Shown in pieces: positions 1-64,000 of a DNA stretch of 64,000 bases (positions are counted from its first letter, which is position 1; every line of letters begins with the position of its first letter). The notes beneath the pieces were generated by a model that worked only from the letters and a program-made list of their open reading frames with translations, had not been told where the DNA came from and did not search any database. Source of the DNA: a virus. A program made the translations under genes and the position numbers. The stretch is taken from IMG/VR virus record IMGVR_UViG_3300017776_000007, positions 1 to 64,000 of that record. One strand, given 5' to 3'.

Positions 1-1
1 A

Positions 2-355
2 ATGGCCCAAGTTGTGCCAGGGTATCATCACTTAAAGAATAAGTATGACCTGCTGTGGGATCAACAATCTCCGGACGGATACTTAAAAATCTGTGCTATC
101 TTACAGAAGTATATTGACCAAGGCATCTCGGTTAATACTTCTTATAATCCAGAACACTTTGAGGATAACAAAATCCCTATGTCAGAAATGATTAAGGATA
201 CTGTCACTGCGTATAAATTTGGATTAAAACAACTGTATTACTTTAACACCTTTGATGGTGCTGGAGAAATGACAGACGAAACAACACATCATACATATTA
301 TGAAGGCGAGTCTGAAACATACGAAGATGATGATTGTGAGAGTTGCAAAATTTGA
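2..355 (+). CDS. nrdA: Ribonucleoside-diphosphate reductase alpha subunit, C-terminal part
   Basis: This is the 3' end of the large subunit of class Ia ribonucleotide reductase, which makes deoxynucleotides for phage DNA synthesis. The gene begins before the window, so the methionine at base 2 is internal. The conserved C-terminal block is visible (YKFGLKQLYYFNT, then DGAGE). The protein ends in CESCKI, the flexible tail whose cysteine pair passes electrons from glutaredoxin or thioredoxin to the active site. The nrdB and glutaredoxin genes follow at once, as expected for an nrd operon. The partial state is due only to the window edge. Confidence 0.95.
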   Translation: MAQVVPGYHHLKNKYDLLWDQQSPDGYLKICAILQKYIDQGISVNTSYNPEHFEDNKIPMSEMIKDTVTAYKFGLKQLYYFNTFDGAGEMTDETTHHTYYEGESETYEDDDCESCKI

Positions 356-525
356 AAAAGAAAGAACGAATACCTCTAAGTGGTGGAGATGAATGGGATG
401 CTCTAAGTAAAAGATCCCGTAAATACTACGCCTGGGGTAGGGGAACACTTAAAAAAATTAAACGAAGATATAATAAACGATTTAGACAAAAAGGAAAATT
501 AAATGCCAATATTGAAAAGGAATAA
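343..525 (+). CDS. Small basic protein between nrdA and nrdB
   Basis: Unrecognised protein of about 60 residues, rich in Lys and Arg (RSRKYYAWGRGTLKKIKRRY). It overlaps the 3' end of nrdA and the first 23 bases of nrdB. The apparent start is TTG at 343; an in-frame TTG at 352 is equally possible and neither has a strong ribosome binding site. The basic character would suit nucleic-acid binding, but that is only inference. The overlap with both neighbours suggests translational coupling in the nrd operon. Confidence 0.55.
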   Translation: MQNLKKKERIPLSGGDEWDALSKRSRKYYAWGRGTLKKIKRRYNKRFRQKGKLNANIEKE

Positions 526-1576
526 AAAGTCACATCTGGAGAAAAATATGTTCTTGGATGAAGGCGTAGATATTCAAAGATATGATGAACTCAAATACCC
601 ACAATTAGATAAGATTACAGAGAAACAACTTGGATTCTTTTGGAGACCCGAAGAGGTAGATATTTCAAAAGATAAAAAGGACTTTGATGGTCTTACAGAA
701 CACGAGAGACACATCTTTACATCCAATCTCAAAAGACAGATTGTATTAGATAGTGTACAAGGTCGTGCTCCTAATCTTGCATTCTTACCAATTGCTTCTT
801 TACCCGAAGTAGAAAACTGGATTGAATGTTGGTCATTCTTTGAAACAATTCACAGTAAGAGTTATACTCACATTATCCGTAACGTATACCCAAACCCATC
901 AGCAGTATTTGATGGTATCCTAGACACTAAAGAAATTGGTAATTGTGCCGATTCTATTAGTTCATATTATGATGATTTGGTTATATCGAATAACGGCCCT
1001 ACTAATAAAATGCAACACAAGAGAGCTATTTGGATGGCAATGATGTCTGCAAATGCATTAGAAGGGGTAAGATTTTATGTGTCATTTGCATGTTCTTGGG
1101 CCTTTGCCGAGTTAAAGAAAATGGAAGGTAATGCTAAGATTATCAAGTTTATTGCTCGTGATGAAAATGTCCACCTTGCCTCAACAACTACTATGTTGAA
1201 ACTCTTACAGAAAGAAGATAAAGATTTTGCTAAGATTGCAAAAGATACAGAAAAAGAATCCATTCAGTTATATGTAGATGTAATTGAACAAGAAAAACAA
1301 TGGGCAGAGTATCTATTTAAAGACGGATCAATGATTGGTTTAAACGCGAAGTTATTATCCGACTATATAGAATGGATCGGTTGTAAAAGAATGAGAGCAA
1401 TTGGTCTAACATGCCCATACACAGTATCACAAATGAATCCATTGCCATGGACAGAAAAATGGATTGGTGGTGGTAATGTACAGGTTGCGCCACAAGAGAC
1501 AGAAATAAGTTCTTATGTGGTCGGGGGTGTAAAACAAGACGTTGACGATAATACACTAAAAGGACTAAGTTTATAG
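503..1576 (+). CDS. nrdB: Ribonucleoside-diphosphate reductase beta subunit
   Basis: The radical-generating subunit of class Ia ribonucleotide reductase, partner of NrdA. The di-iron ligands and tyrosyl-radical site are intact: Asp in VLDSVQG (about 83), Glu and His in FFETIHSKSY (about 114 and 117), the radical Tyr about 121, Glu in ALEGVRFY, and Glu/His in DENVHL. Length (357 residues) is normal for the family. The ATG at 503 has an upstream AAGGAAA and yields a full N-terminus. It is co-transcribed with nrdA, and a GTG-started small gene overlaps its stop codon. Confidence 0.97.
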   Translation: MPILKRNKKSHLEKNMFLDEGVDIQRYDELKYPQLDKITEKQLGFFWRPEEVDISKDKKDFDGLTEHERHIFTSNLKRQIVLDSVQGRAPNLAFLPIASLPEVENWIECWSFFETIHSKSYTHIIRNVYPNPSAVFDGILDTKEIGNCADSISSYYDDLVISNNGPTNKMQHKRAIWMAMMSANALEGVRFYVSFACSWAFAELKKMEGNAKIIKFIARDENVHLASTTTMLKLLQKEDKDFAKIAKDTEKESIQLYVDVIEQEKQWAEYLFKDGSMIGLNAKLLSDYIEWIGCKRMRAIGLTCPYTVSQMNPLPWTEKWIGGGNVQVAPQETEISSYVVGGVKQDVDDNTLKGLSL

Positions 1577-1746
1577 TGGAAAAGAAAGTTCTGCAAGTAG
1601 TAAATTTAGCACCAAGTGAATCTTGGATAGAAAAATTAACAGAAATGCATCCAATGCGGCAAGTATTCTGGGCCAGTATAATACAAATGTGTGTATTCGG
1701 GTTTATGTTACTAGCCTTTTGGATAATTAATGGAGTAGTAAATTGA
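1576..1746 (+). CDS. Small single-pass membrane protein in the nrd operon
   Basis: A 56-residue protein with a GTG start sharing one base with the nrdB stop codon. It has a polar N-terminal half and one hydrophobic helix at about residues 33-54 (VFWASIIQMCVFGFMLLAFW). Its TGA overlaps the TTG start of the glutaredoxin gene, so the three genes look translationally coupled. I do not recognise a family. Overlap on both sides and the clear membrane segment support it as real, but function is unknown. Confidence 0.6.
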   Translation: MEKKVLQVVNLAPSESWIEKLTEMHPMRQVFWASIIQMCVFGFMLLAFWIINGVVN

Positions 1747-1973
1747 ATATAGAAATATACAGTAAAGACCAATGCCCATATTGTGATATGGCAGTTCATA
1801 AGGCGCAGGCCATGATACAAGAAAGTTCGGATATATCTTATAAGGTTTTAAAACTCGGTAAAGATTTTGGCAGAGAAGAAATGCTAGAAACTTTTCCTGG
1901 TGCAAGAACATTTCCTCAAATAAAAATTGATGGAAAAAACATTGGTGGGTGGTTAGAATTTCAAAAGGTTTAA
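1743..1973 (+). CDS. Glutaredoxin
   Basis: A 76-residue glutaredoxin, the likely electron donor to the neighbouring ribonucleotide reductase. It has the dithiol CPYC active site (residues 11-14) after the first beta strand, and the FPQIKIDG cis-proline block followed by IGGWLEF, typical of the glutathione-binding face. The start is TTG, overlapping the stop of the small membrane-protein gene (TTGA), with GGAG about 10 bases upstream. It is functionally comparable to T4 NrdC but has the short glutaredoxin architecture. Confidence 0.92.
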   Translation: MNIEIYSKDQCPYCDMAVHKAQAMIQESSDISYKVLKLGKDFGREEMLETFPGARTFPQIKIDGKNIGGWLEFQKV

Positions 1974-1990
1974 CAAATAAGGAGTTACTT

Positions 1991-2203
1991 ATGACATACG
2001 GAACTGCGCCGACGCATTGGTATGTGCACGATTGTCAATTTTGCTATAAAAGGTCTTTTATATCCATAGAAGACGAATGGGATACGGACGATAGATTCTG
2101 TCCTAACTGTGGTATATCATCAGAGATTGATGCAACACCACATTATGATAGTGCTGATACTACCGTAGAAACTTTGGACTATGACGAAGATTACGAGGAA
2201 TAA
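1991..2203 (+). CDS. Small zinc-ribbon protein
   Basis: A 70-residue protein with two CxxC knuckles (CQFC near residue 15 and CPNCG near residue 39), a zinc-ribbon pattern, followed by a very acidic tail rich in Asp and Glu. I chose ATG at 1991 because AAGGAG lies directly upstream; a longer reading begins further left but lacks this signal. Zinc binding is inferred from the four cysteines. The partner is unknown. Its 3' end overlaps the next gene. Confidence 0.75.
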   Translation: MTYGTAPTHWYVHDCQFCYKRSFISIEDEWDTDDRFCPNCGISSEIDATPHYDSADTTVETLDYDEDYEE

Positions 2204-2630
2204 TCCCCCATGGCTTTATCAAGGCATCGAGTGGCAACCACCCGAAGAATTCGATCCGACCAGCGTATATGGTTTTGTCTACATAATAACCAATCTGCAG
2301 AATCAGAGGAAGTACGTAGGGAAGAAATTCTTTTGGAGTCAGAAAACACTACCTATTACCAAAACAAGGAAAAGGCGAAAGAAACTTAAAGTCGAATCTG
2401 ATTGGAGAACCTATTGGGGGTCTAATAGGCACCTAGTGGCTGAGATTGAAGAATTTGGAACTGATAATTATACCAGAGAGATTCTTCATTTATGTAAGAC
2501 AAAAGGGGACTGTGCATATATGGAAGCTAAAGAACAGTTTGATAGGGACGTATTACTTACCGAAGAGTATTACAATGGTATCATATCTTGTAAAATTGGT
2601 GGACAAACAGTTAAAAATTTAATTAAATAG
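2181..2630 (+). CDS. GIY-YIG-like nuclease family protein
   Basis: The N-terminal half contains YGFVYIITNLQNQRKYVGKK, which fits the GIY-YIG nuclease pattern (VYIIT for the first motif, YVGKK for the second with its glycine-lysine). Similar proteins occur in marine T4-like phages, where I recall them annotated as GIY-YIG or Seg-like nucleases. It may be a homing endonuclease or a host-DNA nuclease; a glutamate that could complete the active site lies near YMEAKEQF. The start overlaps the previous gene and has no strong ribosome binding site. The fold is moderately certain, the role uncertain. Confidence 0.6.
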   Translation: MTKITRNNPPWLYQGIEWQPPEEFDPTSVYGFVYIITNLQNQRKYVGKKFFWSQKTLPITKTRKRRKKLKVESDWRTYWGSNRHLVAEIEEFGTDNYTREILHLCKTKGDCAYMEAKEQFDRDVLLTEEYYNGIISCKIGGQTVKNLIK

Positions 2631-2633
2631 GGG

Positions 2634-2662
2634 TTTACATTTATGGAAAAGTGTAGTATAAT
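2634..2662 (+). promoter_or_regulatory. Sigma-70-type early promoter
   Basis: TTTACA (2634-2639) and TATAAT (2657-2662) with 17-base spacing. The predicted start of transcription is near 2669, three bases before the ATG at 2672, so the mRNA would be almost leaderless. Confidence 0.75.
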
Positions 2663-2671
2663 ATACCTATT

Positions 2672-3013
2672 ATGAAGAACAATATCATACAATTTCCAAC
2701 TGAGCGAAGACAAGCACAGATTGAGGAAGAAAAGGAATGGGAGTATGAGAACTTCACAGAAGAATGTGTAGACACTGCCCAGTTCGCATTACTCTTATTA
2801 GAGGACTATATTGATTCCGATGAGGCAAGTACCTTAAAAGAACTTGATTTTAGAAATCCAGAGTATGCAGAATCCCGTGATATGTTTGTAGTAGTTAATT
2901 TACTGTCTTCTATGTTCATGCGTTATGGTGGTGTAACCCACTTCTTGCAAAAGGACTTGGAGACTTTATTCACTAAGATACAAGAAACCAGAGAAAATAA
3001 TGATTTTACTTGA
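2672..3013 (+). CDS. Conserved phage protein, function unknown
   Basis: A 113-residue soluble protein with a basic/acidic N-terminus (NIIQFPTERRQAQIEEEKEWEY) and a helical body. I recognise no enzymatic motif. It is the first gene after a strong promoter and its 3' end overlaps RNase H by 14 bases, so it probably belongs with replication genes. There is no ribosome binding site between the predicted transcript start and the ATG, so translation is expected to start without a leader. Confidence 0.75.
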   Translation: MKNNIIQFPTERRQAQIEEEKEWEYENFTEECVDTAQFALLLLEDYIDSDEASTLKELDFRNPEYAESRDMFVVVNLLSSMFMRYGGVTHFLQKDLETLFTKIQETRENNDFT

Positions 3014-3854
3014 TTATAGTCAGATCGCACTATCCAACATCATAGTGCAAAAACTTAATGATGAAAATATGATACGCCACATGATTCTTAACAGTATCCG
3101 TATGTATAATAAAAGATACCGACAAGAATATGGCCAAATGGTTATATGTGCCGATGGTATGAATACATGGCGAAGAGCATACTTCCCAGAATATAAAGCA
3201 ATGCGCAGGAAGGGTAAAGAACAATCTGATATGGATTGGAATGAAATTTTTAGGATTCTTAATTTAGTACGAGAAGAAATCCAAGAAAATTTACCATATA
3301 AAGTACTGCACATGGAAGGGTGTGAGGCAGATGATATTATAGGTGCACTTGCAATAAGAACCCAAGACTTTGGACAGGGCGAACCGGTTATGATTATTTC
3401 ATCAGACAAGGACTTTATCCAATTACAGAAGTTTAATAACGTAAAACAATTCTCACCTATTCAAAAGAAGGCAGTAACAGATAAGAACCCTAGAACATAC
3501 TTGTTCAACCATATCATGCGAGGTGATAGTGGCGATGGTGTTCCTAATGTATTATCAAAAGATGATACCTTTATCAGTGAATCAAAACAAACACCATTAA
3601 GACAAACACGCATTGATGATTGGTTAGATAGAAGTGATAATCTGAAAGACGCTATGCCAGAAGAAGTATATCGCAATTACCAAAGAAACAAAAAATTAAT
3701 TGACTTGACTGAAATCCCTGAGGACATACAAGAATCAATTATAAATAATTATGATAGTCAGAAACCGGCAATGAAAATGAAAGTTTTGAATTATTTAATT
3801 AAGAAAAGATGTAACAACCTGATTGAAGTAGTGGAGGAATTTTACAATGGATAA
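3000..3854 (+). CDS. rnh: T4-type RNase H (5'-3' FEN-1-like nuclease)
   Basis: A flap-endonuclease-family enzyme that in T4 removes RNA primers and short flaps from Okazaki fragments. Metal-binding motifs appear in order: the N-terminal Asp in LLDYSQ, the EADDIIGALA block, SSDKDFIQL, and RGDSGDGVPN (helix-hairpin region). Length (284 residues) is close to T4 Rnh (305). The start overlaps the previous gene and the end overlaps the next, so it is part of a coupled operon. Confidence is high because all acidic motifs are present. Confidence 0.93.
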   Translation: MILLDYSQIALSNIIVQKLNDENMIRHMILNSIRMYNKRYRQEYGQMVICADGMNTWRRAYFPEYKAMRRKGKEQSDMDWNEIFRILNLVREEIQENLPYKVLHMEGCEADDIIGALAIRTQDFGQGEPVMIISSDKDFIQLQKFNNVKQFSPIQKKAVTDKNPRTYLFNHIMRGDSGDGVPNVLSKDDTFISESKQTPLRQTRIDDWLDRSDNLKDAMPEEVYRNYQRNKKLIDLTEIPEDIQESIINNYDSQKPAMKMKVLNYLIKKRCNNLIEVVEEFYNG

Positions 3855-4275
3855 AACCAGAATGGTGTCGGGAGTATTAAAGAATGCTTCTAAGCTAAAA
3901 ACCAAAAAAGAAAGAGTGGCGTATTTAAAAGAACACGATACACCAGCATTAAGAGATATTATCAGAATTAATTATGATGCAGATATTGTCTCTTTATTAC
4001 CTGAGGGCTCCCCGCCCTTCCGAAAAGATGATGCACCCGATGGGCATGAGTACCAAACGTTGCATAAAGCACATAAAGGGTTCGCATATTATTTTAAAGG
4101 CCCATATACCAAAATGAACCAGATGAAGCGTGAATCCATGTTTGTAAATATGTTGGAGTCATTACATGGAGATGAGGCTGAATTGGTAGTTGCTGCAAAA
4201 GATAAGTCAATGAATTACAAAGGTATAACCAAACTTCTATGTAAAGAAGTCTGGCCAAATCTTATTGTAAAATAG
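3847..4275 (+). CDS. Conserved T4-like phage protein, function unknown
   Basis: A 142-residue protein with a charged helical N-terminus (KKERVAYLKEH) and a mid section EYQTLHKAHKGFAYYFKG. I recall this as an uncharacterised family shared by marine T4-like phages, where it often lies near RNase H. The ATG follows GGAGGAATTTTAC and overlaps the RNase H stop by 8 bases. No catalytic motif is evident. Confidence 0.78.
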   Translation: MDKTRMVSGVLKNASKLKTKKERVAYLKEHDTPALRDIIRINYDADIVSLLPEGSPPFRKDDAPDGHEYQTLHKAHKGFAYYFKGPYTKMNQMKRESMFVNMLESLHGDEAELVVAAKDKSMNYKGITKLLCKEVWPNLIVK

Positions 4276-4355
4276 TTATAACATAAACACGGAGGATCGC
4301 CTATAGACAAACCTTTATAATGATAGAATTCAATTAACCAACATGGAGAAACATT

Positions 4356-4520
4356 ATGCATGTACAAATTGAGCGCCTTAAAAAAGACCAAAAAGAGGCA
4401 ATATACTATCAGAAGAAACTGAAACGCAAAGGGAAAGATGTTCTGGCTTATAAGATGCAGAAAAAAATCGAATACCTGAATAAATATATCGAAGATATGG
4501 CGGCAGTTCAAGGAGGTTAA
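4356..4520 (+). CDS. Small charged coiled-coil protein
   Basis: A 54-residue Lys/Glu-rich protein that is likely one long helix or coiled coil (IERLKKDQKEAIYYQKK; IEYLNKYIEDM). The ATG has GGAGAA eight bases upstream, which supports translation. The family is not recognised. It sits in an 80-base gap after the previous gene and is followed by a perfect GC-rich hairpin, so it may be expressed separately from the next gene. Confidence 0.65.
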   Translation: MHVQIERLKKDQKEAIYYQKKLKRKGKDVLAYKMQKKIEYLNKYIEDMAAVQGG

Positions 4521-4531
4521 AACAGGGTTAC

Positions 4532-4550
4532 GGCCCTGGTCTACAGGGCC
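4532..4550 (+). other. Perfect GC-rich hairpin before a start codon
   Basis: GGCCCTG (4532-4538), a 5-base loop, then CAGGGCC (4544-4550). It lies in the 38 bases between a stop codon and the ATG at 4559, which has no obvious Shine-Dalgarno. There is no U-run, so it is not a standard terminator. It may be an RNA-stabilising, processing or translation-control hairpin. Confidence 0.7.
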
Positions 4551-4558
4551 AAGTACCT

Positions 4559-4852
4559 ATGACAAAATATACCAAAGAAGAATTAGAAAATTCAAAAAGA
4601 ATTTATAAGTCTGCAACACCAAAATATACCTTAGATTGGTATGTTAAATGGGTGGCATCAGTCTTCGTATTGGCAGCAATGTCAATGAGAGGAATACCAG
4701 AATTACAGATGTGGGACTTAGGTCTATCAGTTATCGGAATTACATTATGGTTAGTGGTTTCTATTCTATGGAAAGATAGAGCACTAATTCTACTCAATGG
4801 AGTAGGACTATTATTTTTATTAAGGAATTTTCTTACTACATTTAATGGTTGA
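4559..4852 (+). CDS. Multi-pass membrane protein, function unknown
   Basis: A 97-residue protein with a soluble N-terminus of about 30 residues and three hydrophobic segments (WVASVFVLAAMSM; LGLSVIGITLWLVVSIL; ALILLNGVGLLFLLRNFL). I recall similar small proteins from marine T4-like phages with no known function. There is no clear ribosome binding site; instead a 7-bp hairpin lies just upstream. Its stop codon overlaps the -35 element of the next promoter. Confidence 0.75.
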   Translation: MTKYTKEELENSKRIYKSATPKYTLDWYVKWVASVFVLAAMSMRGIPELQMWDLGLSVIGITLWLVVSILWKDRALILLNGVGLLFLLRNFLTTFNG

Positions 4853-4877
4853 CAAATACAAAAAACTGTGATATAAT
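4849..4877 (+). promoter_or_regulatory. Sigma-70-type early promoter (consensus)
   Basis: TTGACA (4849-4854), 17 bases, TATAAT (4872-4877). The predicted transcript start near 4884 is three bases before the ATG at 4887, so the mRNA is nearly leaderless. The -35 box overlaps the stop codon of the preceding gene. Confidence 0.85.
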
Positions 4878-4886
4878 ATACACATT

Positions 4887-5456
4887 ATGAATATTTTTAT
4901 ACTTAACGAAGACCCAGTAATTGCTGCACAAGAACAATGTGACAAACATGTGGTTAAGATGATTGTAGAATCTGCACAAATGTTATCCACAGTACATAGA
5001 ATGCTAGACGGCTCGATCGAGCAACGTCCATCCAAATCAGGAAAAAGAATCCTAAAATACTACAAACTTGACGACAGTAGAGAAGATACTCTCTATAAGG
5101 CTGTACATCATAATCATCCATGTACGGTTTGGTCTCGCGAGAGTTGTTGTAATTATTCTTGGCATTATGAACACTTTATTGCTCTATGTGATGAATATAC
5201 ATATAGATATGGTAAGACACATTCAACGGATTCTAAATTGAGAGAAATACTAAAAAGAATACCTAATAATATTCCACGTAATGTCGGTAGAACACATTTT
5301 AAATTAGCTATGGGTTCTAATCCAGAGTGTGTAGTACATGGGTTAGGTGGTACGGATGCTGTAGAATCATACAGAAATTTTTATCAAACAAAACAAGTGA
5401 GGTTTAAAATGGATTGGACTAAACGTGAAGTGCCGGAGTGGTTTCAATATGCCTAG
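4887..5456 (+). CDS. Conserved phage protein with weak resemblance to pyrimidine-dimer glycosylase
   Basis: A 189-residue protein common in T4-like phages. The N-terminal block ends in CDKHVVKMIVESAQML and recalls the T4 endonuclease V family (Pyr_excise), in which an Asp-(Gln/Lys)-His motif near the N-terminus is followed by a helix. A central block (HPCTVWSRESCCNYSWHYEH) is rich in Cys, His and aromatic residues. The DNA-repair link is a tentative resemblance only. It is the first gene behind a perfect consensus promoter with almost no leader, and it overlaps the next gene by 8 bases. Confidence 0.6.
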   Translation: MNIFILNEDPVIAAQEQCDKHVVKMIVESAQMLSTVHRMLDGSIEQRPSKSGKRILKYYKLDDSREDTLYKAVHHNHPCTVWSRESCCNYSWHYEHFIALCDEYTYRYGKTHSTDSKLREILKRIPNNIPRNVGRTHFKLAMGSNPECVVHGLGGTDAVESYRNFYQTKQVRFKMDWTKREVPEWFQYA

Positions 5457-5688
5457 TTACGATTTTAAAAATAAGAATACTGGAGAGGTAAAAGAATATT
5501 TTATGTCTTATAAAGACCTTGACCAATTTAAAAAGGATAACCCAGATTTAGAACAACAGATATCTGCTCCAAATTTTTCATATAAAGAAAGTGCTCTAAA
5601 GAGTGCTGGAGACGGATGGAAAGAAGTCCAAGACCGAATTAAGAAAGGCCAACCACCACGATATAAGGATAACATTAGAACAAAATGA
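5449..5688 (+). CDS. Small conserved phage protein (FmdB-like N-terminus)
   Basis: A 79-residue protein beginning MPSYDFKNKNTGEVKEYFMS, a pattern shared with small T4-like phage proteins that resemble the FmdB/zinc-ribbon regulator family but lack its cysteines. I chose ATG at 5449, with GGAGTGG about 10 bases upstream, over a GTG further left. It overlaps the previous gene by 8 bases and the PhoH gene by 4 (ATGA). Function unknown; the basic C-terminus could bind nucleic acid. Confidence 0.75.
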   Translation: MPSYDFKNKNTGEVKEYFMSYKDLDQFKKDNPDLEQQISAPNFSYKESALKSAGDGWKEVQDRIKKGQPPRYKDNIRTK

Positions 5689-6377
5689 GTCAGAAACCAT
5701 CACGTTTAAGAACAGAACATCTTATCACATTGGACCCTCTTACTGAGGCGCAAGAAAATGTATTTACATCATGGAAAGATGGATTTAATTTAGTATTATC
5801 TGGATCTGCAGGTACAGGTAAAACCTTTATTTCAACCTATCTATCACTATTGGATATTTTGGATAAAGAAAAACAGCAGAATAAACTTGTGATTGTGAGA
5901 TCAGCAGTACCTACTAGAGATATGGGATTCTTGCCAGGAACATTAGAAGAAAAAGAAGATGCGTACAAAACGCCTTATTATGCAATTCTTTCGGATCTCT
6001 TTGAAGATGCCGATGCATGGAAAAAGATAGAAACTGCTAAACAAATTGAATTTTTAACAACTTCTTTTATAAGAGGTATCACACTTAATGATTGTATTGT
6101 TCTCATTGATGAATCACAGAACCTTACATATCACGAACTCTGTTCGGTAATTACTCGACTAGGAAATAATACAAGAATTATTTTATGTGGAGATTATTAC
6201 CAAACTGATTTTACGAAACAAAGTGATCAGATGGGGTTAAAGAAATTTCATACTATTTTGGAAAATATGAAACACTTTGATCACATAGAATTTAAATGGA
6301 AAGACATTGTCAGATCTGGTCTGGTAAGAGACTTCATAATGACAAAGGAAATGATAGAAAATGACAATTTTAAATAA
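5685..6377 (+). CDS. phoH: PhoH-family ATPase
   Basis: A cytoplasmic P-loop ATPase of the PhoH family, widespread in marine phages. The Walker A motif GSAGTGKT is at residues 40-47 and Walker B plus the helicase-like signature is VLIDESQN; a sensor-type segment RIILCGDYYQTDF follows. Length (230 residues) is typical of phage PhoH. The biochemical role in infection is not settled; proposals include RNA metabolism and phosphate response. The start overlaps the previous stop (ATGA) and the end overlaps the exonuclease gene. Confidence 0.95.
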   Translation: MSQKPSRLRTEHLITLDPLTEAQENVFTSWKDGFNLVLSGSAGTGKTFISTYLSLLDILDKEKQQNKLVIVRSAVPTRDMGFLPGTLEEKEDAYKTPYYAILSDLFEDADAWKKIETAKQIEFLTTSFIRGITLNDCIVLIDESQNLTYHELCSVITRLGNNTRIILCGDYYQTDFTKQSDQMGLKKFHTILENMKHFDHIEFKWKDIVRSGLVRDFIMTKEMIENDNFK

Positions 6378-7074
6378 GGGAGAATTTATACATGAAAAGG
6401 TTGATTTGGGATATGACGACCTTTCTGCAAAGACAGGCTCTGGTGGTAGAACATACACCGCTCCTGATGGTAGTACTTATCCTTCTATTACAACAGTACT
6501 GTCCATTTTAAGTAGAGAGGCAATCCAGGCATGGAGAGCAAGAGTAGGGGAAGAAGAGGCAAACAAGATATCAAGAGTTGCCTCAACAAGAGGAACGGCA
6601 GTACACGATATGTTAGAAAAGTATGTGGACAATGATCCAAACTTTGCTGAAGGTGTACTGCCTCATATTATACAATCATTTTATGATGTAAAAGATGTAC
6701 TCGATACTAATTTACAAAAAGTTTATGCACAAGAGGCTCCACTGTTTTCTGAACATTTAGGTTTGGCGGGTAGAGTGGATTGTGTTGGTGTATGGGATGG
6801 CAAGAATTCAATTATTGATTACAAGACATCTCGTAAACCGAAAAAGAAAGAATGGATTGATGGTTACTTCATGCAGTGTGCAGCATATGCAATAATGTGG
6901 GAAGAAAGAACCGGAATGCCCATTACACAATTGGTTGTTATGATTGCAGTAGATAATGAAGAACCACAGGTCTTTATAGAACATAGAGATAATTGGGTAA
7001 AGAAATTATTTGATGTAATCGAACAGTATAAACTCGAAAAGAAACGAGAACATATATTTGGAGAAAGGAGGTAA
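6361..7074 (+). CDS. PD-(D/E)XK exonuclease (Cas4/RecB-like family)
   Basis: A 237-residue nuclease. The motifs in order are RGTAVHDMLEKYV (motif-I His), GLAGRVDCVGVWDGK (catalytic Asp), IIDYKTSRK (the DxK-type metal/catalytic core) and QCAAYAIMW (QxxxY motif). This arrangement matches RecB/Cas4-type exonucleases found in many T4-like phages, which act on double-stranded ends in recombination or host-DNA breakdown. It overlaps phoH by 17 bases. No iron-sulfur cysteine cluster is visible, so it is not a full Cas4. Confidence 0.88.
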   Translation: MTILNKGEFIHEKVDLGYDDLSAKTGSGGRTYTAPDGSTYPSITTVLSILSREAIQAWRARVGEEEANKISRVASTRGTAVHDMLEKYVDNDPNFAEGVLPHIIQSFYDVKDVLDTNLQKVYAQEAPLFSEHLGLAGRVDCVGVWDGKNSIIDYKTSRKPKKKEWIDGYFMQCAAYAIMWEERTGMPITQLVVMIAVDNEEPQVFIEHRDNWVKKLFDVIEQYKLEKKREHIFGERR

Positions 7075-7075
7075 T

Positions 7076-7597
7076 ATGTTAACAGTTGGAGATAAATTCC
7101 CTGCGTGTACATTGCAGGGTGTCGATAAAAATAATAGTTTTGTCGAAGTAAAAATTGAGAATGGTTATACGCCACATAAACAAGATTGGAGTGTGGTTTA
7201 TTTCTATCCGAAAGATTTTACCTTTATCTGTCCTACAGAAATTGCAGGAATGGATATGTTGGTAGAAGAAGCAAATGTTATCGGTATCAGTGGTGATAAC
7301 GAATTCTGCAAACTTGCATGGAAACAGAACAACGAATTAATCGGAAGTATTAATCACGTTCTTGCTGCAGATTGTGGGTTAGGACTATCACATAGGCTAG
7401 GTATTGTCAACGAAGAAGAAGGAGTGTGTTATAGAGCAACCTTTATCTATGATAGAGATATGGTTATTCAACACGTATCTGTCAATGCATTGGATACAGG
7501 TAGAAATGCACACGAAGTATTAAGAACTTTACAAGCACTTAAGGCTGGTGGTTTAACTGGCTGTGAGTGGAATCCAGGAGAGGAGTTTGTAGCATGA
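7076..7597 (+). CDS. 2-Cys peroxiredoxin (AhpC/TSA family)
   Basis: A thiol peroxidase that reduces peroxides. The peroxidatic cysteine is Cys52 in DFTFICPTEI, with the conserved Pro/Thr neighbourhood, and a candidate resolving cysteine is Cys163 in GGLTGCEWNPG near the C-terminus. I chose ATG at 7076 because GGAGGT lies just upstream. Length (173 residues) is slightly short of bacterial AhpC (about 187). Its place between replication genes suggests an auxiliary metabolic gene protecting infected cells or the radical-based ribonucleotide reductase; that role is inferred. Confidence 0.93.
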   Translation: MLTVGDKFPACTLQGVDKNNSFVEVKIENGYTPHKQDWSVVYFYPKDFTFICPTEIAGMDMLVEEANVIGISGDNEFCKLAWKQNNELIGSINHVLAADCGLGLSHRLGIVNEEEGVCYRATFIYDRDMVIQHVSVNALDTGRNAHEVLRTLQALKAGGLTGCEWNPGEEFVA

Positions 7598-7812
7598 GAG
7601 AATCAATGATAACTGCACTAAAGAACCATTATCACGGTGAAATTGGTAAACATAAAATGAACGTTGAGGCGTTTCTAACCAACCCAGTAGGTGTTGGAGA
7701 ACATATCGACATTATGGAAACCATATCTGGCGAGATTGGTAAGATTGCCGAATATGAAGATAAATTAATGATTTTAGAGACACATTTCACTTCTGAACAG
7801 GTAAAAATATAA
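7594..7812 (+). CDS. Small conserved phage protein, function unknown
   Basis: A 72-residue helical protein (MRESMITALKNHYHGEIGKHKMNVE ... HIDIMETISGEIGKIAEYEDK, given in parts). I recall close relatives in marine T4-like phages, without function. The ATG overlaps the peroxiredoxin stop (ATGA) and is preceded by GGAGAGGAG, so translation is coupled and strong. It ends about ten bases before a consensus promoter. Confidence 0.78.
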   Translation: MRESMITALKNHYHGEIGKHKMNVEAFLTNPVGVGEHIDIMETISGEIGKIAEYEDKLMILETHFTSEQVKI

Positions 7813-7822
7813 TAAAAAAGTG

Positions 7823-7851
7823 TTGACAAAGTCCTATAAATGTGTTATAAT
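7823..7851 (+). promoter_or_regulatory. Sigma-70-type early promoter, predicted leaderless
   Basis: TTGACA (7823-7828), 17 bases, TATAAT (7846-7851). Counting seven bases past the -10 box puts the transcript start at 7858, exactly the A of the ATG of the next gene. Confidence 0.88.
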
Positions 7852-7857
7852 ATACAC

Positions 7858-8325
7858 ATGAAAAAGGAAAAAAGACATATTATATTTGACGTTGATGGAA
7901 CCATCGCAGACGTACAACACAGACGTAAGTTTGTAGATGGTTCCCAACAAAAAGATTGGCCTTCCTTTAAGGCTGCTACAGTAAATGATACCCCTATTCA
8001 GTGGGTATGCGAGGCGGCTAAACAACACGTAAAAGATCAAGATGTAGTAATATTCGTATCTGCAAGGAACACTTCTGAAAAGGATATTACAGTAAAACAA
8101 ATACAAGAATGGATAGGTATACAAGATCCTATACTATTTTTAAGACCAGACGGCGACTTCAGGCCTGACCACGAATTTAAACAAGACGTATTGGGTCATA
8201 TACAAGAAGCCATAGGTGGTAATCCAGACTTGGTATATGACGACAGAAATCAAGTAGTTGATATGTGGAGATCAAATGGAATCGAAGTTAATCAAGTAGT
8301 TGATAGAACATCAGGTAACTTTTAG
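7858..8325 (+). CDS. HAD-family phosphatase, PseT-phosphatase-like
   Basis: A 155-residue HAD hydrolase. Motif I is FDVDGTIAD (nucleophile and acid/base Asp), motif II is the Ser in IFVSARN, and a C-terminal YDDRNQVVDMW supplies the motif-IV acids. The HRR spacing and short length resemble the 3'-phosphatase half of T4 polynucleotide kinase (PseT), so end-healing of nucleic acids is plausible, though a nucleotidase cannot be excluded. I chose ATG at 7858 over one inside the promoter. No leader or Shine-Dalgarno is expected. Confidence 0.85.
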   Translation: MKKEKRHIIFDVDGTIADVQHRRKFVDGSQQKDWPSFKAATVNDTPIQWVCEAAKQHVKDQDVVIFVSARNTSEKDITVKQIQEWIGIQDPILFLRPDGDFRPDHEFKQDVLGHIQEAIGGNPDLVYDDRNQVVDMWRSNGIEVNQVVDRTSGNF

Positions 8326-8326
8326 T

Positions 8327-8395
8327 GAGGATACTAGGTTCGGGACATCATATGACGATTATAAACTACCCGGTAATCATCGCCCTAGTATCCTC
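8327..8395 (+). ncRNA. Structured RNA element with a 12-bp stem, unknown class
   Basis: A perfect 12-bp inverted repeat (8327-8338 with 8384-8395) encloses a 45-base loop holding a second possible stem (CGGG 8341-8344 with CCCG 8369-8372) and further short complements. It starts two bases after the stop codon of the HAD gene and ends before the next promoter. There is no U-run, and it is not a tRNA or a riboswitch I recognise. It may stabilise the mRNA 3' end or be a free small RNA. Confidence 0.55.
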
Positions 8396-8429
8396 TCTAA
8401 AATTACTTGAAAAAAGATTAAAAAAAGTG

Positions 8430-8458
8430 TTGACAAATACTTCAAAATGTGTTATAAT
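8430..8458 (+). promoter_or_regulatory. Sigma-70-type early promoter (consensus)
   Basis: TTGACA (8430-8435), 17 bases, TATAAT (8453-8458). The predicted start is near 8465, giving a short leader with TGATAAGGAG (8468-8477) before the ATG at 8482. Confidence 0.87.
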
Positions 8459-8481
8459 ATACACATATGATAAGGAGAAAT

Positions 8482-9060
8482 ATGAAAGATAATGTAATTT
8501 TAATTGACTGTGATGGAGTACTATGTGATTGGGAATACGCATTTACTCAGTTTATGCATCACAAAGGATTCCCAACAGTTGAACCAAGTGCATATAATGT
8601 TGGTACAAGGTTTAATTTTACCAGAGAACAAGGTCATAACTTCGTTAGAGAATTTAATGATTCAGCGGCCATAGGTTTTCTACCCCCTTTAAGAGATGCA
8701 GTTTACTACGTCAAAAGGTTGAATATGTTACATGGATATAAATTCCATTGTATCACATCATTGAGTACCAATAGGTATGCTCAGAAACTAAGAATCCAAA
8801 ACCTCGAATTACTATTCGGTAAAGAGTTATGGGAAGATTTTACTTTTCTACCATGCGGAGCGGATAAAGACGAAGAACTTGCTAAGTTTAAAGATACTGG
8901 ATGTTTCTGGATCGAAGATAAACCAGAAAATGCACAAGTCGGTGTGGATATGGGCCTCGAATCTATCTTAGTCGCTCATACACATAATACTGATGAGGTA
9001 AACATTCCTAGGTATTGGAAGTGGAAACATATTTACAAGCACATTGTGGGAGAACTATAA
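8482..9060 (+). CDS. HAD-family 5'(3')-deoxyribonucleotidase-like protein
   Basis: A 192-residue HAD enzyme resembling 5'-nucleotidases acting on (deoxy)ribonucleotides. Motif I is LIDCDGVLCDWEY, motif II the Ser/Thr of HCITSLS, and motif IV the acidic pair in FWIEDKPENA. Motif spacing fits the NT5C-type group used in nucleotide turnover. I chose ATG at 8482, which follows AAGGAG, rather than the in-frame ATG at 8467. The stop codon overlaps the ligase ATG (TAATG), so the two are coupled. Confidence 0.85.
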   Translation: MKDNVILIDCDGVLCDWEYAFTQFMHHKGFPTVEPSAYNVGTRFNFTREQGHNFVREFNDSAAIGFLPPLRDAVYYVKRLNMLHGYKFHCITSLSTNRYAQKLRIQNLELLFGKELWEDFTFLPCGADKDEELAKFKDTGCFWIEDKPENAQVGVDMGLESILVAHTHNTDEVNIPRYWKWKHIYKHIVGEL

Positions 9061-10328
9061 TGGAACCATGGGAAATAATTAAACACATCGAAACAGATAA
9101 CAGTAGGTTATTTAAAGAGGATGTCCTAAAACAACACATGGACAATGAAGAATTTGTCAAGGGTCTGCAGAAGTGTTTCGACCCTTTGATTACCTTTGGG
9201 ACAAGGGAAGTACCAGTAAAGAAAGAACCTAACGGGCTAATGGAGCCATGGTTTACATGGTCACAATTTGAACAACTCTGTTATAACCTAGAAACCAGAA
9301 CTCTTACAGGTCATGCTGCAAGAGATGCCATACTCAATGCTATGGCCATTTGTGATCAGACAGCATGGAATTTTTGGTATCGTAGAATTTTATTAAAGTC
9401 TATCGATGCAGGATTTGGAGAAAGAACCATTAATAAAATTGCCAAAGGTACTATACCAAGATTTAGTTGTATGTTGGCCAAAGATGGTAAGGATGGTAAA
9501 GGTCTTGTAGGTAAATGTCTTATCGAATACAAGTATGATGGTGTAAGGTGTATTGCAATTGTAAAGAATAACGTTGCTACCCTTTACAGCAGAAACGGTA
9601 AAGTATTTCCTAATTTTCCTCACATAGAGGCCGCATTAAGTAAACCTGAATTTAATGATTGTGTCTTTGATGGCGAGATTATGAGTGAGAACTTTCAGGC
9701 TCTAATGAAACAAGTTTATAGAAAGTCAGATGTACAAACAGAAGATGCATTTATGGCTCTCTTTGATATAGTGGACTTACAAGAATGGGAGAAAGGTAAA
9801 GGTCAGTTAAATACTTTGGAAAGAAAAGAAATATTGGATAATATGGTCTTTGAAGATTGTATTAAACCAGTTGATTATACCATGGTAAACTTTGATACAG
9901 AGAATGGTAATAATACATTCAAAGCCATGAATAAAGAGGCTTTAGAAAAAGGTTACGAAGGGTTAATGGTTAAACCTATCGAGTCTTTATATGAATGTAA
10001 AAGATCAGCCTCTTGGTTAAAAATCAAACCCATTATTGAAGTCACTCTTATGGTAGAGGCCATAGAAGAAGGGCAGGGTAAATTTATAGGTACTACAGGT
10101 GCTCTAGTTTGTGAAGGTGTTGATGATGGAGTCAATATTAAAGTAAACGTAGGGTCAGGTCTTACAGATGAATTACGAGATGCAATTTGGAATAATCAAG
10201 AAGATGTGTTACATCAATTGGTTGAAATTAGAGCAGATGCCATTACTCAAAATGAGGATGGTAATTACAGTTTAAGGTTCCCTAGGTTTAAAACATTTAG
10301 GGGTTTTGAAATAGGCGAAAAAATATAA
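9060..10328 (+). CDS. 30: ATP-dependent DNA ligase (T4 gp30 family)
   Basis: Seals nicks between Okazaki fragments and during repair. The adenylation motif I is EYKYDGVR with Lys at about 158; further nucleotidyltransferase motifs are LYSRNGK (motif Ia/III region), FDGEIM, EGLMVKP (motif IV) and SWLKIKP (motif V). Length (422 residues) is a little shorter than T4 ligase (487). The start overlaps the previous stop. It heads the end of the replication block; a small gene follows with its own AAGGAG. Confidence 0.96.
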   Translation: MEPWEIIKHIETDNSRLFKEDVLKQHMDNEEFVKGLQKCFDPLITFGTREVPVKKEPNGLMEPWFTWSQFEQLCYNLETRTLTGHAARDAILNAMAICDQTAWNFWYRRILLKSIDAGFGERTINKIAKGTIPRFSCMLAKDGKDGKGLVGKCLIEYKYDGVRCIAIVKNNVATLYSRNGKVFPNFPHIEAALSKPEFNDCVFDGEIMSENFQALMKQVYRKSDVQTEDAFMALFDIVDLQEWEKGKGQLNTLERKEILDNMVFEDCIKPVDYTMVNFDTENGNNTFKAMNKEALEKGYEGLMVKPIESLYECKRSASWLKIKPIIEVTLMVEAIEEGQGKFIGTTGALVCEGVDDGVNIKVNVGSGLTDELRDAIWNNQEDVLHQLVEIRADAITQNEDGNYSLRFPRFKTFRGFEIGEKI

Positions 10329-10338
10329 GGAGTAAATT

Positions 10339-10575
10339 ATGAGCTTTTCAGGAACTAGTATTAAATATAAAGGTATTGCAAAGGATTCTACTATTGTGTG
10401 GAAACCTAAGAAATACGAGGTCGATGCATTTGATTATGATAAGGTGAAGGCCAGAGTCGAAAAATGTAAAGAAGAAGGCGATAGAAAGGCCTTAGAGGTG
10501 ATCACTAAAAATATTAAAAGGGTATGTAAAGATAACCCAGATATTTTTGATGATTTTTTAAAACTTGTAACATAA
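10339..10575 (+). CDS. Small charged protein, function unknown
   Basis: A 78-residue Lys/Asp-rich protein (KVKARVEKCKEEGDRKALE) with a probable helical C-terminal half. It starts 10 bases after ligase with AAGGAG seven bases upstream of the ATG. I recognise no family. Strong translation signal and conserved operon spacing support it. Confidence 0.72.
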   Translation: MSFSGTSIKYKGIAKDSTIVWKPKKYEVDAFDYDKVKARVEKCKEEGDRKALEVITKNIKRVCKDNPDIFDDFLKLVT

Positions 10576-10583
10576 GGAGAATA

Positions 10584-10778
10584 ATGCCAACAAAATTAGG
10601 AAAGTCTTACAAGACTGTTGACAGAGCCACTAAAAAGGTAACTGTAATGAACCCATACATTAAAGGTATGGCCAAAAAGGATCTCATAGAGAAGTATAAC
10701 GACAAAAATACTAGACCGAAAGATAAGAGGAAGATTAAAAATGAATTGGTTAGGAGAGGCGGTGTCGTCTTTAATTAA
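10584..10778 (+). CDS. Small basic protein, function unknown
   Basis: A 64-residue, highly basic protein (TKLGKSYKTVDRATKKV; NTRPKDKRKIKNELVRRGG). It follows the previous gene by 8 bases with AAGGAGA before the ATG. The charge suggests nucleic-acid contact, but no motif confirms that. Its last 38 bases overlap a small membrane-protein gene in another frame. Confidence 0.7.
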   Translation: MPTKLGKSYKTVDRATKKVTVMNPYIKGMAKKDLIEKYNDKNTRPKDKRKIKNELVRRGGVVFN

Positions 10779-10875
10779 GGGATTCTTTAATATAATTAAA
10801 TGGGTTATAATATTGTTCATAGTAGTAGCAATATGCATGACCGTTATTCAATACGGTAGTATAACTCAATTCTAA
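10741..10875 (+). CDS. Very small membrane protein
   Basis: A 44-residue protein with one strong hydrophobic helix (FFNIIKWVIILFIVVAIC) in the middle and a short polar tail. The ATG lies inside the 3' end of the preceding gene in a different frame, so translation is probably coupled. No ribosome binding site stands out and the family is unknown. The membrane segment and lack of stop codons make it likely but not certain. Confidence 0.5.
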   Translation: MNWLGEAVSSLIKGFFNIIKWVIILFIVVAICMTVIQYGSITQF

Positions 10876-10886
10876 ATCTCTGGCTG

Positions 10887-10894
10887 TATAAATA
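10887..10894 (+). promoter_or_regulatory. T4-type late promoter, predicted leaderless
   Basis: TATAAATA, the exact T4 late -10 box, ends five bases before the ATG at 10900. T4 late transcription starts about six bases after the box, which would place it on the ATG. Confidence 0.8.
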
Positions 10895-10899
10895 GATAT

Positions 10900-11058
10900 A
10901 TGGCCAGAACAGCAAAAATAATAAAAACAATTGCCACTAAACCCAAGTGTTCTTCACAGGGGTTAGGTGGTCGTGGTCGTTCAACCAAAATAGGGTTGAG
11001 TACTATGAACAAACATAGAAAACGGAGCTATAAGGGTTATCGTGGGCAAGGTAAGTAA
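10900..11058 (+). CDS. Small basic late protein
   Basis: A 52-residue, Lys/Arg/Gly-rich protein (GLGGRGRSTKIGLSTMNK; RKRSYKGYRGQGK). I recall near relatives ending in a similar YRGQG motif in cyanomyoviruses, without function. It directly follows a late promoter box with no room for a Shine-Dalgarno, so initiation is probably leaderless. The composition would suit DNA or head contact. It overlaps the next gene by 17 bases. Confidence 0.75.
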   Translation: MARTAKIIKTIATKPKCSSQGLGGRGRSTKIGLSTMNKHRKRSYKGYRGQGK

Positions 11059-11257
11059 AAACGATATTACTGGAGACAGTATTCAAACAAAAGTAGCAAG
11101 TAATGCATATTGGGATAACTATGATGCAATATTTGGAAAGAAACAAAAAGTAAAACAACAGTCAATGACTGAACTTAATTGGGATGGAAATGAAGACCGA
11201 GGCAGGTATGGCGAAGATGAGTCGAAACAAAACGAGGTATCATCGAGTTCTGTTTGA
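11042..11257 (+). CDS. Conserved small phage protein, function unknown
   Basis: A 71-residue hydrophilic protein with GTG start, beginning MGKVSKNDITGDSIQTK, followed by NYDAIFGKKQK. I recall this N-terminal pattern in marine T4-like phages, in a small late cluster. A purine-rich AAGGG lies about 10 bases upstream. It overlaps both neighbours in different frames, a compact arrangement seen throughout this region. Confidence 0.75.
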   Translation: MGKVSKNDITGDSIQTKVASNAYWDNYDAIFGKKQKVKQQSMTELNWDGNEDRGRYGEDESKQNEVSSSSV

Positions 11258-11357
11258 TCAGGACAGTCCATTCAAGCGTCATCAAGTTGTTCCCAATAAA
11301 AAGAAAAATATTCCGCGTAAGTCAAAGAACGGGAATATAAATATAAAAGAGGATTAA
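11208..11357 (+). CDS. Conserved small basic phage protein
   Basis: A 49-residue basic protein with the segment RYHRVLFDQDSPFKRHQVV, a pattern I recall from short cyanophage proteins. The open frame also has ATGs at 11190 and 11217; the one at 11208 is best placed after GAGGCAG. Its 5' part overlaps the previous gene and its 3' end contains a late promoter box for the next gene. Function unknown. Confidence 0.65.
   Translation: MAKMSRNKTRYHRVLFDQDSPFKRHQVVPNKKKNIPRKSKNGNINIKED
11336..11343 (+). promoter_or_regulatory. T4-type late promoter
   Basis: TATAAATA, 16 bases before the ATG at 11360. The predicted start near 11349 still leaves GAGG as a Shine-Dalgarno. It would drive the structural and lysozyme genes that follow. 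Confidence 0.65.
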
Positions 11358-11359
11358 AT

Positions 11360-11623
11360 ATGGCAGATTTATTAGATTTTGATTTCGGGTTTACCGCAGT
11401 TGATGAAAATGAACTAGAGGCAGTACAAAAGGTTACTACTGAAGCTTCTAGCACGTCTGCTTCCTTACAAGAAACAGAAGAGAAACTTAACAAATTGTAT
11501 AACTCGATCTTGCCACTTCTTACTAATTTAAAGAAGAATCCCGAAAAGGAATATATTCTCTGGCCAAATAGAGTAGAGAAAATAGAGCAATTTGAGGATT
11601 TAATTTCGGGGATAATTAAATGA
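11360..11623 (+). CDS. Conserved small late protein, coiled coil
   Basis: An 87-residue acidic protein beginning MADLLDFDFGFTAVDENELE and ending in LYNSILPLLTNLKKNPEKEY. I recall very similar proteins in marine T4-like phages next to late genes. A central heptad-like stretch suggests a coiled coil. It has AGAGGA before its ATG and overlaps the next gene by 4 bases (ATGA). Probably virion-associated, by context only. Confidence 0.75.
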   Translation: MADLLDFDFGFTAVDENELEAVQKVTTEASSTSASLQETEEKLNKLYNSILPLLTNLKKNPEKEYILWPNRVEKIEQFEDLISGIIK

Positions 11624-12954
11624 CACTAATTTCAAGTGGTGCATTGGCATTAAAAGATTTAGGAACTAACCCATCCTCTAGTACAATATTGGATACTGGT
11701 TATAATGCATTTTCTCTGGCATCTGATACTTCGTTTACTTTAAATCAGGCTTATAGGCTATATTATGATGGCGAAGTAAATGCTTGGGAATATGCCAATG
11801 ATGTGCTTGTTGATGGAACTGCATATGTATATAAAAGGCAATCAACTTCGGCCTATCACGATTCAGGCCACCAGACAGGTATTTATAGCGCCACTGGTTA
11901 TACTGCTGATATAGGTACTGCATTAGAACGAACAGGACAAGCAACAGCATACTCTTCCCAAACATATGTTTCTGGAATTGGTTTAAATGCTAGTTCAAGT
12001 TCTACACTAGGAAGTTTAACCTCAGCTGCTCAAACATTTGGATCTCCTGATGGTAATACTCGTACTATTAGTGATTTCGGATTATGTCAAAATACAAATT
12101 CAAATACTGGTTACAACCAATCCCAAGATAAGGGTAATATAATTTGGTTTGGCCTTGTCGGTTTAGTATCTAATACTGATACTGCTGCATTTTATAATAT
12201 GACTATTTATGATAGTAGCGGTAATGGAATAACTGGCCTCACTAGATCAAGTGCAACTTATGTATATGACGGAAATGTCACAATATGGACTTGGCATAAC
12301 GTTGCTGATAGCTCTATGAATTATGTGTCACAAAGTGGTATAACCAGAATGATATTAACTTCGGCAAGTGCAACATCATTTAATAATGGTATTTCAGAAG
12401 AAATGTCAGGCGGCACTGATTCTAATCCGATTAAAATGAGCGACTATTATAAAGGTGGAACTTATCACAATACCCCGAATATACCCACTTCTGGACAAAT
12501 AGAATTTTCAGATTTTTATGGAAAGGCAAGAGTTGGGGCAGGCGGCACTAGTATACATGCAACTAGTTGGGTTGGGGAATTTAATTGGAACTATGTATCG
12601 TTTTCTGGATTTAATAATGCATCAAGTCTAGGATCTATGGGCACTGCTTCTTTTACTTATCCAAGTAGTACTACTGCATCAATTATTACTCTTTATAATA
12701 TTAATAACGGAAACACTTATCTTACTTTAAGCGGAAACCAGTTTCCGAATAGTGGTTGGTCGAATTTAAAAATATGGGTAAATAATTCCACCGGATCGGG
12801 TAGTCCGACTTATACCTTTACCCGAAGTAGTGGAACTAGATCAGTAAACACATCTGCTTCTCCTAATACAACAACTTGGCTTTGGAGTGGTAGTCACGCA
12901 TATGCGCCAGCAACTATTGGAGCAACATATAATAACTATTTGGTAATCGACTAA
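11620..12954 (+). CDS. Putative virion structural protein (Ser/Thr/Gly-rich)
   Basis: A 444-residue protein with low Lys and high Ser, Thr, Gly, Asn and Tyr, typical of beta-rich phage surface proteins. The segment NIPTSGQIEFSDFYGKA resembles an IPTSGQI(K/E)FSDF(Y/R)GA motif I recall repeatedly in marine T4-like virion proteins. No signal peptide or catalytic motif is seen. It overlaps both neighbours by 1-4 bases, in a late operon with lysozyme. It may be an adhesin or a neck/whisker component. Confidence 0.65.
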   Translation: MTLISSGALALKDLGTNPSSSTILDTGYNAFSLASDTSFTLNQAYRLYYDGEVNAWEYANDVLVDGTAYVYKRQSTSAYHDSGHQTGIYSATGYTADIGTALERTGQATAYSSQTYVSGIGLNASSSSTLGSLTSAAQTFGSPDGNTRTISDFGLCQNTNSNTGYNQSQDKGNIIWFGLVGLVSNTDTAAFYNMTIYDSSGNGITGLTRSSATYVYDGNVTIWTWHNVADSSMNYVSQSGITRMILTSASATSFNNGISEEMSGGTDSNPIKMSDYYKGGTYHNTPNIPTSGQIEFSDFYGKARVGAGGTSIHATSWVGEFNWNYVSFSGFNNASSLGSMGTASFTYPSSTTASIITLYNINNGNTYLTLSGNQFPNSGWSNLKIWVNNSTGSGSPTYTFTRSSGTRSVNTSASPNTTTWLWSGSHAYAPATIGATYNNYLVID

Positions 12955-13838
12955 TGGAATATACATATAAAAATTTGGGTGGTGAATCTATACCCGCTGA
13001 TGAAAACTTACCAAGACCTAAATATCCAATTATTAGAGTTACTGATAAGAATGGTAGTTTTTCTGAAAAACAAATGGTCTATACTGACAATGCATTAGAC
13101 TTTGATAAAAGTCAAAGATCAGTTTTGGCAGATTATGAAATGGCTATAGGTCAAGGTAAGACCCACATGGACTATACTTTTGCAAATTTAGGAAAGGTAT
13201 GGAGAGATGATGTATATATGGCTGGGGAATTAGCCAGACAAGATATTTCTATCTCAACAGATGAAGGGTCTTCTATAGTAGATAAATTAGAAGCAGGATG
13301 GGACGGATTTGTTCCTGATTACAGGACACGGAATATTAATTTAGTATCAGAGTTTACTCCTTTGAGAGCGCCGTATGTCAATAATAGTATTTCTTTTTAT
13401 GAACAGAATTCTCCAAGCGAAGAATTAATTACTCAATATGGTCTACCCTATGAAACATATTTGCCATGGTACGGTTTAAAATTCGACAAGGTCACTAACT
13501 CTGTTGCAATGAAGGCTGTATTACCATTCGTTGAAATGCACAGAGTTCACTCAGACATTGCTACGAAAATAGAAAAGTTAATACCAGTTTGTGGTAATCA
13601 TTTCTTTGCAGTTATATATAATACAGAGAAAAAAATAAATAGTAATATTGATGTTTATTTTTATGCAAGTCACGATACTGTTTCAAACTGGATTAATACT
13701 AAAAATCCGGATATGGCATTACCATATACAGATACTTCATTAAATGATAAACTATGGATTTGGGGCGCTGTATATAATACAGAATTAAATAAACTTACGC
13801 ATCTTAAGGCGTATATAAGATATTATTTAGAGGATTAA
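12954..13838 (+). CDS. Late protein of unknown function
   Basis: A 294-residue soluble protein with no domain I recognise. The N-terminal third is charged (EYTYKNLGGESIPADENL) and the rest is mixed alpha/beta with aromatic clusters (LPWYGLKFDKV; NDKLWIWGAVYN). It overlaps the previous structural gene by one base (TAATG) and sits one base before the lysozyme gene. Co-transcription suggests a virion or assembly role, but this is context only. Confidence 0.6.
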   Translation: MEYTYKNLGGESIPADENLPRPKYPIIRVTDKNGSFSEKQMVYTDNALDFDKSQRSVLADYEMAIGQGKTHMDYTFANLGKVWRDDVYMAGELARQDISISTDEGSSIVDKLEAGWDGFVPDYRTRNINLVSEFTPLRAPYVNNSISFYEQNSPSEELITQYGLPYETYLPWYGLKFDKVTNSVAMKAVLPFVEMHRVHSDIATKIEKLIPVCGNHFFAVIYNTEKKINSNIDVYFYASHDTVSNWINTKNPDMALPYTDTSLNDKLWIWGAVYNTELNKLTHLKAYIRYYLED

Positions 13839-13839
13839 T

Positions 13840-14304
13840 ATGTTTTTTAATAGAGACAAAGATATTGACGTTGATCAATTAAGAGAACAACTTATTATAG
13901 ATGAGGGACAAGTAAATGAAATTTATAATGATCACCTCGGTTATGCTACATTTGGCATTGGACACTTGGTACTGGAAGGAGACCCAGAACATGGGATGGA
14001 GGTCGGTACTCCAGTGGCAGAGGATAGAGTCATTGAATGTTTTGCCAAGGATGTAGAAACAGTTATCAAAGATTGTAAAAAATTACATGATGGTTGGGAC
14101 GGTTACCCACAAGAGGTGAAACAAATCGTTGCAAATATGATGTTTAATATGGGACTCACGCGCTTGAGCAAATTTAAGAACCACAACGCAGCGCTGCAAT
14201 GTGGTGATTGGAAGGAGGCGGCTGTAGAAGGTCGTGATTCAAGATGGTACAAACAAGTGACAAATCGAGCGGAAAGACTTATGTCGAGACTAGAGGCGGT
14301 ATAA
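13840..14304 (+). CDS. e: T4-type lysozyme endolysin (GH24)
   Basis: A peptidoglycan-cleaving muramidase. It shows the T4 lysozyme catalytic triad in register: Glu22 in IIDEG, Asp31 in YNDHLGY and Thr37 in YATFGIGH. The C-terminal motif NMGLTRLSKFK and SRWYKQVTNRAERL also match. Length (154 residues) is close to T4 gpe (164). There is no signal peptide, so it needs a holin for access to the cell wall; small membrane proteins follow at 14710-15374. It is the lysis gene in this late operon. Confidence 0.95.
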   Translation: MFFNRDKDIDVDQLREQLIIDEGQVNEIYNDHLGYATFGIGHLVLEGDPEHGMEVGTPVAEDRVIECFAKDVETVIKDCKKLHDGWDGYPQEVKQIVANMMFNMGLTRLSKFKNHNAALQCGDWKEAAVEGRDSRWYKQVTNRAERLMSRLEAV

Positions 14305-14429
14305 ATTATTATCATACCGACGAACCTCAAACTGAAAAAGGATGGTATTGGTGTTACGAAAAGAAAGGTCTTTTCAGATACACTGATTGGAATATAACTA
14401 AAGAAGAAATGGAGAAGAAATATGGCTGA
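14244..14429 (+). CDS. Small protein overlapping lysozyme, function unknown
   Basis: A 61-residue protein whose conserved-looking part is GWYWCYEKKGLFRYTDW followed by a Lys/Glu tail. The only standard start (ATG 14244) lies 61 bases inside the lysozyme gene; a start nearer the lysozyme stop would need a rare codon. It ends by overlapping the next gene by 8 bases. The reading frame downstream of lysozyme is probably real, but the start is uncertain. Confidence 0.5.
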   Translation: MVQTSDKSSGKTYVETRGGINYYHTDEPQTEKGWYWCYEKKGLFRYTDWNITKEEMEKKYG

Positions 14430-14670
14430 CTCAGTCGAACTTTTGGGATCTGAAACAAATTTAGCTTCTGCAACTAGTGTAGGTAATGCTACCTTGGTTA
14501 GAGTATATAACTCTGGTAATGCTGGATTGGTCACTCTTAAAGATGGATCAACAGTAGTAGGTACAGTTACACTAAAGCAGTATGAATGCTTAAATATGCA
14601 AAAGGCCCCAGCACATACGTTAGAGGGTGGTTCTGGTTTTAAGGTTGTTAAAATAGCCTTTACGAACTAA
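14422..14670 (+). CDS. Small beta-rich late protein
   Basis: An 82-residue Val/Thr/Gly-rich protein (ATLVRVYNSGNAGLVTLKDG; VVGTVTLKQYECLNM) with the look of a small beta-sandwich. I recall similar short structural-type proteins in marine myoviruses. GGAGAAG precedes the ATG. It is the last gene before a late promoter. The role is likely virion-associated, by composition only. Confidence 0.65.
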   Translation: MADSVELLGSETNLASATSVGNATLVRVYNSGNAGLVTLKDGSTVVGTVTLKQYECLNMQKAPAHTLEGGSGFKVVKIAFTN

Positions 14671-14696
14671 TTTACACTTTCTTAAGGTCATACCTA

Positions 14697-14704
14697 TATA
14701 AATA
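14697..14704 (+). promoter_or_regulatory. T4-type late promoter driving the membrane/curli cassette
   Basis: TATAAATA ends five bases before the ATG at 14710, so the predicted start again lies on the initiator codon. It is the only promoter-like signal I see before the 14.7-21.6 kb cassette. Confidence 0.8.
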
Positions 14705-14709
14705 AAAGT

Positions 14710-15006
14710 ATGGCCGAAATCTTTGAATTAATTGCTCAAGTCGGTGCTCCTATTGCGGGAGCACTCGCTATGGGCGTCTTTATTTTCCTAATTATAAAAC
14801 AAATTTTAGAAGGGCTAGTCGGGCAGATTAGAACCCTTACACTGTTTTGTGAGTCATTGGAAAATAGAGCAAGAACTATGGCGAATGAAATGATTAAAAT
14901 TGATATGTTAGTCAGTAGTGCGCTTGAATTGAGGCCAGATATAGAAAGAGTTGCACGTGCAGAAAACTTTGTTGAAGATGGTAAAGTTGATGTGAGACGT
15001 GACTAA
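14710..15006 (+). CDS. Membrane protein, holin candidate
   Basis: A 98-residue protein with one hydrophobic segment near the N-terminus (VGAPIAGALAMGVFIFLIIK, about 11-30) and a long charged helical C-terminal domain. The size, single helix, position just after lysozyme and late promoter fit a holin or holin-like protein, but no family is recognised. Translation is probably leaderless. The stop codon overlaps the next ATG (TAATG). Confidence 0.65.
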   Translation: MAEIFELIAQVGAPIAGALAMGVFIFLIIKQILEGLVGQIRTLTLFCESLENRARTMANEMIKIDMLVSSALELRPDIERVARAENFVEDGKVDVRRD

Positions 15007-15113
15007 TGGTAGACGAAGTCGAAATGGTTGAATATTCATTTACTAGAGACTTTATTCTAATGTGTTCATTAGGACTGAATGTGGGATTTTTCATAAGTTT
15101 ATTATTTATTTAG
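15006..15113 (+). CDS. 35-residue membrane peptide
   Basis: A tiny protein with an acidic N-terminus (MVDEVEMVEYS) and one C-terminal hydrophobic helix (FILMCSLGLNVGFFISLLF). Its ATG overlaps the stop of the holin candidate. It ends 9 bases before the next gene. The small size and topology would suit a holin or antiholin partner; this is inference. It is supported by the tight coupling and hydrophobic pattern. Confidence 0.5.
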   Translation: MVDEVEMVEYSFTRDFILMCSLGLNVGFFISLLFI

Positions 15114-15122
15114 GAGAATAAT

Positions 15123-15374
15123 ATGGATCAATTGGTAAACGGTATTTCAGATTATGGATTCCCAATTGTTGCATGTGTTGGTTTTGGCTACTTTCTATAT
15201 TATATTTGGTGTTTTATTTCAGATGTAATAGAACCTGAAATAGAGAAGATGCATATGGCATTAATTAGAGTTATTGACCAAACAAGAATGCTCGATCAGG
15301 ATTTAATAAGATTGCAGCAAAAGGTCAATGTGGTTTTGGAATATAAGGAAAATGAAAAAAAGAAACGCGAATAA
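15123..15374 (+). CDS. YvrJ/holin-like membrane protein
   Basis: An 83-residue protein with an N-terminal hydrophobic helix beginning ISDYGFPIVACVGFGYFLYY, which resembles the short YvrJ-type phage membrane proteins (pattern GFPI-V at the helix start), then a charged coiled-coil C-terminus ending KENEKKKRE. TAGGAGAATA precedes the ATG. It is the third small membrane protein between lysozyme and csgF, and overlaps csgF by 23 bases. A holin or membrane-scaffold role is possible. Confidence 0.7.
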   Translation: MDQLVNGISDYGFPIVACVGFGYFLYYIWCFISDVIEPEIEKMHMALIRVIDQTRMLDQDLIRLQQKVNVVLEYKENEKKKRE

Positions 15375-15921
15375 CAGAGAATGGGAATTATTAAAGAGCG
15401 CTGTAGGCCCTAGAATTTGGGATAGATGGGATTTATTTCATGCATTTATTTTTGGATGTATTATAACATTTTTATTTATGTCGCCTGCTGCTTTTGCAGA
15501 TGAAATAAAATTTGGGTTTAAAAATCCATCTTTTAGTGGACAAGGTACTGGAGCTCATTATTTAACAATTGAGAATCAAGAACATTCCCGTAAAAAGGCA
15601 ATAGAAGATGCCTTAGAGGCCGCTAGAAAGGCAGCCGAAAGAGAAGAAAATAATACAACACTTGCTAAGTTTATACGAAACTTGGAGAGCAGAATTTATG
15701 CTCAAATGGCCAAACAGATGGTTGAATCCATGTTTAGTAATGATGGCTCAGTAAGATATGGTTCATTTACATTGGAAGGCAGTGTGGTAACATACGAAGT
15801 ACTTACCAATGAGGATGGTTCAGAATATATTAAAATGACAATAGTAGATTCTGAGGGAACAGAAACTATAATTGAGATTCCTGTAGGCACAGGTAACTTC
15901 GGGCAAGACTCGGATGGCTAA
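15352..15921 (+). CDS. csgF: Curli assembly factor CsgF homologue
   Basis: A 189-residue exported protein. A long n-region and hydrophobic stretch end in PAAFA, giving predicted cleavage after Ala49. The mature N-terminus DEIKFGFKNPSFSGQG matches the start of CsgF (FRNPNFGG in E. coli), the part that inserts into the CsgG channel. A second match is LAKFIRNLESRIYAQMAKQM, corresponding to the CsgF FTQ-IQSQ helix, followed by a beta-rich C-terminus. I chose ATG 15352, which follows AAGGAAA. csgG overlaps its end by 8 bases, as expected for an export pair. Confidence 0.88.
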   Translation: MKKRNANNREWELLKSAVGPRIWDRWDLFHAFIFGCIITFLFMSPAAFADEIKFGFKNPSFSGQGTGAHYLTIENQEHSRKKAIEDALEAARKAAEREENNTTLAKFIRNLESRIYAQMAKQMVESMFSNDGSVRYGSFTLEGSVVTYEVLTNEDGSEYIKMTIVDSEGTETIIEIPVGTGNFGQDSDG

Positions 15922-16888
15922 GTATATTGGAATCATATTTTTAAGTATTTTAACTGGTTGTGCATCTATACCGCAATGGAGTCCCGATCCGAAAGACTGT
16001 AACGATTTGGCTGGCAAGTATGATGAAGGTTTTAATCGACATCTTCAAATGGGTATACAGAAGACTATGTCCAGAAAGTATATCTGTGTGGATGAACCAA
16101 CTGCAGTTAGGTTACCAGCATATGTGGACTTATTAAATCTTCCACCTGCTAAGGAAAGACCAGTAGTTGCAGTATATAGTTTTATTGATAAAACAGGTCA
16201 AAGAAAATCAGTAGATAATATTGCATCATTTTCTACTGCAGTTACCCAAGGTGGTACAGAATTATTAATAGATGCTCTAAAAACTGCAGGTGGAGGCACC
16301 TGGTTTAGAGTAGTAGAAAGGCAAGGTATTGATAACCTAGTCAGAGAAAGACAAATAGTAAGGTCGACACGACAAGATGTAGCAAAAGCATCAGGTGTAG
16401 ACGCTAAAGGTGTGGGACCACTCTTATTCGCAGGAATGATTATAGAGGGTGGTATTATTGGGTATGATACTAATACCGAAACTGGTGGCCGTGGAGCACG
16501 AACACTTGGTATCGGGTTTAGTAAAATGTATCGTAAAGACGTTGTAACGGTTTCTGTAAGAGCAGTATCGGTACTAACGGGTGAAATATTATTAAACGTT
16601 CAAGCCAAGAAATCGGTACTTTCTTATGGTGGTGGGGGTGATGTGTTCAGGTTTATAGAGCAAGGCACCCAATTAATTGAATATGAAGACGGAGTGGGAA
16701 ATAATGAGTCAGTGACATACGCAGTACGGTCTGCCATTGAGGCTGCTGTACTTGAATTAATATACCAGGGGCATGACCGTAACTTCTGGGACTTAACCGA
16801 GGGCCACAGGCATCCGCATCAGTCTAACGGAGCGAATGCAAGGCACTCATTAAAAGAGGATAACGAAAATGATGAAGAAAAAGATTAG
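15914..16888 (+). CDS. csgG: Curli secretion channel CsgG homologue (outer-membrane lipoprotein)
   Basis: Forms the outer-membrane pore that exports curlin subunits. A lipoprotein signal ends in LTGC (lipidated Cys16). The CsgG core is clear: VVAVYSFIDKTGQ, ASFSTAVTQGGTELL (the constriction loop, with the conserved Phe but Ser where E. coli CsgG has Asn55), VVERQGIDNLVRERQI, IIEGGIIGYDTNT, SVRAVSVLTGEILL and KKSVLSYGG. It has about 45 extra residues between the lipobox and the core and a longer C-terminus than E. coli CsgG (277). It is coupled to csgF and to a curlin-like gene. Confidence 0.95.
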   Translation: MAKYIGIIFLSILTGCASIPQWSPDPKDCNDLAGKYDEGFNRHLQMGIQKTMSRKYICVDEPTAVRLPAYVDLLNLPPAKERPVVAVYSFIDKTGQRKSVDNIASFSTAVTQGGTELLIDALKTAGGGTWFRVVERQGIDNLVRERQIVRSTRQDVAKASGVDAKGVGPLLFAGMIIEGGIIGYDTNTETGGRGARTLGIGFSKMYRKDVVTVSVRAVSVLTGEILLNVQAKKSVLSYGGGGDVFRFIEQGTQLIEYEDGVGNNESVTYAVRSAIEAAVLELIYQGHDRNFWDLTEGHRHPHQSNGANARHSLKEDNENDEEKD

Positions 16889-17603
16889 TTTATTGTTCTT
16901 AATATCTATGGCGAGTTCATCAGTTTTCGCTGATGCAGATGATAATGAAATCATGATAGAACAGAGTGGTGACACTTTGACTCTATATATTGATCAAGTG
17001 GGATATGGTAACAAAATTGGTGGTAATGACTTTTCATCGTCACCTAGTGATATGGTAATTACAGGTTCTAGTTTAACATTTAATCTTGACATGATTGGTA
17101 ACCAAAACTTGATTTATGGGCCTTTAACACTTGATTCATCCAGTTTAACATTTAATCTGACTGGTGATTCTAACGAAGTAGATTGGAGTGTTGGAGTAAC
17201 TGGAAGTTCTGATACTTCAAATTATAACTTTGCAGTGACCGGTGATTCAAACACATTTGATATTGATCAAGGTGCCGTAGTAAGTGCTGAAAGATTGGAT
17301 GCAGATTTAATATTATTAGGTAATTCTAATGTATTCGATTTGGATTTTGAATCTGATGATGCTACTTGGAACTTTGATATTACTGGAGATAGTAATAATG
17401 TTAATACTCTCCAAAAGGATGGTGAACATACTATAACAGTAGAATGGAATGGCGACGGCGGAGATATTGATATTAATCAGTTAAGTGGTACTTGTGTTGG
17501 AGGTTCGCCTTGTGCAACACCTAATGCAATTATCAATTTAGATATTACATCTGACAATGCTACAGTCCAAATTAATCAGACAGACAAAGCTAACGATAGT
17601 TAG
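16869..17603 (+). CDS. Curlin-like secreted repeat protein 1
   Basis: A 244-residue protein with a signal peptide (cleavage after Ala21, SVFA) and Asn/Gln/Gly/Asp-rich repeats resembling curlin repeats (Q-x-G-x-x-N): IEQSGDTLTLYIDQVGYGN, DMIGNQN, LTGDSNEV, VTGDSNTFDIDQG, LLGNSNVFDLD, ITGDSNNV. The alternating small/polar strand pattern suits a beta-solenoid or amyloid core. A cysteine pair CVGGSPC lies near the C-terminus. It directly follows csgG with AGAGGA before its ATG, so it is the likely export substrate. CsgA/CsgB identity cannot be assigned. Confidence 0.82.
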   Translation: MMKKKISLLFLISMASSSVFADADDNEIMIEQSGDTLTLYIDQVGYGNKIGGNDFSSSPSDMVITGSSLTFNLDMIGNQNLIYGPLTLDSSSLTFNLTGDSNEVDWSVGVTGSSDTSNYNFAVTGDSNTFDIDQGAVVSAERLDADLILLGNSNVFDLDFESDDATWNFDITGDSNNVNTLQKDGEHTITVEWNGDGGDIDINQLSGTCVGGSPCATPNAIINLDITSDNATVQINQTDKANDS

Positions 17604-18672
17604 TTTTTTACTATTCGCCAGTGGGGTTAAAGCTGATTCCATTGGTGATATAGTAGAGTCAACTGGTGTTGGCCAGATCGTTAGAAATAACGAGCAGATA
17701 ACTGTTACTGGCCAAAAAATACCTGTACAGTTATATGATGAGGCGAAAACTGGAAACGGAAGAATATTAATTGAATTCTTAGATAAGGCAGAACTGGCCT
17801 TAAAAGAGCATTCAGAGGTATTAATAGACGAAATATATTATGACCCGGATCCTTCACTCTCAAAAATGAGTATGAAGTTTACAATGGGTACAGCTAGATT
17901 TGCATCTGGTAGATTGGGTTTAGTAAATAAAGCCAATATAGACATCTCAACCCCTACTGCATCGATTGCTGTTAGGGGAACAGATTTTACTACTACCGTA
18001 GATGAATTGGGCAGATCGCTTATTATATTATTACCAGATGATAATGGTGACCCTTCGGGAGAAATAGTAGTTTCAAATGAAGGAGGCGAGGTTACCTTAA
18101 CTCAGGCCTATGCGGCCACAATGGTATCTTCACTAGACCAATCACCAACACAAACAGTTGTCGTTAATGGTATCACACCAGCTTTAATTGACAATATGTT
18201 TATTGTTGCACCTCCGCCTGAGGTTGAAGATCAAATAAAAGAAGAAATGGCGGATGATGCAGAACAGGATAAAGGTCTTCTTGATATTGACTTTTTAGAA
18301 TTTGATGAATTAGAAAAGGATGAATTAGAAGAAACAGAAGAAGACTTAGATTTTAACGAACTTGATATTGATGAATTAAATGTCGATTTTTTAGTTGACG
18401 TTTTAGATATTATTGATTCTTCCGATTTATTTGATACCTTAGGTGAATTTAATATTAAGGGCGCAGCAAAGGGGTTCAATGATGAATCCCAATTTAATGT
18501 ATTCTTAGAAGACGGCGCATTGGTTCTATATAGAAATGTGAATGGTAAAATAAGAATTAAAATTGGAGCTGGTGGTAATTTTACAGTGGACTCCATAACA
18601 CCAACTTGGGAAGGTATCATAACAGGGAATGAGGGAGAAGATATCCTCATTTATATTAATCAGGTGAATTAA
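17557..18672 (+). CDS. FecR-domain secreted protein
   Basis: A 371-residue protein with a signal peptide (cleavage after Ala26, VKA). The FecR domain spans about residues 28-170: GVGQIVRNNEQITVTG, VQLYDEAKTGNGRILIEF, AELALKEHSEVLIDE, STPTASIAVRGTDFT. In bacteria FecR-type domains occur in envelope signalling and surface-binding proteins. A very acidic Asp/Glu/Leu stretch follows (about 230-300), then a short beta-rich end finishing IYINQVN. The start overlaps curlin-like 1 by 47 bases. Its place between two curlin-like genes and upstream of a cyclase suggests an accessory or signalling role. Confidence 0.85.
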   Translation: MLQSKLIRQTKLTIVSFLLFASGVKADSIGDIVESTGVGQIVRNNEQITVTGQKIPVQLYDEAKTGNGRILIEFLDKAELALKEHSEVLIDEIYYDPDPSLSKMSMKFTMGTARFASGRLGLVNKANIDISTPTASIAVRGTDFTTTVDELGRSLIILLPDDNGDPSGEIVVSNEGGEVTLTQAYAATMVSSLDQSPTQTVVVNGITPALIDNMFIVAPPPEVEDQIKEEMADDAEQDKGLLDIDFLEFDELEKDELEETEEDLDFNELDIDELNVDFLVDVLDIIDSSDLFDTLGEFNIKGAAKGFNDESQFNVFLEDGALVLYRNVNGKIRIKIGAGGNFTVDSITPTWEGIITGNEGEDILIYINQVN

Positions 18673-19404
18673 ATGAAAGTAACAGGAACACATTTAGGCA
18701 TATTAATTATATTATTATTCTTTACAGCACAAATATTTGCTGATGATAATATAATCTCGTTAGAACAATCTGGAGATAATTTACAGTTAGGTGTTGATCA
18801 GATTGGATATGATAACGAAATTACAATGTTAGATGGTAATTCATATATTAATGCATCAAGCCTTGGTATGTACTTGGTTCAAGTGAATACAAGCACTGGT
18901 TCTAATCCTAACACAATCACATTCGATGAAGTGAGTGGAACAGGTAATAAAATGAAACTCGGTCAAGGTATTGCTTGGACTACACTTGATTCTGATACTG
19001 ATTTAACATGGTACTATGATAATTACGAAGGTGGTGGCCATGAGATTGATATAACCATGTATGGCGACTATAATGAATTAGCAGTTCAACAAACAAACCA
19101 AACAGGTGCATTAGATGGACATGATTTTGATTTACACTTGGCTGGTGATTATAACGATGTTCAAATAAAGCAACAAAGTAATGGTGCAAAAAATATAGAC
19201 CTTACAATATATAACGACTATAATGATGTATTCATTCGGCAGAAAGGTGCCAATGCAACTCACAGTGCAAATGTAACACTTGATGGGTTATATGGTACCG
19301 ACTTAACATTAAAACAATTAGGAACTACAACACAAACATATAGTATTAGCATTAACTGTATGACAGTAGGTGGTTGTTCTACAACAGTCGAGCAAGGTAA
19401 TTAA
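18673..19404 (+). CDS. Curlin-like secreted repeat protein 2
   Basis: A 243-residue paralogue-like partner of the first curlin-like protein. The signal peptide is cleaved after Ala23 (QIFA), and the mature start IISLEQSGDNLQLGVDQIGY is nearly the same as in the first protein. Repeats carry Asn/Gln ladders: YGDYNELAVQQTNQ, AGDYNDVQIKQQSNG, YNDYNDVFIRQKGAN. A C-terminal cysteine pair lies in CMTVGGC. It begins immediately after the FecR stop codon. Two subunits would fit a major fibre subunit plus nucleator, as in CsgA/CsgB, but assignment is inference. Confidence 0.82.
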   Translation: MKVTGTHLGILIILLFFTAQIFADDNIISLEQSGDNLQLGVDQIGYDNEITMLDGNSYINASSLGMYLVQVNTSTGSNPNTITFDEVSGTGNKMKLGQGIAWTTLDSDTDLTWYYDNYEGGGHEIDITMYGDYNELAVQQTNQTGALDGHDFDLHLAGDYNDVQIKQQSNGAKNIDLTIYNDYNDVFIRQKGANATHSANVTLDGLYGTDLTLKQLGTTTQTYSISINCMTVGGCSTTVEQGN

Positions 19405-19406
19405 TA

Positions 19407-19673
19407 ATGGAAGAATTTAAATGCCCAGAAGATATGATTTGCATGACAGACGAACAGTGGTATGATTTTGTAAATGAATACGAAATAGACCTAAGTGGCG
19501 AATTAGAAATGGCAGAAATAAGTGACGCCCAGGCAGTTGCTGATTTTACATGGCAAGTATTATTCTTAACTCCATGGGAGTTGGCATATATTGCATTACC
19601 GATGAGTGTCTTGGCCTTCTACGGGTTAAGTATATACGCAATCTTTAAATACATTCAAAGAAGATTTAGCTGA
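19407..19673 (+). CDS. Small C-terminally anchored membrane protein
   Basis: An 88-residue protein with an acidic N-terminal domain holding two cysteines (KCPEDMICMTDEQWYDFV) and one hydrophobic segment at about 54-80 (LTPWELAYIALPMSVLAFYG; LSIYAIFKYI). It starts two bases after curlin-like 2 and its stop overlaps the next ATG (TGATG). I recognise no family. Position suggests it anchors or relays between the fibre proteins and the cyclase; that is speculation. Confidence 0.65.
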   Translation: MEEFKCPEDMICMTDEQWYDFVNEYEIDLSGELEMAEISDAQAVADFTWQVLFLTPWELAYIALPMSVLAFYGLSIYAIFKYIQRRFS

Positions 19674-19753
19674 TGAATTCTTATCAAAGATTTCTTCGTC
19701 TTAAATATGGGTGGGGTATTCCTAAAGGCTTATATATAGACGTATACGCATGA
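19673..19753 (+). CDS. 26-residue peptide linking two coupled genes
   Basis: A very short basic/aromatic reading frame (SYQRFLRLKYGWGIPKG) that begins in the stop of the previous gene (TGATG) and ends overlapping the cyclase ATG (ATGA). It exactly fills the gap. It may be a real peptide or only a coupling ORF that lets ribosomes reach the cyclase start. Confidence 0.4.
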   Translation: MNSYQRFLRLKYGWGIPKGLYIDVYA

Positions 19754-21594
19754 AATATATTACTTCGATATGGACTACAATAGTTCTAATAGCATGTATT
19801 CTTTTTGTAAGAATAAATGATCCTGAATTCTTACAACAGATCAGACTAACAGTCTTTGATCAATATATAAACACACTACCAGAAAAACATTCAGACCAAG
19901 TTGTTCTCTTAAATATTGGAGAAGAATCCCTTGGAGAATTTGGCCAGTATCCCTTTCCTCGTCAGCAGTATGCACAATTAATATCCGATTTAAGAAATGC
20001 CAATGCAGGTATGATAGGGTTTACTATTATGTTTCCAGAGGCAGATAGGTTTGGTGGGGATGAAGTCTTTGCGTCATGGGTAAAAGATAATGGGATTATA
20101 CTCTCACAAGATGCAGATAATAGTGGGAGAAGTTCAAAGGCTCCCTATGTAGGTACTGCTGTATTTGGTAGTGGAGATCCTTTAAACCATGTAATTCGAT
20201 ATAATGGACTTGTAACAAATATATCTGAAATAGAAGAAGGTGCCTGGGGCCATGGATTAATCAACGCTATGCCAGAAGTTGATGGAGTGGTAAGACGAAT
20301 ACCTCTAATCTCTCAAATAAATGAAGAATTATATCCATCATTTGCACTAGAAATGATACGAGTGTTAAACGAGAAAATATCTTATACGGTAAAGGTTAAC
20401 GAAGTAGGGTTAGAAGAAATCATATTGCGACCTTTCAGAATATCAACTGATGTGAATGGCTCGATCTGGATTAATCCTAGATACCATTTTCAGGATATAG
20501 AATATACTTCTGATCCTCTTCCGAATCTACAGGGTAAGACTGTACTTGTGGGTCTAACTGCAAAAGGTCTTGCATCTCAGATTCCAACTTCTCAAGGATT
20601 AAAATCGGCTCATCAGATTCAAGCATCTGCGATTCAGACGATAATAAATGGGGATCAGATAACCCGTCCTCTTTGGGCTGATATTGTGGAGATTGGTCTA
20701 TCTCTGATTGGGGCTTTATTGATCGTAGGAGCAGTTTATTATCTTCCGATTTGGAGTAGTGGTTTAATCTTCTTTGCCGTTGTTGGGTTATCATCCTACG
20801 GCGCATTGTTTTTCTGGAACGAATTTGGATATCTCCTTGACCTTAGTTATTCACTAATATTATATATACTTTCGTTCACTTCAGCATCGTTTAATAATTT
20901 CTATAAACAGTTTGCACTCAGACAACAAATTAAGAAACAGTTCGGAACCTATCTATCACCTGATATGGTTTATATGTTACAGAAGGATCCTTCACTACTA
21001 GCACTTGGAGGTGAAAGAAAAGAGATGTCGTTCTTATTTATGGATATCTGTGGGTTCACCCCCATCAGTGAGCACTATAAGAATAACGACGATCCCGAAG
21101 GATTGGTAGAATTGGTCAACGAATTCTTAGATTCCATGACAAAAATCATACTTAATAACGGCGGAACAATAGATAAGTATATGGGAGATTGTATTATGGC
21201 ATTCTGGAATGCCCCTATCCCATGTGAGAATCATGCTGAGATGGCCGTTAAATCATCAATAGAAATAGAGGCTAAAACAAATGAACTTAAAGAAATATAT
21301 AAGGCAAGAGGTCTTCCTGATATTAATGTCGGTACTGGCATTAACACCGGCGATTGCATTGTTGGTAACATGGGTTCTGAATCCAGATTCGATTACTCAG
21401 TCATTGGAGATGCAGTCAACCTTGCAGCCCGTCTCGAGGCCACTGCCGCTCGGCACGAGTATGTAGAATATAAGACAATCATATCATCATTCACCCGAGA
21501 CCAGTTACCTGAACAGTATAAGTGTGAAGAAATTGGTAACATAAAGGTAAAAGGCAAAGACGAACTTATAACCATTTATTCTCCTAAGTTATAA
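19750..21594 (+). CDS. CHASE2-domain class III adenylate/guanylate cyclase
   Basis: A 614-residue membrane sensor enzyme. Order: N-terminal helix (about 5-21), periplasmic CHASE2 sensor (about 30-300, with VVLLNIGEESL and the PEVDGVVRRIPL motif), three membrane helices (about 310-380), then a class III catalytic domain (about 425-610). Catalytic residues are present: metal Asp432 in FMDICGFT, Lys476 and Asp480 in DKYMGD, DYSVIGD (548-554), Asn557 and Arg561 in VNLAARLE. Lys plus Ser at the base-selecting positions favours ATP. The enzyme looks intact. In bacteria CHASE2-cyclases are often near FecR-domain genes, as here. Confidence 0.93.
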   Translation: MKYITSIWTTIVLIACILFVRINDPEFLQQIRLTVFDQYINTLPEKHSDQVVLLNIGEESLGEFGQYPFPRQQYAQLISDLRNANAGMIGFTIMFPEADRFGGDEVFASWVKDNGIILSQDADNSGRSSKAPYVGTAVFGSGDPLNHVIRYNGLVTNISEIEEGAWGHGLINAMPEVDGVVRRIPLISQINEELYPSFALEMIRVLNEKISYTVKVNEVGLEEIILRPFRISTDVNGSIWINPRYHFQDIEYTSDPLPNLQGKTVLVGLTAKGLASQIPTSQGLKSAHQIQASAIQTIINGDQITRPLWADIVEIGLSLIGALLIVGAVYYLPIWSSGLIFFAVVGLSSYGALFFWNEFGYLLDLSYSLILYILSFTSASFNNFYKQFALRQQIKKQFGTYLSPDMVYMLQKDPSLLALGGERKEMSFLFMDICGFTPISEHYKNNDDPEGLVELVNEFLDSMTKIILNNGGTIDKYMGDCIMAFWNAPIPCENHAEMAVKSSIEIEAKTNELKEIYKARGLPDINVGTGINTGDCIVGNMGSESRFDYSVIGDAVNLAARLEATAARHEYVEYKTIISSFTRDQLPEQYKCEEIGNIKVKGKDELITIYSPKL

Positions 21595-21643
21595 CGTTAT
21601 TCCAAAATATTCTAAAAAAATACAATTATTTTTAATAAATGTG

Positions 21644-21671
21644 TTGACAAACTGGTTGAGCATGATATAAT
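21644..21671 (+). promoter_or_regulatory. Sigma-70-type early promoter
   Basis: TTGACA (21644-21649), 16 bases, TATAAT (21666-21671). The leader carries TGATAAGGAGTT (21686-21697) before the ATG at 21703. It separates the late curli cassette from the early genes that follow. Confidence 0.83.
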
Positions 21672-21702
21672 ATACCTATATTAAATGATAAGGAGTTTAA
21701 TT

Positions 21703-21864
21703 ATGACAGATACCGAAATCAAAGATTTTTTCCCAATCTTGGATGCACTACGTGATAGTGGTGCAATGAACATGTTTGGTGCACCCCGTTGGTTAATAGA
21801 CAATATGGATATAACCAAACAAGATGCAAAAACTGTTTTCCTTGCTTGGTTAAAAACATGCTAG
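21703..21864 (+). CDS. Small conserved phage protein, function unknown
   Basis: A 53-residue protein (IKDFFPILDALRDSGAMNMF, then GAPRWL and KQDAKTVFLAWL) of a type I recall as common in T4-like cyanophages and relatives. It has AAGGAG well placed before the ATG and a consensus promoter upstream. The compact helical pattern could be a small regulator, but no function is known. Its 3' end overlaps the next gene by 7 bases. Confidence 0.75.
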   Translation: MTDTEIKDFFPILDALRDSGAMNMFGAPRWLIDNMDITKQDAKTVFLAWLKTC

Positions 21865-22253
21865 ACATTGTCATTACTTCCCACATCAAACATAAGAATG
21901 ACGTATATGATTATGTTTGGGACATCTGTAAAGACCTTAAAATACACAGGTTGAATCGAGATATAACAATCAAATATAAATCAAGACTAGAAGATGATGC
22001 CTGGGGCTGGGCCGTAGGTGATACCGACGAATGCGACATTGAAATTAATCGTAGTATAGAATGGCATCAGCAATTGATAACCTTAGCCCACGAATTGGTT
22101 CATGCAAAACAATATTTCAGAAAAGAACTTGATGCATCGTTTGCATGGAAAGGAAGAAATTGGAAAAAGTGTGCATACGAATGGCAACCATGGGAGCGAC
22201 AAGCACACGCTCTAGAGCTTAAACTTTATAAAAAGCATTGGTTGGGATTATAA
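21858..22253 (+). CDS. SprT-like zinc metallopeptidase-fold protein
   Basis: A 131-residue protein with a zincin motif HELVH (in LITLAHELVHAKQY) and a downstream WERQAHALELKLY helix that could supply a third ligand. This resembles short SprT/WSS1-type or toxin-like metallopeptidase domains in phages. I chose ATG 21858, which overlaps the previous gene. Catalysis is plausible because His-Glu-His is intact; the substrate is unknown. Confidence 0.7.
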   Translation: MLDIVITSHIKHKNDVYDYVWDICKDLKIHRLNRDITIKYKSRLEDDAWGWAVGDTDECDIEINRSIEWHQQLITLAHELVHAKQYFRKELDASFAWKGRNWKKCAYEWQPWERQAHALELKLYKKHWLGL

Positions 22254-22264
22254 TGTTACATTTG

Positions 22265-22282
22265 TGTTACAACTTTGTAACA
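22265..22282. repeat. 8-bp palindrome near a promoter
   Basis: TGTTACAA, two bases, TTGTAACA: perfect dyad symmetry 26 bases upstream of the -35 box at 22309. A second TGTTACA lies at 22254-22260 and can pair with the same right arm, so two alternative hairpins are possible. It may be an operator for a phage or host repressor, or an mRNA 3'-end hairpin for the preceding gene. Confidence 0.6.
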
Positions 22283-22308
22283 TTTATGAAACTTTTTAAA
22301 AAAAAGTG

Positions 22309-22337
22309 TTGACAAATGGTGCTAGATAGGTTATAAT
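22309..22337 (+). promoter_or_regulatory. Sigma-70-type early promoter (consensus)
   Basis: TTGACA (22309-22314), 17 bases, TATAAT (22332-22337). The leader carries GTGATAAGGAGTT (22352-22364) before the ATG at 22370. Confidence 0.87.
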
Positions 22338-22369
22338 AGTACCATAATTAAGTGATAAGGAGTTAAATT

Positions 22370-22876
22370 ATGAAAAAGATTGTTATTAATACCCAGTATA
22401 TGGAAAACTATGGGGATTCTTTAAACCCATACATGAAGTTCAAAGGTGGTTCCACCTATGTCGTCAATACCCTCAATGACGGTATTACGGAGAACGAAGT
22501 AGCTACAATCGTGGCTCAGGTTCGTCCCCTAATTCAAATGACTATGGCCGACACGAATGGCGGCTGTGAGGAATACATTATTGACTTCCAAGTGTATGAC
22601 ACTATAGGTGAGGCATGTATTCCAGAGTGGGAAACAATTACCGAACTTTGGTTTGATGACAAGCCAGGTGGTGGGTCATGGAAGGCTCTCAAGGTCACTG
22701 ACAACAGAGACAATGGTTGGATGAGGAAAGAAATCCTTGAAAAGACCGAGGCCTGGACTTGTGGTTTGGCCCAAGAAAGGAGTGACTATTCCGTTTCATT
22801 CCTCTTGGAAGACGGCGACATTGTCGATAGTAATAACGAACTTAAAGAATGGTTAGATGCCAAGGAGGCAGCGTAA
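22370..22876 (+). CDS. Conserved T4-like phage protein, function unknown
   Basis: A 168-residue protein beginning MKKIVINTQYMENYG, with KFKGGSTYVV and YIIDFQVYD; I recall this family as widespread and uncharacterised in marine T4-like phages. It uses the shared AAGGAG leader and a consensus promoter, so it should be strongly and early expressed. Base composition here is visibly less AT-rich than in its neighbours. Its stop overlaps the next ATG. Confidence 0.8.
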   Translation: MKKIVINTQYMENYGDSLNPYMKFKGGSTYVVNTLNDGITENEVATIVAQVRPLIQMTMADTNGGCEEYIIDFQVYDTIGEACIPEWETITELWFDDKPGGGSWKALKVTDNRDNGWMRKEILEKTEAWTCGLAQERSDYSVSFLLEDGDIVDSNNELKEWLDAKEAA

Positions 22877-23079
22877 TGAAGAATAAACTAAAAGGAATTT
22901 TATACGGTACTATTTTAGGAGTACTATTCGGATATGGTTTACATCTTGGGTTTTCAATACCCGAGGTTCAAATGAGCCATTCAACTGGCGAGTGTGTTAA
23001 GGTTATTAACTTTCATAAGGACGACCACTTTACTTGCGAAAATCTTCCCTCTCGTTATAACCACGTGTGGGTTAAATGA
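22876..23079 (+). CDS. Small membrane-anchored conserved phage protein
   Basis: A 67-residue protein with a glycine-zipper-like N-terminal helix (LKGILYGTILGVLFGYGLHL) and an exposed domain with two cysteines (GECVKVINF; FTCENLPSRYNHVWVK). I recall the C-terminal pattern from several T4-like phages. ATG 22876 overlaps the previous stop (TAATG) and follows GGAGG. It may be an envelope-located host-takeover or exclusion factor; this is speculation. Confidence 0.75.
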   Translation: MKNKLKGILYGTILGVLFGYGLHLGFSIPEVQMSHSTGECVKVINFHKDDHFTCENLPSRYNHVWVK

Positions 23080-23375
23080 TTAGGGTTCTACAAGAAATAA
23101 CCGACTGGGGTGATTTAAAAATTGCCAATGGCATATATTATGTTAATGAGCATGGTCATCTTGTTCAACACAACGATAAGGTATTTAAAACACCTATGAA
23201 ACAATTTTCTACAGCACGTAGAAAGTTTAAGGAACTTCGTGTCATTGATAATGGCAATTCAGGCACACCAGTAAAGGGATCCAAGGGGAATACATACTAT
23301 ATTAAAAATGGTAAATGTACTTGCCCTGGGTTTAAATTTAGAGGGACTTGTAAACATTTAAAGGAGGCGGCATAG
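23076..23375 (+). CDS. SWIM zinc-finger protein
   Basis: A 99-residue protein ending in a SWIM-type finger, CxCx(n)CxH, seen as CTCPGFKFRGTCKHLKE. SWIM domains bind DNA or protein; here the finger is nearly all of the C-terminal third. The N-terminal 65 residues are basic and unrecognised. It overlaps both neighbours by 1-4 bases. It could be a small DNA-binding regulator in this early operon. Confidence 0.82.
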   Translation: MIRVLQEITDWGDLKIANGIYYVNEHGHLVQHNDKVFKTPMKQFSTARRKFKELRVIDNGNSGTPVKGSKGNTYYIKNGKCTCPGFKFRGTCKHLKEAA

Positions 23376-23584
23376 TGAATTCAAGAGCACCTTATATCGC
23401 ATGGTCGGTAATAGTACCAGCACTCAACACCGAGGCAATGTCCAGTGTAGGGCTTCTTGCCTCATGTTCTAATCCAAAAGAAATTCCACCCCCACGTGGA
23501 TATGTATCCAATCATAAACAAGAAATGATAGTGGTAGACGAAGACGGTAAAAAATATAAAATAACCGTACAAGATATAGCATGA
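23375..23584 (+). CDS. Small protein, possible lipoprotein
   Basis: A 69-residue protein with GTG start sharing a base with the previous stop. A weakly hydrophobic N-terminal half ends in GLLASC, which could be a lipobox with lipidated Cys, followed by a charged domain (IVVDEDGKKYKITVQD). A signal-peptide reading is uncertain because the N-terminus lacks a strong positive region. GGAGG lies upstream. It overlaps the glycosyltransferase gene by 4 bases. Function unknown. Confidence 0.5.
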   Translation: MNSRAPYIAWSVIVPALNTEAMSSVGLLASCSNPKEIPPPRGYVSNHKQEMIVVDEDGKKYKITVQDIA

Positions 23585-24630
23585 AAATATTAATGCCCTA
23601 TAAGGCAGATCGAGGTTTTAATTTATCGGAAGATAAAGTAACCGGTGGCATAGAAAAATTTATATCAGATGTTAATAATAACTTTGATGTGATACCCGTG
23701 CGTCTACCTTTAGGTCATTCCAAATTTAATGGAAAGAATCGTAAACAAATTATGGCAGAAGCAATTGCCAAATATAACCCAGACCTAATTTTTCTAAACA
23801 GTATTGAATTAACCAGAGGAATGCTACGACATGGTATTCCAATTGTTGCTATTTTTCATATAGGAATAGAAAAGGGTATTACACTTTTAAGCAGTTTACC
23901 AGCACTTCAAATGTTAACAGATGAAGGACATCATATTTACTTTGTAAGTGAACATCAATATAATTTCTGGAATAAACACTCAAAAAGATTAAATCATCCA
24001 TTTGAGATTAAAGGGTATATTAACCCATCATACGTTTCAAATACCAATAATGTATCGGATATTAAATATGATGTGGCCACAATAGGTAGGTGTTCAACAT
24101 GGAAAAAGCCGTTTTTATTACATAACAAGAGTAAGGATAACCTTTCTAGTTTAGTTATAACAACTGCACCTAACGAATCTAGCATGCAAAAGGAGTTAGA
24201 TTACTACCAGAATAACCTTAATTGGTCACCACCCCAAACAACAATATGGGACTTACCCCACACCCAAGTAATAAAAGAAATAAGTAAGGCATCTGTTTAT
24301 TGCTCAACTTGCCCCGATGAATCGTACGGTATCACCTCGCTAGAGGCGTTATCTCAAGGATTACCTATTATACTATTATGTGATAAAACTATGAATCATG
24401 CGAGCGAATGCATTCCAGCTAGTAGTACGCATTATGTGAAGTTATCAAATAAGTGTAGTTCCGATGAATTTAAAGAAGCAGTAGATTCACTACAAGTGCT
24501 AGATCGAGCAGAGATTGCCGATATGACTAGGGAAAAACATTCATTGGAGAATTGGGAGAGGTCTATACAAACTATATTTGATAATAGACTTAATGATAAA
24601 AACATACATAATTTATTAAACTTTTTTTAA
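23581..24630 (+). CDS. GT-B glycosyltransferase (GT4-like)
   Basis: A 349-residue enzyme with a two-Rossmann organisation. The N-terminal domain begins MKILMPYKADRGFN and contains GGIEKF (the glycine-rich acceptor-side loop). The C-terminal domain holds the donor-binding motif CPDESYGITSLEALSQGLP, with the paired glutamates of the EX7E motif. It transfers an activated sugar to an unknown acceptor, perhaps phage DNA (as T4 glucosyltransferases do) or a host surface glycan. It is the last gene before the next promoter. Confidence 0.85.
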   Translation: MKILMPYKADRGFNLSEDKVTGGIEKFISDVNNNFDVIPVRLPLGHSKFNGKNRKQIMAEAIAKYNPDLIFLNSIELTRGMLRHGIPIVAIFHIGIEKGITLLSSLPALQMLTDEGHHIYFVSEHQYNFWNKHSKRLNHPFEIKGYINPSYVSNTNNVSDIKYDVATIGRCSTWKKPFLLHNKSKDNLSSLVITTAPNESSMQKELDYYQNNLNWSPPQTTIWDLPHTQVIKEISKASVYCSTCPDESYGITSLEALSQGLPIILLCDKTMNHASECIPASSTHYVKLSNKCSSDEFKEAVDSLQVLDRAEIADMTREKHSLENWERSIQTIFDNRLNDKNIHNLLNFF

Positions 24631-24637
24631 AAAAGTG

Positions 24638-24666
24638 TTGACAAATATAAAAGTATGTGATATAAT
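24638..24666 (+). promoter_or_regulatory. Sigma-70-type early promoter (consensus)
   Basis: TTGACA (24638-24643), 17 bases, TATAAT (24661-24666). The leader carries TGATAAGGAGTT (24682-24693) before the ATG at 24699. It drives a short operon of small genes that ends at the terminator at 25748-25813. Confidence 0.87.
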
Positions 24667-24698
24667 ATACATATAATTTAATGATAAGGAGTTATTTT

Positions 24699-24977
24699 AT
24701 GGATAGATTAAAACTAATCAAAGCGGCCGCAGAAAAGGCCCAAATTAAAAAGGCAATAAACGATGTTGCCAATCGTAAGGCGGCAATCAAGGCCGAAATG
24801 AAACTTCATAAGAAGTTAACCAAATCAGTTAAAAAGGCAGAACATCAAGCGCCTAAAAGTTTAGAGGCCTTCTCAGAAGATAACCTCTATTATACCGAGA
24901 GGGAGACCCAAGACTATCTTGCTGGAACCTCTTACATGGAAACATACCAATCTATGAGGTCACAAGATGAATACTAA
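24699..24977 (+). CDS. Small Lys/Ala-rich helical protein
   Basis: A 92-residue protein with a long basic helix (KAAAEKAQIKKAINDVANRK; KKLTKSVKKAEHQ) and an acidic C-terminal part (DNLYYTERETQDYLAG). I chose ATG 24699, with AAGGAG nine bases upstream, rather than the in-frame ATG at 24681 in the leader. The high Lys/Ala content suggests nucleic-acid or coiled-coil interaction. No family recognised. It overlaps the next gene by 11 bases. Confidence 0.72.
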   Translation: MDRLKLIKAAAEKAQIKKAINDVANRKAAIKAEMKLHKKLTKSVKKAEHQAPKSLEAFSEDNLYYTERETQDYLAGTSYMETYQSMRSQDEY

Positions 24978-25140
24978 AATTGACAGTGTCAGTTTAGATG
25001 TTATAGAAAAATTGGTAAAAGATTATCCCAACAATATGCAATTGGGTGAAGAAGTCAGAAAGCTGTACCATAAAATTATGGACATGCCAATTGTCGATGA
25101 TGCCGGATGTGATATCAAGACAGGGAAGTTTTTAGGATGA
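24967..25140 (+). CDS. Small protein, function unknown
   Basis: A 57-residue helical protein (SVSLDVIEKLVKDYPNNMQL; GEEVRKLYHKIMDM) whose ATG lies inside the previous gene and whose stop overlaps the next ATG (ATGA). I recognise no family. The unbroken chain of overlapping starts and stops in this operon supports it. Confidence 0.6.
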   Translation: MNTKIDSVSLDVIEKLVKDYPNNMQLGEEVRKLYHKIMDMPIVDDAGCDIKTGKFLG

Positions 25141-25307
25141 TGTCCATGGAACTAGCCATGAAAAGGCTAAACGCACTAACTAAGGCCGAAGAGAAAGCCA
25201 CTAACCCAGACTTTAAGAAACTATGGGCCAGTAAAAGAAAAGAACTGGTAGAAATATTACAATCAGGTAGCTCGTATGATGAGTTATCGGGAGAATACAT
25301 ATGCTAG
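25137..25307 (+). CDS. Small charged protein, function unknown
   Basis: A 56-residue Lys/Glu-rich helical protein (MELAMKRLNALTKAEEKA; KLWASKRKELVEILQ). The start overlaps the previous stop and the end overlaps the next gene by 7 bases. It is in the same short operon and has no known family. Confidence 0.6.
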   Translation: MMSMELAMKRLNALTKAEEKATNPDFKKLWASKRKELVEILQSGSSYDELSGEYIC

Positions 25308-25507
25308 AAACATTAAGTGCTTATGCAATTATGTTTGTAGTCTTAATACTGTCATATATTGGAATACATATGACCTTTGAGAAAGACGCAAAGAAACATA
25401 TCCCATTAATTTGGGAAAAAGGTGGTTTATTATATAAACTATTTTATCCAGAAAGTCAACCGTTTGACAAATCAAAAACAACATATCGTGACGGAGATAA
25501 CACATGA
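25301..25507 (+). CDS. Small membrane protein
   Basis: A 68-residue protein with an N-terminal hydrophobic helix (LSAYAIMFVVLILSYIGIHM) and a charged cytoplasmic or periplasmic tail. GGGAGAA precedes the ATG. It overlaps both neighbours. It is one of several small membrane proteins typical of early host-takeover regions; function unknown. Confidence 0.68.
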   Translation: MLETLSAYAIMFVVLILSYIGIHMTFEKDAKKHIPLIWEKGGLLYKLFYPESQPFDKSKTTYRDGDNT

Positions 25508-25743
25508 GCGATGGACAAATGAAGTATATGGAACTTAGTTCCTACTTTGAAAAGAACCGAAAGGCCGATGTAGTAAGAACAGTCGGTCTTATGGAAAATA
25601 ACTATTTTGGAGTACGCTACAGTATTGATAACAACGTGCTAGGCATTGAATGGTATCCTACTAAATCTGAAGCCTACTCCGAGAGTGCAGCAGAGAATTA
25701 TGTAATGGGGATTAAGGAGTACCCCTCTAATCCTGCACTTTAA
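25504..25743 (+). CDS. Conserved small phage protein, function unknown
   Basis: A 79-residue protein with a compact alpha/beta look (VVRTVGLMENNYFGVRYSID; NNVLGIEWYPTKSEAYSESA). The last gene of its operon: it ends four bases before the arm of a strong terminator. The start overlaps the previous stop. I recognise no enzymatic motif. Confidence 0.68.
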   Translation: MSDGQMKYMELSSYFEKNRKADVVRTVGLMENNYFGVRYSIDNNVLGIEWYPTKSEAYSESAAENYVMGIKEYPSNPAL

Positions 25744-25747
25744 GTTT

Positions 25748-25813
25748 GTAAACCCTCTGATGGCCCCTTCAACTCCTTATCACACGAATGCCATCAGGGG
25801 GTTTACTTTTATT
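25748..25813 (+). terminator. Rho-independent terminator with a large loop
   Basis: A 17-base arm (25748-25764) pairs with 25790-25806 with one G-U pair, followed by TTTTATT. The 25-base loop contains AACTCCTTATCAC (25771-25783), the exact complement of the leader sequence GTGATAAGGAGTT. The right arm also holds the -35 element of the next promoter. Confidence 0.85.
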
Positions 25814-25830
25814 AAAAAGCGTGGTATAAT
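25802..25830 (+). promoter_or_regulatory. Sigma-70-type promoter inside a terminator arm
   Basis: TTTACT (25802-25807), 17 bases, TATAAT (25825-25830). The leader has AAGGAG before the ATG at 25857. The -35 box is weaker than in the other early promoters and is part of the terminator stem. Confidence 0.7.
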
Positions 25831-25856
25831 ATATCCATATCAATTAAGGAGTAATT

Positions 25857-27032
25857 ATGGTAAGTAAAGCATTAGAAAAGAAAAGAGTTAAGGGCAGGAA
25901 GAATCGTGTCACTATTGAAGATAAGTATTTAGGCCCAGAGCCATGGTGGGATGAGGATAATCCACCCCCAACTGACCAGGGTGAACGAAATATTGCATGG
26001 ACAAAAGGTGCCCATTGGTATAACTACTTTTATAAGGCAAAAGATTATATTCCTTTTATTATTCGTTATGCAGAAGAAGTATGTAAGTTTGATAAAAAGT
26101 CAATTGATGCAATTAAGGCATTAAGGGACTGGGAAATACAGCAAGGATGTGGCGCAGTCGCCCGATTACATTTTCGTGGATGGAACCATGAAGAGGCATT
26201 ACAAGAACGAGTACTTACAGAATTAAAATCCAAAGTCGAAAAAGGTAAAGAGCTACTAAAAGAAAAGAAAGAAATTAAAAAGAATGCTCCACCTGTCATC
26301 AGTCCTGCACAAAGGGCATATATGAACATGATGGAAACTATTCATGCTGATTGGGATGAAATGGTAATCGATAGTTGGATGGATGGAAACTTTAAACCAG
26401 ACTTTAATGTTTATGAATTATGGAAGAAACACGGTCTGAAAGGTAATGTGATTAATGCCTTTAAAGAAAAAGTACAAATGGAATATGATGTAATTTCTGA
26501 CGCTTACAACAATAATTGTGACCAAGCCGTAGAGGCATATTCCCATATCACAAGACGAAGACAAAAGAAGATGTTGAACCTAATGGATAATGTCTTCTCC
26601 GATCTTGATAAATTAAAAGATAGTTTCAAGGCAGTAAGAATGCCAAGAGCTAAGAAACCAAAATCAACAGATGCTCAAGTTGCAGGTTTAAAATACATGC
26701 AAGAAGACATCGAATCAAAAGTAACCTCTATTAATCCTGTACTAATACCAGGCAAAGAACACTTACTTGTATATAATGTAAAATACAGGTCACTTGCTCA
26801 TTATGTCAGTACTGCTACTAAAGGGTTTGAGGTAAGAGGTACTACACTTTATAACTTTGATGAAAAATTATCAAAGGGCGCTAAATTAAGAAAACCTGAA
26901 GATGTATTACCAGATGTGTTGAAATTCACCCCCAAACAAATTGATAAAAGAATTTGGGATAAATTAACAACGAAGATAGGTAGTCCAAACGGTCGAATAA
27001 ACAAAGACTGTATACTACTTAGGGTAATATAA
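25857..27032 (+). CDS. Large conserved T4-like phage protein, function unknown
   Basis: A 391-residue charged, largely helical protein. The N-terminus is basic (KALEKKRVKGRKNRVTIEDK), followed by EPWWDEDNPPP and a YNYFYKAKDYIPF segment; the middle is Lys/Glu-rich and the C-terminus is compact (HYVSTATKGFEVRGTTLYNF). I recall related large unknown proteins next to gp33/gp59 in marine T4-like phages. The position suggests a role in replication or late transcription. No catalytic motif is evident. Confidence 0.75.
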   Translation: MVSKALEKKRVKGRKNRVTIEDKYLGPEPWWDEDNPPPTDQGERNIAWTKGAHWYNYFYKAKDYIPFIIRYAEEVCKFDKKSIDAIKALRDWEIQQGCGAVARLHFRGWNHEEALQERVLTELKSKVEKGKELLKEKKEIKKNAPPVISPAQRAYMNMMETIHADWDEMVIDSWMDGNFKPDFNVYELWKKHGLKGNVINAFKEKVQMEYDVISDAYNNNCDQAVEAYSHITRRRQKKMLNLMDNVFSDLDKLKDSFKAVRMPRAKKPKSTDAQVAGLKYMQEDIESKVTSINPVLIPGKEHLLVYNVKYRSLAHYVSTATKGFEVRGTTLYNFDEKLSKGAKLRKPEDVLPDVLKFTPKQIDKRIWDKLTTKIGSPNGRINKDCILLRVI

Positions 27033-27039
27033 GGAAGGC

Positions 27040-27276
27040 ATGATTGAGCAAAAAATTATGACAAGGAAAAGGTTCTCTACTGCGGTAGAGAGTCTTGTTT
27101 CAGAAAGTAAGGGGTTGTCCTATATTGAGGCAGCTGCTTACATTATAGAAGAAAGAGGAATGGATTTTAAAAGTCTGAACAGGCTATTATCTGATTCTCT
27201 TAAACAGAAAATCGAGGCAGAGGCCATTGATTTAAATTTACTTAGGACAAAACAGACAAATAAGTTGCCGGTATGA
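27040..27276 (+). CDS. 33: Late-transcription co-activator gp33 homologue
   Basis: A 78-residue protein matching the C-terminal part of T4 gp33, which bridges host RNA polymerase and the sliding clamp at late promoters. The matching core is LSYIEAAAYIIEERGMDF followed by KIEAEAIDLNLLR (T4: SYLEATTAFLEE and KIQSEAIDENLLR). T4 gp33 is longer (112) at the N-terminus. It agrees with the TATAAATA late promoters in this window. It overlaps gp59 by 4 bases. Confidence 0.88.
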   Translation: MIEQKIMTRKRFSTAVESLVSESKGLSYIEAAAYIIEERGMDFKSLNRLLSDSLKQKIEAEAIDLNLLRTKQTNKLPV

Positions 27277-27860
27277 TGGATCCATTTGAATCTTATAAAT
27301 TATATAATGCATTAAAATTGCATTTTGAAACCGACGGGTATGATGCGGTAAAGTATAATTATAAATCCAATGTTACACCACAGTCCTTTTTTAAAAGAAA
27401 GGATAAGTATTTCTTTGCTAAATTGGCAAAGAAGTATAATGGAAATTTAAAGGACTTCTACATATCACAATTCGTTAACACAGAATCATATGTTGGCGAT
27501 ATGATGGATGAAGAGGCAGATAAACATTATACAAACTATAAAAGAATTCAAGAAAGCATACATCGTGTGTTTTCAATTGATATAAATAAACTAGGTGAAC
27601 AAGAAAGGAAGTTCGATGAGCTCTTTAAGAGTTATCACGGACAACTACCCTTGGTCATCAAGTTATGGCTTCAGGATGAAATCAGTTTAGAAACTGTAGT
27701 GATTCTTGATTCCATACTGGGGTTTATAGAACGTGAATCCGATAAAATATCAGATACCATTATATGGCCTGATTTAAAAAGGAGAATCAATAAATATAAA
27801 CCCTTCGTAAATTATACGAAAGATAAATGCATGAAGTTGTTGACAAATGTGTTTGTTTGA
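27273..27860 (+). CDS. 59: Replicative helicase loader gp59 homologue
   Basis: A 195-residue protein matching T4 gp59, which loads the gp41 helicase onto gp32-coated forks. Shared signatures include YDAVKYNYKSNVTPQSFFKR, then KDKYFFAKLAKKY (T4: YDVIKYNW and RRDKYFFQKLSEKY) and the C-terminal VVILDSILGFIERESD. Length is close to T4 (217). The gp32 promoter lies inside its last 21 codons-worth of bases, and gp33/gp59/gp32 follow each other, a functional cluster. Confidence 0.92.
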   Translation: MMDPFESYKLYNALKLHFETDGYDAVKYNYKSNVTPQSFFKRKDKYFFAKLAKKYNGNLKDFYISQFVNTESYVGDMMDEEADKHYTNYKRIQESIHRVFSIDINKLGEQERKFDELFKSYHGQLPLVIKLWLQDEISLETVVILDSILGFIERESDKISDTIIWPDLKRRINKYKPFVNYTKDKCMKLLTNVFV

Positions 27861-27868
27861 TGTATAAT
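27840..27868 (+). promoter_or_regulatory. Sigma-70-type promoter for gene 32
   Basis: TTGACA (27840-27845), 17 bases, TATAAT (27863-27868). It lies across the end of gene 59. The predicted start near 27875 gives a leader of about 75 bases to the gene 32 ATG, the longest early leader in the window. Confidence 0.85.
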
Positions 27869-27874
27869 ATACAT

Positions 27875-27950
27875 ATAATTATGAATAAAGTGAAATACAA
27901 CAGAAACGACTACACTAGAGTCGTAATACAACGCAATACGGAGATATAAA
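27875..27950 (+). promoter_or_regulatory. Gene 32 leader with hairpin and 22-codon ORF
   Basis: Holds a perfect 6-bp hairpin ACGACT/AGTCGT (27906-27911 with 27919-27924) and a possible 22-residue leader ORF (27881-27949), stopping one base before the gene 32 ATG. T4 gene 32 mRNA has a 5' structure and an unstructured operator through which gp32 represses its own translation; a similar function here is inferred. Confidence 0.5.
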
Positions 27951-28853
27951 ATGTCATTTGCAAATTTAAAGAGCACCCGAGGCTCGTCAATCGACAAACT
28001 CGTTAAGGCTGCAGAAGCAGTTTCTACTAAAACAGAATCAAGTTCCTATGGGGATGACAGATTCTGGAAACCTACCAGAGATAAAGCAGGAAACGGTTAT
28101 GCTGTGATTCGTTTCTTACCTGCCAAAGAGGGTGAAGACCTTCCATGGGTAAGATATTGGGATCATGGTTTTAAGGGCCCTACTGGTCTATGGTATATCG
28201 AAAACTCTTTAACTTCTATTGGACAAGATGATCCAGTATCAGAGATGAACTCTGTTCTGTGGAACTCTGGCCGTGACGAAGATAAAGCGATTGCGAGAGA
28301 AAGAAAAAGACGTTTACATTATGTAAGTAATGTGCTCGTTGTTTCTGATCCAAGTAATCCGGAAAACGAAGGAAAGGTATTCTTATACAAGTTTGGTAAG
28401 AAAATCTTTGATAAGATTATGGAATCAATGCAACCTGCATTCGAAGACGAAGATCCTATCAACCCTTATGATTTCTGGGAAGGTGCGGAATTTAAAATTA
28501 AGATCCGTAAAGTAGAAGGATGGGTGAACTATGATAAATCAGAGTTTTCAAATCAGTCTGCACTATATGATGGTGATGAAGAAAGATTAGAAGTAGTATA
28601 TGATAAACTGTATTCACTACAGGACTTCCTTGACCCTTCTAATTATAAATCATATGATGAATTGAAATCTAAAATGAATAAAGTTTTAGGTATCGATGCA
28701 GGCGCTCCTTCTATGGAAATGCCAGAAATGAATGTAGTTGAAACAACTCCTATGGCAGCAACGGCTACAGCCGCTCCTGTTATGGAAGAACCAGCTGCAA
28801 GTGATGAAGATGATACATTATCATACTTCGCTAAATTGGCTAAGGAGTCATAA
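27951..28853 (+). CDS. 32: Single-stranded DNA-binding protein gp32
   Basis: A 300-residue ssDNA-binding protein that coats replication and recombination intermediates. The N-terminal basic segment (LKSTRGSSIDKLVK) mediates cooperativity; the OB-fold core includes DDRFWKPTRDKAGNG, AVIRFLPAKEG, VRYWDHGF and NPYDFWEGAEFKIKI; the C-terminus is acidic and ends SDEDDTLSYFAKLAKES, the protein-interaction tail. The zinc-binding cysteines of T4 gp32 are absent (LWYIENSLTSIGQDDPVSE replaces that region), as I recall for cyanophage gp32. GGAG precedes the ATG. Confidence 0.95.
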   Translation: MSFANLKSTRGSSIDKLVKAAEAVSTKTESSSYGDDRFWKPTRDKAGNGYAVIRFLPAKEGEDLPWVRYWDHGFKGPTGLWYIENSLTSIGQDDPVSEMNSVLWNSGRDEDKAIARERKRRLHYVSNVLVVSDPSNPENEGKVFLYKFGKKIFDKIMESMQPAFEDEDPINPYDFWEGAEFKIKIRKVEGWVNYDKSEFSNQSALYDGDEERLEVVYDKLYSLQDFLDPSNYKSYDELKSKMNKVLGIDAGAPSMEMPEMNVVETTPMAATATAAPVMEEPAASDEDDTLSYFAKLAKES

Positions 28854-28877
28854 TAATAAAAAGCAATAACCTTTTTT

Positions 28878-28902
28878 GAGGGCCTTCGGGCCCTCTTTTT
28901 TT
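28878..28902 (+). terminator. Rho-independent terminator after gene 32
   Basis: A 7-bp GC-rich stem GAGGGCC/GGCCCTC with a TTCG tetraloop, followed by seven T. It ends early transcription where it meets the oppositely oriented tail genes. The opposite strand has A's rather than T's after the stem, so it should act only in the + direction. Confidence 0.95.
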
Positions 28903-30757
28903 ATCTACTGGCTACTTGCTCTCTTGTTTTACTAGGTTTAGGAGGAGCCATCATAATAGTATCTCCACCTCTAGTTGTTGAATTATCTGTTTGAACTGCC
29001 ACATTACTTGCAGCAGGGGCTTGAGAATTTACTGCCCTAAGGTCTACATTTTCTGCTGATACATTCATTATACCAACGCCTGTTGTATTTTCATTTGTAC
29101 CAATAGAAGTACCATCACTGATTTCTAAACTGAGTGCACCCTTTAATTTATTAATAGATGCAACTGCCTCATCAACTCCTTCTATATTTGCAAGACCTTT
29201 ATATTCGGTATTAATACCACGAAAATCTGTACCACCCTCAACTGCAATTCTTATTAACTTGGATGCCTTTAATAAATCTTCGCTCATTTCTTCTAGGCCT
29301 AAATCGCCTGAAACTTTACCTAAATTACCAAACTTGTCTAGTTCTTCTCTAAACATTGTTAGTGAATTCACCCCAGAATTAATTAATGCAGATTTTTCTC
29401 CAAGTTGTAATGCCTGGTCTATAGGTGATTTACTACCACTTAAAAAGTCTAGGGCCGCTCCAGCTGCACCTGCAAGAGAACCTACGAATGAACCAGTGCC
29501 GAATGCCGCAAGTCCAGTACCTAATGCTCCTAGTGCAAGTACCGTTTTATCAATCTTGTCTATATTGCCAAGACCACCTATTGCAAGTAATTCAGCAACT
29601 TCATTACGAATACCCTCACCGCTCATTACTGCATCACCCAGTCCAGCAAAGAATGATCCTACTCCAAATGCTGCAAGACCTGTACCCAGTGCTCCTAATG
29701 TTCCTACTGCAGTAGCAACTCCCTCACCTGTTGCATTAGGATCTTCTGCAATAGAAAGTAAGTGACCAACAGTATCTCTTATGGCCTCACCTTGGCCTTC
29801 GTGTGAACCTTTTGCAAAGAAAGCGCCTACACCAAACTTAAATAGGCCGCCCGATAAAGCAGTTAAATCATCTGATACTACTTTACCTCCACCTATATTT
29901 GGATCATTCTGAATAGAAAGTAGTGTTGCGACCGAGTCTTTTACAGTCTGAGCATCATCTGCACTTGCTGCCTTTGCAAAGAAAGACCCAACTCCGAATG
30001 CCGCCAATCCAATACCTAGGGCACTTAATGTTCCCATTACTCTGGCCGAATCACCTTCTTCGCCTGGTAAATCACTAATACTTAAATATGTTTGTACTGC
30101 CTTCTTAACTTCCTTTGCGGTATCATCTGATGCGGCCTTGGCAAAGAATGCACCTATACCAAATGCGGCCAGACCAATACCAATGGCGCCTAAGGTGCCC
30201 ATTACCCTTAGAGAATCTCCTTTCTCTCCAGGCAAATTTGCAATTTCTAATAGGTCTTTGACATTGGCAACAATCTTTTTGCCATCCATATTTTCTAATG
30301 TATCAAGTAAGAAAGAACTTGATGCGAATACGGCTGCTATACCTGCAGCTGCAATACCTATACCAGTACCAGCACCTTTAAGTAAACTGCCTATACCACT
30401 TCCGCCACCACCAGATGAACTACTAGACCCACCATCCTTCTGTGGTATACCTGATGCTCTCATTGCCTTCAATTCATCACGTATCTCTTCAAAGATACTG
30501 GCTCGTTCATTTGCCTTTTCTTGGTCGCCAAGTTTATTGGCGTTCATTGTTTCAAAGAAATTATCAAATCCTACATTGACTCTATCACTCATTTCCAACG
30601 AGGCCTGTTGGATCTTCTTCATCTCCAATAGGTGTCTTCTTGTATTTCTACCATCACGCTCGATCTCGCTAGTCGCACGATTATTCTCAGTCATGAGTTC
30701 TACAAGTTGGGCTAAACTAGATTCTTCTTTATTTGGTGGTGTAGGATTATCTTCCAT
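28901..30757 (-). CDS. 29: Tail tape-measure/baseplate hub protein (gp29-like)
   Basis: A 618-residue protein, close in length to T4 gp29 (590). The N-terminal 120 residues are charged and coiled-coil-like, then a Ser/Gly linker, then about six copies of a 55-70-residue unit with the hydrophobic motif LGALGxGLAAFGxGSFFA and a partner segment (VKDSVATLLSIQNDPN type). The C-terminus is polar. Repeats with membrane-like helices are typical of tape measures. It is the last gene of the minus-strand tail cluster, with tail-chaperone-like and tube-like genes upstream. The specific gp29 label is moderate. Confidence 0.75.
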   Translation of the reverse strand: MEDNPTPPNKEESSLAQLVELMTENNRATSEIERDGRNTRRHLLEMKKIQQASLEMSDRVNVGFDNFFETMNANKLGDQEKANERASIFEEIRDELKAMRASGIPQKDGGSSSSSGGGGSGIGSLLKGAGTGIGIAAAGIAAVFASSSFLLDTLENMDGKKIVANVKDLLEIANLPGEKGDSLRVMGTLGAIGIGLAAFGIGAFFAKAASDDTAKEVKKAVQTYLSISDLPGEEGDSARVMGTLSALGIGLAAFGVGSFFAKAASADDAQTVKDSVATLLSIQNDPNIGGGKVVSDDLTALSGGLFKFGVGAFFAKGSHEGQGEAIRDTVGHLLSIAEDPNATGEGVATAVGTLGALGTGLAAFGVGSFFAGLGDAVMSGEGIRNEVAELLAIGGLGNIDKIDKTVLALGALGTGLAAFGTGSFVGSLAGAAGAALDFLSGSKSPIDQALQLGEKSALINSGVNSLTMFREELDKFGNLGKVSGDLGLEEMSEDLLKASKLIRIAVEGGTDFRGINTEYKGLANIEGVDEAVASINKLKGALSLEISDGTSIGTNENTTGVGIMNVSAENVDLRAVNSQAPAASNVAVQTDNSTTRGGDTIMMAPPKPSKTREQVASR

Positions 30758-30766
30758 TTCTTATAC

Positions 30767-31090
30767 CTATTTTTTAGTAAAGGCTTGGGCTCCAAAGAAT
30801 GCTGCTACAATACCTGCAACTGCAACAAAATATGTTGGTGCCATGTCCCCTAGTGTTTTCTGTGCCTGATCAAGACCTACAAGGGATGCAACTACTACAG
30901 CAAATGGATATAATAACATGCCGCCTAAGGCGAACCATGCCATCTTTCTCTGAGCATCTCTCATCGCATCTTGGTCGTCGCGTTCCTTTCTTTTAAATTC
31001 CAAGTACATTTCTTGTTCTGCTTTAGAAACTTTACCATCACCATTAGTATCGGCAGGGTGATGACCACTTGCTTTAATTTCTTCTTCCAT
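30767..31090 (-). CDS. EF-hand membrane protein
   Basis: A 107-residue protein with a canonical EF-hand loop DTNGDGKVSKAE near the N-terminus (Asp, Asn, Asp, Gly and Glu at the calcium-binding positions), a charged helix, and two hydrophobic segments (MAWFALGGMLLYPFAVVVA; YFVAVAGIVAAFFGAQAF). I recall similar proteins beside tape-measure genes in marine T4-like phages. It may be a virion or membrane protein acting in DNA entry. The ATG overlaps the stop of the frameshift extension (TAATG). Confidence 0.8.
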   Translation of the reverse strand: MEEEIKASGHHPADTNGDGKVSKAEQEMYLEFKRKERDDQDAMRDAQRKMAWFALGGMLLYPFAVVVASLVGLDQAQKTLGDMAPTYFVAVAGIVAAFFGAQAFTKK

Positions 31091-31287
31091 TACATACCTC
31101 TATAACCCGTTTTGGATTTATGTTTTAAATTTTCTTCCTCTATATGTTGTTTTAAAAGGGCAACATATATTTGCCTCTCCCATGGTATCATACCTTCTAA
31201 TTCATTCAACCTATATCCATGATGTTGCATTAATGCAAAATTAGTTTGGTAAAAATTCTCCAAACTTTCATGCGAGAGGCCTATGAA
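31090..31287 (-). CDS. Extension of the gp26-like protein reached by -1 frameshift
   Basis: A 65-codon frame in the -1 frame relative to the gp26-like gene, opening at its U-run: after the shift the protein reads FIGLSHESLENFYQTN, then ALMQHHGYRLNELEGM and IPWERQIYVALL. There is no ATG or GTG at its start; only a poor TTG at 31263. The conserved-looking LNELEGMIPWER block is typical of small tail-hub or chaperone proteins in T4-like phages. The most economical reading is a gp26-extension fusion of about 303 residues. Stop overlaps the next ATG. Confidence 0.72.
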   Translation of the reverse strand, partial: FIGLSHESLENFYQTNFALMQHHGYRLNELEGMIPWERQIYVALLKQHIEEENLKHKSKTGYRGM

Positions 31288-32000
31288 AAAAAACTATTCA
31301 GTCCTTTCAGTTCAACCTCATTCACAGTACTACATTTATTGCATGTAAATTCTGTATAGTATGATACTGCTGGAGTATCCTGGAAAAATGCCTGAACTAA
31401 TTTAAACTGTTCTGAACTTAAACTCTCAATGAATTCCGCCAAATCACTTCTGGTTTCATTCTTTGCATCGAACACATTATCTTCATCAAAGATTGTATCA
31501 ATACATTCAATAATTAAGTCCATAATTCCTTCAACAGAATTAAATTTTTCTGGATCAATTTTTCCAATAACGTCAACGGATGGGTATTTCATTTTTACCC
31601 CAACACCCTGTTTCTCATCAAGAATAATAGTATCATTAATTTCCTTTTCAGGTTTTGAAATACTAATATCATCAATGTTTATAGAAATAGGATTCATTGA
31701 CTCACATTCCTTTTCCTTGCACTTTACTTGGATATTCATTTCTTCACCAACAGATTTGGCTCTCAGTTGTAAAAACAACATTTCGATATCAAATACTGTT
31801 AAGTTATCTAATGTATCCAATTCATAACAAGATTTGATGACATCTCTAACTGCAGCAGTTATTTGTACGGGGTCGTTTGACTCCAAGGCAATCATCAGTA
31901 CCTTTTCTTCTTTTACCAAATATGGTCTCATATTTAATACTGCTCCAGTAGAAGGTAAGTTTACCTGATACCGAGGCACATTCATTTTTGGTAATGCCAT
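31281..32000 (-). CDS. 26: Baseplate hub/tail chaperone-like protein (gp26 family)
   Basis: A 239-residue protein with the pattern MNVPRYQVNLPSTG, then MRPYLVKEEKVLMIALES, which I recognise from T4 gp26-family hub assembly proteins. The central domain has CKEKEC and the C-terminal FTCNKCSTVNEVELKGLN looks like a zinc knuckle. It ends at a run of eight U's directly before the stop, with an open -1 frame beyond. It has a strong AGGAG before its ATG. Placed between a tail-tube-like gene and the tape measure, where tail-assembly chaperones sit in other phages. Confidence 0.8.
   Translation of the reverse strand: MALPKMNVPRYQVNLPSTGAVLNMRPYLVKEEKVLMIALESNDPVQITAAVRDVIKSCYELDTLDNLTVFDIEMLFLQLRAKSVGEEMNIQVKCKEKECESMNPISINIDDISISKPEKEINDTIILDEKQGVGVKMKYPSVDVIGKIDPEKFNSVEGIMDLIIECIDTIFDEDNVFDAKNETRSDLAEFIESLSSEQFKLVQAFFQDTPAVSYYTEFTCNKCSTVNEVELKGLNSFFS
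31286..31293 (-). other. Slippery U8 run, probable -1 frameshift site
   Basis: Eight consecutive U's in the mRNA (AGU UUU UUU UCA UAG in the zero frame) contain the heptamer U UUU UUU, two codons before the stop of the gp26-like gene. A -1 slip here opens 65 further codons. Confidence 0.7.
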
Positions 32001-32015
32001 TATATTCTCCTAATA

Positions 32016-32642
32016 TTATATACCGAGGGCACCTAATGCACTTCTAAACCCAGATAGGGTAGAAGATAGGGGGCCTTCGGGCACGTAGTTATCGTAACTA
32101 AATGTCACGGTCATTTTCTGGGCAGCATTTTCACTATTGTTGTCCAGTGTAATTCCGGCTACAGTAGTAGGAAAGGCATTCTCTAACCTAATACCATATA
32201 CGGGAATATCTTTTTCATTCAGTTGCTGTATTACAACATCTGAAGTAAATTCTGATTTATATTTTGCGTGATACTTATCCGTATCAAAAACTTGTTCTAA
32301 CCAATTATCAAATAATGTTTTCATATAATAATCATTGGTTAATAGAAATGTACATTGCACATCTTCGTTAATAAATGTATAAGGAACTTTAACTGCTTGT
32401 TTTTCAGCAATGTAATCTAGGGTTGTAACATTACGTCCGGGGATTGTCACATTCTCACATAACATAGATATATCTCTTGGGTCATTTACTAACGACTTTA
32501 AACCACCACCTGACGTCAACGCGCCAATAATATTTCCACCAAGTAATGATCCTTGAGGCGGCGTAAAGATAACTTGAAATCTATTTGCCTTTGCAAGACC
32601 ACCACGTTTACCTATAGTGCTTTTTAATTTATCAATGGACAT
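32016..32642 (-). CDS. Tail-tube-fold protein, gp54/gp19-like
   Basis: A 208-residue protein with the T4 tail-tube pattern: ANRFQVIFTPP, MLCENVTIPGRNV, KVPYTFINEDVQCTFLLTND and a C-terminal VTFSYDNYVPE. Proteins of this fold include the tube protein gp19 and the baseplate tube initiator gp54. Its position in the hub cluster beside gp26-like and tape-measure genes favours the initiator gp54. GGGAGAT precedes the ATG. Confidence 0.78.
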   Translation of the reverse strand: MSIDKLKSTIGKRGGLAKANRFQVIFTPPQGSLLGGNIIGALTSGGGLKSLVNDPRDISMLCENVTIPGRNVTTLDYIAEKQAVKVPYTFINEDVQCTFLLTNDYYMKTLFDNWLEQVFDTDKYHAKYKSEFTSDVVIQQLNEKDIPVYGIRLENAFPTTVAGITLDNNSENAAQKMTVTFSYDNYVPEGPLSSTLSGFRSALGALGI

Positions 32643-32645
32643 ATA

Positions 32646-33242
32646 TTATCTCCCGCCCTGGTAAATTTTTCTGGAATCTGCCCAGACTGTTCTAGAGCTC
32701 TTTTTCTTAAACTGTTGTATTGGAAGATATATTGCTGTTTCCCAGTCAGTCATAGGTACTCTTGACAGTTGCGACTTAACGTGAGATGTTAAATATCTTT
32801 TAAAACATGGCTCAAATTCCTTGTATTTTCTTACACCCTGCAATAAATCATAACGTAATCTCATTAATCTGCTATCTGGTTTTAATTCCTTAGGTGCAAG
32901 TTTAAATAATTCATTAAGTAATCTTGCACGTGCAATAGGGTTAATATAGTGTAAATTTAATCCAGTAAATCCGCCTGGTGCAGGACCCACAATAATAGTC
33001 AAAGGGAATCTGTCGTAATATGGTAGATCCTCTTTTGTCTTAGGGTCATAGAAATACATAACCATATCACCTACCAAAGGCTTAGTTCTTTTTTCTAATG
33101 CTGTATCCTTAAGTAATTTAGTCCTAGATGGGATGGTTAATTCTTTTACCTTCTGCGCGAACCATTCCTCAGACTTAGGAGTCCTAGATCGGATTCCTGC
33201 CCTAAATGCCGCTGCACTGATTGTGTCAAATATTGATGCCAT
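32646..33242 (-). CDS. 2: gp2-like DNA end-protector protein (tentative)
   Basis: A 198-residue basic protein with GDMVMYFYDPKTKEDLPYYD, RFPLTIIVGPAPGGFTGLNL and HYINPIARARLLNEL. I recall this pattern in marine T4-like phages as the DNA end protector gp2 or as an unnamed structural protein. In T4, gene 2 lies near gene 4, and gene 4 is the neighbour here, which supports the call. A late box five bases before its ATG predicts a leaderless mRNA of its own. Confidence 0.6.
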   Translation of the reverse strand: MASIFDTISAAAFRAGIRSRTPKSEEWFAQKVKELTIPSRTKLLKDTALEKRTKPLVGDMVMYFYDPKTKEDLPYYDRFPLTIIVGPAPGGFTGLNLHYINPIARARLLNELFKLAPKELKPDSRLMRLRYDLLQGVRKYKEFEPCFKRYLTSHVKSQLSRVPMTDWETAIYLPIQQFKKKSSRTVWADSRKIYQGGR

Positions 33243-33247
33243 ATAAC

Positions 33248-33255
33248 TATTTATA
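33248..33255 (-). promoter_or_regulatory. T4-type late promoter (minus strand), predicted leaderless
   Basis: TATAAATA read on the minus strand ends five bases before the ATG whose A is at 33242; the spacer GTTAT is the same as at the 38523 promoter. Confidence 0.75.
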
Positions 33256-33702
33256 TTAGCCTTTAAGTAGTTTTATACCAAGATTAGATAAAGTGTCTTC
33301 GGTCCAGATTTGAAATTTCCAACCTTTGTGATCTGCATACTGTTGTGCAGCAGTCCATTTTGATGTGTTCTTTATATAAGTAGTGACTTCGTTAATATAC
33401 CTTTTTGTCTTACGAGAAGGTTTCTTTGGCGGTGTTGTTTCCTTTTTTGGTTTAATTTCCACTAGGATAATGTCTTTATTATCCAATTCGACCAATAAGT
33501 CCACATAATACCTATGTATTTTATTATCTGTTTTACATTTATACGGAACAACTATTTCTTCACTATTCCATTTCTTCACTTTAGGATTGGACTCACACCA
33601 CCTAAATGCTTGTCTTTCCCATAATGAACGATACACAACCTTGGTCGGATCGCCCATATACTTTCGTTTATTCTTAATTGTGTATTTCCCTTTGTAAGCC
33701 AT
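33256..33702 (-). CDS. 4: Head completion protein gp4 (nuclease fold)
   Basis: A 148-residue protein of the T4 gp4 family, which finishes filled heads before tail joining. It has a TnsA-like/PD-(D/E)XK signature: YRSLWERQAFRW, YYVDLLVELDNKD and IILVEIKPKKE (Asp and Glu-x-Lys). The basic N-terminus (KGKYTIKNKRKY) matches the family. Length equals T4 gp4 (about 150). It begins the minus-strand tail cluster beside divergent late promoters. Confidence 0.9.
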   Translation of the reverse strand: MAYKGKYTIKNKRKYMGDPTKVVYRSLWERQAFRWCESNPKVKKWNSEEIVVPYKCKTDNKIHRYYVDLLVELDNKDIILVEIKPKKETTPPKKPSRKTKRYINEVTTYIKNTSKWTAAQQYADHKGWKFQIWTEDTLSNLGIKLLKG

Positions 33703-33710
33703 TATAAATA
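33703..33710 (+). promoter_or_regulatory. T4-type late promoter (plus strand) for the baseplate operon
   Basis: TATAAATA immediately beyond the divergent gp4 start; predicted start near 33716, with a leader of about 34 bases and AAGG before the ATG at 33750. Confidence 0.72.
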
Positions 33711-33729
33711 CTCTTATATGTTAAAATAT

Positions 33730-33737
33730 TATTTATA
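33730..33737 (-). promoter_or_regulatory. T4-type late promoter (minus strand) for gene 4
   Basis: TATAAATA on the minus strand; predicted start near 33724, giving a leader of about 22 bases to gene 4. The two opposing late promoters here have transcripts that overlap by a few bases at their 5' ends. Confidence 0.7.
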
Positions 33738-33749
33738 AGGTAAATAAAG

Positions 33750-34547
33750 ATGGCCGACCCTAAAACCGAAACCGATAAGCAGAAAAAAGATACCGAAACA
33801 TTAGTATTTCCTTCAAAGTTAAGAAGTGAGGCTGGTAGTGGTGCTGCCCATGTAAGATTCCAGGCAATAGATAGTGATGGAGTAGGACCGGTTGTACATT
33901 TATTTGTTCCTCAAGGATTTTCAGTACCTGATGCCGCGGCATATACTACTATGGATTTAGGCACGGTAGGACAACTTGCTGGAGTCGGTGACGGACAACT
34001 TACTGAAGCAGATGGTATTGCAAAGGCCGCTATGGTAGGTGGTCTTATTGATATGAAGGCAGGTGGCATGACTTTAGGTTTAGGTGCTGCAACAGGAGGG
34101 TTTCAGGCATTAAGAAAAGGTATTGCCGCTAACCCATATACAGAAACACAATTTACAAACAGTAATATCAGGTCTTTTGGTTTCACTTTTAAACTTGTAT
34201 CAGAAAACGAAGAAGAATCCGATACTGCATTAGCCATAGAAAATTTCTTTAGAGAGAATATGTATCCTGAAGTTGCAGGTGCTGTTGCATTAAAATACCC
34301 AAATAAATTTAAAATAGATTTTTATAATGGTGGTAGTCCTAATAAATTTATGCCTAAAATTGCAGAGTGTTATTTGGCAACATTTAATACTACCTATAAT
34401 GCAACAGGTAATTCATTCCATAAAGGTGGACAACCAGTCGAAATAGATATTGCCTGTACTTTCCAAGAAACAAAGGCACTTACAAGAACCGACCTATACC
34501 CTGATGAAGATACGGGTGAGACACAAGAAACATCGGAGGATAGTTAA
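33750..34547 (+). CDS. 48: Baseplate tail-tube cap gp48-like
   Basis: A 265-residue protein of the gp48/gp54 group that joins the baseplate to the tail tube. Features include FPSKLRSEAGS near the N-terminus, an Ala/Gly-rich middle, and NPYTETQFTNSNIRSFGFTF with KLVSENEEESDTALAIENFF, then YPNKFKIDFY, the typical C-terminal tube-like domain. T4 gp48 is longer (364). It heads the + strand baseplate operon, followed by gp53 with an overlapping start (TAATG). Confidence 0.82.
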   Translation: MADPKTETDKQKKDTETLVFPSKLRSEAGSGAAHVRFQAIDSDGVGPVVHLFVPQGFSVPDAAAYTTMDLGTVGQLAGVGDGQLTEADGIAKAAMVGGLIDMKAGGMTLGLGAATGGFQALRKGIAANPYTETQFTNSNIRSFGFTFKLVSENEEESDTALAIENFFRENMYPEVAGAVALKYPNKFKIDFYNGGSPNKFMPKIAECYLATFNTTYNATGNSFHKGGQPVEIDIACTFQETKALTRTDLYPDEDTGETQETSEDS

Positions 34548-35362
34548 TGTCATTTTTTAAATTATTTCCAAAAGTAGGATATGACTTATCAAATACTGGC
34601 GTTCTACAAAATATTGTAAACCTATACAGATCGGTAAGACCGTTACAGGAATTTGTAGATGATGTTTCTGCATATAAACTTTATGAAATTAAAAATGGAG
34701 AAAGGCCAGACATAGTATCTCAAAGACTATATGGAACTCCAGATTTTTATTGGACATTTTTTATTGTGAATGAATATTTACATGATGGTCTTGCTTCTTG
34801 GCCTATGTCACAAGAAGATTTACAAACATATATGAATACAGAATATAATGGATTTGCAATTACTACAAGACCAGTAGTTATAAGAAACAGTGACCAACTT
34901 ATTATCGATTTCCAAAATTCTCTTGCAGGTAGATTTCAGTTAGGAGAAAAATTAACCGGTTCTGCAAATAATGCAACAGGTACAATTACCAGAAAGAATA
35001 TAGATTTAAACCAATTAATAGTGCAAGATTGTACGGGGACATTCGTAGGTAATCCAGATTCTAGTCCTAACGTAACTGAAACCGTAACAGGTGGCACATC
35101 TGAAGATTCAGTTGATACATATAGAGTATTTAAATATATTGATGCTCCATACTATTACCATTTAACTGGAGATCCAGAGGAAAGAGTAATGGATAATGGT
35201 ATTTTTATTGATGGGGGAGAACCAGAAAGTAATTTAAGTTATGTATCAAATAGAGCATGGTTAGAAAGATCCAATGATGAAAGATCACGAATGAGAGTTA
35301 TTGATCCACGATTTATTTCTCAATTCGTAGATAAATTTGAAGAATTAATTAACAATGAGTAG
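34547..35362 (+). CDS. 53: Baseplate wedge protein gp53
   Basis: A 271-residue wedge protein. The signature is the LysM-like block NGERPDIVSQRLYGTPDFYW, TFFIVNEYLHDGLASWP, near residue 50-90. The rest carries beta-rich inserts (LIVQDCTGTFVGN). Length is larger than T4 gp53 (196), in line with marine relatives. The start overlaps the gp48 stop and the end overlaps gp27 by 8 bases. Confidence 0.9.
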   Translation: MSFFKLFPKVGYDLSNTGVLQNIVNLYRSVRPLQEFVDDVSAYKLYEIKNGERPDIVSQRLYGTPDFYWTFFIVNEYLHDGLASWPMSQEDLQTYMNTEYNGFAITTRPVVIRNSDQLIIDFQNSLAGRFQLGEKLTGSANNATGTITRKNIDLNQLIVQDCTGTFVGNPDSSPNVTETVTGGTSEDSVDTYRVFKYIDAPYYYHLTGDPEERVMDNGIFIDGGEPESNLSYVSNRAWLERSNDERSRMRVIDPRFISQFVDKFEELINNE

Positions 35363-36680
35363 AAATACAACCAGACTTTTTGGAGAAAAGTCGTTAACAC
35401 CATCTTCGTTTTTCTTATCGAAGTGCACGTTATTTACAACTGACGGCCAAGAAATAGACATTAGAGAACTTGTTGCGAATATTACCATTACGGAAAGTTT
35501 GTATATGGGTTCTATTGATGCTGAATTAATTATATTAGATGCTGTTAACTTATTAGAAGAATTTAAAATTAACGGCGATGAAAAAATAAAATTAGAAATA
35601 AAAAGAACTCCACTTGATGATACCATAAAAGAAAAACATCAACACGATTTTTATATTTCAGAAATAATTAATTATGCAAGAAGTAAACCAGGTTCTGCAA
35701 CGTATGTTTTTAGATGTGTGTCTAAACATGCATATATTAATAATACATTAACCGTTACAGGATTTAAAAATGGTACTATTGGAAAAATTATTAATGGTAT
35801 ATGTAAAGAAATAGGAGTCAAGGGTAATAACATTAATGAGTCTACTACAAAGACTATTAATTGTATTATACCTAGACTGCGACCATTTGCTGCAATTAAA
35901 TGGCTAAATAATAATGCATTTACTACAACAGGAGCTCCTTTTTATTTTTATGAAACATTAAAAGAAAAAGTAAAGTATCAATCATATGAAGATTTTGTTG
36001 ATCAAGATCCTATAGCAATATACGAACACAAACCATTCTTTGATAAAACAATCGGAGAAGTAGATTATTTTACGGAAAGTAAATTTAAAATTATAAAGGT
36101 TTCATCAGAACTTAATTTGTCAAAATATATATCCACAGGCGAAGGTGCATTTGCCTCTACAACACATTCTATTGACATTTCAACAAAAGAGTATAAAGAA
36201 GCCAAAGAATTTAAATACGGAAATAAAATAAAGAAATTAAATCAACATGATCCGTATCCCGATCGAGCAGATTATGAACAATATAATGATAAGAAACTTA
36301 ATGAATTAAAAAGTGGTAAAAATTATTTTATATCAGAAAATAAATTTGCATATAAAGAGAATGATAATTTACATTCCACTTTGAGAGATAATTTATCCAC
36401 CTCACAATCATATTTATCTACCGAAGATATTTTATCGCATGATATAACCATATCTGGTAATTTTGATTTAGAAGTAGGTAATATTATAGAAGTAAAGGTA
36501 GAAAAAACAAATATTTCTGATCATGGTTCCGACCATCTTGATAAAATGCAATCGGGTAAATATATTATATCAAGTATTATTCATAAATTCGGAGATGAAT
36601 ATACCCAAGAATTAGAAATAAAAACAAATTCTTTTAATGCGGATTTAAATAGTATATTACAAATCGAAGGTGGCTCATGA
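35355..36680 (+). CDS. 27: Baseplate hub protein gp27
   Basis: A 441-residue hub protein that, with gp5, forms the central hub of the baseplate. The N-terminus ITITESLYMGSIDAELIILD and the central ARSKPGSATYVFRCVSKHAY are typical of gp27-family tube-like domains. Length is close to T4 gp27 (391). gp5 follows with an ATGA overlap, the usual gp27-gp5 pairing. Confidence 0.85.
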   Translation: MSRNTTRLFGEKSLTPSSFFLSKCTLFTTDGQEIDIRELVANITITESLYMGSIDAELIILDAVNLLEEFKINGDEKIKLEIKRTPLDDTIKEKHQHDFYISEIINYARSKPGSATYVFRCVSKHAYINNTLTVTGFKNGTIGKIINGICKEIGVKGNNINESTTKTINCIIPRLRPFAAIKWLNNNAFTTTGAPFYFYETLKEKVKYQSYEDFVDQDPIAIYEHKPFFDKTIGEVDYFTESKFKIIKVSSELNLSKYISTGEGAFASTTHSIDISTKEYKEAKEFKYGNKIKKLNQHDPYPDRADYEQYNDKKLNELKSGKNYFISENKFAYKENDNLHSTLRDNLSTSQSYLSTEDILSHDITISGNFDLEVGNIIEVKVEKTNISDHGSDHLDKMQSGKYIISSIIHKFGDEYTQELEIKTNSFNADLNSILQIEGGS

Positions 36681-37168
36681 GAAGTGATGAATTTATAGGT
36701 GGCCAGTTTGAATGGTTTACTGGTATTATAAAAGACATTGATGACCCTAAAGGATTAAACCGAGTAAAGGTTCATTGTCTTGGATTTTATGATGGGGTAG
36801 ATAAAAAAGATTTGCCCTGGGCAACAGTGGTCATGCCAGTTACCAATGCGGGAATAAAAGGAAACGGTGGTAACCATCACTTAGAAGAAGGGTCATGGGT
36901 TGTTGGATTCTTTAGAGATGGCCCGAGTGCACAAGACCCAATGGTGATAGGTGCTATTGCAACACAAACGGATGGAACAAAGGATTTACCAGATGAGGCG
37001 TCAGTAGACAATAAAGTATATAAGTCAAAATCTGGCCACTTAATTGAAATCGATAATAGTGATGGCGGAGAAAGAATTAATATTAAACATAAATCCAATT
37101 CAAGGATTACAATGAATGCGGATGGTACTATTACTATCATCGCCTCTAATATTAAATTAAATGCGTAA
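36677..37168 (+). CDS. 5: Baseplate hub spike protein, short gp5-like without lysozyme domain
   Basis: A 163-residue protein with the OB-fold domain of gp5 (WFTGIIKDIDDPKGLNRVKV; LPWATVVMPVTNAG; HLEEGSWVVGFFRDG) and a short beta-strand end (GHLIEIDNSDGGERINIKHK; ITMNADGTITI) that begins the spike. T4 gp5 (575 residues) carries a lysozyme domain between these; here it is absent. Cell-wall digestion on entry must come from another protein, if any. Confidence 0.88.
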   Translation: MRSDEFIGGQFEWFTGIIKDIDDPKGLNRVKVHCLGFYDGVDKKDLPWATVVMPVTNAGIKGNGGNHHLEEGSWVVGFFRDGPSAQDPMVIGAIATQTDGTKDLPDEASVDNKVYKSKSGHLIEIDNSDGGERINIKHKSNSRITMNADGTITIIASNIKLNA

Positions 37169-38514
37169 TGACAAGTACAACAATTACAATACCATGCGAG
37201 GGAAGTTTATTACCAAAACCTGCTGATCTGACTAATATATTTAATCAGATTACAAATTCTATTGCAACTTTAGAATTGGCAGGACTTCCTGAAGAAGCAC
37301 AAAAAGTCAGAGATATTTTAGACGATATTGAATCAGTCTTGGGTAATTTTCCTGTCTCTATTTCTAAGCCAGTATTTGGTACATTAGAAATACCAGAAGT
37401 AGAATGGGAAAAAAGAATTAATGCGATGATAGAAGAATATCATCTTTTTATTCAAGCCAAGTTTATGGAAATAATTAATAAAGTATTACCTATTTCTTTT
37501 GCTATACCCGTACCACCTTTTGGAATATCAGTAGATGTTGTAAAATTATTTTCTGACCCTGCATATAAAGGTACTATTAAACAACAATTTGTGGATGAAG
37601 TGGAGACATTCTATCCTATGTTACCAGATATTTATAAGTCATTTGATGGCACTTATGGATTAGAATCTGCAGATATGAAAGCAGAGGCAGTCTGGGAATA
37701 TGTAATGTCTATGTTAAATAAGGGTGCACTAGGGATTCTACATGGAGCCTTTGGAGGTTTAATAGGTAAATTTAGTGAAATATGGGATGCACTTGGGTTA
37801 CCTGCTCTCCCAGGGTTGACAAATTTAAATGTCCAGAGTATAATAGAAGGAATGATATCCTCAATCGAGGATCAAATAAAGTCTGCCCCGGATGACCTAA
37901 AAGACGAATTGAGAAAACAAGCAATTGAACAGTTGGAATCTATTTCTATTGTAGGATTCTCTCTTATGGATTTATTAGGTGGTGAACCTACTGACTTTGT
38001 TGAGAGTATGGAAAGAAAGATGGATAGATTTAAACGAAGACTGAAGAACTTTGGAGAAGAATGGCCTAAATATCTAATACAAGAATGGATGCAATTAGTA
38101 CAGAAATTCTTTAAGGCTATCGGCCTCGGTGCATTGATAGAATGGATTACGTTTACTTTCTGTGATTTCTTAAAAATAATTGGTCTACCGAGTAGTATTA
38201 CACTCAGTACTGAACAGATTATCACAGGTGTTATAGGAGCAACTGCAACATCACTTCCAAGTTTATCTCCAGTAACAACTGTAATGATCGGAGACCCAAA
38301 TAGTCCAGACATACATGAATATACAGCGACCGAAGGTCAAACTGATTTTGTATTCCCAGGTGGTACACCTCAGTTAGTAACCGTTAACGGCGTTGTACAA
38401 CATACAATAGTCGAAGAACCTTACAGCAAGACCGTTCATTGGACAATAATAAATACTATACTTCGCCTCGATAATTCTACAAAAGAAGGCGATAATGTTC
38501 TTATAATCCTTTAA
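37168..38514 (+). CDS. Baseplate-associated virion protein, function unknown
   Basis: A 448-residue protein between gp5 and gp25. It is mostly helical with amphipathic stretches (LFIQAKFMEIINKVLP; GALGILHGAFGGLIGKF) and a C-terminal beta-rich domain (HEYTATEGQTDFVFPGG; TPQLVTVNGVVQ). I recall a structural protein in this place in marine T4-like phages. The start overlaps the gp5 stop (TAATG). Confidence 0.72.
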   Translation: MTSTTITIPCEGSLLPKPADLTNIFNQITNSIATLELAGLPEEAQKVRDILDDIESVLGNFPVSISKPVFGTLEIPEVEWEKRINAMIEEYHLFIQAKFMEIINKVLPISFAIPVPPFGISVDVVKLFSDPAYKGTIKQQFVDEVETFYPMLPDIYKSFDGTYGLESADMKAEAVWEYVMSMLNKGALGILHGAFGGLIGKFSEIWDALGLPALPGLTNLNVQSIIEGMISSIEDQIKSAPDDLKDELRKQAIEQLESISIVGFSLMDLLGGEPTDFVESMERKMDRFKRRLKNFGEEWPKYLIQEWMQLVQKFFKAIGLGALIEWITFTFCDFLKIIGLPSSITLSTEQIITGVIGATATSLPSLSPVTTVMIGDPNSPDIHEYTATEGQTDFVFPGGTPQLVTVNGVVQHTIVEEPYSKTVHWTIINTILRLDNSTKEGDNVLIIL

Positions 38515-38522
38515 TAAAAGTG

Positions 38523-38530
38523 TATAAATA
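38523..38530 (+). promoter_or_regulatory. T4-type late promoter, predicted leaderless
   Basis: TATAAATA ends five bases (GTTAT) before the ATG of gene 25 at 38536, so the predicted start is on the initiator codon. Confidence 0.8.
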
Positions 38531-38535
38531 GTTAT

Positions 38536-38997
38536 ATGGCAACTACAGGTTCAACAAAGATACTATCCGATAGAAGTGTTATTGGAGATGTAAAGAAGGC
38601 AAAGATTACTTCCAGAGTCAAGGGTTGGAGGGATTTGGACTTGTCTTTAAAATTACATCCTATTAGAAAAGATATTATTCCTTTAAAGGATGATAATGCT
38701 ATTAAAAATGCAGTAAAGAATTTACTGATATCAAATTTTTATGAAAGACCTTTCAGTAAAGATATAGGTGCAAATTTAAGAGCACTATTATTTGAACCAG
38801 CCGATGCAATTACTGAAATTTCTATAAGAGAAAACATTAGAAGGGTTATCAGAAAATATGAACAAAGGGTTCTTATAAAGGACATCAGAGTTCAGAATAT
38901 GGATGACCAAAATGCATATCGTATCACGGTAAGCTTTAAAATTAAAGAAGACGATACTAGACAAGATGTTGAAATCGTGTTAAGAAGGTTAAGGTAA
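38536..38997 (+). CDS. 25: Baseplate wedge protein gp25
   Basis: A 153-residue wedge protein that triggers sheath assembly. The family block is IKNAVKNLLISNFYERPFSK, followed by GANLRALLFEPAD and a C-terminal beta strand region (YRITVSFKI). T4 gp25 is 132 residues. It has a TATAAATA box directly before the ATG and no room for a Shine-Dalgarno. gp6 follows after 3 bases. Confidence 0.95.
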   Translation: MATTGSTKILSDRSVIGDVKKAKITSRVKGWRDLDLSLKLHPIRKDIIPLKDDNAIKNAVKNLLISNFYERPFSKDIGANLRALLFEPADAITEISIRENIRRVIRKYEQRVLIKDIRVQNMDDQNAYRITVSFKIKEDDTRQDVEIVLRRLR

Positions 38998-39000
38998 AAT

Positions 39001-40881
39001 ATGGCGAGTAATTTAAATGTAACGGAACTAGATTTTGATCAGATAAAACAAAATCTAAAAAACTACTTAAAAACTCAATCAGAGTTTAACGGATACGATT
39101 TTGAAGGATCTGGTTTAAGTACCCTTCTTGATGTATTGGCATATAATACTCACTATAATGCTATTGCTGCTCACTTCTCTCTTAATGAGGCATTCTTGGA
39201 CTCAGCACAGATTCGTGGTAACGTAGTCACAAGAGCTAAACTTTTAGGTTATGTCCCACGTTCAGTACTTGCACCTAGGGCAACAGTTAATGTAACAATT
39301 GATGTAACCAATGAAGTGGGAACATTACCAAATACTCTTACAATGCCAAGAGGAACAAAATTAAGTACTTCTGTTGCACAGGAAAGTTATCAGTATGTTA
39401 CATTACAAACACAAACTGCAACATTAGAAGTAAATACAACCACTACCCCAAATACAAAAACATATACATTTAATAATGTTGAAATTGCACAGGGATATTA
39501 TAAGTCATTAAAATATAGAGTTGATAATGATATAGAAAATCAAAAATTTCAATTATCAGATAATGATGCAGATACAAGTTCACTTAGAGTTCGTATACAA
39601 GAAAATGAAGAATCAACTTCGTTCGACATTTATACCAGATTTGAAACACTATTAAACGTAGATTCTACTTCACAAGTATATTACTTACAAGAGAATGCTG
39701 GTGGGTATTACGAAATATATTTCGGTGATGGGGTAACTGGCCGTAAACCTAGTAATAATAATATTATCACACTGGATTATGTATATACAGAAGGTGCTGA
39801 ATCAAATGGTGCAAACGTATTTACATTATCTGATTCTATTGGTGGGTTCGGTAGTTCATCTGTTAGTACAGTAAGTCCTGCAGCAGGTGGGGCAGAACAA
39901 GAAACTTCAGAATCAATTAGGTTTAATGCTCCATTAACATTTACATCTCAGAACAGAGCGGTTACATCCGACGATTATAGAGCAATTATTCAAAGAGAAT
40001 TTACAAACATCTCTTCCATTTCTTGTTGGGGTGGAGAAGATAATGATCCACCTGATTACGGAACTGCATATATTTCTATTAAACCTATTATTGCAGAAAC
40101 ACTTACTCAGGCAGAAAAGGATGAAATTACTGGTACTATTCTTAAAGGTAAGAACGTAGTATCCATTACGCCAGAAATTGTAGACCCAAATTATACTTAT
40201 TTGGAACTGGACGTATTCTTTAAATATAATCCAAACCTTACTGATAGAACAGCAGTAGAATTAACATCGGTTGTCAGAGATACAATTTCTGATTATAATT
40301 TTAACCAGTTAAATAAATTTGATGGTGTGTTTAGACATTCACAGATTACATCTTTAATTGATAATTCTGATCCTGCAATACAAAACTCTACAGTAAGACC
40401 TTATATGTTTATGAATATTACCCCTTCAATAACTGAAGGCGTAAATAACTTTACACTAAAATTCACCTCACCATTTTATAAATCAGGAGCGAGTACAGAT
40501 TTTATCTTAACATCAACTTCATTTAAATTAGGATATTCTGCAAGTATTGATCATTACTTTGGAGATATACCACTTGCTGGAACAGTAAATAGACAAGTAA
40601 TTATTTACAAGATTGTTGATGGTATTAATGTTACTGTAGTAAATGATGCAGGAATAATTGATCCTGATAAAGGTACTGTTACATTAAATAACTTCACTAC
40701 ATATAATACAGATCCAATCAGACTTACTATTACACCTGATTCATTAGATTTGGCTCCAAAAAGAGATCAGTTAATTGCCATCGACCCTCTCAGAGTTCAA
40801 ATTACTCCAAGCGTTGATACTATTTCTGTGTCTGGTTCTACTGGAACAATTAATTACACAACTCCATCGAGATTGAGATAA
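39001..40881 (+). CDS. 6: Baseplate wedge protein gp6
   Basis: A 626-residue wedge ring protein. The N-terminus DFDQIKQNLKNYLKTQSEFN, then GLSTLLDVLAYNTHYNAIAA and RAKLLGYVPRS, is the conserved gp6/baseplate J-like region, followed by FGDGVTGRKPSNNN and EQETSESIRFNAPLTFTSQNR. Length matches T4 gp6 (660). It overlaps the next gene by one base (TAATG), continuing the wedge order 25-6-7-8. Confidence 0.95.
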   Translation: MASNLNVTELDFDQIKQNLKNYLKTQSEFNGYDFEGSGLSTLLDVLAYNTHYNAIAAHFSLNEAFLDSAQIRGNVVTRAKLLGYVPRSVLAPRATVNVTIDVTNEVGTLPNTLTMPRGTKLSTSVAQESYQYVTLQTQTATLEVNTTTTPNTKTYTFNNVEIAQGYYKSLKYRVDNDIENQKFQLSDNDADTSSLRVRIQENEESTSFDIYTRFETLLNVDSTSQVYYLQENAGGYYEIYFGDGVTGRKPSNNNIITLDYVYTEGAESNGANVFTLSDSIGGFGSSSVSTVSPAAGGAEQETSESIRFNAPLTFTSQNRAVTSDDYRAIIQREFTNISSISCWGGEDNDPPDYGTAYISIKPIIAETLTQAEKDEITGTILKGKNVVSITPEIVDPNYTYLELDVFFKYNPNLTDRTAVELTSVVRDTISDYNFNQLNKFDGVFRHSQITSLIDNSDPAIQNSTVRPYMFMNITPSITEGVNNFTLKFTSPFYKSGASTDFILTSTSFKLGYSASIDHYFGDIPLAGTVNRQVIIYKIVDGINVTVVNDAGIIDPDKGTVTLNNFTTYNTDPIRLTITPDSLDLAPKRDQLIAIDPLRVQITPSVDTISVSGSTGTINYTTPSRLR

Positions 40882-43313
40882 TGCCGCATAAAGATAGCTC
40901 TTTTTATTCTAATGACATATCCTCGCCAGGGTATATAGAATCAACTGCATCTTCTACTAGGAAGAGTAAGGAAAAATTAAGAGTTGATTCACTTATACCA
41001 TCAGAGATATTAGAAAATTCAGAAGGTATCAAAAATTTATTAGAAGCGTATTATACGTTTATGAATTTGGATGAATTTATCTATGCTGAGAATGAATCCT
41101 TTGAAGATGTTATACTTGATGGTAAAGCAGTATTTAGAATTTCAGATCCTAAAAATGAGAACGATGAATTCTTTACAGATGAAACAGGTGCTGATTCTAT
41201 TCTACTTGTGACACCAGTTACTGGTAATCCCGTTACAGTTACTTTAACAGATATCAATGTAAATATATCAAACGGTAATGAACTGCCGGGAAGTTTGGCA
41301 ACACTTACATCTGAAGTTGGTAAAACATTTCAGGTAAATGGATTAGATGCATATAATGGTGGTGTTGCAAAATTAACCACACCTATAAAACACTGGGTGG
41401 GCCCAGGGCCTTCTCATGTTATGAATAATATTGAAAGGGCAATGGACATTGATAATAATACTCAAAAGTATTTAGAATTAATGCAGAAAGAAATCGCATC
41501 AGTAATACCCAGAGATATTACAGTTAATAAAAGAAACCTATATAAGAACATTATTGATTATTATAAAGTTAGAGGTTCTGCAGATTCTATTGAAATCTTT
41601 TTCCGACTACTTTTTAATGATGAAGTGGAAGTACAGTATCCATGGGATAAAACTTTAATTCCTTCTTCAGGCAATTGGGATATAAATCCAAATCTACCAA
41701 AAGGTGGTCAGTATCTGGATAATAAAGGACAATTATCTAACGTAATTAGATTACAAGATTCCTTACGATACCAAAAATTCTCATATCTGATTAGAACAGG
41801 TCAAAACGTTTCTACTTGGGAGAACGTATTTAACAGATTGGTTCACCCTGCTGGATTTAAATTCTTTGGAGAAATTCTTTTAATTATAGAATTATCTAAG
41901 GCCATATTGGGTGAAGACGTTACTGAAGGAGATACCTTATATCGTAAAGTATTATCTGCTATGCCGGAAAGACAACCAGGGGCAATTGGTGTTGAAGATT
42001 TACCTGTATTGGTAGAAATGTTTGCCTCGGTATTCTTACCTTCTATTAGGGGAAAGATACACAGAAGTGGTTCTATTGCATTAAATATTCATAATGGAGT
42101 TATTACTACTGTTAATATAACTTCTGCCGGAAGTGGGTATTTAACAGCTCCTACTATTAATACTGCTGACTTAGGCATACCTGCAGGATTTACTTCTGCT
42201 GCATTTACTACAACACTTGCAAATGGTGGAGTCAATAGTATTACAATTACTAATGGCGGAAAGGATTATCAAAGTCCTTCTGTTACTGCAGCTGCTCCAG
42301 CTCCCATTGTTTTTAATGGCAGTAGTGCACCAATAGTCAATATAACAAATAATACTATTACACTTACTGCAGAACAACAACAATCGTTTCCAGTAGGTTC
42401 CCAATTGACATATAATTCTGGAGGTGGGACTTCTATAGGTGGATTAGTATCAGGTAATACATATTTTGTTAAAACATCTTCGGGTGGATTAATTACTTTA
42501 TCAGCATCAAATGGTGGCGCGGTGGTTAATATTACATCATTAGGTTCGGGTGCAACTCATAGATTTACAGGCACTACTGCAACTTTCACTGCTACTAAAA
42601 CCGATGGTCAAATAGGTGGTGGTGAGATAAGAGAGGCAGGGTTTGGATATACTTCAAATCCTACTATTACAATTAATGGTAGTCCTATATCCGGCAGTAG
42701 TATTTCTAATGCAACTGTGACTGTAGGTAGAGATTCTAAGGGAAGATTAGAAATTGATACTCTTACTGTAAATAACCCAGGAGCAAATTATGCCCAGGCC
42801 TTTGCATCGGTAGCGGCAAACCCACTTGATGGAAAAATGGCCACTATAGAAATTGTAGGTGGTGCAGATAAAAATTATAATAGTGCTCCATCAATTATAA
42901 TATCAGAACCTACAGCAAAAGATGCTGATGGTGTATTACTATCAACTAACGTACAGGCAACTGCAACACTTACGCTAGATTCTAATGGCGAAATTAACGG
43001 GTTTACTATACCCAATATTGGATCGGGCTATACTTCTGATCCAATTTTACGAATTGACTCTAATGCTAATAACGAAATTAGGGGCAAGGACATTAAACCT
43101 ATCTTAATATTATTATTAAACCACTTGACTGATAGGTCGAAAACACAACCACAGAATAATTACTTTAATCTGAAAAGCGACACGTATCTAAACTCATCCA
43201 AGAAGTTTGATTTTAATGAAAGGATAGAAGAATTTGGCAACGTCCAAATCCAAAGTACTGATACAACCAATATAAATAAATATAATGTGAATTCTTTTAT
43301 TCATACTAATTAA
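40881..43313 (+). CDS. 7: Baseplate wedge protein gp7-like
   Basis: An 810-residue protein placed between gp6 and gp8, where gp7 lies in T4 (1032 residues). Its N-terminal half contains KNLLEAYYTFMNLDEFIYAE and VNKRNLYKNIIDYYKVRGS, ADSIEIFFRLLFNDEVEV, typical of marine T4-like gp7/structural proteins. The C-terminal half carries about six copies of a GSGYxxxPxI-type motif (SAGSGYLTAPTI; EAGFGYTSNPTI; NIGSGYTSDPIL), probably a beta-repeat domain. A late box lies in its last codons. Confidence 0.78.
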   Translation: MPHKDSSFYSNDISSPGYIESTASSTRKSKEKLRVDSLIPSEILENSEGIKNLLEAYYTFMNLDEFIYAENESFEDVILDGKAVFRISDPKNENDEFFTDETGADSILLVTPVTGNPVTVTLTDINVNISNGNELPGSLATLTSEVGKTFQVNGLDAYNGGVAKLTTPIKHWVGPGPSHVMNNIERAMDIDNNTQKYLELMQKEIASVIPRDITVNKRNLYKNIIDYYKVRGSADSIEIFFRLLFNDEVEVQYPWDKTLIPSSGNWDINPNLPKGGQYLDNKGQLSNVIRLQDSLRYQKFSYLIRTGQNVSTWENVFNRLVHPAGFKFFGEILLIIELSKAILGEDVTEGDTLYRKVLSAMPERQPGAIGVEDLPVLVEMFASVFLPSIRGKIHRSGSIALNIHNGVITTVNITSAGSGYLTAPTINTADLGIPAGFTSAAFTTTLANGGVNSITITNGGKDYQSPSVTAAAPAPIVFNGSSAPIVNITNNTITLTAEQQQSFPVGSQLTYNSGGGTSIGGLVSGNTYFVKTSSGGLITLSASNGGAVVNITSLGSGATHRFTGTTATFTATKTDGQIGGGEIREAGFGYTSNPTITINGSPISGSSISNATVTVGRDSKGRLEIDTLTVNNPGANYAQAFASVAANPLDGKMATIEIVGGADKNYNSAPSIIISEPTAKDADGVLLSTNVQATATLTLDSNGEINGFTIPNIGSGYTSDPILRIDSNANNEIRGKDIKPILILLLNHLTDRSKTQPQNNYFNLKSDTYLNSSKKFDFNERIEEFGNVQIQSTDTTNINKYNVNSFIHTN
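43271..43278 (+). promoter_or_regulatory. Possible T4-type late promoter for gene 8
   Basis: TATAAATA inside the end of the gp7-like gene, 49 bases before the ATG at 43328, which has AGGAAAC upstream. It may be coincidental AT-rich coding sequence. Confidence 0.45.
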
Positions 43314-43327
43314 TAGGAAACAGAAAA

Positions 43328-44731
43328 ATGACTGCAATAGTAACATCAAATTTTAGGGTAATAAATGCCGAAAATTTCAAACAAGATGTAGCTGATGCTA
43401 ATACCAGTGTGTATGTGGGAATTGGAAAGTCAGATGTATGGTCTTTAACCACATCAGATACGACAGATACTACCCCATTTACACCCGTTGATGCATTAGA
43501 TTCATTGGGTGAGGCATACCAAAATATGATTGGTATGAAATTAATCGGAACCGCGGATATATCGCATGTAGTGCCAAGACATACTTGGGCATCAGATACG
43601 AGTTATCATGCATGGGATTCAGATGATGGTTCAATATTCGATAAGAAATTCTATATTGTAACCTCAGAATTTAAGGTTTATAAGTGTATTAAGGCAGGTG
43701 GTTCAGTATCTACTGTTCAACCAACACAAACACTAACGGACCCAACTGCAGAATCAGATGGATATATCTGGAAGTATATGTATACAATTTCTGTTGCTGA
43801 CGCTGAAAAATTCCTAACAAATAGTTATATGCCCGTTAAAACAATTAATCCAAGAGCAGGAGGGCAGTCATCTGATTATGCAAGTGATAGTACTGCTGAA
43901 GCGGCACTATCTGAGGCAGATTATGCACAATATCTTAACCAAAAGGCCTCTACTCAATCAAGTACGGCAGCAGGTATTGAAAGAATTGAAGTTACTGCCG
44001 GTGGAACATATTCTTCTACTCCTACTGTTATTATTTCTGGAGATGGAACAGGAGCTACTGCAACTGCAGTCATGAGTGGTTCTGGTTCTAACCAAGCTGT
44101 TGCAAGTATTACTATAACTAATAAGGGCACTAATTACACAGTAGCTGATGTAGTATTCAGTTCAGGTGATGCAGCTGCAAGAGCAGTAATTGCGCCAGAA
44201 CTCGGCCATGGTACACAACCTATTAAAGAACTCGGTGCATTTTTCATTGGTCTTAATACTCAATTAACTGGTACTGAAAATAATGACCTCACAGTAGGTA
44301 ATGATTTCAGACAGGTTACACTTATTAGAAACCCAAGATTATATGGGCCTGGTGCAATTGCAACTGCAGCTACACTTAAGGCACTTAGGTCTTTGGACTT
44401 TACTTCAGGCGTTACATTAACTGATTACCAAGTCGATGAACTTATCGTTGGTGGTACATCAGGTGCACAAGCATATGTGGTGGAAATTGATTCAGGTTCT
44501 GGATATATTTACTATCACCAAAATTCTAAAACTGGTTATAAGTCGTTTCAGAATGGAGAAAGCATTGTGGGACAAACAAGTAATACATCAGGTGGTTTAG
44601 AATCTTCTAATGCATTACGTAACCCAGAAGTGCACCCAGGCACAGGTGATATTATGTTCTTGGAGAATAGAAATCCTATTAATAGAACAACAACACAGAT
44701 TGAAGATATCAAAGTTATTATTGAATTCTAA
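43328..44731 (+). CDS. 8: Baseplate wedge protein gp8
   Basis: A 467-residue wedge protein. The gp8 family pattern is SNFRVINAENFKQDVADANT, VYVGIGKSDVW, then GMKLIGTADISHVVPRHTW and DGYIWKYMYTISVADAEKFL. The length exceeds T4 gp8 (334) because of a Gly/Thr-rich insertion (GIERIEVTAGGTYSSTPTVI). It completes the 6-7-8 series. A purine-rich AGGAAACAG precedes the ATG. Confidence 0.93.
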   Translation: MTAIVTSNFRVINAENFKQDVADANTSVYVGIGKSDVWSLTTSDTTDTTPFTPVDALDSLGEAYQNMIGMKLIGTADISHVVPRHTWASDTSYHAWDSDDGSIFDKKFYIVTSEFKVYKCIKAGGSVSTVQPTQTLTDPTAESDGYIWKYMYTISVADAEKFLTNSYMPVKTINPRAGGQSSDYASDSTAEAALSEADYAQYLNQKASTQSSTAAGIERIEVTAGGTYSSTPTVIISGDGTGATATAVMSGSGSNQAVASITITNKGTNYTVADVVFSSGDAAARAVIAPELGHGTQPIKELGAFFIGLNTQLTGTENNDLTVGNDFRQVTLIRNPRLYGPGAIATAATLKALRSLDFTSGVTLTDYQVDELIVGGTSGAQAYVVEIDSGSGYIYYHQNSKTGYKSFQNGESIVGQTSNTSGGLESSNALRNPEVHPGTGDIMFLENRNPINRTTTQIEDIKVIIEF

Positions 44732-44770
44732 TATACATATAAGTGTATTACTAAAAAGAGAAAGGACAAC

Positions 44771-47700
44771 ATGAGCACAACTACAATCAAAAATTATCCT
44801 ATAGCGCCCTATTATGATGACTTTGACGAGACAAAGAATTATCATAGGATTCTATATCGCCCTGGGTATGCAGTTCAGGCAAGAGAACTTACTCAAATGC
44901 AAACTGCACTACAGGCACAACTTGATAGATTTGGTCAATATGCATTTAAACATGGCTCTAGAGTTGTAGGTGGTAAAGTAACTGTTAATATTGCAGATGA
45001 CTTTATTAAAATTGATTCATCATTTTCACATACAGTAGGCGGTACTTTAAACAGTGATAGCTATCTTTCTCAATTCGTAGGTACTACTATTACAGGTGGA
45101 GCCAACTCTGGTACTCAAATTAAAGCAAAAGTTATTTCTGTAGTTGCGTCAGACGGTTCTGACCCAAACACTCTTTATATAAAATATATCAATAAGGGTG
45201 GATCAAATAGAAACGTAGCAACATTTGCCGCTGGAGAAGAATTCCAATCAGACGGATCAACAACTTATTATGGACAAGTTCAATCCACTGGAACTCCTAC
45301 AGGACTAGGTTCTAGTGCTAATATCGAAGAAGGTGTTTACTTTATTTCTGGTACATTTATTTATGTTCCAGCCACTTCTTTAATTTTAGACAAATATACT
45401 AATACGCCTTCATATACTATAGGTCTTAATGTTTCAGAATCAATTATTGATACAGACAGTGACGTAACACTGAAAGATAACGCGCAGGGTACACCCAATG
45501 AAGCGGCACCTGGCGCAACAAGATACAGAATTTCTACAACAATGGTTAAGGAATCCCTTACCAATCTTAACAGTTCAAATACAAACTATGTAACACTTTT
45601 AAGAATAGAAAACGGTATTACACAAGTAGATAAAACTGATGCAACAAATGTAACCAGTGAATTATCTAAGAGACTTGCAAGAAGAACTTTTGAAGAATCT
45701 GGTAACTATGCAGTAAAACCATATCAGTTGGATATTAAAGAACATCTTGACACTGGCGATAATAACGGGTATATACTTTCAAACAATGGCGGTGATGCTG
45801 ATAAACTTGCAATAGGTGTTGAACCTGGAGTATCTTATGTGCAAGGATTCAGAAATGAAAACATTGCTACAAAATATATTATTATTGATAAACCCAGAGA
45901 TGCTACAGATTCTATTAATATTGATGCTAATGCAAACGTTGCAACACCAGTGGGTAACTATGTAAGAGTAACAGAATCCAGTATTAGAGGTGCACCTGAC
46001 TTATCTTCATTTACCACAATGAATTTACATAGTGCGCCCAATCAAGGCGGATCTGTTGTAGGTACTGCACGTGCAAGAGCCATTGAAAATGTTGGCGATA
46101 CAGTCAGTGCTTCAGATGCAACACCTTGTTTAAGACTTCACTTATTTGATATTAATATGACTTCGGGTACATTTAGTGCAGTAAGAAGTTTTGATCAAAC
46201 TACAGCCAATGGGATCAATTTTAAAGGTAACATTGCTGATTCAACTGCCTTAAGATTTGATATTGGTAATAACGGATTGGTATTTAAACTTCCATATACG
46301 GCGATTAATACACTCTACAACGGTTCTACAAATACTACTGAATACACAGTAAAAAGAGATTTTAGTACATCAGTAACATCTAATCAATGTACTATCAGTA
46401 TTCCTTCTGGCCAGGGTCACTTTACAAATGTAAATACTGCCACAATGATTTCAGTTGGTACTGCCGCACTTGATACTACACCAACATTTGTGGGAAGTAG
46501 TAATGATGGTGTTACGTCTCTAACATTCTCGGTATCAGCCGCTAATGGTACTGCAGTACGTGTTGTTGCTGATGTAGAAGTTGATGGGTCTGATAAAGTA
46601 CAAAAAGAAAAAATAAGACAGAATAATCAAGTAGTCACTAAATCGGCTAGTTCAGATGGTTCATATTCATTAGATAAAGCAGATATTATTAGAATTGTTT
46701 CTGTTGTAGATGCAACAGGAACGAATGTTACAGAAAGATTTACACTTGATAATGGTCAAAGAGATAACTTTTATGGGACTGGTAGAATTATTCAAATACC
46801 AGGCACATCTCCTGTATCTGGTAATCTTACTATTACATTTGATTTTTATACCCATGGTGCTGGAGATTACTTTACAGTAGATTCATATCCTAATACAGAT
46901 TATGATAGTATTCCTACCTTTAACTCTGCTCAAGGTGTTGTAGAATTAAGAGACTGTGTAGACTTTAGACCAAGAAAGGCAGATACAGCAAATGACTTTA
47001 CAAGTACAGGTGCTGCACTTTCATCTGCGCCTGATCCTTCACACGCAATGTCTATGTTTATAAAGTATTATATGCCTAGAATTGATAAATTATATATTAC
47101 AAAAGAGGGTGAAATTAAAACAGAGAAAGGTGTACCATCCGATAATCCTAAGGCTCCTGCCGCACCGGATGATTCAATGGGGTTATATGATTTAAAACTT
47201 GCGCCGTATGTATTTGACGTTGGTGATGTTATACCAAGATTAATTGATAATAAAAGATACACCATGCGAGATATTGGTGCAATTGATAAAAGAGTTAAGA
47301 ACCTAGAATATTATACATCACTTTCACTCTTGGAACAACAAGCGGCTAATACACAATTATTTGATGGAAGTAATTTTAGTAGAACCAAGAATGGTTTTGT
47401 TGTAGATGGGTTTAGAGGCCACAATGTTGGTGATACTTCTAACCCAGATTACCAAGCTGCTATAGATAAACAGAGTGGTACTTTACGACCTAAGTTTGAT
47501 GAACGAAATATTAATTTAATTCGTAAGCCTGGTGATTCAGGAGCGGTTGTACAAAACGCGTCACTGTGTACTTTACCTCATACCTCAGCAAATTACATTA
47601 ATCAACCATATTCATCAATTGCCATTAATGTAAATCCATACAACGTATTTACTTGGAGTGGTATGATTACTCTATCACCCGAATCAGATGAATGGAAAGA

Positions 47701-49996
47701 AACCGATGTTAGACCAGATGTTATTATTAATGACGAAGGACTATATGATCAGTTTGTAGCTATGGCAGAAGAAACTGGTATCCTAGGAACAGTATGGAAT
47801 GAATGGGAAACTAACTGGACTGGGGTTGAAACAGATGTAAGTGTTGAAAGAATTACTGGAGGTGGACGTGGTGGTGATTTCTGGTGGGATTTTGGTGAAG
47901 AGCAATTAGGAAGATTTAGAGGCCCAGGACGTGGTAGACAAGGAACACAAACAACAACTGCTACTACAGTAACAGAACAACAGTCAAGAACAGGTCTTAC
48001 AACTTCTATTTCTGCTGATACGGTAAATAAAGAATTAGGGTCTAAGGTAGTTGAAGTCAACTTCGTGCCATTTATGAGATCAAGAAAGATTTACTTTAAG
48101 GCTGAGTTACTTAAGCCTGACACTAAGGTATATCCATTCTTTAATGATACAGATGTATCAACTTATTGTAGAGAAGAAACATTCCAAGAGTTTTCTGGTA
48201 GAACAGATATTGTAACCTATGAGGGTGCCACAACCCATCCGGCAGGAAGTAGTGCACTGGTATCGGATTCTACTGGTAAAATAGAAGGTTCATTTGTTAT
48301 ACCTAGAAACTCCTCATTGAGATTTAAGACAGGTACAAGAACATTTAAACTAACTGACTCAGCTACAAATAATTCTAGTGATGGTAGCGAAACAACTTTT
48401 GCAGAGGCACAATTCCATGCAGAAGGTTTAATCGAGTCAGTACAAAAAGAAATCTTATCAACTAAGGTCCCATCATTTGTGACTTCGGAATTAAACGATA
48501 ATAGAACACTAGTTGATACTACAGTAAATACTACAACCGAGTGGGTAGATCCACTTGCTCAGACATTCTTAATTGATACAGATGGTGGTATATTCTGTAA
48601 GTCACTTAATTTATATTTTAATACTAAAGATCCATTGATTCCGGTTAGAGTAAGTATCAGATCGGTAGAGAATGGTATTCCTACTCAAAAGATTGTCCCA
48701 GGTGCTGATAAAGTAGTTTATCCATCTAGTGTTAATACAAGTTCGGATGCATCTGCAGCAACTGCAATTACATTTGATCATCCTATTTACCTGGCACAAA
48801 ATCAAGAATATGCAATTGTAATCATGGCCCAGTCCGATGCGTATGAGGCATGGGTTGCTGAGATGGGCGGATTTGATAAGACAAACCCAAATAACAGAAT
48901 TACAAAACAACCATACGGCGGTGTATTCTTTACTTCCCAGAATGCTTCTACATGGACTCCAGAACAAAGTAGAGACCTTAAATTTACTTTAGAAAGATGT
49001 GTATTTAGTGGATCGGGTGCAGAATTAAACTTAGTGCATGATGCTGTACCTGCAAGACTTTTACCTCTTAACCCTATGTCAACTACAAGTGGTAGTGGAG
49101 TGGTAACAGTAGTACATAAAAATCATGGTATGCAAAATGCAAATAACCCAGTCGTGGTAATTAGTGGAGCAACTGCATTCAATGGAATAGCAGCAAATAA
49201 TCTGAATGGTAGCCATTCTATTAGTAATGTGACACATGATACTTATCAATTCACTGCAAGTAATTCCGATACTGCTAGTGCAACAGGTTCTGGTGGTGGT
49301 TCAGGAATGTATGCTACTGAAAATAGACAAATGGATGTAGTAAGACCAGTTATTCAGGCACTTGCTGTACCAGGAACTAATATTAGATTCTTCATGACAC
49401 CTTATAGTGAAACAGAAGTTGCATCAACAGAAGGTGAAGTACTTGCAAATCAGAACGTAATATTTGCCACACCAAAATCAATTGCTTCTAATGCAAATTC
49501 AACTACTAAAACATTTAATTTAAGATGTGTCTTTAACACAACTAAGGATACTATTTCACCTGTTATTGATATGAATAGAACATCACTATTTACAATACAA
49601 AATAGAATTATTGATAACAGTGCAGGAAATGAATTATCATCCACAGGCGGTAACCAATTAGCAAGATATATAACCAAGAAGGTTGAACTTGCAGAAGAGG
49701 CCGATAAAGTAGACGTGTTTATTAATGTTAATAGACCAAGATCTGCGAACGTTGATTTATATTGGAGAGTATTAGAAGGCGGATCAAGTTCAGAAATTTC
49801 AGATGTTGCATGGACTGCGGCAGTACCGAATGAAGGTATTGCTGTTAATGATAACCCGTCGGTATTTAAAGAAGTGCAATACGAAATTGATCCTACAGGA
49901 AGTTTTGGTACTATGCAATTTAAAATCGTGCTTCGATCGAGCAATAGTTCAACAGTTCCTTTAGTAAAAGACTTTAGAGCAATTGCATCAACATAG
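44771..49996 (+). CDS. Giant baseplate/tail structural protein (gp10-like)
   Basis: A 1741-residue virion protein. The N-terminus PYYDDFDETKNYHRILYRPG, then YAVQARELTQMQTALQAQLD and RFGQYAFKHGSRVVGG, is a conserved start of large structural proteins in marine T4-like phages, sometimes named gp10-like. The middle carries YTMRDIGAIDKRVKNLEYYT, and the later part has beta-rich repeats and a Gly-rich patch (GGGRGGDFWWDFGEEQ). It follows gp8, the place of gp9/gp10 in T4. GAAAGGAC precedes the ATG. Confidence 0.8.
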   Translation: MSTTTIKNYPIAPYYDDFDETKNYHRILYRPGYAVQARELTQMQTALQAQLDRFGQYAFKHGSRVVGGKVTVNIADDFIKIDSSFSHTVGGTLNSDSYLSQFVGTTITGGANSGTQIKAKVISVVASDGSDPNTLYIKYINKGGSNRNVATFAAGEEFQSDGSTTYYGQVQSTGTPTGLGSSANIEEGVYFISGTFIYVPATSLILDKYTNTPSYTIGLNVSESIIDTDSDVTLKDNAQGTPNEAAPGATRYRISTTMVKESLTNLNSSNTNYVTLLRIENGITQVDKTDATNVTSELSKRLARRTFEESGNYAVKPYQLDIKEHLDTGDNNGYILSNNGGDADKLAIGVEPGVSYVQGFRNENIATKYIIIDKPRDATDSINIDANANVATPVGNYVRVTESSIRGAPDLSSFTTMNLHSAPNQGGSVVGTARARAIENVGDTVSASDATPCLRLHLFDINMTSGTFSAVRSFDQTTANGINFKGNIADSTALRFDIGNNGLVFKLPYTAINTLYNGSTNTTEYTVKRDFSTSVTSNQCTISIPSGQGHFTNVNTATMISVGTAALDTTPTFVGSSNDGVTSLTFSVSAANGTAVRVVADVEVDGSDKVQKEKIRQNNQVVTKSASSDGSYSLDKADIIRIVSVVDATGTNVTERFTLDNGQRDNFYGTGRIIQIPGTSPVSGNLTITFDFYTHGAGDYFTVDSYPNTDYDSIPTFNSAQGVVELRDCVDFRPRKADTANDFTSTGAALSSAPDPSHAMSMFIKYYMPRIDKLYITKEGEIKTEKGVPSDNPKAPAAPDDSMGLYDLKLAPYVFDVGDVIPRLIDNKRYTMRDIGAIDKRVKNLEYYTSLSLLEQQAANTQLFDGSNFSRTKNGFVVDGFRGHNVGDTSNPDYQAAIDKQSGTLRPKFDERNINLIRKPGDSGAVVQNASLCTLPHTSANYINQPYSSIAINVNPYNVFTWSGMITLSPESDEWKETDVRPDVIINDEGLYDQFVAMAEETGILGTVWNEWETNWTGVETDVSVERITGGGRGGDFWWDFGEEQLGRFRGPGRGRQGTQTTTATTVTEQQSRTGLTTSISADTVNKELGSKVVEVNFVPFMRSRKIYFKAELLKPDTKVYPFFNDTDVSTYCREETFQEFSGRTDIVTYEGATTHPAGSSALVSDSTGKIEGSFVIPRNSSLRFKTGTRTFKLTDSATNNSSDGSETTFAEAQFHAEGLIESVQKEILSTKVPSFVTSELNDNRTLVDTTVNTTTEWVDPLAQTFLIDTDGGIFCKSLNLYFNTKDPLIPVRVSIRSVENGIPTQKIVPGADKVVYPSSVNTSSDASAATAITFDHPIYLAQNQEYAIVIMAQSDAYEAWVAEMGGFDKTNPNNRITKQPYGGVFFTSQNASTWTPEQSRDLKFTLERCVFSGSGAELNLVHDAVPARLLPLNPMSTTSGSGVVTVVHKNHGMQNANNPVVVISGATAFNGIAANNLNGSHSISNVTHDTYQFTASNSDTASATGSGGGSGMYATENRQMDVVRPVIQALAVPGTNIRFFMTPYSETEVASTEGEVLANQNVIFATPKSIASNANSTTKTFNLRCVFNTTKDTISPVIDMNRTSLFTIQNRIIDNSAGNELSSTGGNQLARYITKKVELAEEADKVDVFINVNRPRSANVDLYWRVLEGGSSSEISDVAWTAAVPNEGIAVNDNPSVFKEVQYEIDPTGSFGTMQFKIVLRSSNSSTVPLVKDFRAIAST

Positions 49997-50004
49997 GAAT
50001 TATT

Positions 50005-50208
50005 ATGCCAAGAACTAAAAAAATAAAAGATAATCCTGACCTAATTAAGGATACTACTTCGCAGGCAGTTATAAATACTAATAGAACTGCGATACAGGCG
50101 AGAAGAGCACAACTTGCTCTTAATAAACAGAAAGAAGATGAACTACAATCAATGAAAGATGATATTGCAGAAATCAAATCATTGTTAAAAAAGTTAGGTA
50201 ATAAATAA
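50005..50208 (+). CDS. Small coiled-coil virion-associated protein
   Basis: A 67-residue Lys/Glu/Gln-rich helical protein (AIQARRAQLALNKQKEDELQ; MKDDIAEIKSLLKKLG) with a heptad pattern. It has GGAATT upstream of the ATG and its stop overlaps the ATG of the large fibre gene (TAATG). Likely a small trimerising or adaptor protein between baseplate and fibre genes; function unproven. Confidence 0.75.
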   Translation: MPRTKKIKDNPDLIKDTTSQAVINTNRTAIQARRAQLALNKQKEDELQSMKDDIAEIKSLLKKLGNK

Positions 50209-53200
50209 TGGCCAATAAAGAAACAAGAGTACTAAAGTCAAATACCTTTGAAGAATTTAGACAAAAGACAAATGAAGTATCACTTAACGTAGGTGATAAT
50301 GAACAATTAAATGTATCTCTAAAAGATAAAACATTTGATTTTGCTAATGTAAGTGCAGGTTCTACTCTTTTTGACGGACTTGATAATAATAATAAAAGTG
50401 TAGAATTTTCAATTAAGGCAGAAGAAACTCTGGATAATACCGGTGGATATATTATTCTTACTGGTGCTCCTTCTATTACGGGTTTCACCCCAGGTGTTAC
50501 CATATCCCAAACAGGTGGGTATAGTGCGATAATCGTTTCAGCTACTACTTCTAAAATTCTGGTAAAGAATTCCACAGGAATATTTAATTCTTCACAAAAT
50601 CTTACTGCAGGTACAAATAATATTCTTGCATCAAAGGTTGTAAGAATTATTGCAGAAGCATATAAGGTTGGTGTAGTCAGAGTATATATTAATGGAACAG
50701 AGATTAGTCAAAATTTACAGGCTGGTGGTTTCCATGTAGCTAACTATAGTGGTGAAGTGCCACTATTAAATAATCCTACAGTAACTGATTTTACTGAAGG
50801 CGCGACAGTTTATCAAGGAAGTAGTTTAGCAAATGCAACATTTAGTGGTACAATATTAAGTTGCTCTTCTACTAAATTAAGGCTAAAAACACGTACCGGC
50901 AACTTTAGTGAGTCCATATTAATAAAACTAGATGGTTCTTCTTCAACTATCACTGGATCAAATCACGGTGCTCTCGTTGCAGTTAACCCTACTCTCTTAG
51001 GTCATGTAATTGAATTAAATACTCCAGCCAGTGCGAATGACGATATTAAAATATTCTCTATGAATGTTGTAGAAGCAATTAATGAACTACAAGATGATGT
51101 GGGTATTACAGAAAATCTTGCCACCGAATCCGGTAACCTAGTAGGTGCCATAAACGAAATCGAATCAGTATTTGATGCTTCGACACGTGAAATTAGTGCA
51201 GGTGCAAACCCATTTAATGTTACATCTGGATTATTTACTCTTGACTCTAGTGCAAATATTAGTTTAGATGCTGACGGGGGTAATGTAGAACTAAAAGATG
51301 GTGGTACCCTCTACGGAAGATTAACAAGTAGTGGTAGTAATTTAATTATTAAATCTGGTTCGGCCACCATGCTTACTGGTAATGGATCAAATGCTACATT
51401 TGCAAATGACTTAACCGTAATTCAAGATGTTGACATTGATAGAAATTTAAATGTGGACGGAATTACTACATTGGATGAAACTACTGTTGATGGAACATTT
51501 AATGTAACTGGCGCAACTGATTTAGATACTACTCTTAACGTTGACGGTGCAACTACTTTAATTGGGCAATTAAATACAATATCCGATAACTTCTTAGGTA
51601 ATGGGCCCGGCGATGATACAACTATTTCTGGAGACTTAATTGTAACCGTAGACGGAACGGTAGGTGGTAATTTTACAGTTAATGGTACTGAAGCAGAAAT
51701 TAATGCTAATCTTGATGTAAACGGAAATGCAGATATTTCTGGTACTACTGATCTACATGGTGCTGTAGAAATGAATAGTACTCTAGGTGTAGACGGCAAC
51801 TTTAGAGTTGGAACGAATAACAGCACACCCTTTAGGGTTTTTGCAGCCACAGGCAATACAAACATTGTTGGAACTTTAGAAGTAGACGGAACTATAGGTG
51901 TTGATGGGAACTTTAGAGTTGGTGGTACTGATTACAATAATGCGACATTTAAAGTAGACGAATCAAACGGTAATACAGTTATTGCAGGAAATACTCAAAT
52001 TGATGGTGTACTTAATATTGGAACACTCAGTACCCAATTTACCCAGGCAAATAGAAATAATGTAAAACTTGCGCTTAACGAATTACATTCGGAATTAGGT
52101 AATGCAGTTATTACAGGTTCAGGAACTCCGGCAGACGGTCAAGCTAATATTACTAATGCTGTAAATGCAATTGATGCAGAAATCGGTTCTACTACATATC
52201 TTGCTGGAAGTGGAGCAAATGCTACCATTACATATGCAGTAGATGCAATCCAAGATTATATCGGAACATATAGTAGTGGAGTTCCTGTTGCAAATACAGT
52301 ATCTTCTACTATTACAGGTGCACTTAACCAACTACACACAGAACTCGGTTCATCTTCACTTACTGATAATTTACCAAGTGATTTTGCTTATAATGTAACT
52401 GATCACACTACTGCAACAAACACAATGTCTTCCTTTATTGGTAATACTTCTATTGCGGACATCGGAACTACTGATACTGTAACAGGTGCATTACAAAAAT
52501 TACATGCAGAGATTGGTAATTCTAATTTATCTGTATTTGATGCAACTGATATATCAGCGGCATTAAGAGAACTAGAGAGTGAGAAAGTTTATTTAACTTC
52601 TGATACTCAACAAGAAATTAATTCCAAATTAGGTATTACAGGTAATGTAACATTTAAAGATGGTGGTACTAATAAAGATACCATGACATTTAACTCTGGT
52701 ACTACACTAGACCTAAGTAATGCTTCTTTACTCTTGCCTGGTAATTCATCTAATGTTAACATCTTTAGTACTTCATTCTTGGAAGTAGATGGTAACGTAC
52801 AGATTCAAGGTTTTAGTGTCGACAGACAACACGTAACTACTATTACTGATAAGGCTGATGTAAGATTACAATGGAACGAAAATCATGCAGATGGTACTTC
52901 TGTTACTAAACCTGCTCGATCTTGGCAACTACAGGGTCTTGATGATGCAGCTGCTTCTCATACAACAGACATTGTAACTTTCTATAATGCAAAAGAATTA
53001 TTTAATATAGAATCAACACCAAGTGGTTATGATTTTTCATCAGATAAAGGTATTAATGCATATTGGGATTCAAGTAATGAAAAAGTCTCGTTCGATGTTA
53101 ATGATCCCACACTTACATTTACTGGAGATGTTACAGGTTCTGGAACACTAACTAATTTAGGTAATTTAAGTATTGCACTTACTGTTCAACCTAATTCGGT

Positions 53201-55937
53201 TGCACTAGGAACGGATACTACTGGTAATTATGTTAAGACAATTGCTGGTACACAATATCAAGTAACTGTATCACCTTCTGCACATTCAGAAGGTAAAGAT
53301 GCAACTCTTTCTATTCCAACTGACTTTAGAATGCCTGGAACTGCTAGAGTATTAAGTACGACCCAATCATCATTGTCAAGTGCTACAGATGGTGCACTAG
53401 TTGTTGATGGTGGTGCTAGTATTGCTAAGAACCTGTATGTTGGCGGAGACTTAATTGTAAAAGGCTCGGAGGTAAAACTTGAAGTATCAACTTTAGAAGT
53501 TGAAGATACATTAATTCTTGCAGGTAATAACCTTTCATCAGAACCTTCATCTGGAGGTTTTGGTATTGAAACCGGTCCTATTACAAGTCCGAATGGTGTT
53601 GCTTCAGGAGTCACTGGTGCACATAGTATTGTATACAACTATGGTAATGACAGATGGGAAGCAGACGGTTCTCTTATTCTTTCAGAGGCAACATTGGCAT
53701 CTCCTGGGTTGGAAGTTGATGGAACTGATGTAGGTAGTCTAACTGGTTCTAAAACTCTGGACCTCATCGCTGGAACTGGAATAGGTCTGACATCAACCGT
53801 AAATGGTGATGACTTTGAAGTTACAATTAATAATACGTTAGACGGTTATTCAGGATGGGAATTATACGTACAAAATGCCGATAAAGGGTTTATTATAGAT
53901 GATGAAAGAGTTGATTTCTTTGGCGGAACTCTTATTACTGCAGTACATAGTAATACAAATACAAACCGAGTTACATTTAACCATGATAATGTTAACACTA
54001 CTACATCGGCAGCAACCGATGATGGTACTTATATTAAAGGTATAACTCTTAATGACCAAGGTCACGTAACGAATATTGATTCTGGTGACTTTGATGACTA
54101 TTATAATAATTATTCATTACCCCTAGCTACAAGCTCAGATAGAGGTGGTATTAAAATTGGATATACTGAATCTGGCAAGAATTATCCAGTTGAATTGTCT
54201 TCAGAGAAAGCATACGTTAATGTACCATGGCAAAATACAACTTATAGTATTTCATGTGTTGACGGCGCTGCGGACTCCGAAGAAAAGATTAGATTAACTG
54301 CAGGTGGTAGTGGCAGTGGGACAGATGATATTGTCTTAGCATCATCAACCGGTTTAACAATTGCTAGAGATGGTGATAAAATTACCTATACAAACTCTGC
54401 ACCTAACGTAACAACTAATTTATCTACCGCAGAAACAGAGACAACCGTAACGATTAATTCATCAGATGGCACCAATGCAGAAATAGGTGCAGCAAGTACA
54501 TCACAAGCTGGTGTTATGACAAAGGACTTGTTTGATAAACTTGATGGAATTCCATCAGACGCTAATAACTCCACTAATAATGTAACAACTGATATCTCCA
54601 TTACCCATGCAGTCTCAACTGTAAAAGTAAATTCATCTGATGGTCTTGATGGAACAATTAATGGTGCTGCAGCCACAGCTGCTGATACTGGAACAGCTGG
54701 TGTCATGAGTACAGCTGATAAATATAAACTAGATAATATTGCAACAGGCGCTCAAGTTAATGTAGCAACTAATTTAACCTATACTGGAACCACTAGAGTT
54801 CTTGCATCATCTACAGGTACTAATGTAACATTACCACTTGTTGTATCTGAGGGGAACTCTGGTCTAATGACTGGAGATGATAAGAAAAGGCTAGATGGAA
54901 TTGCCGATGGAGCAACAAACACAGCGGCGCCTCATTATACATCTGCAGTACCAGCTGCGATTGCTGAGGGTGCTACTGGCGCAGCATCTGGTTTAATGAC
55001 AGCGGCCGATAAGAAAAAGCTAGATGAAATTGCCGATGGAGCAACTGCTACATCTGCACCTCATTATACTAGTGCAATTACCTCTACTGATGTTACAGGT
55101 GCACTTGGATTTACCCCAGGGACATCATCACTAACTATTGGTACAACCGCGTCTACAGCAATGGCAGGTAATACTTTCATACCTGGCATACCCGGCATAG
55201 TTAATGATGGTTCAGGAAATGTGAGTTTTAGTACTGATGTAACGGCACTAGCAATTAGAGCTCTAATTGGAGCAGGTACTAGTAGTTCAGATGATACAGG
55301 TGTACCTGCAATTTTAAGTAACGGAACGTCACCAACTTTAAATTCAGGTATAAGTGCAGCAGAGATTAGAAGTTTAATCGGAGCTGGTACAGCAACAGTC
55401 AATGATACAGGTACTCCTGCAATTTTAAGTGACGGAACGTCACCAACTTTAAATTCAGGTATAACAGCGGCTGAAGTTAGAAGTTTAATCGGGGCAGGTA
55501 CCGGTAATGGTACATCGAATCAGAATCTTGGTTCAAGTAGTACTTTACAACTATTAGCCTTAGGTGTTGGTGTGGCGAACTCAACGTCTGGTACAATTAA
55601 AGCCTCGGGAGATATTATTGCATTCCAATCTTCTGATGAAAGATTAAAAGATAATATAAAAGTAATTGAAAACGCTTCTGATAAAGTATCACAATTGCGT
55701 GGTGTTGAATTCGATTGGAATGATAATCAAGAAATATATGAAGGCCATGATGTTGGTGTTATAGCACAAGATGTTGAAAAGGTTTTACCTGAATTAGTAG
55801 ACACAAGAAAGGATGGTTATAAAGCAGTTAAGTATGAAAAAATGGTTGCTCTTTTAATTGAGGCAATTAAAGATTTACAAGAAGAAAACAAAGAAATTAG
55901 GTCAGAACTAGAGAACCTAAAAAGTATAAATAGATAG
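50208..55937 (+). CDS. Long tail fibre protein with S74 self-cleaving chaperone
   Basis: A 1909-residue fibre. The N-terminus (MANKETRVLKSNTFEEFRQK) is an attachment domain, followed by many beta-helix-like repeats (LNVDGATTL; TVGGNFTVNGTE; GVDGNFRVG) and a distal block of ADKKKLDEIADGAT repeats. The C-terminus is a Peptidase_S74 intramolecular chaperone: SSDERLKDNIKVIENASDKV with the Ser/Lys dyad, HDVGVIAQDVEKVLPELV, and a coiled-coil tail (about the last 105 residues), which cleaves itself off after trimerisation. Host recognition is the expected role. Confidence 0.9.
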   Translation: MANKETRVLKSNTFEEFRQKTNEVSLNVGDNEQLNVSLKDKTFDFANVSAGSTLFDGLDNNNKSVEFSIKAEETLDNTGGYIILTGAPSITGFTPGVTISQTGGYSAIIVSATTSKILVKNSTGIFNSSQNLTAGTNNILASKVVRIIAEAYKVGVVRVYINGTEISQNLQAGGFHVANYSGEVPLLNNPTVTDFTEGATVYQGSSLANATFSGTILSCSSTKLRLKTRTGNFSESILIKLDGSSSTITGSNHGALVAVNPTLLGHVIELNTPASANDDIKIFSMNVVEAINELQDDVGITENLATESGNLVGAINEIESVFDASTREISAGANPFNVTSGLFTLDSSANISLDADGGNVELKDGGTLYGRLTSSGSNLIIKSGSATMLTGNGSNATFANDLTVIQDVDIDRNLNVDGITTLDETTVDGTFNVTGATDLDTTLNVDGATTLIGQLNTISDNFLGNGPGDDTTISGDLIVTVDGTVGGNFTVNGTEAEINANLDVNGNADISGTTDLHGAVEMNSTLGVDGNFRVGTNNSTPFRVFAATGNTNIVGTLEVDGTIGVDGNFRVGGTDYNNATFKVDESNGNTVIAGNTQIDGVLNIGTLSTQFTQANRNNVKLALNELHSELGNAVITGSGTPADGQANITNAVNAIDAEIGSTTYLAGSGANATITYAVDAIQDYIGTYSSGVPVANTVSSTITGALNQLHTELGSSSLTDNLPSDFAYNVTDHTTATNTMSSFIGNTSIADIGTTDTVTGALQKLHAEIGNSNLSVFDATDISAALRELESEKVYLTSDTQQEINSKLGITGNVTFKDGGTNKDTMTFNSGTTLDLSNASLLLPGNSSNVNIFSTSFLEVDGNVQIQGFSVDRQHVTTITDKADVRLQWNENHADGTSVTKPARSWQLQGLDDAAASHTTDIVTFYNAKELFNIESTPSGYDFSSDKGINAYWDSSNEKVSFDVNDPTLTFTGDVTGSGTLTNLGNLSIALTVQPNSVALGTDTTGNYVKTIAGTQYQVTVSPSAHSEGKDATLSIPTDFRMPGTARVLSTTQSSLSSATDGALVVDGGASIAKNLYVGGDLIVKGSEVKLEVSTLEVEDTLILAGNNLSSEPSSGGFGIETGPITSPNGVASGVTGAHSIVYNYGNDRWEADGSLILSEATLASPGLEVDGTDVGSLTGSKTLDLIAGTGIGLTSTVNGDDFEVTINNTLDGYSGWELYVQNADKGFIIDDERVDFFGGTLITAVHSNTNTNRVTFNHDNVNTTTSAATDDGTYIKGITLNDQGHVTNIDSGDFDDYYNNYSLPLATSSDRGGIKIGYTESGKNYPVELSSEKAYVNVPWQNTTYSISCVDGAADSEEKIRLTAGGSGSGTDDIVLASSTGLTIARDGDKITYTNSAPNVTTNLSTAETETTVTINSSDGTNAEIGAASTSQAGVMTKDLFDKLDGIPSDANNSTNNVTTDISITHAVSTVKVNSSDGLDGTINGAAATAADTGTAGVMSTADKYKLDNIATGAQVNVATNLTYTGTTRVLASSTGTNVTLPLVVSEGNSGLMTGDDKKRLDGIADGATNTAAPHYTSAVPAAIAEGATGAASGLMTAADKKKLDEIADGATATSAPHYTSAITSTDVTGALGFTPGTSSLTIGTTASTAMAGNTFIPGIPGIVNDGSGNVSFSTDVTALAIRALIGAGTSSSDDTGVPAILSNGTSPTLNSGISAAEIRSLIGAGTATVNDTGTPAILSDGTSPTLNSGITAAEVRSLIGAGTGNGTSNQNLGSSSTLQLLALGVGVANSTSGTIKASGDIIAFQSSDERLKDNIKVIENASDKVSQLRGVEFDWNDNQEIYEGHDVGVIAQDVEKVLPELVDTRKDGYKAVKYEKMVALLIEAIKDLQEENKEIRSELENLKSINR
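55291..55512 (+). repeat. Two 111-base tandem repeats in the fibre gene
   Basis: Two adjacent copies of a 37-codon unit (GTPAILSDGTSPTLNSGITA type, followed by AEVRSLIGAGT) with long perfect DNA identity, e.g. ACGGAACGTCACCAACTTTA at 55321 and 55432. The high DNA identity suggests recent duplication or gene conversion just before the S74 domain. Confidence 0.8.
55925..55932 (+). promoter_or_regulatory. T4-type late promoter
   Basis: TATAAATA across the last codons of the fibre gene, 21 bases before the ATG at 55954; predicted start near 55938 leaves GTAAGAAG as a weak Shine-Dalgarno. Confidence 0.7.
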
Positions 55938-55953
55938 GTAAGAAGAAAAAGAT

Positions 55954-56289
55954 ATGGCAATATATTCAAACCTTACAGTAGACCAAGGGTCTAACTTTCT
56001 CGCATATGTTGATATAACAGATTCGGAAGGCAACCCCTTGAATCTTTCAGGATATACCGTTGCAGGACAGATAAGAAAAACTTATTCTTCCTTAACGGCC
56101 GTAAATTTTTCGGCTGCAGTTAATAGTGCCTTAAATGGAACTATTAGTTTAACTTTAAGTGATACTGTAACCAACGGTATGAAGGCAGGAAGATATGTTT
56201 ATGATGTTGAAATTCTGTCCAATAGTGGTTCCAGAACACGAGTTTTAGAAGGTCAAGTAGAAGTAACACCAGGAGTGACACAAGTATAA
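55954..56289 (+). CDS. Small Ig-like/BppU-type structural protein
   Basis: A 111-residue beta-rich protein (TVDQGSNFLAYVDITDSEGN; PLNLSGYTVAGQIRKTY; AGRYVYDVEILSNSGS; RTRVLEGQVEVTPGVT). This pattern resembles the upper-baseplate BppU/Ig-like domain found in many phage fibres and adaptors. It has its own late promoter and overlaps the next gene by one base. It is probably an adaptor or accessory fibre protein. Confidence 0.75.
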   Translation: MAIYSNLTVDQGSNFLAYVDITDSEGNPLNLSGYTVAGQIRKTYSSLTAVNFSAAVNSALNGTISLTLSDTVTNGMKAGRYVYDVEILSNSGSRTRVLEGQVEVTPGVTQV

Positions 56290-56507
56290 TGACTCAGAGA
56301 CTGAAAGCAAAAATTAAAACAGCAGATACTATTGTAGCACAGACAGTAAAGATAGGTTCAGGATTAAGACTGGGAGACTTATCTGATGTAGATGTTACAA
56401 ACCAGAGTGATGGAGTTATGATGATATTTAATTCCACAACTGGTAATTACGAGGTAACAACACAGATTCAAAACGAGAATCTTAATATAATAGGAGGCAC
56501 ATACTAG
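56289..56507 (+). CDS. Small fibre-associated protein
   Basis: A 72-residue protein (KAKIKTADTIVAQTVKIGSG; LRLGDLSDVDVTNQSDGV; MMIFNSTTGNYEV). The LGDLSDVDVTNQSDGMM-type segment recurs in marine phage fibre proteins as a short link domain. It is coupled on both sides by one-base overlaps and ends IIGGTY, much like the IIDGGTY end of the next protein, which suggests a shared C-terminal motif. Confidence 0.7.
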   Translation: MTQRLKAKIKTADTIVAQTVKIGSGLRLGDLSDVDVTNQSDGVMMIFNSTTGNYEVTTQIQNENLNIIGGTY

Positions 56508-58105
56508 TGGCTAAATTAACAAGAATTAAAATTCTTACTACGGGTGCAACCACCAGCGCTCCTAGTAATATCAAAACTGGTGAATTAGCATACTCTTATG
56601 TATCTGGTACACAAGGAAATAATGGTTATAGACTATACATTGGTACAGGTGCCGAATCTGGTGGTGTTGCATCCAATGTAGATATTATCGGCGGTAAGTA
56701 TTTTACTAACCTGCTCGATCACGTACATGGTACAACTACTGCTAATAGTGCATTAATTGTAGATAGTAACAAACATGTAGATGCATTGAACATTGGTTCT
56801 CTTGCACTTGAAGCGTCTGGTGGGTCGGGTCAAGTTGTAACAGCCATTTCAACTAGTACAAATTTAACAGGTGCAAGTAATTCTCAATTAGCTACAGCAC
56901 TTGCAGTTAAAACATATGTTGATACAGTAGTTACTGCACAAGATGTAGATTTTGCTGGCGATAGTGGAACAGGATCGGTTGATTTAGATTCTCAAACATT
57001 TACAATTTCAGGTGATACAGGTATTACAACAGTTGCAAGTGGACAAGGACTTTCTATCGACCTAGATGATACCGCAGTAACTGCTGGTTCATACGGTTCT
57101 CAAACACAGATTCCAACATTCACTGTTGACCAACAAGGTAGATTAACTGCCGCAGGTCAAGTTGCAGTTGCTACTGCTCTTACTATTGATTCAGATGGAG
57201 TTGCAACAGAAGATGTTGACCTACTTACTGATGACCTAAAAATTATAGGTACTACAAACGAAGTTAATACTGCAGTAACTAAGTCAGGAACTGATGTAAC
57301 ATTACAAGTTGGTTTACCAAATGATGTAACCATTGGAAATGATTTAACCGTAACAGGTGATTTAAATGTTAATGGTTCTTCTATTAACCTTGGTAATGGT
57401 TCTACCGATAATGTAGTTATTTCTGGTAACCTTACAGTACAGGGTACTACAACTACTGTTGAATCTACTACTATTACATTAGATGATCCAGTCATTGCAT
57501 TAGCAGATAATACAACCTCAAATACATCGGACGGTCTTGATCGTGGTGTAAGATTTAAGTGGGGAACAGGTTCTGCAGTTGCAACAGGATTCTTTGGATT
57601 TGATATTCAATCCGAAAGATTTGTAATGAAGAAAGACGTTGGTAGTGATACCGGCGATGATAACTTTGTTTCACCATGGACTGATGCAGAGTTTGGAAAT
57701 ATATACGGTACTGGTGCTGATCTTGGAAATATCCAAATTGCCATTACAGGTGATAATGAAATTGATACAGTATCTGGTAACTTAACTATTGATTCAGCTG
57801 GTGGTTTAACTACTATTGATGATAATTTAAGTGTTTCAGGAACTGCCACAATTACAGGTCAGGTAACACTATCTGACGGAAGTGGTTTAAGAGTTAACCA
57901 AGGTGGTACAGGACAAAGAAGTTTCACTGGAGACGGAGTATTTATTTCTAATCCAGCTGGTACTGCAATGTCACAACTTGACAGTTCTAACCCAGTACCT
58001 AATAATAGTGATAACCCTGGTGCAACAACTAATGGTGATTTAATCCAGTTTAGTACTACTGGTGTTCCTATTGTTACAGACATCATTGATGGTGGTACCT
58101 ACTAA
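56507..58105 (+). CDS. Tail fibre protein with N-terminal attachment motif
   Basis: A 532-residue fibre with GTG start. It begins MAKLTRIKILTTGATTSAPS, then IKTGELAYSYVSG, an attachment-type domain shared with the next protein, and continues with beta-repeat segments (LTVTGDLNVNGSSINLG; LTVQGTTTTVESTTITLDD) and RFKWGTGSAVATGFFGFD. The C-terminus is LIQFSTTGVPIVTDIIDGG. It probably forms a trimer on the baseplate. It is followed by a 94-base gap with two palindromes. Confidence 0.82.
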   Translation: MAKLTRIKILTTGATTSAPSNIKTGELAYSYVSGTQGNNGYRLYIGTGAESGGVASNVDIIGGKYFTNLLDHVHGTTTANSALIVDSNKHVDALNIGSLALEASGGSGQVVTAISTSTNLTGASNSQLATALAVKTYVDTVVTAQDVDFAGDSGTGSVDLDSQTFTISGDTGITTVASGQGLSIDLDDTAVTAGSYGSQTQIPTFTVDQQGRLTAAGQVAVATALTIDSDGVATEDVDLLTDDLKIIGTTNEVNTAVTKSGTDVTLQVGLPNDVTIGNDLTVTGDLNVNGSSINLGNGSTDNVVISGNLTVQGTTTTVESTTITLDDPVIALADNTTSNTSDGLDRGVRFKWGTGSAVATGFFGFDIQSERFVMKKDVGSDTGDDNFVSPWTDAEFGNIYGTGADLGNIQIAITGDNEIDTVSGNLTIDSAGGLTTIDDNLSVSGTATITGQVTLSDGSGLRVNQGGTGQRSFTGDGVFISNPAGTAMSQLDSSNPVPNNSDNPGATTNGDLIQFSTTGVPIVTDIIDGGTY

Positions 58106-58199
58106 GGTATTATAAGTACTTCTATATAATTCCTGTACATACAGGGTGAATGACATTTTTATAAACCCTATATAGGGATTGAATTAGGAGACGCCAAAA
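58106..58199 (+). other. Intergenic region with two short palindromes
   Basis: Contains CCTGTA/TACAGG (58132-58145) and CCCTATATAGGG (58166-58177), then AGGAG before the TTG start at 58200. Neither is followed by a U-run. They may be operators, processing sites or weak promoters; TATAAACC at 58160 resembles a degenerate late box. Confidence 0.45.
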
Positions 58200-59465
58200 T
58201 TGGCTAGATTAACGAATATAAAACTAAGGCGTTCGGGAACATCCGGTAACGTCCCCACTACGTCCCAGCTAGACCTGGGCGAATTAGCAATTAATACTTA
58301 CGATGGTAAACTTTATTTAAAGAAGAACGTAAGTGGAACAGAAAGCATTGTTGATGTCGGCGGTAGTGGCCAATCTGCAGTATATAAAGAATATGTTTAT
58401 ACTGCTACTTCTAATCAAACCACATTTACGGGTTCTGATGACAATTCACAAACCCTTTCATACATACCAGATTTTTTACAAGTATTTTTAAACGGTGTTC
58501 TATTAGAAAATGGGACCGATTATGCTGCAACTTCACTTACATCTGTTGTCCTAGTAAATGGTGCATCAGCAGGTGATATATTACAGATTTCTACTTTCGT
58601 AAAGGTATTAGGTACAGGAGATATTGTTACTGATACCTTTACTGGAAATGGAAGTACTGCCGCATATACATTATCAGCAACTCCAGATACCGAAGATAAT
58701 ATAAGTGTCTTTGCCGATGGTGTATATCAAGAAAAATCCACTTATTCACTTTCAGGTAATACATTAACCTTTAATGCAAATTTACCCAATGGGGTAACTG
58801 CTGAAGTTGTTATCGGTAGTAGTAATGTAACCCTTACAAATATTGCTGATTTAAATATAGGTGGCAACTTAACACTTGTTGATAATAAAAAGATTTCTTT
58901 GGGGAATAATGGCGATTTAGAAATTTATCATGATACAAATAATAGTATTATTAAAGACAATGGAACAGGTCATGTTCAGGTAAGGTCTGGGACAGTAACA
59001 ATTGGTAATGCGGCATTAAATAAAACTTCAGCATTATTTAGTTCAGGTGGTGCGCAGACATTTTATCACGACAATTCACCTAAATTGGCAACCACTTCAA
59101 CAGGTATTAATGTAACTGGAGAAGTCAAACTTAGTAATACAGCAGTATCTAATACTGCCAGTACAAATACCTCAAGCACATCTCAAACTCAAATTTATGC
59201 ATTTAGTGCATCAGTATATAGATCAGCCAAATTCACTATTCAAGTAACTAATAATACTGATGATACTTATCATATTACTGAATTACTTTTAGTGCATGAT
59301 GGCACAACACCTTCTATAACAGAATTTGGAGAAATACACACTGGTAGTGCAGTAGAGGCGACATTTGACGCAGATATTAGTTCAGGCAATGTTCGACTAC
59401 TTGCAACTCCTGCCGCTTCCGACTCTATGACCTTTAAAGTTCTTGCACATAATATCATAGTCTAA
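58200..59465 (+). CDS. Tail fibre protein, paralogous N-terminus
   Basis: A 421-residue fibre protein with TTG start after AGGAGACG. The N-terminus MARLTNIKLRRSGTSGNVPT, then LDLGELAINTYDGKLYLKK, is a paralogue of the start of the preceding fibre protein. The middle has two copies of a TxxFTGxG/DFLQVFLNG-type domain (PDFLQVFLNGVLLENGTDY; NISVFADGVYQEKSTY), and the end is a beta-sandwich (FTIQVTNNTDDTYHITEL). Confidence 0.82.
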   Translation: MARLTNIKLRRSGTSGNVPTTSQLDLGELAINTYDGKLYLKKNVSGTESIVDVGGSGQSAVYKEYVYTATSNQTTFTGSDDNSQTLSYIPDFLQVFLNGVLLENGTDYAATSLTSVVLVNGASAGDILQISTFVKVLGTGDIVTDTFTGNGSTAAYTLSATPDTEDNISVFADGVYQEKSTYSLSGNTLTFNANLPNGVTAEVVIGSSNVTLTNIADLNIGGNLTLVDNKKISLGNNGDLEIYHDTNNSIIKDNGTGHVQVRSGTVTIGNAALNKTSALFSSGGAQTFYHDNSPKLATTSTGINVTGEVKLSNTAVSNTASTNTSSTSQTQIYAFSASVYRSAKFTIQVTNNTDDTYHITELLLVHDGTTPSITEFGEIHTGSAVEATFDADISSGNVRLLATPAASDSMTFKVLAHNIIV

Positions 59466-59476
59466 AAACTAATTTA

Positions 59477-59484
59477 TATAAATA
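59477..59484 (+). promoter_or_regulatory. T4-type late promoter
   Basis: TATAAATA, 33 bases before the ATG at 59518; predicted start near 59490 with GTGGAGAG as the ribosome binding site. Confidence 0.75.
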
Positions 59485-59517
59485 GATATATAATTAAACC
59501 GTGGAGAGTGAAACGGA

Positions 59518-62500
59518 ATGGCGACAGAAAAAGATTTCAAGGTAAAGAACGGCCTACAGGTAGGTAATGGCCTAATCAATGCAACTAGTGGTGATGTCTC
59601 GCTTAGAAGAGGCATGTCATCTACAAACAGAATTAGAATTACCAGTGGTAATATCATAAATGATACCAATGTTATTATTTCTGGTAATTTGGAAGTTAGT
59701 GGTAATTTTAATATTACCGGTGATATAAACCAAACCTCAGTCACAACTCTCGACGTAACCGATAAAACAATTACAGTAGCAAATAATGCTGGTTCAGCTT
59801 CAAATGCAAATGGCGCTGGTATTATAGTTGATACTGGCACTAATAATCCACAAATGATTTACACTAGTGCTACTGATGAGTGGGACTTTAATAGAAGTAT
59901 TGATATAAATGGCGGATCAGGTACTGGTCTTAAAATCCATTCTGGTGGAGCTATTGTTGGTGCTAAATCAGGTGGTGATACTCAGTTAATGTATTGGGGT
60001 GGTGGCCCCGTATATTATGGTAGAAGTAATTTAGGTGGAACAGTATCAGGGCATGAATTTAGAATTGGTGGTGTTACAAAATTAAACGTTGATTCAAGTG
60101 GAGATACTGTAGTATCAGGTAATTTAAAACTTGGTGCTAATGATTTATTATATACAGGTGGTGTTAACTTTGATATCAAACACACCGTTTCTTCTCAAAA
60201 TATAACTTTACATACTACTACTTCGGGTGGTGCCACTAGTGAAATAGTAAGAGTTACCCATAATAAACGTGTCGGAATTAATATTCAATCTCCAGATGCT
60301 CCTTTACACGTTGAAGATTCTCCAGCAGGAACAAGTGCTTATGGAGGACTTAAGGTTGTAGGTGCAGGAACTGGTTCAGGTTCAAGTAATGTTCGACAGA
60401 TTGCAGATTTCGGAAGAACAAGTTCTGGTAGTGATAGTGGTGCATGGATAGGGGGAAGAACAGACGAAACAACAGCAATCTTTGGCGCAAAAACTGCATC
60501 AGGTAATATTGCATTCGAGGTCTATCAGAGTGGCTGGAAAGAAAGAATGCGTATTAAGAATGATGGAAAAGTTGGAATTGGTACTGCAACTCCAATATCT
60601 CAATTACATTTAAATAAAGATACTTCTGGACATAATACAGATGGAATTACTATAGGTAAAGTAGAAGCTAATGGTTGGATAGACACAGATGAAGAAATGG
60701 GTAGATTGGGTTGGGCTGCAAGTTATGGCTCTTCATTTACTCCAGGCATAGGTGCTTATATTTCTGCTAAAGCAGATGCCAATTGGAATGGAACTGAAAC
60801 TCCTACTAGACTAGGATTCTTTACAGCGCCCGAAAGTTCTACAACTCCTGTTGAAAGATTAAGAATTACCAAAGATGGTTATGTAGGAATTGGAACTGGC
60901 AGTTCTACTCCAATAGCAACATTACAAGTTGTAGGAACGGCCATGGTCGGTGTTAATGACTTTGGTTCTTATGATAGTGCTGATGGTAATTTAATGGTAA
61001 GTAATGGAAATAGTTCTACATCCATTTTACTCTATAATGACGCAAGTGCATATCACTCTGCTCTAGTAAATTATCATTCAGGTTTATTAAGCATAGGATT
61101 AAACAATGCTAATACTGTTAACAGTATTAAGACTGATACTGCAATATATGTTAATGCAGATGGTGTTGGTATTGGTAATAGTGCTCCTGATGCCAGATTG
61201 CATGTACAATCAAATCATTCTAGTGATTATATTGCTATATTTAAACAGACTCATACCTCAAACTTAGGTACTGTACAAATTGATACACCTACAGATAATA
61301 ATTCAAGACCTTCTCGATTAGACTTTGCCAGAGGTGGAACCGTTAAATGGAAAACCGGTATGGTTTATGGAGATACCTCGAATGGTTGGGGTTTATCCGA
61401 TGCTACTGCATCAGGTACTGCTGTACAACAGACAAGATTTTTAGTACAACCTGGTGGCAACGTAGGTATAGGCACCACGCAACCGGTTGCGCCCCTCCAC
61501 ATCCAATTTTCAAACAATGACGGAGGTGTTGGAGGACACTTAATAAAAAATACCAATACAGGTACTACAAGTAACTTTGCAAGTTTATCTACACAGGCGG
61601 TAAACGGAACAATACAAGGCACCTTTGGATCTGCCCATTATAGTAGTTGGGGTGGGGCTGTCGTTTTTGCAGGTTCTCAAAGCGCGCATCCGTTGAAAAT
61701 TATAACAGGAAATAGTGTAAGAGCTACTTTTGATACCGGTGGTAGACTCGGAATAAATCAAACTCCTTTAGCAAATAACTTTGCTCTTCAAGTTACTGGA
61801 TTAGGTGGAGGTAGTAACGATGCACGAACTGTATACCTTAAAGGCGCTGGCAATCATACTGGTATTGGAAGCACAGGACCAACACTCGTTTTACAGAATA
61901 CAGACAATACAGCAAATAACATAGTTAAGTTAAGTTTTGAATCAGCAAGTGCTGGAGAAACAGTTTCGATTAATGCTATTAATACGAATCATAGTTCACA
62001 CTATGGTGATATGGCATTTAATACCAGAGGCTCTTCTGGATACTCTGAAAAGATGCGTATTAAGTCTAATGGAGACGTAAAAGTAGGGACCTTAGCAGTA
62101 GGGAGTGCAACAACTGCTCCACTTCATGTGGCAAAAGCAAGTACGGATGTACAAGCAATTTTTGGAGATAATAATTCAAGTATTGATGATCCTTCAATAA
62201 GAATTATAGGAAGAAATAGCGCCAATAATGCTATTCGTTATACATTTTTAGGATTAGATGCTGATGCTAATCATGGTTATCTTGGTTATAATGCAGGTGC
62301 TGGTGGGTTTATAAATGCATTAAGTTTTAATACTGATGGAATTATAACAGTAGAACAACATTTACAACTAGCAGCAATTAATACCACTCATTCGTCAACA
62401 CAAACTCAAAAAGTATTTATTTATGATACTAGGAAAGATAGTGATGGTGGTGCATGGAGACATAGAACACAACACACTTCTTGGTATAATGAGGCAGCCT

Positions 62501-64000
62501 CTAGTACAAGAAGTGCAACTAAAAAATTCCCACAAGTAGCCGTTATTGTATCCACTTCAGATAAAGTATTTATTTATGATGGAGATGATCCAGATATGCC
62601 GGTGTGGATGGAATTTACATTATCAGATCATTCTGTTGCATCAAACTGGGCAAGTACTTCGGTCGGTTTAGGATCTCCATCATTCCAAAATGCTAATCCA
62701 AGAAGTGTATGTATGTTAAATGGATTACTCGTTATAGGATGTCAGTCAGGGAGCAATTTAGGTGGATATTTAGTAAACTTTATTAGTGAATGGATGTGTG
62801 ATATGGTTAGCTATGGAACTGCCACTAGCCAATTTTATACTAAATTTGCAAATGGTATTGTAGAAAGAAATGTATCAGGTACCCGAGCAGTACCTCAAAG
62901 ATATTCAGTTAGTGATCCTAATCCTAAAATTGTAGGAAGATTAAATAATGGCGCAGTTAATGATGTTGATATGTGCGTTTTACCTGATGCACCTATTGAC
63001 CCTTCAACTGGATTACCTGAACCTACAATTGCACTTGCAACTAACCAAGGCGTTAACATTATTACCGACCAAGGAACAGTAGCATATATTACTGCTGGTG
63101 CAGGTAGTGCTTATAATCCTGCATCTTATGTAAGAATTACCGATAATTATAATTTAATATTTGAACAAGACTCTGCAGGAAGAGCTCAGTTTTATATACC
63201 ATTAACAGAATCTAGTAGAACAACGCAAACGAGTGACGGTTCTATTACAGATAAAGTTATTATGAGATGGTATGAAAGTGGAGGAAGTCATTACTTCCCA
63301 TATTATAAAGGAACTGGAGTACAAAATGGCGAAGCGATGAAAGGAGATAGACATGCTCTCATAGGTGTTGAGGGTGACTTAACCTTAGTTGATCCACATG
63401 ATGTATCCAATACAGATAACTATTCTGCCGCATATATTGGTTCAGATTATAGTACAGGTTGGATGACAGGTGCAGGACATCTTGCAACTCTAAATGGAAA
63501 AACAACAGGTAATCTTACCACTTCTGATGTTTTAGGTGGAATTGGTAACTTTACATCAAGTGGTCTATGGACCATTCCATCTGGTTGGTCATTAAGTAGT
63601 AACATTGCTACAGGTAGTAATGCATCTGGGTATCTAACTCCTGCAACCGGTGGTCAATTAACAACAGGAGACCAGTATCAGGTTACAATAACACAATCAT
63701 CATGGAGCAGTGGTTATGCATATATCTATATGGGAACAGGTGCACCAAGCGGTAAAAATCATTATATTAATTTACCTCAATCAACTGGGACCTTTACATA
63801 TACTTTAACAGCATATAATACTAATTTTGGAATTTATGCGGCAAATTATAGTGGTGTTTTGGATAATGTTACGGTTAAAAGGGTAGAACCTGATAGAACA
63901 CCACATGAAGAAGGAGTATTACCTCACGGGACTATTACTAGAACTGCAGTTGAAACAGGAGCAGAACTTGTAGGTTATAGTGGATTTAATGCTAATAATT
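59518..64000 (+). CDS. Giant tail fibre protein, 3' end outside the window
   Basis: An open frame of at least 1494 codons that runs off the right edge with no stop. It begins MATEKDFKVKNGLQVGNGLI and continues with beta-repeat units, then seven copies of a VGIGTxxPxxxLHV motif at about 300-base spacing. Later parts are adhesin-like, and the last visible stretch has a carbohydrate-binding-like look (SGLWTIPSGWSLSSNIATGS; SWSSGYAYIYMGTGAPSG). It is the likely distal receptor-binding fibre. No S74 domain is seen before the window ends. Confidence 0.85.
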   Translation, partial: MATEKDFKVKNGLQVGNGLINATSGDVSLRRGMSSTNRIRITSGNIINDTNVIISGNLEVSGNFNITGDINQTSVTTLDVTDKTITVANNAGSASNANGAGIIVDTGTNNPQMIYTSATDEWDFNRSIDINGGSGTGLKIHSGGAIVGAKSGGDTQLMYWGGGPVYYGRSNLGGTVSGHEFRIGGVTKLNVDSSGDTVVSGNLKLGANDLLYTGGVNFDIKHTVSSQNITLHTTTSGGATSEIVRVTHNKRVGINIQSPDAPLHVEDSPAGTSAYGGLKVVGAGTGSGSSNVRQIADFGRTSSGSDSGAWIGGRTDETTAIFGAKTASGNIAFEVYQSGWKERMRIKNDGKVGIGTATPISQLHLNKDTSGHNTDGITIGKVEANGWIDTDEEMGRLGWAASYGSSFTPGIGAYISAKADANWNGTETPTRLGFFTAPESSTTPVERLRITKDGYVGIGTGSSTPIATLQVVGTAMVGVNDFGSYDSADGNLMVSNGNSSTSILLYNDASAYHSALVNYHSGLLSIGLNNANTVNSIKTDTAIYVNADGVGIGNSAPDARLHVQSNHSSDYIAIFKQTHTSNLGTVQIDTPTDNNSRPSRLDFARGGTVKWKTGMVYGDTSNGWGLSDATASGTAVQQTRFLVQPGGNVGIGTTQPVAPLHIQFSNNDGGVGGHLIKNTNTGTTSNFASLSTQAVNGTIQGTFGSAHYSSWGGAVVFAGSQSAHPLKIITGNSVRATFDTGGRLGINQTPLANNFALQVTGLGGGSNDARTVYLKGAGNHTGIGSTGPTLVLQNTDNTANNIVKLSFESASAGETVSINAINTNHSSHYGDMAFNTRGSSGYSEKMRIKSNGDVKVGTLAVGSATTAPLHVAKASTDVQAIFGDNNSSIDDPSIRIIGRNSANNAIRYTFLGLDADANHGYLGYNAGAGGFINALSFNTDGIITVEQHLQLAAINTTHSSTQTQKVFIYDTRKDSDGGAWRHRTQHTSWYNEAASSTRSATKKFPQVAVIVSTSDKVFIYDGDDPDMPVWMEFTLSDHSVASNWASTSVGLGSPSFQNANPRSVCMLNGLLVIGCQSGSNLGGYLVNFISEWMCDMVSYGTATSQFYTKFANGIVERNVSGTRAVPQRYSVSDPNPKIVGRLNNGAVNDVDMCVLPDAPIDPSTGLPEPTIALATNQGVNIITDQGTVAYITAGAGSAYNPASYVRITDNYNLIFEQDSAGRAQFYIPLTESSRTTQTSDGSITDKVIMRWYESGGSHYFPYYKGTGVQNGEAMKGDRHALIGVEGDLTLVDPHDVSNTDNYSAAYIGSDYSTGWMTGAGHLATLNGKTTGNLTTSDVLGGIGNFTSSGLWTIPSGWSLSSNIATGSNASGYLTPATGGQLTTGDQYQVTITQSSWSSGYAYIYMGTGAPSGKNHYINLPQSTGTFTYTLTAYNTNFGIYAANYSGVLDNVTVKRVEPDRTPHEEGVLPHGTITRTAVETGAELVGYSGFNANN
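60268..62130 (+). repeat. Seven VGIGTxxPxxxLHV fibre repeats
   Basis: Motif copies start at about 60268, 60568, 60880, 61162, 61459, 61744 and 62077 (RVGINIQSPDAPLHV; KVGIGTATPISQLHL; GVGIGNSAPDARLHV; NVGIGTTQPVAPLHI and others). Conservation is at the protein level with little DNA identity, so the repeats are old, unlike the 111-base repeats in the preceding large fibre gene. Confidence 0.8.

Follow-up and report, generated by a model that had tools for sequence, protein, structure and literature searches.

The 64,000-nt window (the whole stretch of DNA analyzed here), from a marine T4-like phage, probably carries a late-expressed, phage-borne operon for curli-type (type VIII) secretion, which would export adhesive fibres. 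The case is built from the sequence, namely from gene identities and their order, a late box, export signals, catalytic residues, purifying selection and the exchange of a subunit between relatives. From these features we infer fibre formation, adhesion, signalling through the FecR and CHASE2 proteins, and a benefit to the phage. All three published accounts of phage curli genes (PMC9599517; PMC7029224; PMC9004378) ask how such genes benefit phages that infect the most abundant bacteria of the ocean. The purpose of the cassette is narrowed down here by a late promoter that is conserved, by exchangeable heads on one subunit and by a counterpart in a cellular genome. Two published calls are also questioned: that certain genes of the module encode a 'histidine kinase', and that bacterial curli operons have no FecR or cyclase.

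Gene content and predicted export pore

All open reading frames (ORFs) named in an earlier note on this DNA were found on the + strand at 14710-21594. The arrangement described there, a lysozyme gene followed by a late box and a chain of genes, was confirmed by the ORFs, by Pfam and by an exact match to the box. The lysozyme gene lies at 13840-14304 (+; PF00959, E = 4.1e-7). The cassette starts with tmA (14710-15006, +; 98 aa), encoding a single N-terminal transmembrane helix and a coiled-coil-like C-terminal part (phrog_18771, E = 3.5e-24). Its paralogue tmB (15123-15374, +; 83 aa) encodes one transmembrane helix (phrog_18771, E = 4.1e-24). Between the two lies tmX (15006-15113, +), a 35-aa ORF confined to close relatives and of equal length in L005, L006, L008, L014 and L016. 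Further downstream, sm88 (19407-19673, +; 88 aa, one C-terminal transmembrane helix) was present in 13/51 spanning loci and had no match in Pfam or PHROG; a 26-aa ORF overlapping the cyclase start (19673-19753, +) was taken solely from the ORF listing. In some relatives, an IscU-like or HemE-like ORF, identified by eye, was noted within the cassette.

The window proteins CsgF, CsgG, FecR and CHASE2-cyclase all passed the Pfam cut-offs. The csgF gene (15328-15921, +; PF10614, E = 7.9e-16), whose true start is probably downstream of 15328, encodes a predicted secreted, CsgG-associated curli protein. Its conserved segment FKNPSFSG aligned with FRNPNFGG of Escherichia coli CsgF, consistent with the CsgG-binding N-terminal segment of curli systems. 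The predicted outer-membrane export pore is encoded by csgG (15914-16888, +; PF03783, E = 6.7e-52). Its profile matched E. coli CsgG structures (E = 2.4e-66), and its lipoprotein signal has an invariant Cys16, as would suit the lipoprotein pore of a type VIII secretion system. The window CsgG belongs to a subclade separate from the published pelagiphage module and located next to lysozyme. CsgE was found in 0/11 records searched, with a positive E. coli control, and we counted this against our explanation. According to earlier work, CsgE is missing from these phages and is not essential to the curli phenotype (PMC9599517; PMC7029224); its lack therefore lowers the identity with the E. coli form and not that with the phage module.

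The small membrane proteins at the front of the cassette correspond by position to the 'HK' genes of PMC9599517. Histidine kinases were rejected as an identity for tmA and tmB, given their size in the window and the lack of any Pfam kinase family or invariant histidine; for tmB, neither kinase domain nor invariant histidine was present among 20 aligned members. The published label seems to be an annotation error and not a true difference, and that these genes encode small one-helix proteins devoid of predicted kinase domains appears to be a new observation. tmA occurs paired with tmB, and wherever dS could be measured between two sequences its dN/dS was 0.015-0.07. A holin identity was not adopted either, the match to the holin family phrog_4898 being weak and short (E of 0.1 or lower in 9/20 members, 1.1e-4 at best).

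Putative fibre subunits, FecR protein and cyclase

Two genes encode putative fibre subunits, curlin-like 1 (16869-17603, +; signal peptide, predicted beta-solenoid; Curlin_rpt, E = 0.0013) and curlin-like 2 (18673-19404, +; Curlin_rpt, E = 0.0012). Of the three calls that the earlier note had left to profile searches, CsgF and CsgG were thus clear, and the window curlins, at about 0.001, stayed just below the Pfam cut-off, which we also counted against our explanation. Relatives exceeded it at the position of the second curlin, and curlin repeats were clear in homologues (E = 1.6e-17 with 5 stretches in L322, E = 5e-8 in phage HTVC008M). The profiles of curlin 1 and curlin 2 are homologous (E = 8e-20). 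An AlphaFold2 model of curlin 1 (pLDDT 78.7) predicted paired strands in a beta-solenoid. Foldseek returned no confident fibre match, the CsgA fibril 8enq reaching only E = 1.5 for curlin 1, and this too was counted against our explanation.

Curlin 2 has been replaced between close relatives. In relatives where it carries a head, this is PA14 or an unrelated ThuA-like domain, joined to fibre bodies that are homologous; PA14 passed the Pfam cut-off in HTVC008M, L242 and L249. Between L257 and L242, the head was swapped on a 90% identical body; between HTVC008M and L201, the whole subunit was replaced while the remainder is 82-97% identical. That the second curlin is an exchangeable subunit appears to be a new observation. 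The window's own curlin 2 has no head domain, another point counted against our explanation.

Between the curlin genes lies a gene for a FecR-domain protein (17557-18672, +; PF04773, E = 9e-8), in which a signal peptide is followed by a FecR beta-domain, an acidic low-confidence linker and a strand-rich C-terminus ending in I-x-I-x-Q-x-N. The nearest solved folds were the signalling domain of PupR (6ovk, E = 7.9e-5) and an anchoring domain (5ix9, TM 0.72 over 63 columns, E = 0.017). A role as anti-sigma regulator, with cytoplasmic part, transmembrane helix and sigma partner, was rejected, the FecR domain following an N-terminal signal peptide; what it has in common with PupR is the periplasmic-type fold alone. 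That FecR is, as its predicted architecture suggests, secreted and no anti-sigma factor appears to be new. The C-terminal motif resembles a curlin repeat; this candidate was dropped after profile comparison with both curlins proved negative (probability about 2%).

The last gene encodes a CHASE2 sensor joined to a class III adenylate cyclase (19750-21594, +; PF05226, E = 4.5e-39; PF00211, E = 4.6e-20). D432, D480, K476 and R561 were present in 38/38 homologues and N557 in 37/38. The predicted enzyme thus has the two metal-binding Asp, the adenine-selecting Lys and the transition-state Asn and Arg of its class. A cNMP-binding domain was absent from the proteins of HTVC008M, the phage Melnitz and five large relatives; a phage-coded cAMP receptor was accordingly rejected, and the result was counted against our explanation.

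Promoters, conservation and a bacterial counterpart

An exact T4-type late promoter box, TATAAATA (14697-14704, +), lies 5 nt ahead of the tmA start codon. The late-promoter reading of the earlier note was strengthened by its conservation, as an exact box occurred within 60 nt upstream of the cassette in 32/53 distinct relatives, compared with 1% of random 60-mers. In the same set it was not found before most inner genes (0 regions before tmB, csgG, cur1, fecR, cur2 and cyc). In Melnitz, box and tmA start overlap; some members of the window's clade that have no box ahead of tmA carry one in front of lysozyme instead. A conserved late box directly ahead of the first cassette gene appears to be a new observation. 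A genome-wide excess of late boxes was rejected: raw counts over the whole window were not enriched (15 found vs. 12.8 expected), and enrichment was position-specific only, with boxes just upstream of 8/58 window genes vs. about 1% expected. Beginning 50 nt past the cyclase stop, a consensus scan alone predicted an early-type promoter of the sigma-70 kind (TTGACA-16-TATAAT, 21644-21671, +; 12/12 consensus, TG before the second hexamer). With the late box at its front and this promoter behind it, the cassette has the look of a single, delimited unit of transcription. A transcriptome study of SAR11 infection covers other phages and contains nothing on curli (PMC12753301).

The gene order, which the earlier note had proposed to look for in phage genomes as csgF-csgG-curlin-FecR-CHASE2, was the same in cultured HTVC008M and Melnitz and invariant in all IMG/VR loci that span the cassette (51/51 and 77/77). 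All operon genes are under purifying selection, with measurable dN/dS of 0.34 or lower. The earlier note had named a chimera with host DNA as a possible refutation; this was ruled out by the gene order that both cultured phages and many contigs share. Near-identical independent contigs and low dN/dS also speak against decayed, functionless host genes. Nothing was found in favour of either artefact, and the chance of them is negligible.

A cellular operon with csgF-csgG-curlin-FecR-CHASE2-cyclase was found in marine Hyphomonas sp. TMED17 (L090), where the genes around it on its 705-kb contig are ordinary bacterial ones, and appears to be a new observation. It occurs in 1/398 genomes of its order. 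FecR of the cassette type (E up to 1e-20) was also found in 1/398 genomes of the order, the remaining alphaproteobacterial matches being FecR domains, mostly in far larger proteins; the Hyphomonas cyclase had no match in the other genomes of its family (105 genomes). Widespread bacterial donors were rejected on these counts. In the CsgG tree, Hyphomonas groups with the phages (99/90) on a long branch, and phage monophyly is unsupported (53/15). A 'Salmonella phage' match (OR851715) was ignored as a 1.5-kb unverified contig.

Possible roles and known systems

In the scheme that we favour, one late transcript from the T4-type promoter would supply the CsgG/CsgF pore, two curlin-like subunits and secreted FecR, and the infected cell would display adhesive fibres ahead of lysis or as it lyses. 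Curlin 1 would be the conserved body subunit, and curlin 2 would bear the variable N-terminal head (PA14 or ThuA-like) seen in relatives. Because these heads are exchangeable, the fibres probably work by attaching to an extracellular target. They might capture neighbouring cells or released virions, or form a surface barrier to rival phages. The most likely role of FecR is to partner the CHASE2 sensor from a site in the periplasm or on the outer membrane, and this sensor may report export or fibre status and so switch cytoplasmic cAMP synthesis; tmA and tmB may be inner-membrane accessory proteins added by the phage. More tentatively, the cassette may be a late-made extracellular binding device, whose amyloid fibres have a second subunit exchanged like a tail-fibre tip, with PA14 or other heads selecting the targets to which infected cells or released virions adhere, and FecR-CHASE2 reporting export as cAMP. 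The absence of clumping from cytograms and electron microscopy of Melnitz cultures (PMC9004378) was counted against our explanation.

Among the uses proposed in the earlier note, altering cell surfaces or trapping is the favoured option, given the exchangeable head-bearing subunit of relatives, whereas opening the outer membrane for lysis kept positional support only. In the latter reading, put forward in part in PMC9004378, CsgG would be a pinholin-like pore and tmA/tmB holin-like lysis timers, the fibre genes being secondary. The late promoter fits, as do lysozyme directly upstream in the window's clade, the box before lysozyme in some members lacking one at the cassette, and the small one-helix proteins with their weak similarity to a holin family. 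Lysozyme adjoins the cassette in only 33/66 loci, however, mainly in the window's own clade, and as a general feature this link was rejected. The holin similarity of window tmB spans about 21 residues only, two curlins, FecR and cyclase are retained under purifying selection in nearly every locus, and swapping curlin 2 heads would make no sense for lysis, which leaves this reading a small chance. A slightly smaller one goes to superinfection exclusion (proposed in PMC9599517), in which fibres or the CsgG complex would mask receptors or absorb competing phages. A variable, head-bearing subunit that is apparently exported to the surface would suit it, but expression is late for exclusion. This reading overlaps with ours and differs only in beneficiary and manner.

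Very unlikely is an uptake or metabolic role (PMC7029224; PMC9599517), with CsgG open to nutrients for want of CsgE and FecR sensing iron. The missing CsgE gate and the IscU-like or HemE-like ORFs favour it, yet such metabolic genes are missing from most gene orders, FecR has a signal peptide and not an anti-sigma architecture, and uptake at a late stage would bring little benefit. Curlins are always kept, no csgFG phage among the spanning loci being curlin-free, and this invariant retention argues against a pore-only role. Both the lysis and the pore-only readings are weaker than late export of adhesive fibres.

The reading of a T4-like phage with a curli-type cassette that includes FecR and CHASE2 cyclase is supported; its combination of fibre subunits, FecR and cyclase, which the earlier note had thought undescribed, is already published. 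The type VIII system of podoviral and myoviral pelagiphages (HTVC008M, HTVC023P-type podoviruses and pelagimyophages), expressed in metatranscriptomes, has the identical gene set and order CsgF-CsgG-curlin-FecR-curlin-adenylate cyclase, small genes included (PMC9599517, 2022). The portion of that text that was searched contains no late promoter, head domains or Hyphomonas operon. The Melnitz locus, from a Methylophilales phage, has the order of the window and homologous CsgG and CsgF; it was reported to lack csgA/csgB (PMC9004378), whereas both curlin genes were found here, the second above the Pfam cut-off. The Hyphomonas operon shares the order and about 57% CsgG identity, but has one 504-aa curlin instead of two and no tmA/tmB. 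Compared with E. coli csgBAC/csgDEFG, the phage cassette has no CsgE match and no CsgC/CsgD, additional FecR, CHASE2-cyclase and tmA/tmB, and much longer fibre subunits; CsgG/CsgF homologues are common to both, as are putative curlin-type repeats and the predicted logic of an exported fibre. A Burkholderia biofilm operon, in which secreted FecR-domain proteins pair with CHASE2 sensors, differs in its output through a histidine kinase and response regulator and in having no curli genes; its LysM-FecR protein and CHASE2 histidine kinase resemble the phage arrangement in placing a secreted FecR beside a CHASE2 sensor (PMC5192318).

Gene content and conservation of the cassette

The window contig represents a T4-like phage (full virus record 65,663 bases). 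Its core genes include those coding for ribonucleotide reductase, an ssDNA-binding protein of the gp32 type, and tail and baseplate proteins like those of T4. Comparison of these core genes placed Melnitz, HTVC008M, and Mosig among the nearest cultured phages. All genes named in the earlier note were found in the cassette (14710-21594, plus strand). CsgF, CsgG, FecR, and the CHASE2-cyclase passed the Pfam cut-offs; curlin 1 and curlin 2 scored slightly below. The two curlins were homologous by HMM profile comparison (E = 8e-20), and at the second-curlin position Curlin_rpt was matched in HTVC008M (E = 5e-8) and, in five stretches, in the relative L322 (E = 1.6e-17). The AlphaFold2 model of curlin 1 (48 aligned sequences, pLDDT 78.7) displayed paired short strands forming a ladder. 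Its Foldseek matches were mostly non-significant beta-helices, with the E. coli CsgA fibril at E = 1.5 only.

Gene order was compared in a first set of 80 IMG/VR loci with window-type CsgG. The order tmA-tmB-csgF-csgG-curlin1-FecR-curlin2-(sm88)-cyclase (sm88 being an 88-aa ORF) was kept in all 51 cassette-spanning loci, including the window, HTVC008M, and Melnitz. The second curlins of both cultured phages are present, though too diverged for detection with the window sequence, and both phages share the window order. The sole rank violation (L073) was a second curlin mislabelled through its match to window CsgF; it carries a Curlin_rpt match. In a second set of 160 further loci, csgF-csgG-curlin-FecR-(curlin)-cyclase was kept in all 77 whose csgG and cyclase share a strand. 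tmA and tmB were adjacent in 185 of 204 loci having both, and the pair's position relative to the core varied; of the 37 loci that measured 15 kb or more, 11 gave no match to them. dN/dS was low across the whole operon, and tmA and tmB belonged to its most constrained genes.

A 337-kb cassette contig (L341) matched T4-type major capsid (Gp23) and terminase, and is a very large T4-like phage contig. For some other divergent contigs, such as L322, L323, and L326, these two families did not confirm a viral nature. L043-L046 differed from L050 by 15-28% in tmA/tmB and by about 5% or less in csgG, curlin 1, FecR, and cyclase, a pattern suggesting recombination between tmB and csgF. Extra ORFs within relatives' cassettes (L031:12582, L064:12670, L068:12784, L032:12968; L082:13025; L052:2465, L064:7850) resembled, by eye, IscU/NifU-type, HemE-like, and radical-SAM-like proteins. 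Phage-type cassettes also occurred on contigs binned to Rhodobacteraceae, Synechococcus, Sphingobacteriales, Saprospirales, Flavobacteriaceae, or Pirellulales genomes (L085-L089, L096, L102); these are probably misbinned phage contigs.

Predicted late promoter

Of 53 distinct relatives, 32 had an exact T4 late box, like the one at 14697-14704, in the 60 nt before tmA, usually 5-6 nt 5′ of the start codon; the rate among random 60-mers was 1%. In Melnitz the box overlaps the tmA start. Apart from one csgF, no inner gene of the first set was preceded by an exact box. In the second set, boxes preceded tmA (35/79), csgF (46/98), curlin 1 (4/90), and cyclase (3/59), and were not found before tmB, csgG, FecR, or curlin 2. 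Within the window, a box preceded 8 of 58 genes, among them genes for the tail tube, the baseplate, and the assembly of tail fibres. The promoter call is a consensus match. Since late-promoter prediction reportedly failed in pelagimyophages (PMC7029224), the box, obtained by position-specific comparison, is new information. By analogy with T4 late promoter spacing, a box so near the start codon may leave the cassette transcript nearly leaderless. Perfect sigma-70-type promoter matches 3′ of the cyclase (21644-21671) and further downstream (22309-22337) suggest an early gene block beyond the cassette.

Exchange of the second curlin

Between FecR and cyclase, HTVC008M encodes a PA14 domain (E = 2.7e-6, over cut-off) fused to curlin repeats (AGE60352.1, L002:10638-11963, annotated "hypothetical protein"). 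The second curlins of L242 and L249 are likewise PA14-curlin fusions; we found no paper on such fusions in phages. Most other long versions replace PA14 with an unrelated head of weak ThuA similarity (best E = 4.7e-4, under cut-off) on a homologous fibre body, and the window curlin 2 has no head. Between L257 and L242 the last 240 residues are 90% identical, whereas homology of the heads was undetectable. HTVC008M and L201 share 34% identity in curlin 2 and 82-97% in the other compared cassette genes; L075 and L077 differ by 36.5% in curlin 2 and by about 2% or less elsewhere. The second fibre subunit is exchangeable.

Possible function and comparison with known systems

The FecR protein has an N-terminal signal peptide and lacks anti-sigma architecture. 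Its model matched the PupR periplasmic signalling domain (E = 7.9e-5) and, over 63 residues, the cell-surface anchoring domain 5ix9 (TM 0.72, E = 0.017). The cyclase retains class III catalytic residues; no cNMP-binding protein was detected in the two complete phages, HTVC008M and Melnitz, or in five large relatives. A Burkholderia biofilm operon pairs FecR with CHASE2 (PMC5192318), and FecR may signal to CHASE2.

Judged from sequence, the cassette is most likely an operon for exporting curli-type fibres, expressed late and with a second subunit that has diversified for binding. The fibre role that would fit best is to capture cells or virions; exclusion is possible. A lysis role was suggested in PMC9004378, where csgA/csgB were declared missing; with two curlins in the conserved order, lysis or a pore-only function seems less likely.

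csgF/csgG in pelagimyophages were described with a "sibling capture" proposal (PMC7029224), and HK-CsgF-CsgG-curlin-FecR-curlin-adenylate cyclase was reported in podoviral and myoviral pelagiphages (PMC9599517). The combination of fibre subunits, FecR, and cyclase, which the earlier note presented as perhaps undescribed in one phage operon, was therefore already known. If "histidine kinase" (HK) denotes tmA/tmB, with which its position agrees, the name is unsupported, because these proteins, with one transmembrane helix each, have neither a kinase family match nor an invariant histidine. Among deposited phages, tmA/tmB were found only alongside the cassette.

A cellular counterpart occurs on a 705-kb contig of Hyphomonas sp. 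TMED17 (L090), where csgF-csgG-curlin-FecR-CHASE2-cyclase lie in order (9363-15386), flanked by ordinary bacterial genes; operon GC (50.5%) is near that of the flanks (53%). The operon is rare among relatives of this bacterium. The CsgG tree groups it with the phages (99/90) and does not settle the direction of transfer. This operon is a counterexample to the claim that FecR and cyclase are absent from bacterial curli operons.
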